Positions 1 through 64,000 of a DNA stretch of 64,000 nt are shown here, in pieces. The position numbers were made by a program, and so were the translations under genes. Every line of letters starts with the position of its first letter. The first letter of the stretch is position 1. The notes beneath the pieces were generated by a model, which was given only the letters and a program-made list of their open reading frames with translations, was not told where the DNA came from and did not search any database. Origin of the DNA: Actinospica robiniae DSM 44927 (GTDB lineage: Bacteria; Actinomycetota; Actinomycetes; Streptomycetales; Catenulisporaceae); contig NZ_KI632511.1 of assembly GCF_000504285.1 (NCBI RefSeq), forward strand, positions 2,973,372 to 3,037,371, in the 5' to 3' direction.

Positions 1-49
1 AGGTGCGGTCGGCACGCACGGGAGCAACCGGAGAGAATGTGTCGCGCCG

Positions 50-2221
50 TCACGCGGGCGGCGTAGCGCCGAGAGCGGGCGAACGCACCAGCGGCTGCTC
101 GGCCCAGATGGTCTTGCCGTGCCGGTTCGGGCGTGCGCCCCACCTCTGGGTCAGCTGCTCGGTGATGAACAGCCCGCGGCCGCCCTCGTCGTCGTCGCGG
201 GCCCGGCGCAGCCGCGGCGCGGTGTTGCTGTCGTCGCTGACCTCGCAGGTCAGCGCGCGATCGCAGATCAGGCGCAGGCCGATCGGGCCCTCCGCGTAGC
301 GCAGCGCGTTGGTGACCAGCTCGCTGACCACGAGCTCGGTGCTGTCGCTGAGCTCTTCGATCCCCCAGTCCTTGAGCTGGGTGGTGGCCAGCCGCCGGGC
401 CTGCCCGGCCGCCTCGAAACTGGCGGGCAGCATCCAGGACGCCGTCTGCGAGGCGTGCAGCGCCCGGGTGCGGGCCAGCAGCACGATGGCGTCCCGCTCC
501 GGCGGGAAGGCGGCGGCGTCCATGATCGCGTCGCACAGCTCGTCGAGCGAGGCCCCGGGCCCCGAAGCGGCCCTGGCCAGCAGCTCGAACGGGACCTCGG
601 TGCCCTCCCGGCCGGGCTGGAGGCGCTCGTCGTTGTGCAGCAGCAGGACGGCGCCCTCCTGCAGGACGTGCTCGGAGGCGACGTACTCCGCCTCGCCCTG
701 CCCGAGCGGCGGCCCCTGCGGCACGGCCAGCTGTTCGATCCGGCCGTCGGCGAAGGCCACGATCGGCGGCGGGTGGCCCGCGCTGGCGATCGAGCACGTC
801 CGGGTGGCCGGGTCGTAGACGAGGTACAGGCAGGTCTCCCGCCGCGCCCCGGCCTCGTCGGCGTCGTCCGCGTCGGCCGAGCCCTCGGATCGGCCCTCGC
901 CGCCGTCGGCCGAAGCCTCGTAAGCGCGCCGGTCCGGCCCACCCGCCATGATGTGCAGCCGCTCGAGGATCTCGTCCGGCAGCAGATCGAGCCCGGACAA
1001 GGCCGCGCTCGCGGCGCGCAGCTCGCCCATCGCAGCGGCGACGTGCGCGCCGAGGCCGGTGCTGTCCCCCATCACCAGGGCGACCCGGGAGCCGGACAAG
1101 GAGACCACGTCGAACCAGGCCCCGCCCGCCCCGGCCGGCCGGTAGGCGTGCGCGATCTGCACCGCGGAACGCACCGATTCTCCGCCGGGCCGCTGGGACG
1201 AGGCCCCGAGCAGGCGCGCGACCGAGCGCTCGCGGGTGTAGAGCCGGGCGTTGTCCAGGCTCAGCGCGGCGACCGCGGCGATCTGCTCGGCGAGCTCGAC
1301 GTCCGGGGGGCCCAGATGCACCGGATTGCGCCAACGGTAGAAGCTGGCGATGCCCAGCACCGCGCCGCGCGCGGAAAGCGGCACCGACATCATCGAATGC
1401 AGCCCGACGTCGCGCATCCGGGTGCCCCGCAGGTCGTGCGTGAGCCATTCGGCACCCAGATCGACCTGGCCGATCAGGGTGGAATGCAAGCTCGAGAGGA
1501 CATTGTCGAACGGCGTGTCGTAGGGGTACGAGGCGCCTTCGCCGACGGCCGGAATGCCCGGGTTGCCGCTGATCGAGAAGAACCCGGCCCGCCGCAGCGA
1601 CTGCCCGCGCAGTTTCGAACCCGGCGCCGGCACCTCGCCGCGCAACAGCGAGTCGAGCACGTCCACCGACACGGCGTCGGCCAGCTGCGGCACGCACACT
1701 TCGCACAGCTCCTGCGCCGTCTGGTAGACGTCCAGGGTCGTGCCGATATGCGTGTTGGCGAGGTTGAGCAGGCTCAGCCGCGCCCCCGCCTCGGCCCGCT
1801 CGGTGACATCGGTCACCGCGACGAGCACGCCGAGCACAGCACCCTTCGAATCATGCAGGCGGAAGCACCCGACCGAGTGCACCGATTCGACCACCGGATC
1901 GCGGCTGCGTGCCGTGAAGCGCTCGTCGAGCACGGGCTCGCCAGACGCCAGGACCTGGCGAGTGAGCCGCTCCGCCTCCTCGGGCCGGTCCAGGTTGAAC
2001 AGGTGCAGCACCTCTTGGATCGGCCGGCCCAGCATGTCCGCCATCGGGAAGTCGCGGATGCCCCGGCTGGAGGGGTTGAAGCGGATCAGCCGCAGTTCCG
2101 GATCGAGTACGTACAGGCTGATCGGCGACTCGAAGAGCGCGGACAGGACGGCCGCGTCGAGCTCGCTGACCTCCCGCATGCCGCGCGCGGCGGCCCCGCC
2201 GGCACCGCTCGCAGCACTCAT
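50..2221 (-). CDS. PAS-GAF-PP2C (SpoIIE/RsbU-type) phosphatase with C-terminal anti-sigma-type ATPase domain
   Basis: 723 aa. The order read from the sequence is a PAS domain (about residues 22-140), a GAF-like domain (about 150-330), a PP2C/SpoIIE phosphatase domain (about 350-590, with the Asp-bearing VMGDSTGLG and an extended CIASAGHPPP strand) and an RsbW-like HATPase domain (about 600-710; N box ELVTNALRYA, G box DEGGRGLFI). Proteins of this architecture are abundant in streptomycete-like actinobacteria and are expected to dephosphorylate anti-sigma antagonists and to bind a partner through the ATPase module; the input here would be a small ligand or redox signal at PAS/GAF. The start is well fixed by AGGAGG four bases before ATG. 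It is followed in the opposite direction by nothing before the window edge (1-49 carries no gene). Substrate and sigma factor are unknown. Confidence 0.9.
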   Translation of the reverse strand: MSAASGAGGAAARGMREVSELDAAVLSALFESPISLYVLDPELRLIRFNPSSRGIRDFPMADMLGRPIQEVLHLFNLDRPEEAERLTRQVLASGEPVLDERFTARSRDPVVESVHSVGCFRLHDSKGAVLGVLVAVTDVTERAEAGARLSLLNLANTHIGTTLDVYQTAQELCEVCVPQLADAVSVDVLDSLLRGEVPAPGSKLRGQSLRRAGFFSISGNPGIPAVGEGASYPYDTPFDNVLSSLHSTLIGQVDLGAEWLTHDLRGTRMRDVGLHSMMSVPLSARGAVLGIASFYRWRNPVHLGPPDVELAEQIAAVAALSLDNARLYTRERSVARLLGASSQRPGGESVRSAVQIAHAYRPAGAGGAWFDVVSLSGSRVALVMGDSTGLGAHVAAAMGELRAASAALSGLDLLPDEILERLHIMAGGPDRRAYEASADGGEGRSEGSADADDADEAGARRETCLYLVYDPATRTCSIASAGHPPPIVAFADGRIEQLAVPQGPPLGQGEAEYVASEHVLQEGAVLLLHNDERLQPGREGTEVPFELLARAASGPGASLDELCDAIMDAAAFPPERDAIVLLARTRALHASQTASWMLPASFEAAGQARRLATTQLKDWGIEELSDSTELVVSELVTNALRYAEGPIGLRLICDRALTCEVSDDSNTAPRLRRARDDDEGGRGLFITEQLTQRWGARPNRHGKTIWAEQPLVRSPALGATPPA

Positions 2222-2328
2222 CGCGCCTCCTGGGAGACGATCGGGTAATAACCGCCGAATCGATCAAAACACACCATCGCGGACGCCCGCCACCGGGGCG
2301 GCGCGATCGGGCTGCCGAGCCCCTGACG

Positions 2329-2958
2329 CTAAGCTTTGTCGGCGGCGTTGTGCCCCGGATCGCTGGGATGCCTGGTCAGCGGCGTGGTCTCGACCGTCAT
2401 CCACGGATCGAGCGGCAGCGACCTCATAATCGCCGCGAGCTCGTCCGAGTCGGCCGCTCGCCACAAGCCCAACGCCTGCTTGACGCCGGGCTCGGTTGCT
2501 GAAGGCTCAAGTTTCCACAGGCGGACCAGGCTTCCCTCGCGGGCCAGCGTCGCCGCGCTTTCAGCCTCTGCGGTGTCGGCCCGCTCGTAGTCCGCCTTGG
2601 CAGCGCCCTCGGGAACCGCGACGTGGAAAGCGGTGAGGAACTCCGCAACATTCCGGCCGTCGTCCGAAACCGCCGTCGGATCGTTGGGATGCGCCGCGAG
2701 CGCAGTCACCTCGTCGGTACGCCAGACGCGCAGCGGCATCCCGGCCAGCGTCCGCTCCAGGTCCTCGGCGTCCGCCGCCGCGAACAAGCCGATGGAGCGC
2801 CACTCCCCCGGCCCAAGCGGCGGCCGCCACAGCCGCAGCAGTCTCCGCTCCCGCGCAAGCCCCGCGGAATTCTCCGCCTCCCGCGCCCTGACCTGCGCGA
2901 CCTGCTCGTCGGAAGTCCCCTCGGGGACGCGGGTGGTCATAGTGACGAGGAACTCCAC
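2329..2958 (-). CDS. tandem-duplicated muconolactone isomerase-like (MIase family) protein
   Basis: 209 aa from the GTG chosen here. The protein is two copies of a roughly 95-residue unit, each beginning with a beta-strand like FLVTMTTRVPEG or FLTAFHVAVPEG, then an Arg/Ala-rich helix with the pair LVRLWKL/LLRLWRP, and ending in a PLRVWRTDEV or PLDPWMTVET strand followed by a HPNDP/HPSDP tail. That is the ferredoxin-like fold of muconolactone delta-isomerase (about 90 aa, normally one domain per chain). Function in aromatic catabolism is not supported by neighbours. An in-frame ATG lies six codons upstream at 2976, but the AAGGGCGGAG preceding GTG makes the GTG the better start. Confidence 0.7.
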   Translation of the reverse strand: MEFLVTMTTRVPEGTSDEQVAQVRAREAENSAGLARERRLLRLWRPPLGPGEWRSIGLFAAADAEDLERTLAGMPLRVWRTDEVTALAAHPNDPTAVSDDGRNVAEFLTAFHVAVPEGAAKADYERADTAEAESAATLAREGSLVRLWKLEPSATEPGVKQALGLWRAADSDELAAIMRSLPLDPWMTVETTPLTRHPSDPGHNAADKA

Positions 2959-3370
2959 GACTCCGCCCTTTCGCATCGAGGCAAACAGACTGGCCGCATC
3001 AGGCTACGTCCGTCCCGGAATCGACGCCGGAGGAGATCACGGTTCCGGCGGACGTCGTCGAAAGCATCGGCCGGCGAGCCCGCGGCGCGCGCCCCGCCGT
3101 CCGCGCGCGTCGGCACGTCGGGCCTGTTCGTGCCCTGAGAAACCAGGCTTACCGGCGCAAGGGCGCCTCGTATACTCGGGGCCTGATTCGTAACCCGATG
3201 TACGTTTTGCGGCCTCCCAGGCGGCATGAAACCGTTCTGGGACCGATCCCAAATCTTGATCAACCTTCTGCATGGCGCCAGTCAACGCAAGAGTATACTT
3301 GCGCCGCTCACCTCACACATCGTTGAAAGAAACGAGCATTCTGTTGAACAGCCAAGGGGAGGATCAGGGT
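2959..3370. other. gene-free stretch upstream of the Ala/Pro-rich membrane protein
   Basis: No convincing coding sequence is seen on either strand. Two TATACT hexamers inside GTATAC palindromes occur at 3170-3175 and 3293-3298, the second within a CGCAAG...CTTGCG inverted repeat. They could be -10 elements of promoters for the gene starting at 3371, but no good -35 partner is visible, so this is only suggestive. Confidence 0.4.
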
Positions 3371-4312
3371 ATGGACAGTGAGCCCGCAGGGGACGAAAGC
3401 ACCCAAGTCGTCGGTATCGAGGCCGCCGCGGCCGAAACGATCGCCGTGCTGCCCCAGCAGGCCGCGCCCGCCGACGCCGAGCCCGCTGCCCCGGCCGAGC
3501 AGGTCGCGACCGAAGTCGTGGCCGTGGCCGCCGCCGTCGCCGCCCCCGAGCCCGCTGCCCCGCTCGAGCAGGTCGCGACCGACATCGTCCCCGTCGCCGC
3601 CGCCATCGCCCCCGAGCCGACCGCCCCGCTCCAGCCCGGCTACGGCGCGCCCGTCCCCTACGCGGCCCCGTACGCGACCCAGTTCGCCGGCATGCCGTTC
3701 GACCCGGCGCTGGCCGGAGCCCTGCCGCCGGCGCCCAAGCAGCGCAACGTGCTGGCCGTGCTCGGCGTGATCTTCGCCGTGCTCATCTGGCCGGTCGGCC
3801 TGATCCTCTCCACCCTCGGACTGCTCAAGGCCTACAGCCGCAAGACCGGCAAGGTCCTGTCGATCATCGGCCTGGTCGTGTCCGTGATCGTGGGCGGCGG
3901 GGTCATCGCGCTGGTGTCGCAGGCCACTTCCACCGTCTCCTCCTCGACGGCTCTGGACGAGGGCTGCAAGAGCGTCGAGTCGAAGCTGCCGGCCGATCTG
4001 GCCACGCTGAAGGCCGACACGGCGACGCTGACCTCCAACAAGGACAGCGCCTCGAGCTCGAACAGCTCGATCACCACCGTCTCCAGCGACATCGCCGCGA
4101 TCGGGACCGACCTGACCGAGGCCTCGGGCCGGGCCACGCACGCGCCCGTCAAGGGCGACCTGGACAAGATGAACTCCCAGCTGCAGGCCCTCTCGACCGC
4201 GCTGGACAACATCCAGAACCACTCCACCGCCTCCGAGGGCGCCGCCGCCGCGGCGCTGACCACGCTGAGCGGCACGGGCAAGGACCTCGACGCGCTCTGC
4301 TCGAGCTACTAG
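3371..4312 (+). CDS. membrane protein with Ala/Pro-rich cytosolic arm and exported Ser/Thr-rich helical domain
   Basis: 313 aa, function not recognised. The start is placed at the ATG behind GGGGAGG (eight bases away), not at the longer open frame from 3272. Residues about 1-125 are low-complexity Ala/Pro/Glu/Val with an imperfect tandem repeat of roughly 25 residues built around EQVATEVV and EQVATDIV. Residues about 140-200 form two hydrophobic segments (VLAVLGVIFAVLIWPVGLIL and LSIIGLVVSVIVGGGVIALV) separated by a short basic loop, a DUF4190-like hairpin. The rest (about 205-313) is Ser/Thr/Ala-rich and probably helical, with two Cys (in DEGCKS and ALCSSY) that could pair outside the cell. 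The next gene has the same overall plan, so the two look like diverged relatives. Confidence 0.75.
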   Translation: MDSEPAGDESTQVVGIEAAAAETIAVLPQQAAPADAEPAAPAEQVATEVVAVAAAVAAPEPAAPLEQVATDIVPVAAAIAPEPTAPLQPGYGAPVPYAAPYATQFAGMPFDPALAGALPPAPKQRNVLAVLGVIFAVLIWPVGLILSTLGLLKAYSRKTGKVLSIIGLVVSVIVGGGVIALVSQATSTVSSSTALDEGCKSVESKLPADLATLKADTATLTSNKDSASSSNSSITTVSSDIAAIGTDLTEASGRATHAPVKGDLDKMNSQLQALSTALDNIQNHSTASEGAAAAALTTLSGTGKDLDALCSSY

Positions 4313-4375
4313 GCCGCGCGGTACGCCCCCTCCCCCAGACCTTTTTCACCTCACCACAAAAAGAGTGGTAACCCC

Positions 4376-5257
4376 ATGACTCAGCCCGAAGAATTCCCCG
4401 CGGAGCCCGCACCCGCCCAGCCCGCCCAGCCCGCCCAGCCCGCCGAGACGCCGCAGCCGCCGGTGCCGGCCGAGTGGGCCCAGCAGGCCCAGGCCCCCCA
4501 GCAGCAGCCCGACGCCGCGCAGGTCCAGGCCTGGCCGCAGCCGGTCGACCCGGCCGTGCAGGCCGCCGCCTTCGCCTACACGCAGATGCCGAGCCCGGAG
4601 GAGCAGGCGGCCGCGGCCGCCAAGAAGGCCAAGCGGCGCTCGGTGTTCGCGAAGTCCGCGATCCTGGCGGTGCCCGCCCTCGCGCTGGTCGCGCTGCTCG
4701 TCGGCACCAGCGTCGAGTCCAGCTCCTTCACCAGCAAGCACAACGACGCCACCGCCGCGGCCAAGGCCGCGGACCAGGGCGGCAACCTCGCCGCCCCGCT
4801 GAAGGCGGCGGAGTCGGCCGCGCAGAACTCGATCCTGGTCGACGCCGGCTGCGTGGCCGTCGAGTCGCAGGCCACGACGGACTTCGAGACCAAGGTCGGC
4901 AAAGACGACGACGCGCTGGCCAAGGCGGACCAGGGCAACAGCATCTCCGCCTACCTCGCCGCCGTCGACAAGTACGTCTCGGACCTGCAGGGCTTCTCGA
5001 CGGCTCTGGAGCAGGACGGCGCGCTCTCCAGCCGCTCCTCGGTCAAGGCCGCGGTCGACACCGTCGCCAAGGACCTCGGGGTCTTCATCTCGACGATGCA
5101 GGCCGCCGAAACCGGCAACCTCAGCAACAACGCCCTGAACCAGCTCGACTCCGCCGTGAGCCGGATGGACGCGGACACCACCGCCGTGGACAGCATGTGC
5201 GGCGGCACCATCCTCAACGGCGGCCCCGACCAGAATCTCACCAACCTGGTGGCCTGA
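4376..5257 (+). CDS. single-pass membrane protein with Pro/Ala/Gln-rich N-terminus and exported helical domain
   Basis: 293 aa, function not recognised. Residues 1-80 are dominated by Pro, Ala and Gln with a run of PAQPAQPAQ. A basic stretch KKAKRRS precedes one membrane span (about 90-110, AILAVPALALVALLVGTS). The exported part (about 110-293) is Ala/Asp/Ser-rich, predicted helical, and again carries two widely spaced Cys (DAGCVAVES and SMCGGT). Position 63 bp downstream of the similar gene at 3371, same strand, and the shared plan of disordered cytosolic arm, membrane anchor and Cys-bracketed helical ectodomain suggest that they act together, possibly in the envelope. Only a weak GAGTGG ribosome-binding site is visible. 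Confidence 0.75.
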   Translation: MTQPEEFPAEPAPAQPAQPAQPAETPQPPVPAEWAQQAQAPQQQPDAAQVQAWPQPVDPAVQAAAFAYTQMPSPEEQAAAAAKKAKRRSVFAKSAILAVPALALVALLVGTSVESSSFTSKHNDATAAAKAADQGGNLAAPLKAAESAAQNSILVDAGCVAVESQATTDFETKVGKDDDALAKADQGNSISAYLAAVDKYVSDLQGFSTALEQDGALSSRSSVKAAVDTVAKDLGVFISTMQAAETGNLSNNALNQLDSAVSRMDADTTAVDSMCGGTILNGGPDQNLTNLVA

Positions 5258-5277
5258 TCGCCCCCCTGCACCTCTCC

Positions 5278-5317
5278 GGCGTCCTTCCCATCCGCCTCGG
5301 CGGGCGGGAAGGACGCC
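5278..5317 (+). terminator. hairpin terminator after the membrane-protein pair
   Basis: A perfect 12-bp stem (5278-5289 with 5306-5317, GGCGTCCTTCCC against its complement) with a 16-nt loop lies 20 bp after the stop at 5257 and before the convergent GNAT gene. There is no strong T-run, as is common in high-GC actinobacteria. Confidence 0.75.
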
Positions 5318-5361
5318 GTGTTTCCGCCCCCGGTCGGCGCCCGCCCACCGAACGGCGTGGA

Positions 5362-5862
5362 TCAGGCCTTTGCGAGGTCGCAGTACATGACGTGCAACCC
5401 GATCCGGCCGAGCTCCGGGTGCTCGAAGGCGCCCGGGACCGTGCCGACGAGGGTGAAGCCGAGCGTCTCGTACAGGTGCACGGCGTGCACGTTCGAGGCC
5501 GCCACCGCGTTGAACTGCATGCCCGCGTAGCCCTGCTCCCGCGCCCAGTCGAGCGCGTGGGCGCACAGCCGGCGGCCGACGCCGCGTCCCCGCGCGTCGG
5601 CGGAGACCATGAAGCTGGCGGTCGCCACGTGCTTGCCCGGGCCGGGCCGGTTGGGCCCCATCCGTGCGGTGCCGAAGATCCGGTCGTCCTCCGTCGCGAC
5701 CACGGTCAGCCCGGGGCCGTCGCCGGGCTCGATCCAGGTGTCCCGGGCCGCGGATTCGGTCATCGCGGGATCGTAGGTGTAGGTGTCCGCGGCACGGACG
5801 ATCTCCTCGACGATCGGCCACACCTGGTCCCAGTCGGCGCTCTCGAACGCTCGCACAATCAT
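5362..5862 (-). CDS. GNAT family N-acetyltransferase
   Basis: 166 aa, the usual size for a stand-alone GNAT. The acetyl-CoA-binding signature is clear as RGRGVGRRLCAHAL (about 93-106), followed by the C-terminal NVHAVHLYETLGF motif. It belongs to the group related to phosphinothricin/amino-acid acetyltransferases by general appearance, but the acceptor is unknown. The ATG has no obvious Shine-Dalgarno sequence and the divergent gene at 5930 starts 67 bp away, so the two share a short promoter region. Confidence 0.88.
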   Translation of the reverse strand: MIVRAFESADWDQVWPIVEEIVRAADTYTYDPAMTESAARDTWIEPGDGPGLTVVATEDDRIFGTARMGPNRPGPGKHVATASFMVSADARGRGVGRRLCAHALDWAREQGYAGMQFNAVAASNVHAVHLYETLGFTLVGTVPGAFEHPELGRIGLHVMYCDLAKA

Positions 5863-5929
5863 GGCGCGAGCGTAGTTCCGCCGCCGTGGCAGGCGAAAGA
5901 GGGCTGATCACAGAGCTAGGATGGAGAGC

Positions 5930-6799
5930 ATGGCCGCATTCGAGATCGGGCTGCTTCATCCGGGCGCGATGGGCGCGAGGGTCGCCGAGCAGGCGGCTGC
6001 CAACGGCGCGATCGTGTGGTGGCTGCCCGAGGGGCGCAGCGCACAGAGCCGTGCCCGGGCGGCGGAGGCGGGACTGCGCGACGCCGGCTCGCTCAAGCAG
6101 CTGGCCGAACGCTGCCAGATCATCCTGAGCGTATGCCCGCCGGCCAACGCCCTCGAGGTGGCGCGCTCGGTCGCAGCCCTCGACTTCGCCGGGATCTACG
6201 CGGACCTCAACGCCATCAGCCCGGCGAACGCCGCGTCGATCGCCACGCTGTTCGCCGACCCCTCGTCGGTGGTGGACGGCGGCATCGTCGGCGGCCCGCC
6301 GCACCGGCCGGGCGAGACGCGGCTCTACCTTTCCGGGCCGGGCGCCGCGGCGGAGCGGGTCCGCGCACTGTTCGAGGCGACCGCGCTCGAACCGCATGTG
6401 CTGGCGGGCGACGTGGGCCGCGCTTCCGCGCTCAAGCTGGCGTTCGCCTCCTTCAACAAGATCTCTTACGTGCTGGCCGTCCAGGCCTACGCCCTCGCGT
6501 CCGGCCACGGCGTGCTCGACGAGCTTCTCGAGCTGGCGGAGCACGCGGTGCCGGGGACGGCGCTCGCCCGGCCGGACCAGGTCGCCGGCGCGGGCCCGCG
6601 CGCGTGGCGGTGGGCGCCGGAGATGCACGAGATCGCCGAGGCCTGCGACGCCGTCGGCGCGCCCGCGGCGATCGCCCGGGCCGCCGCGGACGTGTTCGAG
6701 CACTGGCACGCGCTCAAGGGCGCGGACTCGGTGTCGGTGCGGCGACTACTCGACGAACTGGGCGTGAACAGCGCCGATGATCCGGATAACATGCTCTGA
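5930..6799 (+). CDS. NAD(P)-dependent 6-phosphogluconate dehydrogenase-like oxidoreductase (DUF1932-type C-terminus)
   Basis: 289 aa. The N-terminus has the Rossmann glycine motif in slightly degenerate form (GLLHPGAMGARVAEQ) and the 6PGDH/beta-hydroxyacid dehydrogenase features DLNAISP and DGGIVGGPP; the conserved catalytic-region Lys is probably in SALKLAFASFNK. The C-terminal helical part resembles DUF1932, which accompanies the NAD-binding domain in this subfamily. Substrate unknown, probably a small hydroxy acid. ATG at 5930 follows GGAG closely; an in-frame ATG nine bases upstream (5921) is an alternative. Confidence 0.8.
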   Translation: MAAFEIGLLHPGAMGARVAEQAAANGAIVWWLPEGRSAQSRARAAEAGLRDAGSLKQLAERCQIILSVCPPANALEVARSVAALDFAGIYADLNAISPANAASIATLFADPSSVVDGGIVGGPPHRPGETRLYLSGPGAAAERVRALFEATALEPHVLAGDVGRASALKLAFASFNKISYVLAVQAYALASGHGVLDELLELAEHAVPGTALARPDQVAGAGPRAWRWAPEMHEIAEACDAVGAPAAIARAAADVFEHWHALKGADSVSVRRLLDELGVNSADDPDNML

Positions 6800-6911
6800 G
6801 GTTGATAGACAGCGGCCGACCGGCCGGTGATAGCCTTTCGCCGACGAGTCGACGCGACCCGGTTGCAAGGGGCATCTTGCGAGCCGTGTGCGCCGATGGA
6901 GAGGCGTAAGC

Positions 6912-8150
6912 GTGCGGGACGACATTGCCAGGGCGGACGCGAAGGCGGACGTACCGGAGCCCTCATCCACCGCTCTGGTACCGAAGGCCCGCTCGGCGAC
7001 CGACGTCGCCGCCTCCCCGCCCGCCGCGCCCGATTCCCCGGCCCCCGCCACGGCGCAGGCGCCGCCGGCCGAGGCCGCCGCGTCGTCGCGAACCAAGCCC
7101 GGCAACCGCTTGCACGCCCTCGACCTCCTCCGCTTCGTCGCAGCGATCACGGTGGTGGTGTTCCACTATTCGGCCCGCGGCCGCGGCTGGCACACTCCCG
7201 TGCGGCACCTGTTCCCGAAGCTGCACGCCGTATCGCAGTACGGCTGGATGGGCGTCGAGCTGTTCTTCCTGATCAGCGGTTTCGTGATCTGCATGAGCAG
7301 TTGGGGGCGCCCGGTGGGCGCCTTCTTCGTCTCCCGGGTGGCCCGCCTGTTCCCGGCCTACCTGTTAGCGGTCGCCCTCACCGCCACGGTGGTGGCGATA
7401 TGGCCCGGCTTCAGCCTGGACACGAACACCGGCACGGTCCTCGCGAACTTCACCATGCTCGAGAACCTGCTCGGGGACCGTTCGATCGACTCGGTGTACT
7501 GGACCCTGCTCATCGAGCTGCGTTTCTACCTGCTCTTCGCCCTCGTCGTCTGGCGTGGCCTGACGTATCAGCGTGCTGTCGGCTTCTGCGTGGTGTGGAC
7601 CACGGCGTCGCTCCTCGTCCCCTCCTTCTCCCCGGACTTCGCCGAGCAGATCCTGGTTTCGCAGTACTCTTCGTACTTCGTGGCCGGCATCGCCTTCTAC
7701 CTGATGTACCGGTTCGGGCAGAACCTGCTGCTGTGGTGCATCGTCGGGGTGTCGTACGTCGTGGGCACCGATCAGATCCAGGGCGACGTGCAGGCCCAGA
7801 GCACGGTCGCCCACAACCACCTGAACCTGCAGATCGTCTTCGCCCTGCTGGCCGTCTGCTTCGCGCTCATCGGCCTGGTCGCGACCGGCCGGCTCTCCTG
7901 GATCCGGGGCCGGTGGACGATCGTCCTCGGCGCGATCACCTACCCGCTGTACCTGATCCACCAGGAGATCGGCTTCACCGTGATCAGCCGGCTGGACCGG
8001 CACGTCAACGCCTATCTGCTGCTGGTCACCCTCATCCTGGCGATGATCGCGGCGGCGTGGTCGATCTACCGGGTCGTGGAGAAGCCGCTGAGCCCGACGA
8101 TCCGGCGCAAGCTGACCGAGTCCCTGCACGTGTCCACCGGAGGGCACTGA
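6912..8150 (+). CDS. acyltransferase family 3 integral membrane protein with a TTA codon
   Basis: 412 aa from a GTG that sits behind GGAGAGG; the open frame reaches back to a GTG at 6888 without a good ribosome-binding site. After a 70-residue Pro/Ala-rich cytosolic arm, the chain has about ten membrane spans starting with the family signature RLHALDLLRFVAAITVVVFHY, which contains the catalytic His of OafA/NodX-type transmembrane acyltransferases, followed by GVELFFLISGFVI. Such proteins O-acylate surface glycans, lipids or secondary metabolites. A leucine at bases 7365-7367 is encoded by TTA, very rare in this class of genome and a known mark of bldA-dependent, developmentally timed translation in streptomycetes. 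The stop is 28 bp from the convergent regulator gene. Confidence 0.88.
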   Translation: MRDDIARADAKADVPEPSSTALVPKARSATDVAASPPAAPDSPAPATAQAPPAEAAASSRTKPGNRLHALDLLRFVAAITVVVFHYSARGRGWHTPVRHLFPKLHAVSQYGWMGVELFFLISGFVICMSSWGRPVGAFFVSRVARLFPAYLLAVALTATVVAIWPGFSLDTNTGTVLANFTMLENLLGDRSIDSVYWTLLIELRFYLLFALVVWRGLTYQRAVGFCVVWTTASLLVPSFSPDFAEQILVSQYSSYFVAGIAFYLMYRFGQNLLLWCIVGVSYVVGTDQIQGDVQAQSTVAHNHLNLQIVFALLAVCFALIGLVATGRLSWIRGRWTIVLGAITYPLYLIHQEIGFTVISRLDRHVNAYLLLVTLILAMIAAAWSIYRVVEKPLSPTIRRKLTESLHVSTGGH

Positions 8151-8178
8151 GCCGGATCGGGCCAGGGCTTGGGCTGGC

Positions 8179-11175
8179 CTACTCGTCGAGGTCGAGATCG
8201 CGCATCGCCGCGGCGTAGCGGTCCCGCGCCCGACGGGCCTGCCCGTGCGAGCCGGCCGCCTCCAGCAGGTCGATGATCTCGCGATGGCAGGGCTCGTCGT
8301 AAGGGTCCTTATCCAGGACGTGGTGCAGGCTGCGCAGGCAGCCGGCGGTGTCGCCGATCCGCCGGTACAGCTCTGCCAGTACCCTGACAAGGTGCAGGTA
8401 CGTCGCGCGGGCGGTCTCGCGCACGGCGACGGTGCTCTCGTCGTAGGGCTCGTCCTCGAGGAAGTCGCCGGTGTAGGCGCGCTCCGCGGCGGCCAGGGCT
8501 TCCAGGGCCTGCGCGCTCTCGCCACGTTCGTGCAGGCGCAACCCGTGGTCGGCTTCGGACAGGAAGCGCTCCACGTCGACGGCCACCCGGGTCGTGTCGA
8601 GGGCGATGCTGCCGGAGTCGGCGATGAGGAAGTAGTCGGCCGGGTGCCGCCGACCGGGGTCCAGCACGGATCGGACGGTCGAGAGCGCCACCGAGAGCCG
8701 ATGGCCCACCGGCCCCGGATCGTCGTCGCCCCACAGCAGTTGTCCGATCTCCTCGCGCGGCACGGGCCGGCCCCGGCGCGCGATCAGGATCCGCAGCAGA
8801 TCGCGGGCTTTGCGCGACTGCCAGGCCGTGGCGGGCAACGGCTCGCCGCCTATCAGGATCGTGAGTCGGCCGAGGGTCCGGATCTCCACACCGCCGCCGC
8901 TGCCACCCACCGCGTAGGCCGGCAGCGGCATCCCGGCCGCGGCCAGGCGTTCTCTGGCCAGTCTGGCGGCGACGCGCTCGGGCGCGCCCGCGTCGGTCCG
9001 GGAACCGAGGATCGCGCGCACTCGGTCGGCGTCCAACGCGGCGCCGACCTCCTGCCAGATCTGCAATGCCTCGTTCAATCCGCGCTTGCTCGCGCGCGGC
9101 ACCGTCCCGGCTACGGCGGCCAGTTCGAGAGCGTGCGCGAGTCGGGGCCGGTCGCGGAAGAACCGAGCCTGCTCGGCCGCCTCGTCGGCGATCCGGACCG
9201 CTTCGGCCGCGTCGCCCCGGCCACGCGCGGCGTGACCCGCGGCCAGCAACGCCTCCACCCGCATCGGGCCTTCGGCGTGTCGCAGGGCCCTTTCAGCGGC
9301 GTACCGGGCCTCGTCCGGCTCGAGGTCTGCCAGGACGAGGGCGAGGCCGGCGAGCCCGGGGACGAGGCCGTAACGGTCCTCGGTGTCGGTGGCGATGCGG
9401 ACGGCCTCCTCGTACGCCGCGCGGGCCAGCTGCGCGTTACCGCGCAGGCGATGGATATCACCGATGTCTACTAGTGGATACGCGAGCCAGGCCGAGCCGA
9501 CCCGGTGCTCGACCGCGACGGCCCGCTCGAACCGATCCAGCGCCTCGTCGAGCCGACCCAGCTGGCGCAGCGCGCCGCCCGCGTTGTTCAAGGCCATGCC
9601 GAGCATCGCGCGCAGGCCGATCGCCTCGCACAGGTAGACCGAGCGTTCGGCCGCCGCGAAGGCTTCGGCCAGGCGGCCCTCCCCCAGCAGGCGCGCGGCG
9701 TGGTTGTTGCCGGCCATCGCCTCCTGCACGACGTCGCCGTTCGCGGCGGCGAGCTCCAGTGCTTTGCCGAAGTGGCGCTGTTCCGCCGCGGACTCGCCAC
9801 GGATCTCGGCGGTCAGGCCCAGCGCGACGTGCGCGGCGATCATCGGGCGGTAGTCGCCGGACGCAAGTGCCACGCGCTGTGCCGTTTCGGCTGCGGTGGC
9901 AGCGCTTTTGGTGTCGCCTGCCGCCCAGTGCGCGACGCTCATCCAGGCGACCAGCAGCGCCGCCTCAGCACTCTGATCTTCTTCGTGGTAGCCCTGGGCG
10001 TAGAGCCGCAGCGCCGACAGCGGGTCGCCTGCCCGGTAGTCGAGATAGCCCAGACGCCTGGCCAGGCCCGGCGACAGTTTTCCGCCGGTAGCTTCCGCGC
10101 CGCCGGTCAGATGCCGGTACTGGGCGCGGGCCCCGTCCGTGTCGCCGGTCAGCGCCAGCGCCTCTCCGTAAGCCTGCCGCACGCCTGCTGTGCGTAGCTC
10201 CTCGGGCAAGGCTTCGACGAGATCGATGACCGCGAGCAGCCCGTCCCGGGCCAGGATCCGCGCGCCGTGCTGCTCGAGGATCTGCGCACTCGCCCGCAGA
10301 TCCCCGGCCCGCTGGTGGGCCTCCGCCGCCTCACCGTGCCAGCCCTTTGCAACGAGATCGGCCGCTGCCCGCTCAGACCACTGACGTCGCGTCGCAGTAT
10401 TCTGCGGCCGACGTGCGCGCACCACGGCCGCGAGCAGCGGGACGACGTGGTACCGCAGCGGGCCGAACCCGGCCGGTACCACCAGACCGGCCCTCGCCAG
10501 CGCGGTAAGGGCGCTGCCGTCGTCGAAGTCCAGGGCATCGGAGGTCACCGACCCGAGATGCGAGGCGTGGTCGAGCGCGCGCAGGACCCTCGGATCCAGC
10601 TTGTCGCAGACCTCTTGTATCAGGTAGTCCGCGACGACCGATTCCGGTCCGCCCAACAGCTCGAGCACCTGGTGTGGCGACCTCTGGCCCGCCGCCGCCT
10701 GCCCGGCCAGGCGCACCAGCGCCGGCCAGCCCGCGGTCGCCCGCACGAGGAGCCCGGCTGTCGCGTCATCGAGCCCGTATTCGCCGCGCAGCGTCCTTGC
10801 CGCCGACGACGGGGACAGCGCCAGCTGCGCAGGCCCGAGCTCCGCCATCAGCCCGCTCGCCCGCCAGCGCGCCGTGGGAATTTCAGGCAATCGCGCTGTG
10901 ATCACGGCGATCCGCCGCTCCGGCGTCGTCGCCATCGCCTCGGTCAGCGCTCTGCCGAGCTCCGCCGGGGACAGCGCCGGCTCGTCGAGCACCAGCCAGC
11001 GCGCCGCCGCGCGGCCGGGTTCCGCCCGTCGCAGCATCGCGGCCGCGGCCGAGCCGGAGTACCAGCTGACGGGCACGCCGCGCAGCCGGGAGCGCACCGC
11101 GCTGGTCTTGCCGTACCCCGCGGCCGCGGTCACCAGCAGCAGGCGAGGCGCACCGTCGGCGAGCTCGTGGGCCAC
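8179..11175 (-). CDS. large MalT-like ATPase/TPR regulator with C-terminal winged helix and BTAD domain
   Basis: 998 aa from the GTG with GGGAGG six bases upstream; the open frame continues to 11490 but that part has no family features and overlaps the divergent gene. The N-terminus is a STAND-type ATPase (Walker A AAGYGKTSAV, Walker B RWLVLDEPALS). A long helical TPR-like middle (about 300-740) follows. The C-terminus has an OmpR/SARP winged helix (about 765-870, GGGVEIRTLGRLTILIGG) and a bacterial transcriptional activator domain (about 880-985). This is the reverse of classic AfsR/SARP order, where the DNA-binding and BTAD parts come first. Large regulators of this sort usually activate secondary metabolism or development; no biosynthetic cluster is next to it here. 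Confidence 0.85.
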   Translation of the reverse strand: MAHELADGAPRLLLVTAAAGYGKTSAVRSRLRGVPVSWYSGSAAAAMLRRAEPGRAAARWLVLDEPALSPAELGRALTEAMATTPERRIAVITARLPEIPTARWRASGLMAELGPAQLALSPSSAARTLRGEYGLDDATAGLLVRATAGWPALVRLAGQAAAGQRSPHQVLELLGGPESVVADYLIQEVCDKLDPRVLRALDHASHLGSVTSDALDFDDGSALTALARAGLVVPAGFGPLRYHVVPLLAAVVRARRPQNTATRRQWSERAAADLVAKGWHGEAAEAHQRAGDLRASAQILEQHGARILARDGLLAVIDLVEALPEELRTAGVRQAYGEALALTGDTDGARAQYRHLTGGAEATGGKLSPGLARRLGYLDYRAGDPLSALRLYAQGYHEEDQSAEAALLVAWMSVAHWAAGDTKSAATAAETAQRVALASGDYRPMIAAHVALGLTAEIRGESAAEQRHFGKALELAAANGDVVQEAMAGNNHAARLLGEGRLAEAFAAAERSVYLCEAIGLRAMLGMALNNAGGALRQLGRLDEALDRFERAVAVEHRVGSAWLAYPLVDIGDIHRLRGNAQLARAAYEEAVRIATDTEDRYGLVPGLAGLALVLADLEPDEARYAAERALRHAEGPMRVEALLAAGHAARGRGDAAEAVRIADEAAEQARFFRDRPRLAHALELAAVAGTVPRASKRGLNEALQIWQEVGAALDADRVRAILGSRTDAGAPERVAARLARERLAAAGMPLPAYAVGGSGGGVEIRTLGRLTILIGGEPLPATAWQSRKARDLLRILIARRGRPVPREEIGQLLWGDDDPGPVGHRLSVALSTVRSVLDPGRRHPADYFLIADSGSIALDTTRVAVDVERFLSEADHGLRLHERGESAQALEALAAAERAYTGDFLEDEPYDESTVAVRETARATYLHLVRVLAELYRRIGDTAGCLRSLHHVLDKDPYDEPCHREIIDLLEAAGSHGQARRARDRYAAAMRDLDLDE

Positions 11176-11342
11176 CCGCGACCTCCCGCCTGCGTCGATG
11201 AGAGCCCTGATCGTCAATATAGCCGTCGGATCCGGGATTGTCCGACATCGCAGGGCTCTTCCCTTCCGGGGAGTTTTCGCCGAACCTGAACCCGGGGGCG
11301 CCCCCTCGCCGCGCCGCCCGCACCCACTTCTCGGAGGCAACG

Positions 11343-12545
11343 ATGCATCGCGCAGATTCCCGTCCCCTCCTTCGCCGGCGGGCCGGCCTTCCGCTGGCCG
11401 CCGCGGTCGCGTTCGGCCTGGCGCTCGGCGTGCTGCCCGGCCAGTGGATGCCGCCCGCGCACGGCGACGAGAACATGGGCATCTGCGCACCGGCCTCCAA
11501 CCTCCCGGTGATGCCGCCGGCCGACGGCGGCGGCGCGGGCCGATCGCTGCCCGCGGGCGCCGGCTTCGTGCTCGACCCGGGCTGCGGCGATCCGCTCGAC
11601 GTCCGGGAGGTCCCCCCGGCGTGGGCGCAGTACAACTCGGGCGCGACGGCCAACACCGTCGAGCACCTCGGCACCGGCAGCTACGTGGTCTGGTTCTCCG
11701 GCCTGGGCGGCACGAACGGCGTCCCGCAGGTCACCGCCGTCGGCGGGATCTCGGCGAACCGCTGCCGGATCGGGGCGTGGGGGCCGGACGGGTTCGACGA
11801 GGCTGTCTCAGTCCTCTGCGCGGACGCGAAGGGCGCTCCGGTCGACTGGGAGTTCAGCCTGTCGTTCACGAGCGAGCAGACCAAGTACGCCGTCTTCGGC
11901 TACCTGCGCGCCGACCAGCCCGGCGCGCAGGCGTATCAGCCCACTGAGCAGTACGCGTGGAACGGCGTGCCGGCGCTGGTGCGGCGGACCGGAGTCGGCC
12001 GCTACACCGTCACGCGCGCGGAATCGGGTACGCAGCCGGGAGTCGATCTCGTGTCCGCGTACGGAGCGGCGAACGGTCTGAGCGCCTGCAAGCTCGTCGA
12101 CAGCAGCAGTTCCGTCGCCGACGTGGCCTGCTTCAACGGCAAAGCGCCCGCCGACACGCCTTTCACGCTCACCTACGGCGCCCAGGGCAACCTGCTCGGC
12201 TTGCCGGACGCCGGGCGGAGTGCCGGCGGGTTGGCGTCGGGCTACGCCTGGGTCGACACGACCGCGGGATCGGCACCGGACCCGACGCGTCGCTTCGCCT
12301 CGAAGGACCCTGGCACCGGCGCCGGATGGTCGCAGTCTTATGACCCCGAAACGCTGACTGCGAGCGTCACCATGCCGCTCAGCCTCGCCACCGGCGTCCC
12401 GCAGGTCGTCGCGGTCGGCTCGGACGCGGCGTCCTGCGCGATCGCCGGAGACTGGTCCAAGGGCTCGATCCCGGTCGAATGCTGGGACGGCAACGGCAAT
12501 CCGGTGCGCGAACCCTTCGAGGTCTCCTTCGACGCAGTCCCCTGA
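11343..12545 (+). CDS. secreted protein of unknown function
   Basis: 400 aa. The start ATG lies six bases after GGAGG. A basic N-terminus (HRADSRPLLRRRAG) is followed by a hydrophobic core (LPLAAAVAFGLALGVLPG) and a likely cleavage region near PPAHGDEN, so it is exported by a Sec-type signal. The mature part is rich in Gly, Ala, Ser and Thr, contains about nine Cys, and seems to consist of related beta-strand units (repeating phrases of the type GVPQVTAVGG / GVPQVVAVGS and NRCRIGAWGPDG / ASCAIAGDWSKG), pointing to an internally duplicated all-beta fold. I recognise no enzyme motif. It diverges from the BTAD regulator across 167 bp and is a possible target of it. Confidence 0.7.
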   Translation: MHRADSRPLLRRRAGLPLAAAVAFGLALGVLPGQWMPPAHGDENMGICAPASNLPVMPPADGGGAGRSLPAGAGFVLDPGCGDPLDVREVPPAWAQYNSGATANTVEHLGTGSYVVWFSGLGGTNGVPQVTAVGGISANRCRIGAWGPDGFDEAVSVLCADAKGAPVDWEFSLSFTSEQTKYAVFGYLRADQPGAQAYQPTEQYAWNGVPALVRRTGVGRYTVTRAESGTQPGVDLVSAYGAANGLSACKLVDSSSSVADVACFNGKAPADTPFTLTYGAQGNLLGLPDAGRSAGGLASGYAWVDTTAGSAPDPTRRFASKDPGTGAGWSQSYDPETLTASVTMPLSLATGVPQVVAVGSDAASCAIAGDWSKGSIPVECWDGNGNPVREPFEVSFDAVP

Positions 12546-12550
12546 CGTAC

Positions 12551-12585
12551 GCGGGCCCGAAACCCGGCAGGGGTTTCGGGCCCGC
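12551..12585. terminator. bidirectional hairpin terminator
   Basis: A perfect 15-bp stem (12551-12565 and 12571-12585, GCGGGCCCGAAACCC paired with its complement) with a 5-nt loop lies between the convergent genes ending at 12545 and 12601. It can serve both. Confidence 0.85.
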
Positions 12586-12600
12586 GGCCACCGTTCGCCG

Positions 12601-14526
12601 TTACTTGGCCACGGTGTCCTCGCTCCAGCCGACCACCACCGGTGCCGGCTCGCCGATGAACGACCGCGCCGCGAGCGGGGTCCCGAGGACCGCGACGTCG
12701 AGCGTGCAGGCCTCGAGCAGCGTGACGTCCTTGACGCCGTCCTGCTGGCAGACGGTCAGCGCCTTGGCCTGGACGTCCTGCGGGAGGGTGTTCGCCCAGC
12801 CGGTCGTGGTCGGATCGGTCTCAGCGGTCTGGATCTTGCAGACCGCGACCAGCGACTTGGCGGTGGGAACGCGCCAGCTGTCGCCGTAGACGTGGTACAT
12901 CGTCGTCGTGTCCGAGGCGGAGATCGGCGCGGGGATGATCACGCCGGTGCTGGTCTCGAACGCGCCGGGGTTGCCGGGCGCGTTGGCGAGCAGCCCGCCG
13001 ACCGCCTCCGGGTACGTGCCGAGGCCGACGTGCAGGTCCATCCAGATCGAACTGCTGGTGTCAGCCTGCAGATAGTCGCCCTGGGGATCGGTCACGAGCC
13101 AGGTGTTCCCGGTGCGGGTGACCGTGTCCCCTGACGGCAGGGCCATCGCGCTGCCGCTGGCGAGCGTCGTCAGGGCCCCGTCGATGTAGAGGGAGGTGTT
13201 GGTGACGCCGCACAAGGCCACCGTGTCCGAGCCCATCTGGGTCCCGACGGCGCCGGCCATTGTGCGGTTGGGGTAGGTCGGCGGCGCCGGGATGTGCTCC
13301 GCCTGCACGGTCATCGTCGAGGTCTTCGTGTCCGTGAAGGTGCCCTGGTCCTGGAAGTCGTAGTAGAGCCCGTCGAAGGTCGTGTCATGCGGTTCGCCGG
13401 TGCCGCTGGCCGACTTGCAGGAGGCCGGCAGGCCCGGGATGTTGCTCTGGACGCTGCGGATCGAGGGCGACGCGCCGGTCGCGTACGTGGCCGTGCCCAC
13501 CAGGGTCAGGTTGTTGGTCTCGCCGGTCCAGCCGCCGTAGATGCAGGTCGGTGCCGCCGTCGTGCCGTTGTGCACGACCGTCTGGACGGTGATGGTGGAA
13601 CCGGGGTTGAAGGCGGCCTGGGACGAGTTGCCGTCACCGCCGATCATGAACTCGGCGGCGGTCCAGCCCCCGGACAGGTCGAGGGTGGTGTCGCTGGTCG
13701 AGGCCGAGTAGACGGTGGTGCTGCCCGCGATGTTCAGCTGCGCGGTGTCCCAGCCGCTCGCGCCGCCGGTCACCGTGCCGGTCAGGCTTAGGTTGCCCAG
13801 GGTCGTGATCGGTTGCGAGGGGATCCCGCCGATGGCGCTGCCGTTCTTGTAGCAGTGCGCGCTGCCCGGGGCCCAGGTCCACCCGGTCGGACAGCTGGTG
13901 ACGGTCGACGTCAGGTAGTTGATCAGCCAGAACTGGATGAAGACGTAGCCGGTGGTCGAGCCCGGGTTGGACAGGATGAACTGCTCCCAGCCCTGGCAGC
14001 TCGGGCCGCCGGTCGCGCAGACGGGCGTCGGGAACGGGCGCGAGTTGAGCTGGAGCGAGTAGGAGTTCGCCACGCCCAGGCTGGTCTCGCCGGTCACGCC
14101 GGTGACGGTGGGGAACGAGCCGGTCGCGCCGGTCATCAGGCCGGTCACGCCGGCCGAGAAGTCGACGCCGTTGCCGACGGTCTCGGGCGCGAGGCCGACC
14201 GTGCCGACGCCGGCGGTGGAGGCCGCGCCGGACTGCGGCGCGTAGGTCTTCTTCGGCGCGGCCGCACAGCTGACGCTGTGCCAGGTCAGCGCGGGGTAGG
14301 TCGCGGTGTAACAACCCTTGGCGGGCGTGGAGACGTGCGCGATGGCGCTGTGCCAGGACTGCGCGGTCATCGGCGCCACCGTCGCGGCGGCGCGCGCCGA
14401 GGCGCCCGGAGCCAGCGCCGCGGTCGTCACCAGGGCGGTGACCGCGACGACCGCCACCCCGAGCAGCCGGCGCAGCCTCCTGCGCATCGGGTGGGGGTAC
14501 CGGTCGGGATATCTGCCGTGGAGCAT
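12601..14526 (-). CDS. large secreted protein of unknown function
   Basis: 641 aa. Starts at an ATG ten bases after AAGGGA; a second ATG 13 codons in (14487) would also keep the signal peptide. The signal sequence has a strong Arg block (MRRRLRRLLG) and a hydrophobic core ending near PGASARA. The mature chain is Thr/Gly/Ser-rich with many predicted beta strands and about a dozen Cys, and has the look of the actinobacterial extracellular beta-rich proteins that often carry a phrase such as GWEQFILSNPGS and VFIQFWLINY. I recognise no catalytic residues. It is transcribed away from the signalling operon, with which it shares a 305-bp upstream region. Confidence 0.72.
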   Translation of the reverse strand: MLHGRYPDRYPHPMRRRLRRLLGVAVVAVTALVTTAALAPGASARAAATVAPMTAQSWHSAIAHVSTPAKGCYTATYPALTWHSVSCAAAPKKTYAPQSGAASTAGVGTVGLAPETVGNGVDFSAGVTGLMTGATGSFPTVTGVTGETSLGVANSYSLQLNSRPFPTPVCATGGPSCQGWEQFILSNPGSTTGYVFIQFWLINYLTSTVTSCPTGWTWAPGSAHCYKNGSAIGGIPSQPITTLGNLSLTGTVTGGASGWDTAQLNIAGSTTVYSASTSDTTLDLSGGWTAAEFMIGGDGNSSQAAFNPGSTITVQTVVHNGTTAAPTCIYGGWTGETNNLTLVGTATYATGASPSIRSVQSNIPGLPASCKSASGTGEPHDTTFDGLYYDFQDQGTFTDTKTSTMTVQAEHIPAPPTYPNRTMAGAVGTQMGSDTVALCGVTNTSLYIDGALTTLASGSAMALPSGDTVTRTGNTWLVTDPQGDYLQADTSSSIWMDLHVGLGTYPEAVGGLLANAPGNPGAFETSTGVIIPAPISASDTTTMYHVYGDSWRVPTAKSLVAVCKIQTAETDPTTTGWANTLPQDVQAKALTVCQQDGVKDVTLLEACTLDVAVLGTPLAARSFIGEPAPVVVGWSEDTVAK

Positions 14527-14726
14527 GGATGCGGTTCCCTTCTCGTGCGGAGCGGATCTCGGCCGCGTTCCGGCGGTGACCGGGTCGGCGGCCGCTCGCC
14601 GCTATGCTCGCCGGGGGCGTCAAAGTGGCGTCAAAGTCGGGCCCGCGCCCGCCGCGGCGGGGCGTCGAGCGGCGCGTGACGGCGCGTGCGTGCAGATTCG
14701 ATCTTTCGGTGGTGGCGCGACCAGGG

Positions 14727-14751
14727 GTGTGGAACCGCCGTGACCGGGTAC
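14727..14751 (+). promoter_or_regulatory. possible sigma-B-type promoter of the REC-PP2C/kinase operon
   Basis: GTGT (14727-14730), 15 bases, then GGGTAC (14746-14751) fits the streptomycete stress sigma pattern GNNT-N14-16-GGGTAY and lies about 80 bp before the first gene of an RsbU-like operon, where such autoregulation would make sense. The match is short and could be chance. Elsewhere in the 305-bp intergenic stretch 14527-14831 a direct repeat GCGTCAAAGT occurs twice, 12 bases apart, near 14620-14637. Confidence 0.35.
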
Positions 14752-14831
14752 GAGCGGTGGTCGTTTGTACGCCGCCGAGGAGGACCCGTGCTCGAGTCGA
14801 CTGCTGCCCGCAGACCCCTGCGGACACGAGG

Positions 14832-16156
14832 ATGTCCGTGAGCTCCGCGGTCTCGTATGACGGGATCTCGGCGGACGGCCCACCCGAATCCCCGCTCGGC
14901 GCGCGACTGCCCGAGCCCCGGCACTCGGTGATCGAGCAGGAGACGCTCAGGATCCTGGTCGCCGAGGACGATCCGGCCGACGCGCTGCTGACCGTCGAAC
15001 TGCTCGACGACTCCGCCCTCACCGCGAAGGTGGTCTGCGTCGCGACCGCGCGCGAGGCCGCCGCGGCCGTGCGCGCGGGCGGCATCGACTGCCTCGTGCT
15101 CGACCTGCACCTGCCGGACCTGCACGGCATCGGCGAGCTCGGCTCCTGGCTGCCCGAGCTCGGCTCCACCAGCGTCGTCGTGATGACAGGCCTCGACGAC
15201 CGCGAGGCCGGGCTCGCCGCGGTCCGGGCCGGCGCCCAGGACTACCTGGTCAAGGGCCAGGTCGAACCGGAGTGGTTCGAGCGGACGATCCGCTACGCGG
15301 TCCAGCGCAAGCGCACCGAGCGCGCCGCCGCGGACCTGCGCGCCGCGCGCTGGCGGGCCGCCGAGAACGTACGGCTCGAGCGCGGCCTGCTGCCCACGCC
15401 GCTGCTGCGCCACGCGCCGATCTCGGTCACCACCCGCTATCTGCCGCACCGGGACGGAGCGCTGCTCGGCGGCGACTTCTTCGACGTGGTCGAGACCGGC
15501 GACGGCGCGGTGCACGCGGTGATCGGGGACGTCTCCGGCCACGGCCCGGACGAGGCCGCGATCGGCGTCGCGCTCCGCGTCGCCTGGCGCACCCTCGTGC
15601 TCGCCGGGCAGCACGGCGCGGAACTGCTCGACAGCCTCGAGCGGCTGCTGCAGGCCGAACGCAACGACGACGAGACCTACACCACCCTCGCCACCCTGAC
15701 GTGGCGGCCGGGCGAGCCGTACGTGCGGTTCATCCGCGCCGGGCATCCGCAGGCCCTCACCCGCAAAGCGGGCATGATCACCCTGCACGAGGGCGAGCAC
15801 GGCCCGGCGCTCGGCATCATCCCGGGCCTCTCGCACTGGCCGGTCACCTTCCTCCCGCTCAGCCCGGGCGAGGAGATCATCCTGTACACCGACGGCCTCT
15901 ACGAGAACCGGGACGAACACGGCCTGCTGTGGGGCCAGGACCGGATGCTGCTGTGCGCGCGTGGCCTCGACGGCCTCGCCGACGCCGAGTTCGTGGACCA
16001 GCTGATCGCCGCCACCCGGGACCGCACCGGCCGCGGCGACAACGACGACGTGGCCGTGCTGCACCTGCGCCACACCGGCACGACCGACGGCGCCGGAGCC
16101 GTCGACCTCGGCGCCGTCGGCCACGATGACAGTACTTTCAGAGAGGTCTCCGGACG

Positions 16157-16160
<4 letters not shown>
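14832..16160 (+). CDS. response regulator fused to a PP2C (RsbU/SpoIIE-type) phosphatase
   Basis: 442 aa. Receiver domain at about 35-155 (acidic pair EDDPAD, phospho-acceptor Asp in VLDLHLPD, Thr in VVMTGLDD, Lys in YLVKGQ), linked by a helical region to a PP2C phosphatase domain at about 195-425 with metal-ligand Asp residues in LLGGDFFDVV, VIGDVSGHGPDE and GRGDNDDVAV. Phosphorylation of the receiver should switch the phosphatase, which would act on an STAS antagonist in a partner-switching cascade. The start may instead be the GTG at 14838, which has better spacing from GAGG. The stop overlaps the next start as ATGA, so the kinase is translationally coupled and is the natural partner. Confidence 0.9.
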
Positions 16161-17850
<1,690 letters not shown>

Positions 17851-17854
<4 letters not shown>

Positions 17855-18306
17855 ATTCCATGTCCGGACCGACTCCGATCGACGTGCTTCTCGTGGAGGA
17901 CGACCCCGCGGACGAGCTGATCACCCGGGAAGCCTTCGAGGACAACAAGATCGGCAACACCCTGCACGTGGTGCGCGACGGCGAGGAGGCGCTGGACTTC
18001 CTGTTCCGGCGCGGCGCCTACACCGACGCGGTGCGACCGGACCTGATCCTGCTCGACCTGAACCTGCCCAAGTACGACGGGCGCGAGGTGCTGCAGCAGA
18101 TCAAGACCAACGAGGAGCTCTCGAGCATCCCGGTCGTCGTGCTGACCACCTCCTCGGCCGAGGAGGACATCCTGCGCAGCTACCGCCTGCACGCCAACGC
18201 CTACGTCACCAAGCCCGTCGACCTCGACCAGTTCGTCTCGGCGATCCGCCAGATCGACGACTTCTTCCTCACCGTCGTGAAGCTGCCCAAGGGGAAGCGC
18301 CTCTAA
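17851..18306 (+). CDS. single-domain response regulator, Rcp1-like
   Basis: 151 aa, receiver domain only. Acidic pair VEDDPADE, phospho-acceptor Asp in ILLDLNLPKYDG, switch Thr/Ser in VVVLTTSS and Lys in AYVTKPVD are all present. The conserved insertion around DFLFRRGAYTDA is typical of Rcp1/phytochrome-partner receivers. GTG at 17851 is preferred because it overlaps the kinase stop as GTGA and follows GAGAAGG; an internal ATG at 17860 is the alternative. It lacks an output domain, so it probably acts as a phosphate sink or shuttle between the CHASE3 kinase and the REC-PP2C protein. Confidence 0.9.
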
Positions 18307-18381
18307 TACGCCTAGAGCGATTTGATGATCGGCTGAGTGTTGGTGGGAGGTGGTGGCCGGTCGGGTCGGGGTGGTCGTCTG

Positions 18382-18790
18382 GCTGCGGGCGGCGCTTCGC
18401 GTCGCCCGTTTCGTCTGACCACCCGCCCACCCGTTGCGTTGGCGGGGCGGGCTGGGGTTTCAAGCTTTCGCCTCCGGCGCGGACCCTTCCCTCGGAGAGT
18501 GCCGGGGTCGCGTGGGTGCTGGCGTTGGTGGGGCGGACTGGGGTTCGGGGTGGTCGGGTGCCGTGGGTGTGCTCTCTCCTCGGTCGGTCCCCGGAGGCAA
18601 TCAGGAACCTGCCGGGAGGTCAAGCGGCGGTGGCCCGCGCTGTGCTGTTTTCGTCTTCGCGCCGCTTGACCTCCCGGCAGAACCCTGATCGGGCTTCGCC
18701 TGCCCGACCGAGGAGAGAGCCCACCCCCTGGGGAGTGGTGCGAGCTGCACTCGGGCCCAGTCCCGGACCGCGGCCCGGCCGCGCTCGATC
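18382..18790 (+). repeat. left copy of the inverted about 410-bp element
   Basis: Read on the plus strand this copy matches the reverse complement of 19367-19777 over its full length by eye, with scattered substitutions and small indels. Identical blocks include GTCTGACCACCCGCCCACCC, GTTGCGTTGGCGGGGCG, CTCTCTCCTCGGT, AATCAGGAACCTG, GGGAGGTCAAGCGGCG and GAGAGAGCCCACCCCCTGGG. No transposase-like frame or target-site duplication was found. Confidence 0.85.
18572..18719. repeat. internal hairpin of the left element copy
   Basis: Arms 18572-18629 and 18658-18719 pair through 16 outer bases (CTCTCTCCTCGGTCGG) and 20 inner bases (TGCCGGGAGGTCAAGCGGCG) with an imperfect middle that keeps ATCAGG, around a loop of about 28 nt. 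A transcript would fold into a long stem. The same structure with a different loop recurs at 19440-19587. Confidence 0.8.
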
Positions 18791-19135
18791 CGGAAGAATC
18801 CTGCATCACCTTGATCCGGTCATCTCGATCCTCGATCCACGCGAAAGAGTCCCGTGTCGCGCTCGGTGCGGAAGGATTCTGCATCACCTTGACCCGGCCA
18901 TCCCGATCCTCGATCCGCCCGAAAGGTCGGCGCTCGGGTCGCGCTGATGTCGGATCCTGCATGGCCTCGGCGCGATCGACCCCGATCCCAGACCTCGCGG
19001 CGCAATCCCGCAGGCCGGCCGTGCCCGATGCGGAAGGATTCTGCATCACCCTGATCCGATTGGCCCGGAGCTCACGCAACGCGCAAGATCGCGTGGCTCG
19101 GTCGCATGCCGAGGACAAATCCTGCACCGTTTTCA
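18791..19135. repeat. five degenerate direct repeats of 78-84 bp
   Basis: The phrase CTGCATCACC or a close variant recurs at 18801, 18879, 18957, 19041 and 19122, giving periods of 78, 78, 84 and 81 bp. The best-conserved unit reads GGAAGRATYCTGCATCACCT followed by TGAYCCGGYCATCYCGATCC. All periods are multiples of three, so each repeat stays in one frame: on the minus strand it reads as a string of units beginning MQNPSA or MQDSSG and including IEDRD. The first copy begins exactly at the inner edge of the left inverted arm. Confidence 0.75.
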
Positions 19136-19366
19136 GCCACACCCCCGCCGCCACCTGCCCAGCCATCCCGACCACCACCCCTCCCGTCATAAGCCGCGAT
19201 CCCCGTACATTTCCATGCTAGACGCCGCCACCGACAAAAGATGCGAATCCGTCCTTTGCCGGAAAAGAAAAAATACGGGAGATTTCCGGGGAACTCGGGC
19301 GCACTCCCCGACGTTGAAAGGAGTAGAGAAGCAAAGAGCGGCCCAGAACGGCGATGCATGATCGTG

Positions 19367-19777
19367 CATCAAGCGCGACCGGGCCACGGGCCGGGGCTCG
19401 GCCCGAGCGCAGCTCGCACTGATCCCCCCAGGGGGTGGGCTCTCTCCTCGGTCGGGCAGGCGAAGCCCGATCAGGGTTCTGCCGGGAGGTCAAGCGGCGC
19501 CATGCACAATCGACCATGAGCGGAAGCCACCGCCGCTTGACCTCCCGACAGGTTCCTGATTGCCTCCGGGGACCAACCGAGGAGAGAACACACACCCGCA
19601 ACCCCACCACCCCGAACCCCAGCCCGCCCCACCAACCACACCACCCCACAGACCCCGGCACTCTCTCCGAGGAAGGGCCTGCCAGCGGCGACTTTCGATC
19701 TTGAAACTCCAGCTCGCCCCGCCAACGCAACGGGTGGGCGGGTGGTCAGACGAACCGGGCGGAGCGAAGCGGCCGCA
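19367..19777 (-). repeat. right copy of the inverted about 410-bp element
   Basis: Reverse-complement counterpart of 18382-18790. It ends about 65 bp before the ribosome-binding site of the phosphatase gene at 19854. Confidence 0.85.
19440..19587. repeat. internal hairpin of the right element copy
   Basis: Outer CTCTCTCCTCGGT and inner GGGAGGTCAAGCGGCG arms pair as in the left copy; the total length (148 nt) is the same although the loop sequence differs (here CATGCACAATCGACC region), which suggests that the stem rather than the loop is maintained. Confidence 0.78.
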
Positions 19778-19853
19778 CTCACCCTGACCTGACACGTCAT
19801 CCCACGCCCCACCAGCGCTCAGCCGATCACCAAATCGCAATAGTGGAGGCAGC

Positions 19854-20561
19854 ATGCCGACGACTCGCCTGCTGTTGGTACGACATGGAGACTCTCACCA
19901 CAAGGCCGACGGGGTTAACGGCGGCCCGCGCGGCTGTCGCGGGTTGACCGACCTCGGTCGCGAGCAGGCTGCCCGGCTGCGCGACCGGCTGTCGTCAGAC
20001 GGTGTCGCGCTGGGCGCTCTCGACGTCTCCGATCATCCGGTCGTCTACAGTTCGATCATCCCACGGGCGATCGAGACGGCCGAGGTTGTCGCCGGGGTCC
20101 GGCCGATCTCATCCGCTTCCGGCTCCTGTGCTGAGGTCATCACGGACTGCGGGCTCTGCACGTATCACATGCCTGATTGGGCCGACGGTATGTCGTGGGA
20201 CGAGATCCGGCGCGAGCACGGCCGCACCGACGGCGGTGTGTTCCACCCTTTCCAGGAAGGCAACGAGTCCTGGGCCGACCTCGTGCTGCGCGTGTGCAAG
20301 ACGCTCACGGCCATCGCGACACGCCACGTCGGCACGACGACAATGGTGGTCACCCACGCCGAGGCCGTGGAGGCCTCGTTGATCGCCTTCGGATCTCTTC
20401 CGCTTCACCGTGACTTCGACATCAAGGTGACCCCCACCTCGATCACCGAATGGGTCACGCAGGATGATCCGTCAGCCCCGTGGGAACCGGAACACCACCC
20501 GGGTCTGCCGGTGCGATGGACCCTCGTCCGGCTCAATGACGCCGCTCACCTGACCGGGTAG
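19854..20561 (+). CDS. histidine phosphatase family protein
   Basis: 235 aa. The phosphoglycerate-mutase-like catalytic motif is at the N-terminus (LLLVRHGDSH, phospho-His), with the second active-site His in VVTHAEAVEAS and a conserved Arg in SSIIPRAIETAEVV. Members of about this size act on small phosphorylated metabolites; the substrate is not predictable. The ATG follows GGAGG by five bases. It stands alone between the repeat island and two small membrane-protein genes on the opposite strand. Third-position GC is a little lower than in its neighbours, a mild hint of a separate history. Confidence 0.88.
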   Translation: MPTTRLLLVRHGDSHHKADGVNGGPRGCRGLTDLGREQAARLRDRLSSDGVALGALDVSDHPVVYSSIIPRAIETAEVVAGVRPISSASGSCAEVITDCGLCTYHMPDWADGMSWDEIRREHGRTDGGVFHPFQEGNESWADLVLRVCKTLTAIATRHVGTTTMVVTHAEAVEASLIAFGSLPLHRDFDIKVTPTSITEWVTQDDPSAPWEPEHHPGLPVRWTLVRLNDAAHLTG

Positions 20562-20580
20562 AGACTGGCTACGATCCGGG

Positions 20581-20718
20581 CTAGGCCGACTCGCCCGGCG
20601 CCGGACGGCCAGGGCCGTCCGGCTGCGATTCCGGGCGTAGCACCCGCTGCTCGATGCGTCCGAGCAGCAGGACGAGCGGCAGCATGACTACCGGTGCAAG
20701 GATGAAGACTGCTGCCAT
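20581..20718 (-). CDS. 45-residue single-span membrane protein
   Basis: A short open frame with a good ribosome-binding site (GAGAGG, seven bases before ATG). The peptide begins MAAVFILAPVVMLPLVLLLG, one membrane span, and continues with a polar tail RIEQRVLRPES ending in a Pro/Gly-rich stretch. It lies 36 bp after the stop of the 96-residue membrane protein on the same strand and is probably its operon partner. Function unknown. Confidence 0.6.
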   Translation of the reverse strand: MAAVFILAPVVMLPLVLLLGRIEQRVLRPESQPDGPGRPAPGESA

Positions 20719-20754
20719 GACGGTGCCTCTCGAATCCGAAGGTTCTCAGTCGGC

Positions 20755-21045
20755 TTAGACACGCTCGACGAGGCTCGCCGCGAGCCGGCCGACGAACAGG
20801 TAGGCCAGGGCCGCGAGGCCGTAGTCGAGGACGGTGTTCCAGTTGCCGCTTCCGGTCTGGAACAGACCCCTGAACCAGGCGGCCAAGTGCCAGGACCACG
20901 TGCCGATCGTGGAGACGATCGCATTGCCCCGGTTGGCATCCAGCAGCACGAAGATAATGTGCAGCGCCAGGATCAGCGCTATCACGCCGACGACGGCCAT
21001 CACCACGGCCGCGATCCCACGGTGTCTTGTCATCTCATATCTCAT
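20755..21045 (-). CDS. small conserved-type membrane protein, two spans
   Basis: 96 aa from ATG 21045 (or 92 aa from 21033; neither has a strong ribosome-binding site). The plan is a basic start (MTRHRG), a first span VVMAVVGVIALILALHIIFV, the phrase NRGNAIVSTI, an amphipathic stretch with several Trp (GTWSWHLAAWFRGLF) and a second span DYGLAALAYLFVGRLAAS. Small actinobacterial membrane proteins with this LHIIFVLL-xNxGN-NYGLAALxYL pattern are common, but I know no function. The open frame extends upstream over the LapA-domain gene; that part is a shadow. Confidence 0.7.
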   Translation of the reverse strand: MRYEMTRHRGIAAVVMAVVGVIALILALHIIFVLLDANRGNAIVSTIGTWSWHLAAWFRGLFQTGSGNWNTVLDYGLAALAYLFVGRLAASLVERV

Positions 21046-21184
21046 GGCTGCCGAGTATCCCGACGCACGACTTGTATTCCCCTCCCCCGCCGCGCCGTCC
21101 GCCGCGGAGTTGAAAAACGCAGCGTGCGGGTATCCGGCGGATAGCAGGGCCGCGATTGCCGTGCCCGCCGTCGGAGAGGACGCC

Positions 21185-21640
21185 ATGGCATCAGTAGCGG
21201 AACCATCTGAAGCGCGCGGCGCCGAACCGCCGCAGCAGCCCGACAACGCCGACGGCGACAGCGTCACCGGCACCTTCGACCGCGCCGACACCTCGCCGGG
21301 GACGGAACCGAGGCGGGAACCAGACCCCGTATCTCCCCCTGACGAGGGCGCCCGCCCCGCTGCGCCGGCACATCCGGACCCGCTGGCCGTGCAGCGCACC
21401 CGGCTCGGGGACCTGTGGGTGATGCTCTCGTTCGGCGCCGCGATCCTGGTCCTCCTGCTCGTCTTCGTCCTCCAGAACGGGCAACGAGTGGAGATCCATC
21501 TCTACGGCGCGCACTGGAACGCCCCGGTCGGGGTCGCGCTCCTGATGGCTGCGGCGTTCGGCGTCCTGCTGGTCGTCGTCCCCGGCACCGGACGGATCAT
21601 CCAGCTCAAGCGGGCCGCCCGACGGCTGCACACACGCTGA
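21185..21640 (+). CDS. LapA-domain (DUF1049) membrane protein
   Basis: 151 aa from ATG 21185, which is preceded by GGAGAGG at five bases. About 80 polar, acidic and Pro-rich residues are followed by two membrane spans: DLWVMLSFGAAILVLLLVFV and VGVALLMAAAFGVLLVVVPG. Between them is the LapA signature FVLQNGQRVEIHLYGAHWNA. LapA-domain proteins are linked to lipopolysaccharide assembly in Gram-negatives; in actinobacteria they are uncharacterised envelope proteins. It diverges from the 96-residue membrane protein and ends directly at a terminator. Confidence 0.8.
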   Translation: MASVAEPSEARGAEPPQQPDNADGDSVTGTFDRADTSPGTEPRREPDPVSPPDEGARPAAPAHPDPLAVQRTRLGDLWVMLSFGAAILVLLLVFVLQNGQRVEIHLYGAHWNAPVGVALLMAAAFGVLLVVVPGTGRIIQLKRAARRLHTR

Positions 21641-21680
21641 CGGCTCCGCACCGGGCGTTGTGTCATCCGGTGCGGAGCCG
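21641..21680. terminator. bidirectional hairpin terminator
   Basis: Perfect 14-bp stem (21641-21654 with 21667-21680, CGGCTCCGCACCGG and complement), 12-nt loop, directly after the stop at 21640 and 20 bp from the end of the convergent ABC transporter operon. Confidence 0.85.
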
Positions 21681-21699
21681 TGGTCTCAGCGGGGTGTTG

Positions 21700-22584
21700 T
21701 TATCCCTTGACTGCTCCGGTGAGTCCGCCGACGATGCGCTTCTGGAAGATGGAGAAGAAGATCAGGGCGGGGAGCATGGCGAGGGAGGTGAACGCGAGGA
21801 CTTTCGCGGTGTCGGTGGAGTACTGGGAGGAGAACTGCTGGACTCCGAGCGGGAGGGTGAAGTTGCGCTGGGAGTTGATCACGTAGAGCGGTAGGACGTA
21901 GTTGTTCCAGCTGCCGATGAACGCGAGGATCCCGGTGGTGACCACCCCGGGCAGCGAGAGCGGCAGGACCATGCGGGCGAAGAACCCGAGGCGGCTGGCG
22001 CCGTCGAGCGCGGCGGCCTCCTCGATCTCCTTGGGGATCGCGCGCAGGAACGGCACCAGGATGATCACCGTGGTCGGCAGGCCGAACGCGATCTGCGGGA
22101 TGATGATCCCGAACAGGTTGTCGATCAGCCCGAGATCCTTGATCACGATGTAGAGCGGCGTGATCGCGATCACGAGGGGGAACATCAGGCCCGCGGCGAA
22201 CAGCGAGTACATCGCGCCCTTGAGCTTGAAGTCGTAACGCGCGATCACGAACGAGACCATCAGCCCGAGGGCCACGATCCCCACCGAGCTGACCAGGGCC
22301 ACCACGGTGGAGTTGGCGAACTCGCCCCAGAACGTGGAGGACTTCAGGATCCCGGTGTAGTTCGACAGCACCCAGGGGTGGGGCAGTCCGGCGGGGCTGG
22401 TGGTGATCTGGGAGTTGGTACGGAACCCGCCCAGAACGAGGTAGAGCACCGGGGCGATACACACCGCGATGAAGATCAGCGCGATGAAGTAGGTGACCGG
22501 GTTGCCCCACTGCTCCTTCTGGCGGCGCCGGTCCCGGTTGCGTCCGGCCGGGGTCCAGACCCGGGTACTGGAGGCGGCGGCCAT
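21700..22584 (-). CDS. carbohydrate ABC transporter permease, MalG-type
   Basis: 294 aa, six predicted spans. The binding-protein-dependent permease EAA loop is EEAAALDGASRLGFFARMVLPL, which contacts the ATPase; the C-terminal GGLTGAVKG is typical of the MalG/LacG group. ATG 22584 overlaps the stop of the preceding permease by one base (TGATG), so the two are coupled. The long open frame that runs on past this start to 23373 is a shadow of the first permease gene. Last gene of a binding protein-permease-permease operon. Confidence 0.92.
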   Translation of the reverse strand: MAAASSTRVWTPAGRNRDRRRQKEQWGNPVTYFIALIFIAVCIAPVLYLVLGGFRTNSQITTSPAGLPHPWVLSNYTGILKSSTFWGEFANSTVVALVSSVGIVALGLMVSFVIARYDFKLKGAMYSLFAAGLMFPLVIAITPLYIVIKDLGLIDNLFGIIIPQIAFGLPTTVIILVPFLRAIPKEIEEAAALDGASRLGFFARMVLPLSLPGVVTTGILAFIGSWNNYVLPLYVINSQRNFTLPLGVQQFSSQYSTDTAKVLAFTSLAMLPALIFFSIFQKRIVGGLTGAVKG

Positions 22585-23606
22585 CACACGGTCCCTTCGG
22601 TAACGGCCCCGCGCAGGTCGCGGCGTAGCACGAAACGCTGGTAGATCAGGGCGACCACGAGCGAGATCAGGAACATCACCACGGCCACGGCCGAGCCGTA
22701 CCCGTAGTTGCCCGCGTCGCGGCCCTGGGCGACCATGTAGATCGCCATGGTCGAGGTCCCGGCGGTACCCGAGACGTACTGGCCCCAGATGATGTAGACC
22801 AGGTCGAACAGCTGGAGCGAACCGATGATCGAGAGGAACGCCCAGATCCGGATCGTGGGCCCGAGCAGCGGCACCGTGATACGCCGCTGCATCTGCCAGA
22901 ACGAGGCCCCGTCGATCGCGGCGGCCTCGTAGATCTCGTCCGGGATCGACTGCAGCCCGGCGAGCATCAGGATCACCGCGAACCCGATGTACTTCCACGA
23001 GATGATCGCCATCAGCGTCCAGAGCGCCAGGTTCGGATCCGCGAGCCAGTCCGACTGCAGCGCGCCGAGCCCGATGTGCCCGAGCAGGTCGTTCATCGCG
23101 CCGTTGGCCTGGAGCATGAGCGACCAGCCGGTCCCGACGATGACCTCGGAGATGACGTAGGGCACGAAGATGAGCACCCGGATCAGCCCGCGCCCGCGCA
23201 TCTTCTGGTTCAACAACAGCGCCATGATGATCGCGAGCGGGCCCTGGATCACCAGGGAGAGCACCACGATCAGCAGGTTGTGCCACAGCACCTGCTGGAA
23301 CGCCGGGTCGGTGAAGATGAGCTTGTAGTTGTTCAGGCCCACCCAGTCGGTGGCCGGGCCGTACCCGTGCCACCGGTAGAAGCCGTAGTACGCGGCGACG
23401 GCGACCGGGAAGATCACGAACGCGAGGAACATGATGATCGCCGGCCCGGACAGCAGGGTGATCTCCAACCGCATCCGGGCACGCCCGCGGCGGCGCGCGG
23501 CCGCTCGCGGCGGAGCCGGAGACGCGGTCACACCCGCGCCCCCGGCCCCGAACGTGCCCTGCGACTGGCTCCCGGCGACGGTGTCAGTACCCAGGGACTC
23601 ACTCAT
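22584..23606 (-). CDS. carbohydrate ABC transporter permease, MalF/UgpA-type
   Basis: 340 aa with a Pro/Ala/Arg-rich N-terminal arm of about 50 residues and six spans. The EAA motif is YEAAAIDGASFWQMQRRITVPL. It forms the heteromeric channel with the MalG-type permease encoded directly downstream (one-base overlap) and is 11 bp after the stop of the binding-protein gene. No ATPase gene is in the operon; actinobacterial sugar importers of this layout usually borrow the shared MsiK ATPase (established for Streptomyces; inferred here). Confidence 0.92.
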   Translation of the reverse strand: MSESLGTDTVAGSQSQGTFGAGGAGVTASPAPPRAAARRRGRARMRLEITLLSGPAIIMFLAFVIFPVAVAAYYGFYRWHGYGPATDWVGLNNYKLIFTDPAFQQVLWHNLLIVVLSLVIQGPLAIIMALLLNQKMRGRGLIRVLIFVPYVISEVIVGTGWSLMLQANGAMNDLLGHIGLGALQSDWLADPNLALWTLMAIISWKYIGFAVILMLAGLQSIPDEIYEAAAIDGASFWQMQRRITVPLLGPTIRIWAFLSIIGSLQLFDLVYIIWGQYVSGTAGTSTMAIYMVAQGRDAGNYGYGSAVAVVMFLISLVVALIYQRFVLRRDLRGAVTEGTV

Positions 23607-23617
23607 AATCTAACTAC

Positions 23618-24925
23618 TCAGCCCTTCGCGGCAGCAGCATTGGAAGCCGAGACGATGCCCGCGGCGTTCCCCTTGCCCGCCATCATGTTGACCACGGCCG
23701 TGTTCATCGCGTTACCCACGTTCTGGCCGAACTGGGTGTCGAGGTAGAGCACGGAGTAGGTGGCCTTGTTGGCGGCCTGCAGCGCCGAGACGTTGTAGGA
23801 CTCGGTGATGCCCGACTGCGCGGCCTGGTTCACCGGGATCGACTGGAAGGCCTTGGCGTAGGCCACCTGCTGGTCCTTCGTGACCAGGAACTCGAGGAAC
23901 TCGAGGGCTTCCTTGGGCGCGTTCTTGGACAGCGAGTACGAGTCGCTGCCGCCCATGATCGCGCTCGGGTCGCCCTGGCCGCCGGTCACCGCGGGGAACG
24001 GGAACCAGCCGAGGTCCGGCAGCGGCTTCTGGTTCGGGGTCAGGCTGCTGATCACACCCGGGTCCCAGCTGCCCATGAGCTCCATGGCCGCCTTGTGGTT
24101 GGCCAGCATGCCGGCCGAGGAGCCGGCGCCCTGCTGGGCGGCGGTGGTCAGGAAGCCGTTCTGGAAGGGGCTGACCTTCAGGAACGCGGCCAGATCGTCA
24201 CCGGCCTTGGTCCAGCAGGCGTCGGAGAACTGCAGCGACTTGGCGGTGCTGGCCAGAGTGGCCTGGCTGCACTCGCGCACCGCGAAGTTGTAGTACCAGT
24301 GCGCCGCCGGCCACGCGTCCTTGGCGCCCACCGCGATCGGCGCGACGTTGATCTTCTTCAGCAGCGCGACGTCGGCCTCGAGCTCGTCGATCGTCGTCGG
24401 CGTCGTGGTGATGCCGGCCTGCTGGAACAGGTCCTTGCTGTAGTAGATGCCCTCGGGCTGGGTGTCGAAGGGCACCGCGTAGGCCTGGCCGTCGATCGAC
24501 AGGCCGGCCAGCGCGCCCGCGCCGACGTTGGTCTTGTCCGTGGCGGAGAGGTTCAGCGCCTGCAGCTGCCCGGCATCCACCTCGGCCTGCATCTTGCCGC
24601 CGCCGCGCTGCAGGAAGATGTCCGGCGCCGAGTTCGCGTTGAGCGCGGTCTGCAGCTTGCCGTCGAAGTCTTCGTTCTGGATGGTCTGGTACTGGATCGT
24701 GACGTTCGGGTGGATCGCCTCGAACGCCTTGGCCGCGGACTGGAAGTACGCGAGGCCGTCCGGGCCGTTGGTCGCGTTCTCCCAGAACGTCACGGTGACC
24801 TTGCCACCGGCGGAGTCGCCACTGCCGCCACTGCCGCCACTGCTGCCGCCCGCACAGGCGCTGGCGGCCAGTGCGATGCCCAAACCGATCGCGGCAACTG
24901 TCGCGCCGCGTGTTTTCCTCGTCAT
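23618..24925 (-). CDS. extracellular solute-binding lipoprotein of a sugar ABC importer (family 1)
   Basis: 435 aa. Lipoprotein signal with lipobox LAASAC (Cys about 24) followed by a Gly/Ser-rich tether. The mature protein has family-1 features: VTFWENATNGPD near the start, AFEAIHPNVTIQYQTI, PDIFLQRGGG, a GLSIDGQAYAVPFDTQPEG region, AAMELMGSWDPGV and LEFLEFLVTKDQQ. It resembles binding proteins for beta-linked oligosaccharides such as xylobiose or cellobiose, but ligand assignment is inference. First gene of the operon; its upstream region carries LacI-family-like boxes, which fits induction by a sugar. Confidence 0.9.
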   Translation of the reverse strand: MTRKTRGATVAAIGLGIALAASACAGGSSGGSGGSGDSAGGKVTVTFWENATNGPDGLAYFQSAAKAFEAIHPNVTIQYQTIQNEDFDGKLQTALNANSAPDIFLQRGGGKMQAEVDAGQLQALNLSATDKTNVGAGALAGLSIDGQAYAVPFDTQPEGIYYSKDLFQQAGITTTPTTIDELEADVALLKKINVAPIAVGAKDAWPAAHWYYNFAVRECSQATLASTAKSLQFSDACWTKAGDDLAAFLKVSPFQNGFLTTAAQQGAGSSAGMLANHKAAMELMGSWDPGVISSLTPNQKPLPDLGWFPFPAVTGGQGDPSAIMGGSDSYSLSKNAPKEALEFLEFLVTKDQQVAYAKAFQSIPVNQAAQSGITESYNVSALQAANKATYSVLYLDTQFGQNVGNAMNTAVVNMMAGKGNAAGIVSASNAAAAKG

Positions 24926-25002
24926 CGTGGAAACTCCCTGATCTGTCGTCGTTGTGGCATGGAGCGGGATGAGCTTGCGGATGGAGATGGCCTACCGCGC
25001 AC

Positions 25003-25013
25003 CGAAACTTTCG
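25003..25013. promoter_or_regulatory. LacI-family-like box 1 (CGAAACTTTCG)
   Basis: Inverted repeat CGAAA-C-TTTCG, 78 bp before the start of the solute-binding protein gene. CGAA-N-TTCG repeats are known from xylose/xylobiose regulons of streptomycetes (BxlR-type repressors); assignment to this operon is by position. Confidence 0.55.
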
Positions 25014-25286
25014 AGCACGGTTGAACGGGAACGGTCCACCACAAACCCGCCGCGACCCTCTGGTTTCGGTGCGTGCGCGAAGTCGTGACGAGCACGGCGA
25101 CCCTGCTTTCCGGCTCCGGGCATGCCGGGTAGGCAGGCCAGGTGGGCGGGCTGTGACCGCACGGATTCGTCTCCGTCACGGGGAGATTTCGCTCGCTGGA
25201 GAGTATGCGCTCGGCGCGGGGCGCCAGTCAATGACTGATTTCCGAAAGCCCATCGAAACATTCAAGAGGAAGTCGGCGACGGTTCC

Positions 25287-25298
25287 CGAAACGTTTCG
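25287..25298. promoter_or_regulatory. LacI-family-like box 2 (CGAAACGTTTCG)
   Basis: Perfect 12-bp palindrome with the CG centre typical of LacI/GalR operators, about 360 bp upstream of the importer operon. Confidence 0.5.
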
Positions 25299-25469
25299 AT
25301 CTTCGCGCTCCTATCGGCCTCGAATTTCCCTCTTTAACCGGACTTTCCGGACATTCCTCGCGCACACGCTGCGCAACTCGTGTCCACGCGTTGTCGAAGC
25401 CACGTGCGACTGGAGTCGCTCCACGCGGCCGACGGCCGGGATCCGCCGGGGCGGGGCGTGGCCATTGCC

Positions 25470-25480
25470 TGAAACTTTCG
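25470..25480. promoter_or_regulatory. LacI-family-like box 3 (TGAAACTTTCG)
   Basis: One mismatch from box 1, flanked by ATCAG. About 235 bp downstream of the SDR stop when read on the minus strand, so more likely linked to the importer side. Confidence 0.4.
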
Positions 25481-25715
25481 ATCAGCGCGCCGTCCGCGCC
25501 GCACCCGCCCGGCAAGCAAATCGTCGCGATTCCGTGATCAAAACGCGAAGCAGGCCGGCGCGATCGCCGACCTGCCGAGTGCCTCGAGACCGTCCTGCCG
25601 TCAGGCCCGGCCGTGCTCTTTGGCCGCATCACGCCGCGAGGCGAAAACCGTCAGCGATGCCCGGCGCCGCGGAGGTCCCGCGGCGTCGGACATCGCCGTC
25701 TGTAGGGAGTCCTTC

Positions 25716-26456
25716 TCAGGCGGTGAATCCACCGTCGACCGCGAGCACCGCTCCGCTGATATACCGTCCGTCCGGACCCGCCAGGTGGGCGACCGTGGCC
25801 GCGATCTCCGAAGCCTCGGCGTAACGGCCCAGGGCCGTGAAGCCGGCGATCGTGGCGGCGGCCGGGCCGTCGGCCGGATTGGAATCGGTGTCGGTCGGCC
25901 CGGGATGCACCAGGTTGACGGTGATGCCCCGCGGTCCGAGCTCCCGGGCCAGGCCCTTGGTCATGCCGATCAGGGCCGTCTTGCTCATCGCGTAGAGGGC
26001 CAGTTGCGGAAAGGGCGTGCGCCCGGCCACGTTGCTGCCGATGTTGACGATGCTGCCCCCGCCGTCCATGTGACGCACCGCCGCCTGAGCCGCCAGGAAC
26101 GGGGCGCGGACGTTCACCGCCAACGTGCGGTCGATCTCCGCCTCCCCCAGCTCCTCGAGCGGGCCGGTGATGTACACCGCGGCATTGTTGACCAGGACGT
26201 CCAGAGCGCCGAACGTCCCAGCAGCCTCATTCACCGCGCCTACCAGCGCCTCCGGGGCGGCGCAGTCGGCTCGCACGGCCAGTGCACGTCGGCCGAGGCC
26301 CTTGATCTGCTCGACGACCTCGGCGGCCCGCTCCGCGCTCGTCTCGTACGTCACCGCGACATCGGCGCCCTCTTCGGCCAGGCGCAGCGCGACGGCGGCG
26401 CCGATGCCCCGGCTCCCACCGGTCACCAGGGCGACTTTTCCTTCGAGTCGGTTCAT
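25716..26456 (-). CDS. SDR family oxidoreductase
   Basis: 246 aa, classical SDR size. Cofactor motif TGGSRGIGAA, NNAA motif, catalytic Ser in IVNIGSNVAG, Tyr-x3-Lys in YAMSKTAL, and a C-terminal GAVLAVDGGFTA. The loop after strand 2 (TYETSAERAAEVV) without an acidic residue at the strand end suggests NADP preference. Closest in style to 3-oxoacyl-ACP reductase-like dehydrogenases, substrate unknown. ATG at 26456 gives the standard family start (NRLEGKVALVTGG); a GTG at 26471 would add five residues. Confidence 0.88.
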   Translation of the reverse strand: MNRLEGKVALVTGGSRGIGAAVALRLAEEGADVAVTYETSAERAAEVVEQIKGLGRRALAVRADCAAPEALVGAVNEAAGTFGALDVLVNNAAVYITGPLEELGEAEIDRTLAVNVRAPFLAAQAAVRHMDGGGSIVNIGSNVAGRTPFPQLALYAMSKTALIGMTKGLARELGPRGITVNLVHPGPTDTDSNPADGPAAATIAGFTALGRYAEASEIAATVAHLAGPDGRYISGAVLAVDGGFTA

Positions 26457-26555
26457 GGCCACGAGCTTCACAGGCGCGGCGGAAAGTCGCTGGCGGCAAT
26501 CAGACCTGGCGTTCTGAGGGATTCATGAGGATCCTGACTCGGATCTTCATCCGAA

Positions 26556-26576
26556 GACAATTGTCAATAGTATTGA
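26556..26576. promoter_or_regulatory. overlapping palindromes upstream of the deleted hydrolase
   Basis: GACAATTGTC (26556-26565) overlaps TCAATAGTATTGA (26564-26576), two perfect palindromes in an AT-rich patch about 80-100 bp before the GTG at 26658. The form resembles MarR-type operators. The patch may also include the promoter. Confidence 0.45.
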
Positions 26577-26657
26577 GACCAATCATGGCGACCGTTAGCC
26601 TCCAGACGGGCCGCCGCTCCCCGGCGGCGCACCCCCGATGTACAAGGAGGTCCACGG

Positions 26658-27263
26658 GTGGAGATCAGACGGAGAACCGTCTTCCAGGGCGCCGGCGCCG
26701 CGGCACTGGCCGCATTCGGAGTCGCCGAGGGCTCGGTCGGCACGGCCTTCGCCGACAGCTCGCCCTCGAACGGCGCGTACTCGCTGCAGTTCGACTCGAC
26801 CGCCTGGTCCTACGACGCTGCGAACGACGTCTATTACCAGATCGGGAACGTGTACGCCGCGAACCCGGAGGCACCGGACTACGAGAACCTCTCGATCTAC
26901 GTGCCGGGCGCGTATCTGACGGCGACTCTCAACAGCGACGGCAGCACGTACACCGCGCGGGTCAACCCGAAGGGTAGGTTCGGCAGGTACTCGGCGCACA
27001 CGGCTCCGATCGTATCCCCGGCCTTCGGCGGCTACCGCCAGTCGAAGGTCTCGCCGCACTGGCGCATCCACACCGGCATCATGCAGGGCGACACCGCCAA
27101 CACGACCGAGATCAACCTGCTGCTGGCCTTGCAGAACTACGGCGTCCGCGACATCCAGTTCGCCACTGTGTGGGCCCAAGCGCACACGACCGCCGAGACG
27201 ACCGGGGACTCGACGTCCACGGCGAACTTCATCTCCTGGGTGGAGTCCATCGTCAAGAAGTGA
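26658..27263 (+). CDS. internally deleted secreted alpha/beta-hydrolase (subtype-B tannase-like), catalytic core missing
   Basis: 201 aa. Starts at GTG behind a perfect AAGGAGG. The N-terminus is a twin-arginine signal (EIRRRTVFQGAGAAALAA, cleavage near TAFADSS). Residues about 38-118 match from memory the N-terminal part of a family of about 530-600-residue secreted hydrolases (YYQIGNVYAANP, YENLSIYVPGAYLTA, HTAPIVSPAFGGY). The chain then jumps to that family's last 70 residues (SPHWRIHTGIMQGDTANTTE, VRDIQFATVWAQAHTTAETT with the catalytic-region His, and NFISWVESIVKK). The roughly 350-residue middle with the Gly-x-Ser-x-Gly nucleophile is absent and the reading frame is kept. As encoded it should not be an active esterase. 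Assembly error is an alternative. Confidence 0.7.
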   Translation: MEIRRRTVFQGAGAAALAAFGVAEGSVGTAFADSSPSNGAYSLQFDSTAWSYDAANDVYYQIGNVYAANPEAPDYENLSIYVPGAYLTATLNSDGSTYTARVNPKGRFGRYSAHTAPIVSPAFGGYRQSKVSPHWRIHTGIMQGDTANTTEINLLLALQNYGVRDIQFATVWAQAHTTAETTGDSTSTANFISWVESIVKK

Positions 27264-27279
27264 CGAGCTCTTCAGACGA

Positions 27280-27321
27280 GCCCGGGTGCCCGACCGCAGC
27301 ACAGCGGTCAGACACCCGGGC
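27280..27321. terminator. bidirectional hairpin terminator
   Basis: Two-step stem: GCCCGGGTG (27280-27288) with 27313-27321 and GACCGC (27292-27297) with 27304-27309, loop AGCACA. It lies between the convergent hydrolase remnant and the DeoR-type gene. Confidence 0.85.
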
Positions 27322-27323
27322 CG

Positions 27324-28028
27324 CTATGTACGCTCCCTTATGATTTCCACGCCTTGGGCGACCAGCTCGTCGAGCACTGTGTCGCCCTCGTCCTCCACGT
27401 CGGTGACGATCGCGGTGACCTCGTCGAGCGGGAGGACGCGGTAGCGAGAGGCGGTACCGATCTTCTCCGCGCTCGCGAGGACGTAGGTGTCGGCGGCCCG
27501 GCCGGCCAGCACGCGCTTCATCGCTGCCTCGTCGGCGTCCGCGGTGGTCAGGCCGGCGCTCGGGTGCACGCCGGTAACGCCGAGAAGGAAGACCTCCGCG
27601 CTGATCTGCGCCGCAGCCTCCGCCGCCGCGGCGCCGCAGGTCACCGCGGAGTGCTTGAAGAGCCTGCCGCCGAGCAAGAAGACCTCGGCCGCGTGATCGA
27701 GCAGCGCGGCGGCAATGGTCGGGCTGTGCGTGATCACCGTGCATTCCAGCGTGCGCGGCAGCGCGTCGACCACAGCCCGGGTCGTGGTCCCGCCGTCGAG
27801 GATGACCGTGCCGCCCGGATGGCTGAGCGTGGCCGCCGCCGCGGCGACACGACGCTTGCTGTCCAGGGCGACGGCGGTGCGGGCGGCGTAGTCGATGACC
27901 GCCGGGGATGCGGGCAAAGCGCCGCCGCAGACCCGTACGGCGAGCCCGGCCGCGTCGAGTTCGCGCAGGTCGCGCCGGATGCTGTCGGGCGAAATACCCA
28001 GCTCGGCGGCGAGGTCCTTGGCCACCAC
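27324..28028 (-). pseudogene. DeoR-family regulator lacking its first 20 or so codons
   Basis: The frame from GTG 28028 gives 234 aa with most of a DeoR helix-turn-helix (AAELGISPDSIRRDLRELDA), the sugar-phosphate-binding DeoRC domain (GGTTTRAVVDAL; HSPTIAAAL; EVFLLGGRLF; DADEAAMKR). Family members start about 20-25 residues earlier. Codons upstream of 28028 continue the homology (LLLERLSRDGR, to about 28062) but no ATG, GTG or TTG precedes them, and beyond that the frame reads another gene's sequence. So the true 5' end seems to be lost at a junction near 28070. If translated from the internal GTG, the first HTH helix would be incomplete. It could still be functional if a CTG or an unseen start is used. 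Confidence 0.6.
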
Positions 28029-28069
28029 GCGCCCGTCCCGGCTCAGGCGTTCGAGCAGTAGATCCTTGC

Positions 28070-28305
28070 AGATCGGCGAATGGGTGGCGCTGCCGGTGCT
28101 GGAGAGCGCCGGGCCGAGCGGCCCCGCGGACCCCCTGGCCGCGCAGGTGATGTACCCGACCGCCGAGCGGCTGCTCCAGCACTGCGACGCCGTGCTGCGC
28201 CTGCCTGGCGAGTCCCGTGGCGCCGATCAGGACGTCGCGATCGCCCGCGAACGCGGCATCCCGGTCTACACCTCGCTCGACCAGATCCCTCGCGCCGAGT
28301 CGTGA
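28070..28305 (+). pseudogene. C-terminal fragment of a small DUF4406-like (nucleoside deoxyribosyltransferase-fold) gene
   Basis: The plus-strand frame from about 28070 reads EWVALPVLESAGPSGPADPL, then YPTAERLLQHCDAVLRLPGE, SRGADQDVAIARERGIPVYT and ends SLDQIPRAES. The CDAVLRLPGESRGADxD and GIPVY phrases are typical of the C-terminal half of DUF4406-type proteins that bind nucleotides. There is no plausible start with ribosome-binding site; upstream the frame runs into the antisense of the DeoR-type gene. It therefore looks like a 5'-truncated remnant that faces away from the truncated regulator. Family assignment is from memory and moderate. Confidence 0.5.
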
Positions 28306-28423
28306 GAACCGCCGGGTGAAACCCCCGTATCCCGGATAAAATAGCCGCACGCGCGGAGTGAGCGGGGCCGGCGCCCGGGTCGCGGCGCGCGACCCATCCC
28401 GACGTGAGGAAGCGGGCACCTCG

Positions 28424-30628
28424 ATGGCGGCGGATACGGGAGACGGCGAGGCCGGCGCACGGCGGGCCGACGCTGCCGCGGCGCCCGGCGAGGCCCGGGA
28501 GCCGGCGGTCGACGAGTCGGAGCTCGACCGCATCTGCCTGCACAACCTGCTCTCCGCCAGCGCGGACAACATCTACTTCAAAGACCGCGACTCGAACTTC
28601 CTGCGCGCGAGCGCCAGCGCCGCCGCGTACACCGGCGCGAAGGATCCGGCCACGATGATCGGCCGGCCGGCGTCCGCGTACTTCACCGAGGAGCAGGCGG
28701 CGGCCACCGTCGAGATCGAGCAGATGATCATGCGCACCGGGACCGCGGTCACCGACCACGAGGAATCGCACATGCGCTCGCCCACGGGCGACGAGGTGTG
28801 CCTGAGCACGAGCAAGCAGCCGCTGCGCGACTTCGACGGCCGGATCATCGGCACCTTCGGCATCAGCCGCGACATCACCGCCCGCAAGAACGCCGAGAGC
28901 GAGCTGGTCGCGCGCACGGCCGAGCTGGACCGGGTCGGCCGGGAGCTCAGGATGCTGATCGACACCAGCCCGGACCCGATGTCCCGGTTCGACCGGGAGC
29001 TGCGCTGCTCCTACGCGAACCCGGCGGCGGCGGAGCTGACCGGGCTCTCGCTGGACGCGATCCTGGGCCACACCATCGGTGAGATGGGCTTCTCCGCGCA
29101 GTTCACCCGGGACTGGGACGACGCGCTGCGGGAGGTGCTGGAGACCGGCGCCGGGGTGGAACGGGAACTGAGTCTGCTGGCGGGGGGCCGGGAGATCTTC
29201 CTCAACACCCGCTTCGTACCCGAGGTGACCGAGGAGGAGGGCCGGGTCCGCAGCATCCTGACGGTGAGCCGGGACCTGACCGAGCGGCGGCGGATCGAGC
29301 AGGCGCTGGCCGAGCGGGCCGTACGCGATCCGCTCACCGGCCTGCCCAACCGCACCCTGCTGGTGAGCCGGATCAAGCAGGCGATCGAGCTGGACGCCGA
29401 CCGCGGCCGGCTCGCCCTGCTCTTCCTCGACCTGGACCGGTTCAAGCTGGTCAACGACGGGCTCGGGCACGCCGTCGGGGACGAGCTGCTCACCGCCGTG
29501 GCCGGCCGGCTGCGCCAGGCCGTGCGCCGGGGCGACCTGGTGGCGCGCTTCGGCGGAGACGAGTTCGTGGTCCTGTGCGAGAACCTCGAGGACCAGCGGG
29601 AGGCGGCCGTGGTCGCCGAGCACGTATGCCAGAGCCTGACCCCGCCGTTCTCCTGCGCCGGCAAGCAGGTCCACATGAGCGCGAGCATCGGCATCGCGCT
29701 GTCCGAAGGCCGCTCGAGCACGGCGGATTCGCTGCTGCGCGACGCCGACGCGGCGATGTACGAGGCGAAGGCCTCGGAGAGTGCCACCGGCGGCTACCGC
29801 TTCTTCGCGCCCGCGGCCCGCAAGACGGTCGTGCGCCGGGTGGACCTGGAACACGAGCTGCGCCGCGCCGGCGAGCAGAGCGAGTTCGAACTCGTCTACC
29901 AACCCGTCGTCGAGCTCGCCGACGGGCGGGTCACCGGCGCGGAAGCGCTCATCCGGTGGCGCCATCCCGAGCGCGGCCTGCTACCGCCGGCCGAGTTCAT
30001 CGGGATCGCCGAGGACTCCGGCCTCGTCATCCCGATCGGCAGGTGGGCGCTGGAGACCGCCTGCCGGCAACTGGCCGAGTGGGACCGCGCCCAGCCGACC
30101 GGCCGGCGGCTGAACATGGCGGTCAACCTCTCCCCCCGGCAGCTTTCGCACGACCCTGACCTGGTCGACGCGGTCGCAAACGCGCTCAGCCGCAACGCCT
30201 TGCCGTCGAGCCGGCTGTGCCTCGAAGTCACCGAGACCGCAGTACACCGGGCCTCACCCCTGGCCCGCTCGTCTCTCGAAACCCTGCCGGCGGCCGGCGT
30301 GCAGTTCGCGCTCGACGACTACGGCACCGGCTTCTCCTCGCTCGCCCACCTGCGCGACGTCCCGGTCGCCGCACTGAAGGTCGACCGCCTGTTCGTCGCA
30401 GGCCTCGGCGCTCGCGGAGACGACGCGATCGTCGTCGCGGTCATCACCCTCGCCCATGCACTCGGCATGAAGGTGGTGGCCGAAGGGGTGGAGACGGCAC
30501 AGCAGCGCGCCCGCCTGCTGGAGCTCGGTTGCGACTACGGACAGGGCTTCCTCTTCTCCCTGCCGCTCGAGCCGGAGGCGTTCTCGTCTCTCCTCGACGA
30601 CCCGGCGGGCGCGTGCCTCAACCCGTGA
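28424..30628 (+). CDS. PAS-PAS-GGDEF-EAL cyclic-di-GMP turnover protein
   Basis: 734 aa from ATG 28424 (open frame begins at GTG 28358; neither has a strong ribosome-binding site). Two PAS domains (about 28-150 and 165-295), then GGDEF (about 300-460) with intact ARFGGDEFVVLCEN, and EAL (about 475-725) with the active-site series EALIRWRHPE, NLSPRQL, EVTETAVH, DDYGTGFSS, LKVDRLFVAG and AEGVETAQQ. Both halves keep the key metal and catalytic residues, so it could both make and degrade c-di-GMP. No membrane span is predicted, so it is a cytosolic PAS-controlled enzyme; in streptomycetes c-di-GMP controls development through BldD and RsiG. The start codon follows the truncated DUF4406-like remnant by 118 bp. 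Confidence 0.92.
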   Translation: MAADTGDGEAGARRADAAAAPGEAREPAVDESELDRICLHNLLSASADNIYFKDRDSNFLRASASAAAYTGAKDPATMIGRPASAYFTEEQAAATVEIEQMIMRTGTAVTDHEESHMRSPTGDEVCLSTSKQPLRDFDGRIIGTFGISRDITARKNAESELVARTAELDRVGRELRMLIDTSPDPMSRFDRELRCSYANPAAAELTGLSLDAILGHTIGEMGFSAQFTRDWDDALREVLETGAGVERELSLLAGGREIFLNTRFVPEVTEEEGRVRSILTVSRDLTERRRIEQALAERAVRDPLTGLPNRTLLVSRIKQAIELDADRGRLALLFLDLDRFKLVNDGLGHAVGDELLTAVAGRLRQAVRRGDLVARFGGDEFVVLCENLEDQREAAVVAEHVCQSLTPPFSCAGKQVHMSASIGIALSEGRSSTADSLLRDADAAMYEAKASESATGGYRFFAPAARKTVVRRVDLEHELRRAGEQSEFELVYQPVVELADGRVTGAEALIRWRHPERGLLPPAEFIGIAEDSGLVIPIGRWALETACRQLAEWDRAQPTGRRLNMAVNLSPRQLSHDPDLVDAVANALSRNALPSSRLCLEVTETAVHRASPLARSSLETLPAAGVQFALDDYGTGFSSLAHLRDVPVAALKVDRLFVAGLGARGDDAIVVAVITLAHALGMKVVAEGVETAQQRARLLELGCDYGQGFLFSLPLEPEAFSSLLDDPAGACLNP

Positions 30629-30793
30629 GGCGTCGGCTATCGGATCCGCGCCAAGACCTCCCCTAAGACCCGCAGGTCCGGCCCGCAGGTCCGATCCGTC
30701 GGCGCGGTGACTTCCGTCCGGCGGTTCCGTTCAGTTCCGTTTCTTCACCGCGGTGCCCTCCGCCCCGCGGCGGCCGATCCTGCTGCCCGACCC

Positions 30794-30843
30794 TTGACAG
30801 CCCTCTGGCGCGCGGCCACACTGCCCATGGTTACGTAACCATG
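30794..30843 (+). promoter_or_regulatory. promoter with perfect 18-bp palindromic operator before the GH5 pair
   Basis: A TTGACA -35 hexamer (30794-30799), 17-bp spacer and weak -10 CACACT (30817-30822) are followed at 30826-30843 by the perfect palindrome CATGGTTACGTAACCATG. The operator covers the expected transcription start, as for a repressor. It does not match the CebR box TGGGAGCGCTCCCA known for cellulase genes of streptomycetes. Confidence 0.6.
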
Positions 30844-30898
30844 AACTGAATCAAACACAATCAGACACTCCTCGGTTCGTTTTCCGATCGGAGCAAAC

Positions 30899-31909
30899 AT
30901 GTCCACTCGTGCAATGTCGCACCGGGTGCATCGGGTACTGACGCGGGTCGTGCTGGTCGCGAGCATGGTCGCGGTGTCGGCGGCGTGGGTCGCCGAGGCG
31001 CAGCCGGCTGCGGCGGCGACCAACCAGTTCAAGGGCGTCAACTGGGCAGACACCCGGGACAACTACAACTCCGGGTGGGTGATCCCGGACGGCCTGAGCG
31101 CCTCCGACACCTACGCGCAGGTCTACTCGGTCGCGAACACCGACGTGAAGGCCTTCCAGGCCAACCTCGGCGCGAACACCGTACGCCTGCCGATCAACCC
31201 CCCGTCCGTCAGCCAAGCGTGGTGGAGCGCCTACCGCGGCGCGATCGACGCGGCGCTGGCCGACGGCATGAAAGTCATCATCGCCTGCTGGACCGAGAGC
31301 TCCAGCGTCGGGACGATCACGAACATGTCGGCCTGGCAGAGCATGTGGAGCACGGTCGTCAGCGAGTACGGCAGCAACGCCAACGTGTACTTCGAGCCGC
31401 TGAACGAGCCGTACGGATACTCGGCGAGCCAGTGGATCTCCATCGCATCGTCCTGGCTCTCCGAGTTCCCCAGCGTCCCGCACGGGCGCGTGATCGTCGC
31501 GGGCACCGGCTACGACGACCACGTGACCAGCGAAGGCGCCTCATCCGCGTTGAGCGGAACCCTGCTATCGCTGCACTACTACAGCACTTGGAACAGCTAC
31601 ACGACCGAATCGGCCTGGGTGTCCGACTTCAACAGCCGCATCGGCGGCTACGCGAGCCGGACGATCGTCACCGAGTTCGGCGCACCCATGACTACCGGCA
31701 TCAACTATCTGACGAACCATGGCAACGGCCAATACCAGTCGTATCTCGCCGCAGTCACCGACACCGCCCGCACCGACTCGATGGGGTCGGTCTACTGGGC
31801 CGGGTTGAAGACCGGCGACTCGTACTCGATGGAGTCCCACAGCGGCAGCAGCCTGTCGAACAACAACGCCTCCGGCGTCACACAGGTCCGCTGGGGCTGG
31901 GGGTACTGA
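30899..31909 (+). CDS. secreted glycoside hydrolase family 5 enzyme
   Basis: 336 aa: a long Sec signal (about residues 1-41, basic start then VVLVASMVAVSAAWVAEA, cleavage near AAAAT) and a single GH5-like (beta/alpha)8 domain without any binding module. The acid/base Glu is in YFEPLNEPYGY and the nucleophile Glu in IVTEFGAPM. SLHYYSTW provides the conserved His/Tyr. The strong Trp/Tyr content and GVNWADTRDNY start resemble small actinobacterial GH5 endo-enzymes; exact substrate (cellulose, mannan or another beta-glucan) is open. Followed after 105 bp by a paralogue, probably in the same transcript. Confidence 0.88.
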   Translation: MSTRAMSHRVHRVLTRVVLVASMVAVSAAWVAEAQPAAAATNQFKGVNWADTRDNYNSGWVIPDGLSASDTYAQVYSVANTDVKAFQANLGANTVRLPINPPSVSQAWWSAYRGAIDAALADGMKVIIACWTESSSVGTITNMSAWQSMWSTVVSEYGSNANVYFEPLNEPYGYSASQWISIASSWLSEFPSVPHGRVIVAGTGYDDHVTSEGASSALSGTLLSLHYYSTWNSYTTESAWVSDFNSRIGGYASRTIVTEFGAPMTTGINYLTNHGNGQYQSYLAAVTDTARTDSMGSVYWAGLKTGDSYSMESHSGSSLSNNNASGVTQVRWGWGY

Positions 31910-32014
31910 TTCCATCCCCCGCGCGGCGGCGGCCCGCACGCCGCCGCCGCGCACTCGCCACACCCGCCATACCCGCCACACCCGCACATCGAACCTCAGG
32001 GAGACACGAACACC

Positions 32015-33466
32015 ATGAGACTGCCCACGTGGCGCCGCACCGCCGCCCTCGCCGTCGTGACCGGCCTGCTCGCCATCGGCGTGACCGCGACCGCGTCCGG
32101 CGCGTCCGGCTCATCGGAACCGGCGGCGAAGTTGGCTCCTGCGGCGCCGAGCAGCTTCGACGGCGTGAACTGGGCCGCCCCGGGCGACAACTACGCCAGC
32201 GGCCCGGTCGTGCCGAGCGGATTGAGCACCTCCGACAGCTACGGGACCGTCTACCGGATCACGCAGAGCATGGTCTCCGGCTTCCGCAAGAATCTGGGTG
32301 CTGACACGCTGCGGCTGCCGATCAACCCGGCAAGCGTCGGGACCGCGTGGTGGAAGTCCTACCGCGCGACGATCGACGCGGCGACCGCGGCCGGCGACAA
32401 GGTCATCCTGAGCTACTGGGACGAGAAGTCCTCGAACGACGGCGTCATCGACGACACCGCCGCCTGGAACCAGATGTGGGACACGGTCACGGCCACGTAC
32501 CGCAGCAACCCGCGCGTCTTCTTCGAGCCGATGAACGAGCCTTACGGTTATACCGCCGCGCAGTGGATCCAGATCTGCACCCAGTGGCTCGCCGACCGCA
32601 CCGACATCCCACGCGGCCGCGTCGTGGTCAGCGGCACCGGCTACAACGACAACGTCACCGCCGTCGGCGCGAGCGCGGCGCTGGACGGCACGCTGCTGTC
32701 GCTGCACTTCTACGGTTACTGGGCCGATTACACCACCGAAGCCGACTGGATCAACAACCTGCTTCCGCGGATCGGCGGCTACGCCAGCCGTACGATCATC
32801 GACGAGGCGGGCTCCCCGATGACGATCGGCTTGAACTACGGGGCGCACAACGGAAACGTCTCCACCGCTTATCTGGCCGCGACCACGGACATCGCCCGCG
32901 GCATGGGTATGGGTCTGGTCTACTGGCCCGGCCTGCGCACCGGGGACTCCTACTCGATCGAGAGCGTGAACGCCGACGGCCGTCTGGTGGACAACAGCGC
33001 CTCCGGCGTCGCGCAGCTCAAGTGGGGCTACGGCTTCGGCAGCGTTCCGCCAGTCAACGACCAGCCGGCCGCGCCTCCCGGCGTTCAGATCAGCGGCACC
33101 GCATCCGGCCGCTGCGTCGACGTGCCGGGCTTCTCGACCACCGCGGGCACGCAGCTCGACCTGTGGGACTGCAACGGCGGCGGCAACCAGACCTGGGACC
33201 TGACGAGCACGCACGAGCTCTCCGTCTACGGCGACATGTGCATGCAGGCCGGCACGTCGACTCCCGTGGCGGGCTCGGGCGTAGTCATCGAGAGCTGCAC
33301 CGGCTCAGCCGCCCAGCAGTGGACCGTCAACACTGACGGCAGCATCGTCAGCTCCGCTGACAGCACGCTGTGCCTCGACACCACGGGCGCGGCCACTGCC
33401 GACGGAAGCCTGCTCGACGTCGCCACCTGCGACGGTGCGGCGAGCCAGTCCTGGAAGATGGGCTAG
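32015..33466 (+). CDS. secreted GH5 enzyme with C-terminal ricin-type (CBM13) lectin domain
   Basis: 483 aa. Signal peptide (about 1-33), GH5 domain (about 45-345) and, after a Pro-rich linker (PPVNDQPAAPPG), a ricin-B trefoil (about 358-483) with three repeats, each carrying QxW-like ends: NQTWDL, AQQWTV, SQSWKM. Acid/base Glu in FFEPMNEPYGY, nucleophile Glu in IIDEAGSPM. The catalytic part is a clear paralogue of the preceding gene (GVNWAAPGDNY, LRLPINPASV, SLHFYGYWADYTTE), so the pair arose by tandem duplication with gain or loss of the lectin domain. CBM13-type domains bind xylan, galactose or other glycans and hold the enzyme on its polymer. Confidence 0.9.
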   Translation: MRLPTWRRTAALAVVTGLLAIGVTATASGASGSSEPAAKLAPAAPSSFDGVNWAAPGDNYASGPVVPSGLSTSDSYGTVYRITQSMVSGFRKNLGADTLRLPINPASVGTAWWKSYRATIDAATAAGDKVILSYWDEKSSNDGVIDDTAAWNQMWDTVTATYRSNPRVFFEPMNEPYGYTAAQWIQICTQWLADRTDIPRGRVVVSGTGYNDNVTAVGASAALDGTLLSLHFYGYWADYTTEADWINNLLPRIGGYASRTIIDEAGSPMTIGLNYGAHNGNVSTAYLAATTDIARGMGMGLVYWPGLRTGDSYSIESVNADGRLVDNSASGVAQLKWGYGFGSVPPVNDQPAAPPGVQISGTASGRCVDVPGFSTTAGTQLDLWDCNGGGNQTWDLTSTHELSVYGDMCMQAGTSTPVAGSGVVIESCTGSAAQQWTVNTDGSIVSSADSTLCLDTTGAATADGSLLDVATCDGAASQSWKMG

Positions 33467-33474
33467 GGGACGCG

Positions 33475-33864
33475 ATGCGCAGGCCGGGCACCGGCGATCT
33501 GAAGATCATGGCCGAGTACGAGTGCTACTCGTTCTGGGTGGAGAAGGCGGGATTCCGCGACAACGTCGATCCGGCCTCGCTGGGCGTCCCGAAGGAGTTG
33601 GCCGCCGACATCGACACGTGGGAGCGCGCCTACGAGGCGACCTACGTGCCCGATGACCCGGCCAAGTCAGGATTCGCGAACGACGCGGTCGAAGCCGCGT
33701 TCAACGCGATCGGCCTGCGCCTCGCAGCCCGGACCGCCGAGGTCCTCGGCCCCGGCTGGACCGTGACGTACTACGACACGCTCGCCAAGGAGCTCGTCGC
33801 CGTCTCGAACCCACCGTACAAATCGGCGAGCACGTCGAAGAACACGACGAGCGCCGCTCGATAG
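33475..33864 (+). CDS. hypothetical protein, 129 aa
   Basis: The start ATG follows AGGGG closely, nine bases after the GH5-lectin stop. The sequence has coherent protein character (AEYECYSFWVEKAGFRDNVD, GVPKELAADIDTWERAYEAT, GPGWTVTYYDTLA) and resembles small uncharacterised actinobacterial proteins. The last 30 or so codons overlap the convergent MocR-type gene by 94 bp, and the tail (SASTSKNTTSAAR) is low-complexity antisense of that gene, so the ancestral stop near residue 115 may have been lost. Function unknown. Confidence 0.55.
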   Translation: MRRPGTGDLKIMAEYECYSFWVEKAGFRDNVDPASLGVPKELAADIDTWERAYEATYVPDDPAKSGFANDAVEAAFNAIGLRLAARTAEVLGPGWTVTYYDTLAKELVAVSNPPYKSASTSKNTTSAAR

Positions 33865-35240
33865 GCTGACTCCGAACCCGTGCCGTAGCCGACGACCAGC
33901 CCCTGGCTGCCATCGGCAGGCCGTGTGGCGGCGTGGCCCGCGTGCCAGTGCTCTGCCAGACCACTGAGCGCGAGACCGCGCCGCCGCGCCGCCTCGATCA
34001 CGTCGGCCTCCCCCGGACCGTCCTGCGGCAGCCGCACCAGAACATGCTGACCCGCGCTGATGCCCGCCGCGCCGAGTCTGGGCAATCGCGCGAGCCCTTC
34101 GATCAGCGCGTCTCGACGCCGACGGTAGCGCGCGCGGCCGAGGCGGATCTGCCGGTCGTACGCGTGACTGTTGATCAGCTCCGCTAGCGTGAGCTGGCCA
34201 GGCGCCTCCACCTGCAGCGTCGTCAGCCGCAACTGCTCGATCACCGGGTCCACGAGCGTGGCGGGGAGCACCAGCCAACCTAGGCGCAGTGCGGGCGCGA
34301 GCGCCTTCGCGCAAGTGCCCGCGTAGACGACGTGCTCGTGATCCATCCCCTGCAACGCGCCGACCGGCTGCCGGCCGTAGCGGAACTCCCCGTCGTAGTC
34401 GTCCTCGATCACGACTCCGCCGCTCGACCTCGCCCATTCGATCAGCAGCCTGCGCCGGGCGGGTGCCAGCGTCACACCGGACGGGTACTGGTGGGCCGGA
34501 GTCACGACCACCGCGGCACAGTTCGGGGACCGTCGGCCAGAGCCGAGACCGGAGACGTCGGCGCCATCGCCGTCGACGGGCAGCGCGACGATCTCTCGAC
34601 TTGCGTTCGTCACGATCTCGCGGTGGAACGGCAGGCACGGATCCTCCATCCCGAATGCACCGGGACCCAGCGCACGCGCCAGCAAGCTCAGGCCCTGTAC
34701 ATACCCTCCGACCACGACGATCCGCTCCGGGCTTGCCGCGACCCCCCGCGCCCGGCCGAGATAGTCGGCGAGCGACGCGCGCAGCTCGGGTCGCCCGCGC
34801 AGGTCACCGGCGTACCCGAAGGCCGAGGACGGCGCCGCGTTCAGCGCTCGGCGCGCCGCCCGCAGCCACACCTCGACCGGAAACGCCGTCACATCCGGCG
34901 TCCCCGGCACAAGATCGTGCGGCAGCGGTGCCACGGAACGCGCGGACCGGCGGGTCCCGGCGTCCGGCACGTGCGCGACCGTCGTGCCCGAACCATGCCG
35001 CGCCAGCAGATACCCCTCCGCCACCAGCTGGTCGTACGCCGCACTCACCGTCCCCCGCGAAAGGCCCAGCTCGGCCGCCAGCACCCGCGTCGCCGGCAAC
35101 CGGCTACCCGCCGCGAGCCGTCCCGAGCGGATCGCGGACCGCAGCGCGCGCTCCAACCCGTCCCGCCGACCCTCCCCGGCCGCGAGGTCGAGATGCAGGT
35201 CAACGCCCGACCCCGTAGAAGTGGACCAATCCTTGCGCAT
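33771..35240 (-). CDS. MocR/PdxR-type regulator (GntR HTH fused to aminotransferase-like domain)
   Basis: 489 aa. GntR winged helix at about 20-90 (LPATRVLAAELGLSRGTVSA), linker, then a fold-type I aminotransferase-like domain (about 125-470) with VTPAHQYPSGV, EDDYDGEFRYG and the PLP-lysine region VYAGTCAKALAPALRLGW. ATG 35240 is chosen because AAGG precedes it and upstream codons are intergenic. Such regulators bind PLP and often control vitamin B6 or amino-acid genes; here the divergent target is an AhpD-like gene, with an inverted GTGGACC repeat between them. The tail beyond DVLADLYGG overlaps the convergent hypothetical gene by 94 bp. Confidence 0.9.
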   Translation of the reverse strand: MRKDWSTSTGSGVDLHLDLAAGEGRRDGLERALRSAIRSGRLAAGSRLPATRVLAAELGLSRGTVSAAYDQLVAEGYLLARHGSGTTVAHVPDAGTRRSARSVAPLPHDLVPGTPDVTAFPVEVWLRAARRALNAAPSSAFGYAGDLRGRPELRASLADYLGRARGVAASPERIVVVGGYVQGLSLLARALGPGAFGMEDPCLPFHREIVTNASREIVALPVDGDGADVSGLGSGRRSPNCAAVVVTPAHQYPSGVTLAPARRRLLIEWARSSGGVVIEDDYDGEFRYGRQPVGALQGMDHEHVVYAGTCAKALAPALRLGWLVLPATLVDPVIEQLRLTTLQVEAPGQLTLAELINSHAYDRQIRLGRARYRRRRDALIEGLARLPRLGAAGISAGQHVLVRLPQDGPGEADVIEAARRRGLALSGLAEHWHAGHAATRPADGSQGLVVGYGTGSESAYRAALVVFFDVLADLYGGFETATSSLASVS

Positions 35241-35267
35241 AGAAGTGGACCTTAGCATCGGTCCACT
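35219..35267. promoter_or_regulatory. MocR-type operator between divergent genes
   Basis: AGTGGACC (35244-35251) and GGTCCACT (35260-35267) form a perfect 8-bp inverted repeat with an 8-bp spacer; a third AAGTGGACC lies at 35219-35227 in direct orientation with the first. The set of one inverted and one direct copy is typical of MocR regulators. It covers the only 47 bp between the two start codons. Confidence 0.7.
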
Positions 35268-35287
35268 CCGCGCGTAGATTCGAAGAC

Positions 35288-35776
35288 ATGACAACGAACA
35301 CGAACACCGCCGCGACCGCCGCCTACGTCCCAGCCCCGGCCCAACGCGTGGCCGCCGACAAGCTCGCCCCCGCCGCCATGCGCGCCATGAACGCCCTGGA
35401 CAAGGCCACCGCCGAATCAGGGCTCGAGAGCGGACTCAAGGAGCTGGTCCGTGCCCGCGCCTCCCAGATCAACGGCTGCGCCTACTGCGTCGAGACGCAC
35501 CTGACCGACGCCCTGTCCGGCGGGGAGCAGCAGCGCCGCGTCCTGCTCCTTCCGGTCTGGCGCGAGACGGGCCTGTTCACCGCCCGGGAACGTGCCGCGC
35601 TCGACCTGACCGAGGCCGTCACCCGGCTCTCCGACGGGCCCGTCACGGACGAGGTGTGGGCCGCGGCCGCCCGCGAGTTCGAGGACACCGAACTGGCCGA
35701 GCTGGTCTGGCTGATCACCACTATCAACGCCTGGAACAGGGTGAACGTTGCAGCACATGTCTGGCCAGTTGACTAA
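35288..35776 (+). CDS. carboxymuconolactone decarboxylase/AhpD-family protein
   Basis: 162 aa. The redox motif is intact: INGCAYCVETHLTDA (CxxC followed by ETH), within the helical AhpD fold, with the C-terminal TINAWNRVNVA. These proteins are thiol peroxidase-like enzymes or peroxidase partners. The gene is divergent from the MocR-type regulator with 47 bp between starts and shares its operator, a pairing often found in actinobacteria, so it is probably the regulator's direct target. Confidence 0.9.
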   Translation: MTTNTNTAATAAYVPAPAQRVAADKLAPAAMRAMNALDKATAESGLESGLKELVRARASQINGCAYCVETHLTDALSGGEQQRRVLLLPVWRETGLFTARERAALDLTEAVTRLSDGPVTDEVWAAAAREFEDTELAELVWLITTINAWNRVNVAAHVWPVD

Positions 35777-45074: not shown

Positions 45075-45926
45075 TCAGTGGTGACCACCACCGCCGCCGC
45101 CGTCGAATCCGCCGCCGCTGTGGTGGAATCCACCGCCGCCGTGATGGAATCCACCGCCGCCGTGATGGGATCCGCCGCCGCTGTGATGGGATCCGCCGTC
45201 GTGGCCGGGATGGCCGTACTGGTCCATCGCGTGGTGCGTCGCGTCCAGGGTGGAGCGGATAGCGGACCAGACCGCGGTCTGGGGCGCCGAAATCGGCGAG
45301 TTGTCGGTGGACAGGGCCGCGTCCTGCGTGGATGGCCCCGAGAGGTCCAGGGGTCTGTCGCTCTCGTCCCACGTGCCGATCTCCTCGATCCGTGCGCGCT
45401 CGGCGGCGCCCTTGTACAGCCTCCAGGTGAGCCCGGCCACGCATATCGATCCGGCGAAGGCCGCTTGCTCCGCGGTCACCTCGCCGGTGGACGTCGCGAT
45501 CACGTCGAGTCTGCTCTTCGCTTCGGCCACCCGCGCGGTGTCCACGACGATCCAGCGCCGGCCACGTGAGATACCCAGTACCTTGCGATCCTCGACGCGG
45601 AGCACACCGGACGCGGCGAGATATTCCAGATACGTGACGGCCAACGTGACGGGCCGACCGCTCACCCACTCCCGTGCGGTGGGCGGTACTTCTTCTCGGC
45701 CGAGCGCCCTGAGCGTCGCGTTGACGGGAGCGTCGCCGGGCAGGTCGCCGACGTCGTTCCGGTCCAGAACGATGATGTGCCCTGAGTCGTCGATCTCGAT
45801 GCGCCCGGCCTCGGCGAGTTGCGCGAGTTCGGCGCCCCCGAGTGCGAAGTGCACCCCCACAGACGCGACGGCGCGTCCGTTCCGCTTGATGGCCAGCAGA
45901 ACGACGTCCTCCCCTATTGCATACAT
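45075..45926 (-). CDS. GPP34 (GOLPH3-like) family protein with a His/Gly-rich metal-binding-type tail
   Basis: 283 aa. Residues about 1-205 look like the actinobacterial GPP34 fold: AIGEDVVLLAIKRNGR, LGGAELAQLAEAGRIEI, TARVAEAKSRLDVI, a cytosolic helical domain that in eukaryotes binds PI4P and glycosyltransferases and in bacteria is of unknown role. From about 240 the chain is a tail of Gly, His, Ser and Phe with HH pairs in a 7-8-residue period (GGGSHHGGGGFHHGGGGFHH), seven HH pairs in all counting the final one. Such a tail could chelate Ni, Zn or Cu. The DNA of the tail is a tandem repeat with a 24-bp period. No good ribosome-binding site was seen for ATG 45926. Confidence 0.7.
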   Translation of the reverse strand: MYAIGEDVVLLAIKRNGRAVASVGVHFALGGAELAQLAEAGRIEIDDSGHIIVLDRNDVGDLPGDAPVNATLRALGREEVPPTAREWVSGRPVTLAVTYLEYLAASGVLRVEDRKVLGISRGRRWIVVDTARVAEAKSRLDVIATSTGEVTAEQAAFAGSICVAGLTWRLYKGAAERARIEEIGTWDESDRPLDLSGPSTQDAALSTDNSPISAPQTAVWSAIRSTLDATHHAMDQYGHPGHDGGSHHSGGGSHHGGGGFHHGGGGFHHSGGGFDGGGGGGHH

Positions 45927-46014
45927 GGTACTGATATACCCGGTGCGGCCCCGGCATACCAGCCGTGCGCTGCCCGGCCCACGCGACAGGGGATCGGGCA
46001 GCGCGACGTCGGTC

Positions 46015-46773
46015 TCAGCGGGCTGTGAAGCCGCCGTCGACCAGGTGGTAGCTGCCGTGGATGAACGAGGCCCGCTCGGAGAGCAGGAACGCGATCAGCT
46101 CCGCAACCTCCTCCGGGCGGCCGAGCCGGCCGGCCGGGTGCATCGCGGTCAGCTGCTCATAGGCGGCCTGGTCCATGCCCTGCAGCAACGGCGTCTCGAT
46201 GAAGCCGGGGCCCACCGCGTTGATCCGCACGCCCTTGTCGGCGTACTCGAGCGCAGCCGACTTGGTCAGGCCCACCACGGCGTGCTTCGAGGCCACGTAG
46301 GCGGCCGATCCGGCCCAGCCGACGGAACCGAGGATGGAGGCCGTGTTGACGATCGCGCCGCCGCCGGCGGCCAGCATCGCCGGGATTTCGAAGCGCATCG
46401 AGTAGAAGACACCGTCGAGGTTGACTCCGGTGACGCGGCGCCATACTTCGAGGTCGTATTCGCCTACCGGCGTCGAGTCCGCGCCGATGCCTGCGTTGTT
46501 CACGGCCAGGTGCAACGCCCCGAAAGTGTTGACCGCGAAAGCGACGGCCGCTTCGAGCGACTGCGGGTCGGCGACGTCCACCTGCACCGCCGCGGCTTCG
46601 CCGCCGTCGGCCTTGATGTTCTCAACAGCCTGCGACGCGCCCTCGATGTTGAAGTCGGCCACCACGATCTTGGCTCCGCCGGCCGAAAGGCGACGCGCCA
46701 CGGCGAGGCCGATGCCGGAGGCCGCGCCGGTCACCAGCGCCGTCTTGCCCGAGAATTCCGTCGTATTGCTCAT
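46015..46773 (-). CDS. SDR family oxidoreductase
   Basis: 252 aa. [12 protein letters not shown] cofactor motif with Asp at the end of strand 2 (VVADFN), which favours NAD(H); NNAG, catalytic Ser in [15 protein letters not shown], and [13 protein letters not shown] at the C-terminus. Third gene of a TetR-alcohol dehydrogenase-SDR operon (40 bp after the dehydrogenase), so the pair probably oxidises an alcohol or diol in two steps or protects against reactive aldehydes. Substrate unknown. Confidence 0.9.
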
Positions 46774-46813
46774 CTTGCATCACTTCTTCTGGTTCTGGTT
46801 TGTGCTGAATCGC

Positions 46814-47854
46814 TCAGGCGTTGGGCAGGATGACGGCTCGGCCGTTGACCTTGCCCTCGTGCAGCCGCTCGTAGGCCAGTGGGGCTTCGTCGAGCGAGTA
46901 CGTCTCGGTGTGCACGGAGACGAGGCCCGCCCGGGCGAGGTCCAGCACCTCGAACAGCTCGCTGCGGCTGCCCCAGTAGGGTGCCTTGACCGACGCGTCG
47001 AACGGCGTGTGGCCGAAGCCGACCGGGAGGCCGGCGCCGCCGATGCCGACGATGGTCGCGTCGCCCTCGACCCCGACCGACTGGCGGGCGATCTCGACCG
47101 TGGGCGCGATCCCGACGAAGTCGAAGACCGCCGCCGCACCGCGGCCGTTGGTCAGTGCACTAACCCGACCGGCCGCCTCGCCGTCGGAGAGGAACGCTTC
47201 GTGCGCGCCGACTTTGCGGGCGAGGGCGAGCTTGTCCTCGCTCACGTCGAGCGCGACGACTTGGGCGGCGCTCATCGCGCGCAGCAGCTGGATCGCGACG
47301 TGGCCGAGGCCGCCGGTGCCGATGACCACAGCGGTCGAACCGGGGACGAGCTTGGGCAGCGAGGACTTGATGGCGTGGTACGGCGTCAGGCCCGCGTCGG
47401 TCAGCGGCACCGTCGCCACCGGGTCCATGCCGGTGATCGGGACGAGGTGGCGGGCCGAGTCCACGATCATGTACTCGGCCATGGATCCGGGCGCGCCCAG
47501 TCCGGGCGGCATGATGCTCAGCTCGGCGGCGCGCAGGCAGTAGTTCTCCTTGCCCTCGGCGCACTTCACGCACGTGCCGCAGCCCCAGGGGCCGTACACG
47601 GCGACGGAATCGCCCTCGGCCAGGCCGGTCACTCCGGCTCCCAGGCCCGCCACAACGCCCACTCCCTCGTGGCCGAGGGTCAGCGGCAGAGCGTAGGGGA
47701 AGCCGTCGGCGGGCCAGCTCATCACGGCGATGTCGGAGTGGCAGACGCCCGCCGCCGTCACCTTCAGCAGGACCTGGCCAGGGCCGGGCTCGGGGTCGGG
47801 CACGGTGACGACCTCGGGGGCCGCGCCTATCTCACGGTATTGCAATGCCTTCAT
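46814..47854 (-). CDS. zinc-dependent alcohol dehydrogenase (MDR family)
   Basis: 346 aa. Catalytic Zn ligands in GVCHSD and LGHEGVG, structural Zn lobe CGTCVKCAEGKENYC, and Rossmann motif VVIGTGGLGHVAIQ with Asp in VVALDVSEDK, indicating NAD. Overall like NAD-dependent primary/secondary alcohol dehydrogenases of the AdhP/AdhA kind. It starts 13 bp after the stop of the TetR gene and is followed by the SDR, so all three are probably co-transcribed from the operator region at 48561-48608. Confidence 0.92.
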   Translation of the reverse strand: MKALQYREIGAAPEVVTVPDPEPGPGQVLLKVTAAGVCHSDIAVMSWPADGFPYALPLTLGHEGVGVVAGLGAGVTGLAEGDSVAVYGPWGCGTCVKCAEGKENYCLRAAELSIMPPGLGAPGSMAEYMIVDSARHLVPITGMDPVATVPLTDAGLTPYHAIKSSLPKLVPGSTAVVIGTGGLGHVAIQLLRAMSAAQVVALDVSEDKLALARKVGAHEAFLSDGEAAGRVSALTNGRGAAAVFDFVGIAPTVEIARQSVGVEGDATIVGIGGAGLPVGFGHTPFDASVKAPYWGSRSELFEVLDLARAGLVSVHTETYSLDEAPLAYERLHEGKVNGRAVILPNA

Positions 47855-47867
47855 GGTTCACGCACCT

Positions 47868-48539
47868 TTATTGCTTTGCTGTGCTGGTTTCGGCGGCCAT
47901 GTCCTCGGCCGCCTGTTCGACGAGGGCCCGGTAGGCTTCGCGCACCCACGCACGCAGCCCGGCCACCTGGTCGTGGTCCTGCCGCGCCCATGCGCGCAAC
48001 GCCGCCGTCAGCGTCCCGGCCGCCGCCCACACCACGATCGCAGGGCGGAAGTCGGACGCCGCGTCGCAGCCCATCCGCGCGGCCGTGATGGCCACGGACT
48101 CGTCCTGGGCGTCGACCCGGATCCGCTCGTAGGCGGCAAAGAGGGTCGGCTCCATCTCGGTGAGCCGGACCAGGTCGCGCCAGCGGGCGTAGGCGACGGC
48201 GTCGAGGCGCTCGTGCTCGGCCAGCCATTCGTCGACGGCCGCCCGGTAGGCGGTCAGCGGCGGCTCGTCGGCCGGACGCGCACGCAGGGCCTCGTTGATG
48301 CGGACGCCGTCGGCGCGGGTGGCGTCGAGCACCGCCTCCTCCTTGCCGGCGAAGTGCCGGCTGAAGGTGCGCCGGGCCACGTCGGCCCGTTCGGCGATGT
48401 CCTCCACAGTGACCGCGGCGAGGCCGTGTTCCAGGACCAGGTCCGCCGCGGCAGCCGCTATGGTCCGGCGGGTCTCGCGCGACCGCAGTCGCCTGCGGTC
48501 TTCGGAGGTGCGGTCGCCGCCGCTCTGCGTCCTCGTCAT
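47868..48539 (-). CDS. TetR-family transcriptional regulator
   Basis: 223 aa from ATG 48539 (the frame reaches 48575 over the operator). HTH at about 25-70: TIAAAAADLVLEHGLAAVTV ... RADVARRTFSRHFAGKEEAV. The rest is the usual helical ligand-binding and dimerisation domain. First gene of the operon with the alcohol dehydrogenase and SDR, and preceded at once by overlapping palindromes, so autoregulation with control of the two enzymes is likely. Ligand unknown. Confidence 0.9.
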   Translation of the reverse strand: MTRTQSGGDRTSEDRRRLRSRETRRTIAAAAADLVLEHGLAAVTVEDIAERADVARRTFSRHFAGKEEAVLDATRADGVRINEALRARPADEPPLTAYRAAVDEWLAEHERLDAVAYARWRDLVRLTEMEPTLFAAYERIRVDAQDESVAITAARMGCDAASDFRPAIVVWAAAGTLTAALRAWARQDHDQVAGLRAWVREAYRALVEQAAEDMAAETSTAKQ

Positions 48540-48560
48540 GCTTCCAGCGTACGCTTTGGT

Positions 48561-48608
48561 GTCCCAGTGGGACATATGTCTGGACGAGACATATGTCTCA
48601 GCGAGACA
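48561..48608. promoter_or_regulatory. nested palindromic operator upstream of the TetR-ADH-SDR operon
   Basis: Three overlapping symmetric sites: GTCCCAGTGGGAC (48561-48573), GACATATGTC (48571-48580) and GAGACATATGTCTC (48586-48599), followed by a half-site GAGACAT (48603-48609). The two GACATATGTC cores are 17 bp apart. The array fills the 69 bp between the TetR start and the end of the sigma-factor gene. Confidence 0.75.
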
Positions 48609-49778
48609 TTATTCGCCGCGGGCGCCGCGCGCGCCGCGGACCAGCGCCTGCCGAACCCGAGCCGCCTCCCGGGTGAGGTGATCGCGCTCCGGAACGCTGA
48701 CGGCGGTGCGGGATGCCTCGGCGTACAGATCGGCGGCGCGTTCGAGGTCACCGGCGCGTTCGGTCAGGTGCGCGAGCACCGCGTTGTAGCGGGCGAGCTC
48801 GGGGCCCACTCCGGCCAACGCGGCCAGCCCGGCCTGCGCTCCGTCGGCCTCCCCGACAGCCACCGCGCGGTTGAGCCGCACTACCGGGCTGCCGGTGAGC
48901 GCCAGCAGTTCGTCGTACCACTCGACGATCTGCACCCAATCCGTCTCGGCTGCGCTGCGGGCGTCCGCATGCAGGGCGGCGATCGCGGCCTGCGCTTGGT
49001 ACTCCCCCAGCCTGTCCCGGGTCAGCGCCGCCTGCAGGATCGCCACTCCCTCCGCGATCAGGTTGGTGTCCCAGAGGGACCGATCCTGTTCGGCCAGCGG
49101 CACCAGGCGGCCGCCCGCGCCGGTGCGCGAGGCGCGGCGTGCGTGGTGCAGCAGCATGAGCGCGAGCAGCCCCGCGACCTCGGGAGCGTCGGTCAAGGCG
49201 GCTAGCTGCCGGGCCAGCCGGATCGCCTCGGCCGCCAGGTCGACGCTCCCGCTGTATCCCTCGTTGAACACGAGGTAGAGCACGCGGAGCACCGTGCCCA
49301 GATCGCCGGGTTGGTCGAGCGTCGTCCCGGCGATCCGCCGCTTGGCCCGGCTGATCCGCTGCGCCATCGTGGCCTCCGGCACGAGGTACGCCGCCGCGAT
49401 CTGGCGCGTCGTCAGGCCGCCGACGGCCCGCAGCGTCAACGCGACCGCAGAGGCCTGCGGCAGGCTCGGATGCGCGCACAGGAAGTAGAGCCGCAGCGTG
49501 TCATCCGTCGCGGACGCCGGGCCCACGGGCGGCTCGACCTCGAGGGCGAGCTCCCGTTTGCGCCGCGACGCGTCGGACCGCGCGGCGTCGAGGAACCTGT
49601 GCCACGCGACCGACACCAGCCACGCCTTCGGATCACGCGGCGGGTCCTCGGGCCAGGCCTCCAACGCCCGGACCAGGGCGTCCTGCACGGCGTCCTCGGC
49701 CGACGCGAAGTCCGCTCCGCGTCGGACGAGGACGCCGATCACCGCGGGCACAAGCTCCCGCAGCAGCAGCTCGTTCAC
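48609..49778 (-). CDS. ECF42-type RNA polymerase sigma factor with C-terminal helical extension
   Basis: 389 aa from a GTG that overlaps the YCII-protein stop by four bases (GTGA). Sigma region 2 (EDAVQDALVRALEAWPED and PKAWLVSVAWHRFLDA) and region 4 (LTTRQIAAAYLVPEATMAQR) fill the first 165 residues; the remaining 220 form the TPR-like extension of group ECF42 (NEGYSG, RLARQLAALTDAPEV, LGEYQAQAAIAALHADA, LNRAVAV). ECF42 proteins have no classical anti-sigma factor; their extension and the co-encoded DGPF/YCII protein are thought to set activity. Gene order here matches that rule. Confidence 0.93.
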   Translation of the reverse strand: MNELLLRELVPAVIGVLVRRGADFASAEDAVQDALVRALEAWPEDPPRDPKAWLVSVAWHRFLDAARSDASRRKRELALEVEPPVGPASATDDTLRLYFLCAHPSLPQASAVALTLRAVGGLTTRQIAAAYLVPEATMAQRISRAKRRIAGTTLDQPGDLGTVLRVLYLVFNEGYSGSVDLAAEAIRLARQLAALTDAPEVAGLLALMLLHHARRASRTGAGGRLVPLAEQDRSLWDTNLIAEGVAILQAALTRDRLGEYQAQAAIAALHADARSAAETDWVQIVEWYDELLALTGSPVVRLNRAVAVGEADGAQAGLAALAGVGPELARYNAVLAHLTERAGDLERAADLYAEASRTAVSVPERDHLTREAARVRQALVRGARGARGE

Positions 49779-50179
49779 TCGGTGGCCGACGGCGCGTCGG
49801 CCAGGAACGGCCGAACCTCGAGCCACTCGTGGATCGGCCGGCCGCCGGCGCCGGGCGCGGCCGAGAGCTCGCCGGCCAGCTCGACCGCGCGCTCCCAGCT
49901 CTCCACGTCGATGATCATCCAGCCGGCGATCAGGTCCTTGGTCTCGGCGAACGGCCCGTCGACCACCGGCGGGCGTCCCTCGCCGTCGTAGCGGACGAAC
50001 GCCCCCTCCGGCGCCAGCGCCTGGCCGTCGACGTACTCGCCGCCGCGTTCGAGCCGGGCCGCGAAGTCGTACATGTACTGCATGTGCGCGTCGACCTCCT
50101 CCGGCGTCCAGCGGTCCATCGGCACGTCGTTGACCGCCGCGGGCGCGCCGCGGTAGTGCTTGAGCAGCAGGTACTTCAT
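49775..50179 (-). CDS. YCII/DGPF-domain protein, partner of the ECF42 sigma factor
   Basis: 134 aa. Begins MKYLLLKHYRG and carries the DGPF signature VVDGPFAETKDLIAGWMIID, then a helix and strand ending HEWLEVRPFL. The fold is a dimeric ferredoxin-like one. Genes of this family almost always lie next to ECF41/ECF42 sigma genes in actinobacteria. The downstream sigma gene overlaps by GTGA. Confidence 0.92.
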   Translation of the reverse strand: MKYLLLKHYRGAPAAVNDVPMDRWTPEEVDAHMQYMYDFAARLERGGEYVDGQALAPEGAFVRYDGEGRPPVVDGPFAETKDLIAGWMIIDVESWERAVELAGELSAAPGAGGRPIHEWLEVRPFLADAPSATE

Positions 50180-50428
50180 GGCGGTACTCCTTCTTCCCGG
50201 TGCGGCCGGTCGCGGCCGCTCGTCCCCCTGGGACGGAGCCGCCCTCCCATTCTCGACAACATCAGCAAGAAAATTTCACTCCGACCCACCCCCTCCACTG
50301 GGCGCGGTACTGGGGAGGATCGCCGGGGCACTCGCGCGGCGGCCGGGTTTGTTTGACCCGCAAACGAATCTGAACGTTCACTGCTGGAAAGAAGCACGTA
50401 CTCCGCCGAGACCTCCCGAGGTAAGACA

Positions 50429-52144
50429 GTGCTCAGATTCTCGCGTCAACCGGACCGCCGACGAAGGGCCGTGGCCGCGCTGGCCGCCGTGGCCGCCGCC
50501 GGCCTCGCGGCCGCCACACTCACCACCGCGGCTTCGGCCGCCGCCCAGCCCGAAGCCACGGCAGCGGCCGTCGGCTCGGGCTACTGGCACACCTCCGGCA
50601 GCCAGATCCTGGACTCCGCCGGCAACCCGGTGCGCATCGCCGGCATCAACTGGTACGGGTTCGAGACCACCGACGAGCTGGCCCACGGCCTGTGGGCGCA
50701 GGACTACCACAGCATCGTCGACGACATCAAGAACCTGGGATACAACACGATCCGGATCCCGTTCTCCGACCAGATGGTGGAGAGCTCCTTCGTGCCCAGC
50801 AACCTCAGCTACTACGGCAGCACCGGCCCGATCAACACTGATCTCAAGGGCCTGACCTCGATGCAGATCCTGCAGAAGATCGTGACCTACGCCGGGCAGG
50901 ACGGGCTCAAGGTCATCCTGGACGACCACCGCTCCGAGGCGGGCAACACCGCCGAGGCCAACGGCCTGTGGTACACGAGCACGTACACGAACCAGGACTG
51001 GGTCAACGACTGGGTGACCATGGCCACCGCGTTCGCGAACAACCCGACCGTCATCGGGTTCGACCTGCGCAACGAGCCGCACACCCCGGCCGGCGACACC
51101 TACGCCCAGGGCGCGACCTGGGGCACCGGCGACACGTCCACCGACGTGCGGCTGGCCTATGAGGCCGCGGGCAACGCGATCCTCAAGGTCGATCCCAATG
51201 TACTGATCTTCTGCGAGGGCATCAGCGAGTTCCCGGACAGCGCGGCCACCGGCGGCTACGACTCCACCTGGTGGGGCGGCGACCTGCAGGGCGTGGCGCA
51301 GTACCCTGTCACGCTCAGTTCGGCCGGCCACGTGGTCTACTCCGCGCACGACTACGGCCCGGACCTGTTCCAGCAGACGTGGTTCAACTCGTCCACGACG
51401 TCCGCCAGCCTGGACGCGGTGTGGAACCAGTACTGGGGCTACATTCCGCAGCAGGGCATCGCTCCGCTGTGGGTCGGCGAGTTCGGCACGGACAACACCG
51501 CGGCCGACGTCTCGAGCAGTGCTGCGGGATCGCAGGGCCAGTGGTTCTCCAGTCTGGTCTCGTATATCAAGTCCAATAATCTGAGCTGGACCTATTGGGC
51601 GCTCAACGGCGAGGACTCGTTCGCCCTGCTCGACAGCCAGTACGATCCGACACCGGCACTGGCCGCCAAGCAGTCCCTGCTGGCCACGATCCAGTTCCCG
51701 CTATCCGGGACGGCGACTTCCCCGAGCGCGAGCGCGACCTCCGCATCGCATTCGGCCTCGCCATCGGCCTCGGCGAGCGCGTCGCCCAGCCATTCCGCCT
51801 CGGCCTCGGCCTCGCCATCTTCGAACCCGACGACGCCATCGTCGGGGACGTGCACGGCGACGGTCACCACACAGAGCTCGTGGGCCGGCGGGTTCGTGGA
51901 CAACATCACGGTCACCGCGGGAAGCAAGGCACTGACAAGCTGGATCGTCAGCTTCGCGTGGCCGGGCGACCAGCAGATCACCAGCTCGTACGGCGGTACG
52001 GCGACTCAGTCCGGCAAGAACGTGACGATCACCAACGCCTCGTACAACGGCACGGTGGCCGCCGGCACCTCCGTCTCCAACATCGGTATCCAGGGCACCT
52101 GGTCGAGCAGCGACGCGCTGCCGACCAGCGTCTCCTGCAGCTAG
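50429..52144 (+). CDS. secreted GH5 endoglucanase with CBM2
   Basis: 571 aa. GTG start seven bases after GAGG. Signal peptide with an Arg block (DRRRRAVAALAAVAAAGLAA; about 1-45). GH5 domain (about 50-430): GINWYGFET, NTIRIPFSD, acid/base Glu in IGFDLRNEPHT, VVYSAHDYGPDL, nucleophile Glu in LWVGEFGTD, and WTYWALNGEDS. A Ser/Ala/Pro linker (about 430-470) leads to a Cys-bracketed CBM2 (about 474-571; TQSSWAGGFVDNITVT, SWIVSFAWPGDQ). The domain is closest to GH5 cellulases of the large streptomycete type and differs from the two short GH5 proteins at 30899-33466. Expected to cut internal beta-1,4-glucan bonds. Confidence 0.92.
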   Translation: MLRFSRQPDRRRRAVAALAAVAAAGLAAATLTTAASAAAQPEATAAAVGSGYWHTSGSQILDSAGNPVRIAGINWYGFETTDELAHGLWAQDYHSIVDDIKNLGYNTIRIPFSDQMVESSFVPSNLSYYGSTGPINTDLKGLTSMQILQKIVTYAGQDGLKVILDDHRSEAGNTAEANGLWYTSTYTNQDWVNDWVTMATAFANNPTVIGFDLRNEPHTPAGDTYAQGATWGTGDTSTDVRLAYEAAGNAILKVDPNVLIFCEGISEFPDSAATGGYDSTWWGGDLQGVAQYPVTLSSAGHVVYSAHDYGPDLFQQTWFNSSTTSASLDAVWNQYWGYIPQQGIAPLWVGEFGTDNTAADVSSSAAGSQGQWFSSLVSYIKSNNLSWTYWALNGEDSFALLDSQYDPTPALAAKQSLLATIQFPLSGTATSPSASATSASHSASPSASASASPSHSASASASPSSNPTTPSSGTCTATVTTQSSWAGGFVDNITVTAGSKALTSWIVSFAWPGDQQITSSYGGTATQSGKNVTITNASYNGTVAAGTSVSNIGIQGTWSSSDALPTSVSCS

Positions 52145-52164
52145 CAGATCAGTGAGCTGATCCG

Positions 52165-52764
52165 CTAGTCGCCTCGTCCGCCGGTCCTTTCGGTGCTCGA
52201 AAGGGCCGGCGGGCGCCGCGTGAACCAGTCGGCGTTCTCCCGGATCAGCCGGCGGTGGTTGGGCATCAGGTCTTCGGGCAGATCGTCGAGCTCGTAGAAG
52301 TCCGCAGCGAGGATCTCGTGCGCGTCGATGCGCAGTTCGCCGCCGGGCACGAGGCTGGCGGCGAAGGCGGTCTCGACGCGCAGGCGGTAGCCGCTGCGGA
52401 CTTGGATCACGTGCGCGACCTCGACGTGCAGGCCGGTCTCCTCGTGCACCTCGCGCGCCACGGCCTCCTCGAGTCGCTCGCCGGAGACGGCATAGCCGCC
52501 GGGCAGCCCGGCCTGGCGGCCGACGGGCCAGAACCGGTGGCGCAGCAGCAGCACCCGGCCTTGGTCGTCGCGGACCAGGCCGGTAGTGGTGACCACGAAC
52601 TTGCTCTGCCTGAGCCACACCAGCCGCCACTGGTACCGGCGCAGCCGGCGCCAGACGGCCACCACCACGTCACGACGCTCGTGATCATCTTGATTTCCAC
52701 AAGCACTGCGACTTCCACGAGCACTGCGACGTCCACGAACACTGCGATCATGATCTTGCGGCAT
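52165..52764 (-). CDS. Nudix hydrolase
   Basis: 199 aa from ATG 52764. The Nudix box is nearly canonical (GYAVSGERLEEAVAREVHEE followed by TGL), and WPVGRQAGLPGG precedes it. Substrate unknown, likely a nucleoside-diphosphate derivative. The first 33 residues are atypical: three hexapeptide units RSVRGR, RSARGS, RSACGN encoded by an 18-bp tandem repeat, then NQDDHERRD. The conserved part begins at VVVAVWRRLRRYQWR, so the GTG at 52668 could be the real start (167 aa); neither has a clear ribosome-binding site. Confidence 0.8.
   Translation of the reverse strand: MPQDHDRSVRGRRSARGSRSACGNQDDHERRDVVVAVWRRLRRYQWRLVWLRQSKFVVTTTGLVRDDQGRVLLLRHRFWPVGRQAGLPGGYAVSGERLEEAVAREVHEETGLHVEVAHVIQVRSGYRLRVETAFAASLVPGGELRIDAHEILAADFYELDDLPEDLMPNHRRLIRENADWFTRRPPALSSTERTGGRGD
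52178..52212 (+). terminator. hairpin terminator after the GH5-CBM2 gene
   Basis: A 15-bp stem with one T-G pair (52178-52192 with 52198-52212, CCGCCGGTCCTTTCG side) and a 5-nt loop. It lies inside the 3' end of the convergent Nudix gene, so the Pro/Ala-rich end of that protein is encoded by terminator DNA. Confidence 0.75.
52695..52748. repeat. three tandem 18-bp repeats at the 5' end of the Nudix gene
   Basis: Units 52695-52712, 52713-52730 and 52731-52748 share TTCCACGAGCACTGCGAC with one to three differences. The upstream ATG frame keeps them in phase. Confidence 0.8.
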
Positions 52765-52808
52765 CGCGTAAACCTAGCACTCTCGGGGCCCTCCGCCGCG
52801 CTCGCCGC

Positions 52809-54854
52809 TCACGTCGCCACGCGCCGGCTCAGCCGGAGCAGGTACTCCTTCCGGTCCAGCGGGTTGAGATCCGTGCGGGAGCGCTCGGGCATTTCGACAC
52901 CGACCACGTCCTGGTAGCGGTCGAAGGCCGTCTCCAGCACCCCGGCGCCGCGCGTGAGCGGAGGCAGCGCCCGTTCGAGTTCGTGCACGCGCCCGGCCGG
53001 GATGTCGCCCTCAACCCGGTACGACGATCCGGCCACCGAGGACTCGCGCGGCACCGCGCGCAACCCGGTCAGCACCGGCAGCAGCGTCCCGAAGACCTCA
53101 GCCGGCACCTCGGCCCGGAAGCGCTGGATCGGCTCCTGCACCACCGTGCCGGCTCGGCGCAACGCGTCCATCAGGACCAGCGGCGTCAGCTGCCGGAAGT
53201 CTCCAGCCGTGCTGGACGACGCTTTGCTGAACGTCGCGTGCATCGGGCTCTGCCGCGGCCAGTACTGCGACGAGATGAGCGTCACCCGCACGTCTCGCAC
53301 CTGCCAGCCGTGCAGCCCTTCGCGCAACACGGCATGCACGGTCTCTTCGATCGCCTTGTGGAACGAGAACGGCAGCGACCCGAGTTCGATCGCGTATCCG
53401 AAGCGCACGCCGTCACCCGGCTCCCCTGGTTCGACGCGCAGGCCGACGCCGGCGATGAACGGGTTCTCGCCCTGCTTGATCCGCTCCTCCGCTTCGCCGA
53501 CGCCGACCACCCGCTCCGCGCAGATGGTCGTCGTCGGCCGGAAGTCCACCTCGACGCCGAAATGCTCGGCGAGCGTGCTCTGCACGACCTCCTTCTGCAC
53601 CTCGCCGTAAAGCGAGACGGAGATCTCATGGCGTACGTCGTCCTGCCGCAGGTCGATCAGCGGGTCCTGTTCGGCCAGGAGCGCGAGGGCGGGATGCAAG
53701 CGCGCCCGGTCGCGGTCGGTGCGCGGTTCGACGACGGTCTCGAGTGTCGGCGGGGAGAAGTGGTGCCGCCCGGCCCGTGCCCTGATCCGGGCGTCGGCCG
53801 TGCCGATGACGTCGCCGATCCGCACCCCGGAAAGGCCTCGCAGCTGCGCGATCGCGCCGGCCGTGGCCTGTCCGCTCGGTACCGCAGCGCCACCTTCGAA
53901 CACTGCGATCGACGTGATGCGCCCCTCGCGTACGGCGACGGAGTCCGCGAAAGCCCCGGCAGCGTCGACGGCCCCGAAGCTGATCCGGTCGCGCACGCGC
54001 ACGGTGCCCGCGTACATCCGCGTGTAGGCAACGGGTTCGCCAGCCGGGCCGCGCTCCATCTTGAATACGATCCCTGCTGCAGGCGCGTCGGCATCGTCGG
54101 GAGCGAGTGGAAGCAGATGTCTGATTCCTTGGAGGAGCTCGCTCACGCCGGCGCCGGTGATCGCCGAGCCGAAGAAGACCGGATGCACCCGTCCACGCCG
54201 CGACTGTGCGGCCAGCGCCCGACGCACCCGGCGGCCGGCCACCGTTCCGTCGCCGTCGACGTACGCGGCGAGCAGGTCGTCGTCGAGCGCGGTGAGGCGG
54301 TCGAGCAACCGACTGCGGAACGCGTCGTCGGCCGCCGCGTCGAAGGGCACGTATTCAGCATTCGCGGTCCCTGGATGCAGGACGGTGCCCATCGCCAGCA
54401 CGTGCGGGGTCAGTAGCTCCGCGATGCTCGTCAGCAGCGACTCGGCCTGCGCGCCCCGTCGATCGATCTTGTTGACGAACAGTAGCGTCGGGATACGCAG
54501 ACGTCGCAGCACACGCATAAGCACGCGCGTCTGCGGCTGGACGCCCTCGACCGCCGAAACGACGAGCACCGCTCCGTCGAGCACCGCGAGGGCGCGCTCG
54601 ACCTCCGCGATGAAGTCCGAGTGCCCGGGCGTGTCGATCAGGTTGACCGATACCCCGTCCAGCTCGAAGTTGGCCACGGCGGCCTTGATGGTGATGCCGC
54701 GCCGACGCTCCAACTCCAATGAGTCGGTGACGGTGCTGCCCGCGTCTACGCTGCCGATGGCGCCGATCACGCCGGTGGCGTAGAGCAGGCGCTCGGTCAG
54801 CGAGGTTTTACCGGCGTCGACATGCGCCAGGATTCCGAGATTCAGCGAACGCAA
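52809..54854 (-). CDS. tetracycline resistance-type ribosomal protection GTPase (OtrA/TetM family)
   Basis: 681 aa. EF-G-like translational GTPase with G1 HVDAGKTSLTERL, G2 RRGITIKAA, G3 DTPGHSDF, G4 NKID, followed by the EF-G domains II-V with the C-terminal MPERSRTDLNPLDRKEYLLR end. The length and the absence of the EF-G insertion fit the Tet(M)/Tet(O)/OtrA group, which releases tetracycline from the 30S A site. Actinobacteria often carry chromosomal copies that serve self-protection or general translation rescue, so resistance is an inference. Start is TTG 54854, with AAGGA 11 bases upstream. Confidence 0.9.
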   Translation of the reverse strand: MRSLNLGILAHVDAGKTSLTERLLYATGVIGAIGSVDAGSTVTDSLELERRRGITIKAAVANFELDGVSVNLIDTPGHSDFIAEVERALAVLDGAVLVVSAVEGVQPQTRVLMRVLRRLRIPTLLFVNKIDRRGAQAESLLTSIAELLTPHVLAMGTVLHPGTANAEYVPFDAAADDAFRSRLLDRLTALDDDLLAAYVDGDGTVAGRRVRRALAAQSRRGRVHPVFFGSAITGAGVSELLQGIRHLLPLAPDDADAPAAGIVFKMERGPAGEPVAYTRMYAGTVRVRDRISFGAVDAAGAFADSVAVREGRITSIAVFEGGAAVPSGQATAGAIAQLRGLSGVRIGDVIGTADARIRARAGRHHFSPPTLETVVEPRTDRDRARLHPALALLAEQDPLIDLRQDDVRHEISVSLYGEVQKEVVQSTLAEHFGVEVDFRPTTTICAERVVGVGEAEERIKQGENPFIAGVGLRVEPGEPGDGVRFGYAIELGSLPFSFHKAIEETVHAVLREGLHGWQVRDVRVTLISSQYWPRQSPMHATFSKASSSTAGDFRQLTPLVLMDALRRAGTVVQEPIQRFRAEVPAEVFGTLLPVLTGLRAVPRESSVAGSSYRVEGDIPAGRVHELERALPPLTRGAGVLETAFDRYQDVVGVEMPERSRTDLNPLDRKEYLLRLSRRVAT

Positions 54855-54862
54855 AGGTCTTC

Positions 54863-55186
54863 ATGTCCTTGATGGCAGGGGAAAGGGCCACGTGGTGGGA
54901 CATGAACTGCGCTCGCATCTCAACTCCGTCTATCGGGGAGCTCACTCGGACGCCAGCCACTACAGCAGGACGCCGAGCCGCGGGGCAACCGGTTTTCTCC
55001 GTCCGCTACTCTCCACCCGGCGATACCGCGAGCCTTACCGCTTTCTCGGTGACGGTGCCCTCGAGGCGGCTCCGGCTGCTCGACGACCACCGGTCGGTGG
55101 CGGTGGACGGCCGCTACCAGCTGTCCACACCGGACAACGGCGCCTTCGTACCGATCGCCAACGTCGTCGGTATCTACCTCCACTGA
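54863..55186 (+). CDS. possible small hypothetical protein, 107 aa
   Basis: Open frame from ATG 54863 just outside the resistance gene on the other strand. The C-terminal half has good protein character (TASLTAFSVTVPSRRLRLLD, YQLSTPDNGAFVPIANVVGI) and the frame ends 18 bp before a very strong hairpin terminator, which suggests that something is transcribed rightwards. No ribosome-binding site or family was recognised; a later ATG (54902) is possible. It may be a C-terminal fragment of a longer lost gene. Confidence 0.35.
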   Translation: MSLMAGERATWWDMNCARISTPSIGELTRTPATTAGRRAAGQPVFSVRYSPPGDTASLTAFSVTVPSRRLRLLDDHRSVAVDGRYQLSTPDNGAFVPIANVVGIYLH

Positions 55187-55204
55187 CCCGAGCGCGACAC
55201 GCAA

Positions 55205-55254
55205 AGCCCGGCCGGGCGAAGAAGAACGCCGCCTCTTCTTCGCCCGGCCGGGCT
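55205..55254. terminator. strong bidirectional hairpin terminator
   Basis: Perfect 21-bp stem (55205-55225 with 55234-55254) and 8-nt loop, the longest in the window. It lies between the plus-strand frame ending at 55186 and the MBL hydrolase gene ending at 55269. Confidence 0.88.
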
Positions 55255-55268
55255 AATCGTCTTCTGAA

Positions 55269-55874
55269 TCAGAGTGCGGCGCGCTCGGCTCCGATGGTGG
55301 TGTCCTCACCGTGGCCGGTGTGGACGATCGTGTCGTCCGGGAGGGCGAAGAGCTTGGCCCGGATGGAGTCGACCAGGGTGGGGCGGTCGCTGTAGGAGCG
55401 GCCGGTGGCGCCGGGACCGCCGTGGAACAGGGTGTCGCCGGTGAAGACGGCGCCGAGTTCGGGGGCGTATAAACACACTGCGCCGGGCGCGTGGCCGGGG
55501 GTGTGCAGCACCTGCAGCGTGGTGCCGGCGACGGTCAGCTCCTGGCCGTCCGCCAGCTCCGCGTCCCAGAGCTCGTCTTCGTGGGTCAGCTCCCACAGCG
55601 GGCGGTCGTCGGGGTGCAGCAGAATCGGGGCGATGACGCGTTCGCGCAGCTCCGGGGCGACGCGGACGTGGTCGTCGTGGGCGTGCGTGCACACGATCGC
55701 CTTCACCCGGCGACCGTCTACGACCTTGAGGATGCCGTCCACGGAGTGCGGGGCGTCGATGACGATGCATTCGGAGTCGTCGCCGATGACCCAGACGTTG
55801 TTGTCGACCTCGAAGGTCTCGCCGTCGAGGGAGAACGTGCCGGAGGTGACGCCGTGGTCGATGCGGGCGGCCAT
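55269..55874 (-). CDS. MBL-fold metallohydrolase, partner of the mycothiol formaldehyde dehydrogenase
   Basis: 201 aa. Metal ligands THAHDDH, a His in HTPGHAPGAV, Asp in FTGDTLF and His in VHTGHGEDT give the glyoxalase-II-like set. Its ATG overlaps the dehydrogenase stop by one base (TGATG). In mycobacteria the same pair is conserved (the MscR-type gene and the following MBL gene), and the hydrolase is thought to act on the S-formylmycothiol or a related thioester produced by the dehydrogenase. Confidence 0.9.
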   Translation of the reverse strand: MAARIDHGVTSGTFSLDGETFEVDNNVWVIGDDSECIVIDAPHSVDGILKVVDGRRVKAIVCTHAHDDHVRVAPELRERVIAPILLHPDDRPLWELTHEDELWDAELADGQELTVAGTTLQVLHTPGHAPGAVCLYAPELGAVFTGDTLFHGGPGATGRSYSDRPTLVDSIRAKLFALPDDTIVHTGHGEDTTIGAERAAL

Positions 55875-56962
55875 CAGAAGATCACCACCGAGCGAAGGAC
55901 CTCGCCGTGGTGCATCCGCTCGAAGGCGGCCTCGACGTCGCCGATGCCGATCTCCTCGCTGACGAACGCGTCGAGGTCGAGCTTGCCGCGCCGGTAGAGG
56001 TCGACCAGCATCGGGAAGTCGCGGCTCGGCAGGCAGTCGCCGTACCAGGACGACTTGAGCGAGCCGCCGCGGCCGAAGACGTCGATCAGCGGCAGGTCCG
56101 GGACCTTCATGTCGGGCGTGGGCACGCCCACGAGGACGACGGTGCCGGCCAGGTCACGGGCGTAGAACGCCTGCTTCCACGTCTCCGGGCGCCCGACCGC
56201 CTCGATCACGACATCCGCGCCGAACCCGCCGGTCAGCTCCTGGATCGCGGCGACCGGGTCGGTGGCCGAGGAGTCGACGGTGTGGGTGGCGCCGAGGCGC
56301 TGGGCGGTGGCCAGCTTCTTCGCGTCGATGTCCACTGCGATGATCGGATCGGCACCGGCGAGTGCGGACCCTGCGATCGCGGCCACGCCGACGCCGCCGC
56401 AGCCGATCACGGCGACGGACTTGCCGCGGGTGACCGCGCCGGTGTTGATCGCGGCGCCGATGCCCGCCATCACGCCGCAGCCGAGCAGACCGACCGCCGC
56501 CGGACGCGCCTCCGGGTCCACCTTCGTGCACTGACCCGCGGCCACCAGCGTCTTCTCCGCGAACGAGCCGATGCCCAGGGCCGGGGTCAGCTCCGTGCCG
56601 TCTTCCAGTGTCATCTTCTGCTTCGCGTTGTGCGTCGCGAAGCAGTACCACGGCTCACCGCGCCGACACGCCCGGCACTGGCCGCACACCGCGCGCCAGT
56701 TCAGGATGACGAAGTCGCCCGGCTCCACCTCTGTCACGCCCGGGCCCACCGCCTCGACGATGCCGGACGCCTCGTGCCCGAGCAGGAACGGGAACTCGTC
56801 GTTGATCCCGCCCTCGCGGTAGTGCAGGTCGGTGTGGCACACCCCGCAGGCCTGCACCTTCACGACGGCCTCGCCCGGGCCGGGGTCGGGCACGTTGATC
56901 GTCACCAGCTCGACCGGCGCGCCCTTGGTCCGCGCGATGACCGCCTTGACCTGCTGGGGCAT
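55874..56962 (-). CDS. S-(hydroxymethyl)mycothiol dehydrogenase
   Basis: 362 aa, zinc MDR enzyme. Catalytic ligands GVCHTD and LLGHEASG, structural Zn lobe [18 protein letters not shown]-binding [14 protein letters not shown]. Sequence features such as [45 protein letters not shown] and the C-terminal [20 protein letters not shown] identify the class III-like, mycothiol-dependent formaldehyde dehydrogenase (MscR/AdhE2). It oxidises the mycothiol adduct of formaldehyde and may also reduce S-nitrosomycothiol. Forms a two-gene operon with the MBL hydrolase. Presence implies that the host makes mycothiol, i.e. is an actinobacterium. Confidence 0.93.
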
Positions 56963-57132
56963 GATGGGGGGTCCTTTCCAAGTGGGGACACTTCACATGG
57001 ATCGTACGCACGGCACCTGCCCGAACGGGTAACGCATCCGATTCGTCCGGAAGATCCAAGTTTTTACCTTGCCACCCGTTACATACCCCTCGCTCCAGGT
57101 TACCCAGTTGAGGTCGAGAGAAGGGGTTCACC

Positions 57133-58032
57133 ATGATCACGCAGCAGGAGATCTCCGGCTTGCTCAACCAGCAGGTGCTGGGCAGCAGCGGGCAGAAGAT
57201 CGGCCAGGCCAAGCACGTCTTCTACGACGACGCCACCGGCCGGCCCGAGTGGGTCACCGTCAAGACCGGCATGTTGGGCGGCAACGAGACGTTCATCCCG
57301 ATCCGGGACGCGGTCGCATCGGAGGGCCACCTGAAGGTCCCCTACTCCAAGGACAAGATCAAGTCCGCGCCGAACGTGGACGTCGACGCGAAGGGCCACC
57401 TCTCCGCGCAGGAGGAGCGCCGGCTCTACAGCTTCTACGGCATCGACGGAAGCGCCCCCGGGCCGCGGGCCGCCGGGCAGCAGCGGATGGGGAACGAGCA
57501 GCGGGCGGCAGCCGACCAGCGAGCGGCCGGACAGGTGTCCGGCCAGGCCGCGAGCCAGCGGGCGGCCGAGGAGCAGCAGGCAGCGGCTCCCCGGGCCGCG
57601 GCGCCGCAGGCAGGCGCGGACGCCGCGATGAGCGCCGACGCCGGTTTGGCCGACGACGCGATGACGCTGTCGGAAGAGAAGATGCACGTGCGGGTCGAGC
57701 GGCGCGAGAGCGGCCAGGCCAGGTTGCACAAGTACATCGAGTCCGAAGAGCGCGAGGAGACCATTCCGCTGCGCCACGAGGAGGCGCGCCTGATCCGCGA
57801 GCCGATCACCGACGCGAACCGCGGCGACGCGGTGGCCGGGCCGGAGCTCTCCGAGTCCGACCACGTGGTGACCCTGCACGCGGAGAAGCCGGTCGTGGAG
57901 ACCACGGTGGAGCCGACCGAGCGGGTCCGCCTGGCGGTCGAGGAGCACACCGAACAGCAGACCGTCCGCGGCACGGTGCGCCGGGAGCAGATCCGGATCG
58001 AGGACGCGCCCGACGACGATCAGAGCCGCTGA
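57133..58032 (+). CDS. PRC-barrel and YsnF/AvaK (DUF2382) domain stress protein
   Basis: 299 aa. ATG is preceded by GAGAAGGGG. N-terminal PRC-barrel (about 1-80; NQQVLGSSGQKIGQAKHVFY, GNETFIPIRDA), a Gln/Ala-rich low-complexity linker with RAAGQ, RAAAD and RAAEE phrases (about 105-175), and a C-terminal DUF2382 region (about 180-295; TLSEEKMHVRVERRESGQAR, VEEHTEQQTVRGTVRREQIR). Such proteins are common general-stress proteins in actinobacteria with no known reaction. Divergent from the formaldehyde dehydrogenase over 170 bp. Confidence 0.88.
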   Translation: MITQQEISGLLNQQVLGSSGQKIGQAKHVFYDDATGRPEWVTVKTGMLGGNETFIPIRDAVASEGHLKVPYSKDKIKSAPNVDVDAKGHLSAQEERRLYSFYGIDGSAPGPRAAGQQRMGNEQRAAADQRAAGQVSGQAASQRAAEEQQAAAPRAAAPQAGADAAMSADAGLADDAMTLSEEKMHVRVERRESGQARLHKYIESEEREETIPLRHEEARLIREPITDANRGDAVAGPELSESDHVVTLHAEKPVVETTVEPTERVRLAVEEHTEQQTVRGTVRREQIRIEDAPDDDQSR

Positions 58033-58278
58033 CCGAGCGGAGGCAGGCGACGCGGGCAGGCGGCGACGCGGCGACTCAGCATGGTGCGGAAACGCGGTGC
58101 TGAACCGCCGCCACGCCGCCTGCCCGCGATCGTGAAGTTTTGCTGCTCCCGGGCTTCAGCAACTCTCGATGGACCGCATCGGCCGCCACAGGGCAGGCTG
58201 GGGACGCGGTCGCGGCCGGCGACTACGCCGCGATTCCCGCCGTTTCCCCTGTTCAGCCATTGCCTGGAGGCAGCCGAA

Positions 58279-59307
58279 GTGAAAGCGCTCGTGAAGGCCG
58301 AAGCCGAGCCCGGACTGTGGCTGATGGACGTGCCGGAGCCCGAGCTAGGCCCCGGCGAGGTGCTGATCAAGGTGCTGCGTACCGGGATCTGCGGCACCGA
58401 CCTGCACATCCGCGCCTTCGACGCGTGGGCCCGGCAGGCCGTGCGGACCCCGCGGGTGCTCGGGCACGAGTTCGTCGGCGAGGTCGTCGAGCTCGCCCCG
58501 GGCGTCGCGGACATCGCCGTCGGCGACCTGGTCAGCGGCGAGGGACACCTGGTGTGCGGCAAGTGCCGCAACTGCCTGGCCGGTCGGCGGCACCTGTGCC
58601 GCAGCACGATCGGGCTCGGCATCGGGCGCGACGGCGCCTTCGCCGAGTACGTCACGCTCCCGGCCTCGAACGTGTGGGTGCACCGGGTCGACGTCGACCT
58701 GGACGTCGCGGCGATCTTCGACCCCTTCGGCAACGCCGTGCACACCGCGCTCTCCTTCCCGCTGGTCGGCGAGGACGTGCTGGTCACCGGCGCGGGCCCG
58801 ATCGGCATCATGGCCGCGGCGGTGGCCCGGCACGCCGGCGCGCGCAACGTGGTGATCACCGACGTCAGCCCGTACCGGCTGGAGCTGGCCGAGAAGGTGG
58901 GCGTGAGCCTGGCGCTGAACGTGGCCGAGACCACCATCGAGCAGGGCCAGCAGCTGCTCGGCCTGCGCGAGGGCTTCGACATCGGGCTGGAGATGTCCGG
59001 CCGGCCCGAGGCACTGCGCGACATGATCGCGAACATGACGCACGGCGGCCGGATCGCCATGCTCGGGCTGCCGGCCGAGGAGTTCTCGGTCGACTTCGCC
59101 CGGATCGTCACCTCCATGATCACCCTCAAGGGCATCTACGGCCGGGAGATGTTCGAGACCTGGTATGCCATGTCGGTGCTGCTGGAAGGCGGCCTGGACC
59201 TGAGCCCGGTGATCACCGGCCGGTACGGCTACGCGGACTTCGACGCGGCCTTCGACGACGCCGCCGGCGGCCGCTGCGGCAAGGTCATCCTCGACTGGAC
59301 CGTCTGA
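58279..59307 (+). CDS. tdh: L-threonine 3-dehydrogenase
   Basis: 342 aa from GTG behind GGAGG (eight bases). Zinc MDR enzyme with [18 protein letters not shown], structural Zn lobe [15 protein letters not shown], Rossmann [12 protein letters not shown] with an acidic strand end (VVITDVS), and the Tdh-specific ending [20 protein letters not shown] ... GKVILDWTV. It oxidises threonine to 2-amino-3-ketobutyrate, which the enzyme encoded 50 bp downstream cleaves. The long open frame upstream to 58081 has no homology. Identification is firm because both genes of the pathway are adjacent. Confidence 0.94.
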
Positions 59308-59357
59308 GCCGGCTCGCTTCCGCCCGCTTCGCCACCTGCAGAACAAGGAGTTCCAAG

Positions 59358-60566
<1,209 letters not shown>

Positions 60567-60573
60567 TCGAGGG

Positions 60574-61488
60574 GTGATCGATTCCCGCCGGCTGCGCACC
60601 CTGCGGGCCGTCGCGGACCACGGAACGGTGACCGCGGCGGCCGCCGCGCTGTACCTGACTCCTTCGGCCGTCTCCCAGCAGCTCGCGGCGCTGGAGCAGG
60701 AGGTCGGGCACCAGGTGCTGGTGCGCGAGGGCCGCGGGGTGCGGCTCACCGCCGCCGGCGAGATCCTGCTGCGCCACTCGCACGCCGTGCTCGCGCAGCT
60801 CGAGCAGGCGCAGGCCGAGCTCGCCGCCTATGCCTCCGGCGCCGCGGGTGAGGTCACGGTGGCCTCGTTCGCCACCGGCATCGCCGCGATCGTCGCGCCC
60901 GCGATGCGCGAGCTCGGGGTGAGCGCGCCCGGGATCCGCCTGGAGGTGCGCGACGCCGAGGGCGACGCCAGCCTGATGCTGGTGCTGGACGGCCGCGCGG
61001 ACCTGGCCGTCGCGGTGGAGTATCGCGGCGCGCCCGGCGAGGACGACCAGCGGCTGTCCCGATTCCCTTTGTACGCCGAGCCTTTCGACGCGGTGCTGCC
61101 GCGCGGCCACCGGCTCGCCGAGCAGGCGGCCGTCGCCGTCGCCGATCTGGCGGACGAGCCGTGGATCGGCCCCTACCCGGGCAATCCCTGCCACGACGTG
61201 GTGATGCTGGCCTGCGAGACCGCGGGATTCCAGCCGCGGCTGGCCCACTCTTCCGACGACTTCCGCGCAGTGGCCGCGCTGGCCGGCGCGGGTGCGGGCG
61301 TCGCACTCGTGCCGCGTTCGGCTTTGCGCGGCGTCGAACTGCCCGACGTCGTCATGCTCCCGCTCGTGGGCACCCCGGCGACCCGCCGCGTGTTCGCCGC
61401 CGTCCGCCGCGGCGCGCAGGAACACCCCCTTCTCCGGCCTGTTCTCGACGCTCTTCGCTGCGCGGCGGCCGACGCGCATCTCGTGTAA
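60574..61488 (+). CDS. LysR-family regulator of the threonine catabolic cluster
   Basis: 304 aa. GTG start seven bases after the kbl stop and preceded by GAGG. HTH IDSRRLRTLRAVADHGTVTA ... LYLTPSAVSQQLAALEQEVG; effector domain with VTVASFATGIAAIVAPAMRE, ADLAVAVEYRGAP and GAGAGVALVPRSAL. It is the third gene of the tdh-kbl operon, the position seen in streptomycetes, so it probably controls threonine/glycine metabolism, though no operator was identified in the 246 bp before tdh. Confidence 0.92.
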   Translation: MIDSRRLRTLRAVADHGTVTAAAAALYLTPSAVSQQLAALEQEVGHQVLVREGRGVRLTAAGEILLRHSHAVLAQLEQAQAELAAYASGAAGEVTVASFATGIAAIVAPAMRELGVSAPGIRLEVRDAEGDASLMLVLDGRADLAVAVEYRGAPGEDDQRLSRFPLYAEPFDAVLPRGHRLAEQAAVAVADLADEPWIGPYPGNPCHDVVMLACETAGFQPRLAHSSDDFRAVAALAGAGAGVALVPRSALRGVELPDVVMLPLVGTPATRRVFAAVRRGAQEHPLLRPVLDALRCAAADAHLV

Positions 61489-61608
61489 CGCCGCGCGGTA
61501 CTCGCGATCGCGTGGGGTGTCGTTGCGTCGCCCTGAGGTCGACAAAAGTCCTAGTTGCTTCGTGATCCGTGCATTCAATCACGGCAGCCGCACCCTGAAC
61601 ATGGACTT

Positions 61609-62502
61609 ATGACAGCACCGCACTCCCCCGCCACTTCGACAGCCGTCCTGACTTCCAACGGTTACCAGCTCGACGCCGATCCGCGCCGCCTCGGGCGTCT
61701 CGAGCCCGTGCCCGACGTCGAGCGCCATGACCGCGAGGCCCTGAGGGCGCGTCTCGCCCGGGACGGGTACCTGTTCCTGCCGGGATTCCTAGACCGCGAG
61801 AGCGTCCTGGACTTCCGTCGCCACTACTTCGCGCAGCTGGCTGACAGTGGGCTGACACGGTTCGGTACCGACCCTGCGGACGGGATCGCGGCGGAGGGCG
61901 GCGTCCTCGACCGGGAGCGGCTGCGGCACGTGCTGTTCCAGCAGATCGTGCCGGGTGCGGCGTATGAGGCGCTGTGCCGGGATCCGCGGATCGTCGCGTT
62001 CTACCGCTGGTTCCTCGGAGCCGACGAAGTGCACCTGCACCGCCGCAAGATCATCCGGCACGTCGGGCCCGGCGAGGCCGGCGTCGGTGTGGCGACGCAG
62101 GCGCACTACGACCTCGTCTACCTGCGCGAGGGCACGGATCGGGTGCTCTCCTCCTGGATCCCGCTCGGCGACTGCCCGATCGAGCGCGGCCCGCTGATCT
62201 ACCTGGAGCGCAGCCACCTGCGGGTGCGCGCGGACGAAGCGGCCGGCCGGCTCAAGCGCCCCGCGGCCTCGATGACCGCGGACCTGCCCGCGCTGGCCGA
62301 GGAGTACGACGCGCGCTGGCTGATGACCGACTTCCAGGCCGGCGACATGATGGTGCACGGCCCGCACATCATCCACGCCTCGCTCGACAACCAGGACCCG
62401 CGCGGCGTGATGCGGCTGTCCACCGACATCCGTTACCAGGCCGCCGCCGACCAGATCGACCAGCGGTGGCAGAACCACTGGCACGACGCGGACGGCCTAT
62501 GA
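61609..62502 (+). CDS. phytanoyl-CoA dioxygenase (PhyH) family Fe(II)/2-oxoglutarate enzyme
   Basis: 297 aa from ATG 61609 (no clear ribosome-binding site; the frame opens at 61555). PhyH fold with LARDGYLFLPGFLDRESVLD at the start, the metal motif HxD in TQAHYDLVYL, the distal His in HGPHIIHASLDN, and the oxoglutarate-binding Arg probably in GVMRLSTDIRYQ. Family members hydroxylate lipids, natural products or small acids. It is next to the threonine cluster but on its own; substrate unknown. Confidence 0.85.
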   Translation: MTAPHSPATSTAVLTSNGYQLDADPRRLGRLEPVPDVERHDREALRARLARDGYLFLPGFLDRESVLDFRRHYFAQLADSGLTRFGTDPADGIAAEGGVLDRERLRHVLFQQIVPGAAYEALCRDPRIVAFYRWFLGADEVHLHRRKIIRHVGPGEAGVGVATQAHYDLVYLREGTDRVLSSWIPLGDCPIERGPLIYLERSHLRVRADEAAGRLKRPAASMTADLPALAEEYDARWLMTDFQAGDMMVHGPHIIHASLDNQDPRGVMRLSTDIRYQAAADQIDQRWQNHWHDADGL

Positions 62503-62606
62503 CGCGCTCGACCCCGGGCGCACTCGCCCCGGCCGCCTTGTCCAACCGTGTCCAACCGTGACCAGGTTCGGGCACGGGGCGGCCGGGTCGCCATCACCAT
62601 GACGGC

Positions 62607-63602
62607 ATGACACGTCTTGGCATTCCGCGGACCCTGCGCGGACTCATCGTGGCCCTCGCGCTGGGCCTGAGCGGGCTCGCCGCGGCGCCCGCCCATGCGG
62701 ACACGCGGCTACCCGCGCCGACCGGGCTTGAAGTCCTGCACGTGACGGACACGACGGCCGACATGTACTGGAGCAGCTCGTGTTACTCGACGGGCGACGT
62801 GGTGCAGCGCTACGTCAGCGGATCATGGCAGACCTATGCGACCGGGAGCTGTGAATACCTCGCGCTGACCGGGCTGGCTCCTGGCACGACGTACACGTTC
62901 CGCGTGTACTCGGCCGCGGTGCCCGACATCGGATACGCGCAGAGCCCGCCTTCCGCCGCCGTCTCCTTCACCACGCTTTCCGGGCCGGACACGGTGCCGC
63001 CTTCCAAGCCCGGTACGCCGAGCTTCAGCGGCGTCACCACGACGGTGGTGAACGTCTTCTGGGGCCAGTCCACTGATAACGTCCAGGTCGCCGGCTATTA
63101 CTTGCAGGAGCTGGTGAACGGCACCTGGACTACGATCCGCACCGTCGCGCCGTCGGGCAACTCGCAAGGTATCAGTGGCCTGTCTCCGTCGACCTCGTAC
63201 ACATTCGCCGCAATCGCGTTCGACGCACGAGGCAACACCTCGACGCGCTCCGACCCCGGTACCGTCACGACCTTGGCCATCACCGCCACACCGTCCTGCC
63301 AGGCCAACCTGCAGGTGTACGGCGGCGGAGGATTCACCCTCACCGCGAACATCGTCAACACAACGGCCTCTGATATCAGCGGCTGGTCATTCGGATTCTC
63401 GTTGGTGTCGACCGCGAGCGTCGGCAGCGTCTTCAACAGCGTGCTCACCCGCAGCGGCAACACCGGCACGATCACAGCCGCGTCGTACGACGGCACGATC
63501 GGACAAGGCGGATCGCTACTCGTCGGCTTCACCGGCACCGCGCCGGCGGCCACCCCGCCGAGCGGGTTCAGCTTCGACGGCGTGCCCTGCACAGGAGCCT
63601 GA
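62607..63602 (+). CDS. secreted fibronectin type III protein with C-terminal CBM2-like module
   Basis: 331 aa. Signal peptide (about 1-31, TLRGLIVALALGLSGLAAAP, cleavage AHADT). Two FnIII domains (about 36-127 and 130-228; LPAPTGLEVLHVTDTTADMY, SLTSY-like LSPSTSYTFAAIAFDARGNT) are followed by a Cys-bracketed CBM2-like beta-sandwich (about 232-331; SCQANLQVYGGGGFTLTANI ... FSFDGVPC). There is no catalytic domain. The CBM2 part keeps one of the usual surface Trp residues (ISGWSFGF), so polymer binding is plausible. Could be a cellulose- or chitin-binding accessory protein or a remnant of a larger hydrolase. Confidence 0.78.
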   Translation: MTRLGIPRTLRGLIVALALGLSGLAAAPAHADTRLPAPTGLEVLHVTDTTADMYWSSSCYSTGDVVQRYVSGSWQTYATGSCEYLALTGLAPGTTYTFRVYSAAVPDIGYAQSPPSAAVSFTTLSGPDTVPPSKPGTPSFSGVTTTVVNVFWGQSTDNVQVAGYYLQELVNGTWTTIRTVAPSGNSQGISGLSPSTSYTFAAIAFDARGNTSTRSDPGTVTTLAITATPSCQANLQVYGGGGFTLTANIVNTTASDISGWSFGFSLVSTASVGSVFNSVLTRSGNTGTITAASYDGTIGQGGSLLVGFTGTAPAATPPSGFSFDGVPCTGA

Positions 63603-63678
63603 TCCGCGGCTAGTCTGGTCGCCCATAGACACCGGTTCCCCTGTCGGCGGACGTCCGCGCACAGACCCGGGCGACCCG

Positions 63679-64000
63679 GTGCGCACCACCGCCGAGCTCG
63701 CCCGGCTCCTGCGCGAACTGCGCCGCCGCCACGCGCGGCGGCTCGGGCGGGCCGAGCCCAGCTACCGCGAGCTGGCCGAGGCGACCGGCTGGTCGCACGG
63801 GATCATCGGCGAGTACCTGACCGGGCGGGTGCTGCCGCCGACCGACCGCTTCGACATCCTGGTCCGCCTGCTCGGTGCGAGCCCGGCGGAGCAGGGCGCG
63901 TTGGCCACGGCCCGGGACGGGGTCGAGGAGGCGCGGCGACCGCCACGAAACGAGGGGGTGGCGGAGCGCGCGCCTCGGCAGCTGCCGATGGACGTGTACG
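63679..64000 (+). CDS. HTH-type regulator with AfsR-like NB-ARC architecture, cut by the window end
   Basis: Partial: 107 codons from the GTG at 63679, no stop before the edge. RTTAELARLLRELRRRHARR and SYRELAEATGWSHGIIGEYL match the Cro/C1-like HTH found at the N-terminus of large actinobacterial NB-ARC/TPR regulators, and the last visible residues PRQLPMDVY match the common PRQLP-x2-V-x-GFTGR entry to the NB-ARC domain. The frame stays open upstream of 63679 without start codons or a ribosome-binding site, so the start is uncertain. Confidence 0.7.
   Translation, partial: MRTTAELARLLRELRRRHARRLGRAEPSYRELAEATGWSHGIIGEYLTGRVLPPTDRFDILVRLLGASPAEQGALATARDGVEEARRPPRNEGVAERAPRQLPMDVY

Follow-up and report, generated by a model that had tools for sequence, protein, structure and literature searches.

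A 201-residue reading frame of Actinospica, probably left by an in-frame deletion in the gene of a secreted subtype A tannase

The 201-aa open reading frame (ORF) found in the 64,000-nucleotide stretch of Actinospica DNA analysed here (the window) is very likely an allele, most likely non-functional, of a gene for a secreted subtype A tannase that has recently undergone an in-frame deletion, and is best read as an early-stage pseudogene, that is, a loss-of-function allele with a decayed operator and promoter. The ancestor would have been a secreted galloyl-ester hydrolase of ~585-590 aa, from which one internal deletion, probably arising by illegitimate recombination over a few bases, would have removed 1158 bp, the central two thirds of the gene, with the frame kept by chance, leaving a product presumably without activity; the event was probably recent. 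A gene caller would list the ORF as a small secreted hypothetical protein, and it is the relatives that reveal the broken tannase. The preliminary description of this DNA had offered three readings, namely a recent deletion, an assembly collapse and the re-use of a small protein for another role, among which the first is the best supported, since congeners and Streptomyces carry orthologues of full length and no ~200-aa family was seen.

Two ends of one tannase in a single frame

The profile NF041555 (tannase_A, 619 positions) matched the ORF in two pieces, the first covering protein residues 39-121 (Table 1), with ~417 model positions absent between them. The total of 180 bits lies below the 550-bit cutoff for subtype A, and the orthologues of two congeners, Actinospica durhamensis CSCA 57 and A. 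acidithermotolerans MGRD01-02, reached 743 and 734 bits, so that the earlier wording "tannase-like" is accurate. A Pfam search of the 201-aa sequence assigned no family. Both ends of the ORF are orthologous to, and collinear with, one full-length gene, which identifies the ORF as a descendant of a subtype A tannase gene, and they are joined without a frameshift, as had been stated. The length of 201 aa compares with 585-589 aa in the congeners and with the ~600 aa reported for subtype A tannases (PMC8958541). The translation and export signals noted before were also found: the ribosome-binding site is a perfect AAGGAGG(T) conserved in the relatives, and the RRRTVF...AFA leader, assigned to the Tat type by its motif, is homologous to the relatives' leaders. 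Judged by sequence, the survival of both suggests that the cell could still synthesise and export the 201-aa protein.

Table 1. Positions of the ORF, its signals and its surroundings in the window
Feature	Position	Strand	Remarks
ORF of 201 aa, internally deleted subtype A tannase (tanA-like)	26658..27263	+	GTG start; two-piece NF041555 match
Predicted twin-arginine (Tat-type) signal peptide region, MEIRRRTVF...AFA	26658..26756	+	Motif and alignment with relatives' leaders RRTV[FI]
Ribosome-binding site AAGGAGGT	26644..26651	+	7 nt 5' of GTG; kept in relatives
Retained N-terminal part, edge-of-sheet beta-strands	26769..27014	+	tannase_A model 46-127
Retained C-terminal part with Gln143, Asp145, His176	27015..27260	+	tannase_A model 545-619
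Deletion junction GTA/TCC (V119/S120)	27014..27015		386 codons (1158 bp) of relative absent
Strong G+C-rich hairpin, probable shared terminator	27280..27321		Fold -40.8 / -52.6 kcal/mol; no T-run
Divergent SDR dehydrogenase	25716-26471	-	Upstream neighbour
Convergent DeoR-family regulator	27324-28028	-	Downstream neighbour
Degraded copy of conserved upstream boxes, CAATTGTCAATAG + TATTGAGACCAAT	26558..26583	+	Family consensus AAATTATCATCGA + AATTGTYAACAAT
Degraded putative -10-like box TCCAGACGGG	26601..26610	+	Conserved 30-nt spacing; family TACAGTCTGG/TACAGTCGGG; -10 role putative

Relatives were collected by scanning genome collections with a full-length alignment of the two congeners, and 27 named loci were obtained, including the two congeners, one Streptacidiphilus, ~20 Streptomyces and, at a greater distance, gut bacteria; a scan of the genome collections with the 201-aa protein as query returned nothing. 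Among 14 genomes of the family, relatives of the ORF occur in the two congeners only, both of which carry the two halves within one unbroken frame of ~630 codons. Actinobacterial orthologues are intact at 581-592 aa, except for a frame-shifted copy (L081) and a few that matched incompletely at the start, and a more distant Actinomyces orthologue measures 636 aa. Translation of this exceptional copy, the subtype A tannase of Streptomyces sp. P3 (L081:6001-7727), in a single frame meets 7 in-frame stops, which indicates a frameshift and hence either another copy in decay or an error of sequencing.

In every close relative among 294 genomes of the order, one long frame holds both halves at a separation of ~1.1-1.5 kb; both match the same full-length gene collinearly, ~1.15 kb further apart than in the ORF. 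The preliminary description had placed them about 350 residues apart, and while the separation was confirmed, the actual gap is 386 residues. It had also pointed to ~200-aa orthologues in many species as the sign of a genuine short family, and these are absent from the 294 genomes of the order. A genuine ~200-aa protein family, or a fusion of two independent pieces, is accordingly extremely unlikely: the open frame is the one observation that fits it, and the finding that every orthologue is full-length and collinear refutes it at the sampling used.

The deleted segment and the residues lost with it

Aligned with the congeners, the ORF displays a single clean gap of 386 columns and 74-78% identity over the shared residues, the absent block corresponding to A. 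durhamensis residues 124-509. The edges of this block share at most ~4-5 bp in the relatives, as in A. acidithermotolerans with ATCCCGG versus TCGCCGG. Homology of a few base pairs at the edges is typical of illegitimate recombination, and this length is far below what an assembly collapse would need. Chance alone preserves the frame in one deletion out of three, hence the kept frame is no evidence either way. Searching the genome for the missing 386 aa gave no match elsewhere, although the same type of search recovers the retained parts, and relocation of the segment was thereby ruled out. An artefact, whether an assembly error or collapse or a deletion that the sequenced clone acquired and fixed in culture, is very unlikely. 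The comparison covered one genome of the species, which leaves some room for such an origin; against it stand the host assembly, a single contig of 9.9 Mb that is 98% complete, the lack of a collapsible repeat at the edges and the absence of the missing segment anywhere else in the assembly.

The catalytic triad of Lactiplantibacillus plantarum TanLp is Ser163-Asp419-His451, with a galloyl site formed by Lys343/Glu357/Asp421 (PMC4233993), and the corresponding residues of the subtype A tannase CbTan1 are Ser216-Gln577-His611 and Lys469/Glu483/Asp579 (PMC8958541). Alignment with both enzymes gave S208-Q533-H566 and K424/E438/D535 as the A. durhamensis equivalents, K424/E438 being assigned by their 14-residue spacing and by alignment with TanLp K343/E357/D421. 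In the A. durhamensis frame, S208, K424, E438, the cap and strands 154-158, 198-207 and 251-255 were deleted. The N-terminal edge strands were kept, together with the last two strands bearing Q143, D145 and H176 in the numbering of the 201-aa product, the counterparts of Q533, D535 and H566 at the triad Gln/His and galloyl-binding Asp positions.

The nucleophile elbow of the GXSXG type, described earlier as gone, is indeed missing, as the relatives' GMSGGG with S208 falls within the deleted block, and the Asp is the only one left of the three galloyl-binding residues Lys, Glu and Asp. Loss of indispensable residues, a mark of pseudogenes, is therefore seen in the ORF. AlphaFold modelled an intact relative in the tannase fold (pLDDT 68, pTM 0.75), with the L. 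plantarum tannase structures 4j0k/4j0c as best PDB matches, while the 201-aa product modelled with the same homologues yielded no tannase fold (pLDDT 37, pTM 0.25). With the nucleophile Ser, the galloyl Lys and Glu, the central beta-strands and the cap all missing, the product is not expected to adopt a hydrolase fold or to hydrolyse tannins.

The window copy thus shares with the tannases of A. durhamensis and A. acidithermotolerans the leader, the start, the ribosome-binding site and homologous upstream boxes, and differs from them in lacking the 386 internal residues that include the nucleophile Ser and the galloyl Lys/Glu, and in its degraded control boxes. Its C-terminal part also aligns with the Asp/His region of the subtype B enzyme TanLp (PDB 4j0c, 4j0k, 3wa6), whose triad Asp419 is replaced by Gln in the Actinospica lineage and whose Ser163 has no equivalent in the window copy.

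Selection on the retained codons and the age of the deletion

When a tree was built from the retained codons, the window sequence grouped with A. durhamensis with 72% support, on a long branch (0.169 vs 0.070). The codon model estimated omega at 0.069 on the window branch and 0.090 in the background, omega = 1 being rejected by ~22 lnL units. Purifying selection on the retained codons is thus strong, and relaxed purifying selection was not detected on this branch over the retained codons, the likelihood-ratio test against the background being non-significant. A split-branch model confined a final neutral part to at most ~6.5% of the branch (1.92 lnL drop). Substitutions were found at 3 of 54 sites invariant in 17 tannases (A132S, R138H, D167Q), and in a narrower set 4 of 84 otherwise-invariant sites had changed, no more than in two intact relatives. 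The low omega and the short neutral part imply either that the deletion came late in the time since the lineage separated from A. durhamensis or that the short product is constrained.

Constraint on the product would mean that it had been retained in a different function, such as that of a secreted protein that binds galloyl groups or tannins or serves as a decoy, and selected as a short protein, which is unlikely. The frame, ribosome-binding site and Tat leader are all intact, the window-branch omega of 0.07 is clearly below 1, and the C-terminal part carries a two-codon insertion and several unique substitutions, as adaptation might leave; the intact signals and the codon constraint, in fitting a functional short gene as well, also weigh against a deletion allele. 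However, no confident fold was obtained for the product, its pieces contain none of the central strands and a single one of the three galloyl-binding residues, the short form occurs in no second species among the 294 genomes of the order, the upstream control boxes have decayed, and a recent deletion explains the low omega equally well. That the product represents a domesticated, non-catalytic secreted tannase remnant under selection in this Actinospica, with a rewired promoter, is decidedly unlikely.

As a recent deletion allele, the window gene resembles the general class of pseudogenes formed by internal in-frame deletion, in which the catalytic core is cleanly lost, the frame kept and the control region decaying, and is distinguished from them by having no stop or frameshift yet and no visible relaxation of coding constraint. 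Clean in-frame deletions of this kind are missed by frameshift-based pseudogene detection, and this one was caught before coding decay. The case, a gene broken not long ago, is ordinary, and its importance beyond annotation is slight.

Genomic neighbourhood and decayed control region

Beyond the two flanking genes, the neighbours comprise a sugar ABC transporter upstream and a PAS-GGDEF-EAL protein and a GH5 cellulase downstream. Close orthologues of the SDR and DeoR neighbours were not found in the two congeners, and none of the window neighbours is shared with the congener tannase neighbourhoods. Operon context was ruled out as a functional clue, the tannase neighbourhoods being unrelated in the three Actinospica genomes. 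The terminator proposed in the preliminary description corresponds to a very stable hairpin of 17-18 bp between the convergent ORF and DeoR gene, which pairs better on the minus strand; the T-run is lacking, and a consensus scan detected no classical terminator. Elsewhere in the genome, an intact gene of the PF07519 (tannase/feruloyl esterase) family is present (G000:C1:8971756-8973135, L093), as is one in each congener, and it could make the lost tannase partly redundant.

Upstream of the orthologues, two adjoining conserved boxes, the second of them the palindrome, precede a -10-like element located 27-41 nt past the start of the second box. In the window the order and spacing are right and the combined score, 9.5, exceeds any other in the 64 kb yet falls short of the ~29-63 reached by the orthologues, and the operator and -10 boxes of the window are the most degraded of 23 sequences, with the -10-like box changed at positions 2 (A) and 6 (T), giving TCCAGA versus TACAGT. 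A sigma-70 consensus scan found no site. The operator-like palindrome described before is a real element, homologous to the box of the orthologues, although the window holds a decayed copy of it; a position at 26559-26572 was rejected for it in favour of 26571-26583, in agreement with the upstream box and the spacing to the -10 element. Drift in the promoter boxes seems to have begun earlier than any relaxation of coding constraint; one late inactivation leaves this unexplained, and it counts against the deletion allele. Since the box divergence looks greater than expected from a late loss of coding constraint, regulation may have been rewired before the deletion, and this order of events would account for the drift.

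A modest side finding is the palindrome AATTGTYAACAAT itself: together with a AAATTATCATC box ahead of it, it is conserved in Streptomyces and Actinospica at ~80-290 bp 5' of the start of subtype A tannase genes (for example G002:C110:7511-7523, L091). It presumably resembles FadR-type GntR sites (TTGT-N2-ACAA), and its conservation at the sequence level points to a dedicated regulator. The A. acidithermotolerans genome contains a single occurrence, at the tannase gene. In A. durhamensis (L082, upstream of 2379) the element reads AATTATCGATAAT, palindromic still but changed in its centre, suggesting an altered regulator specificity in Actinospica.
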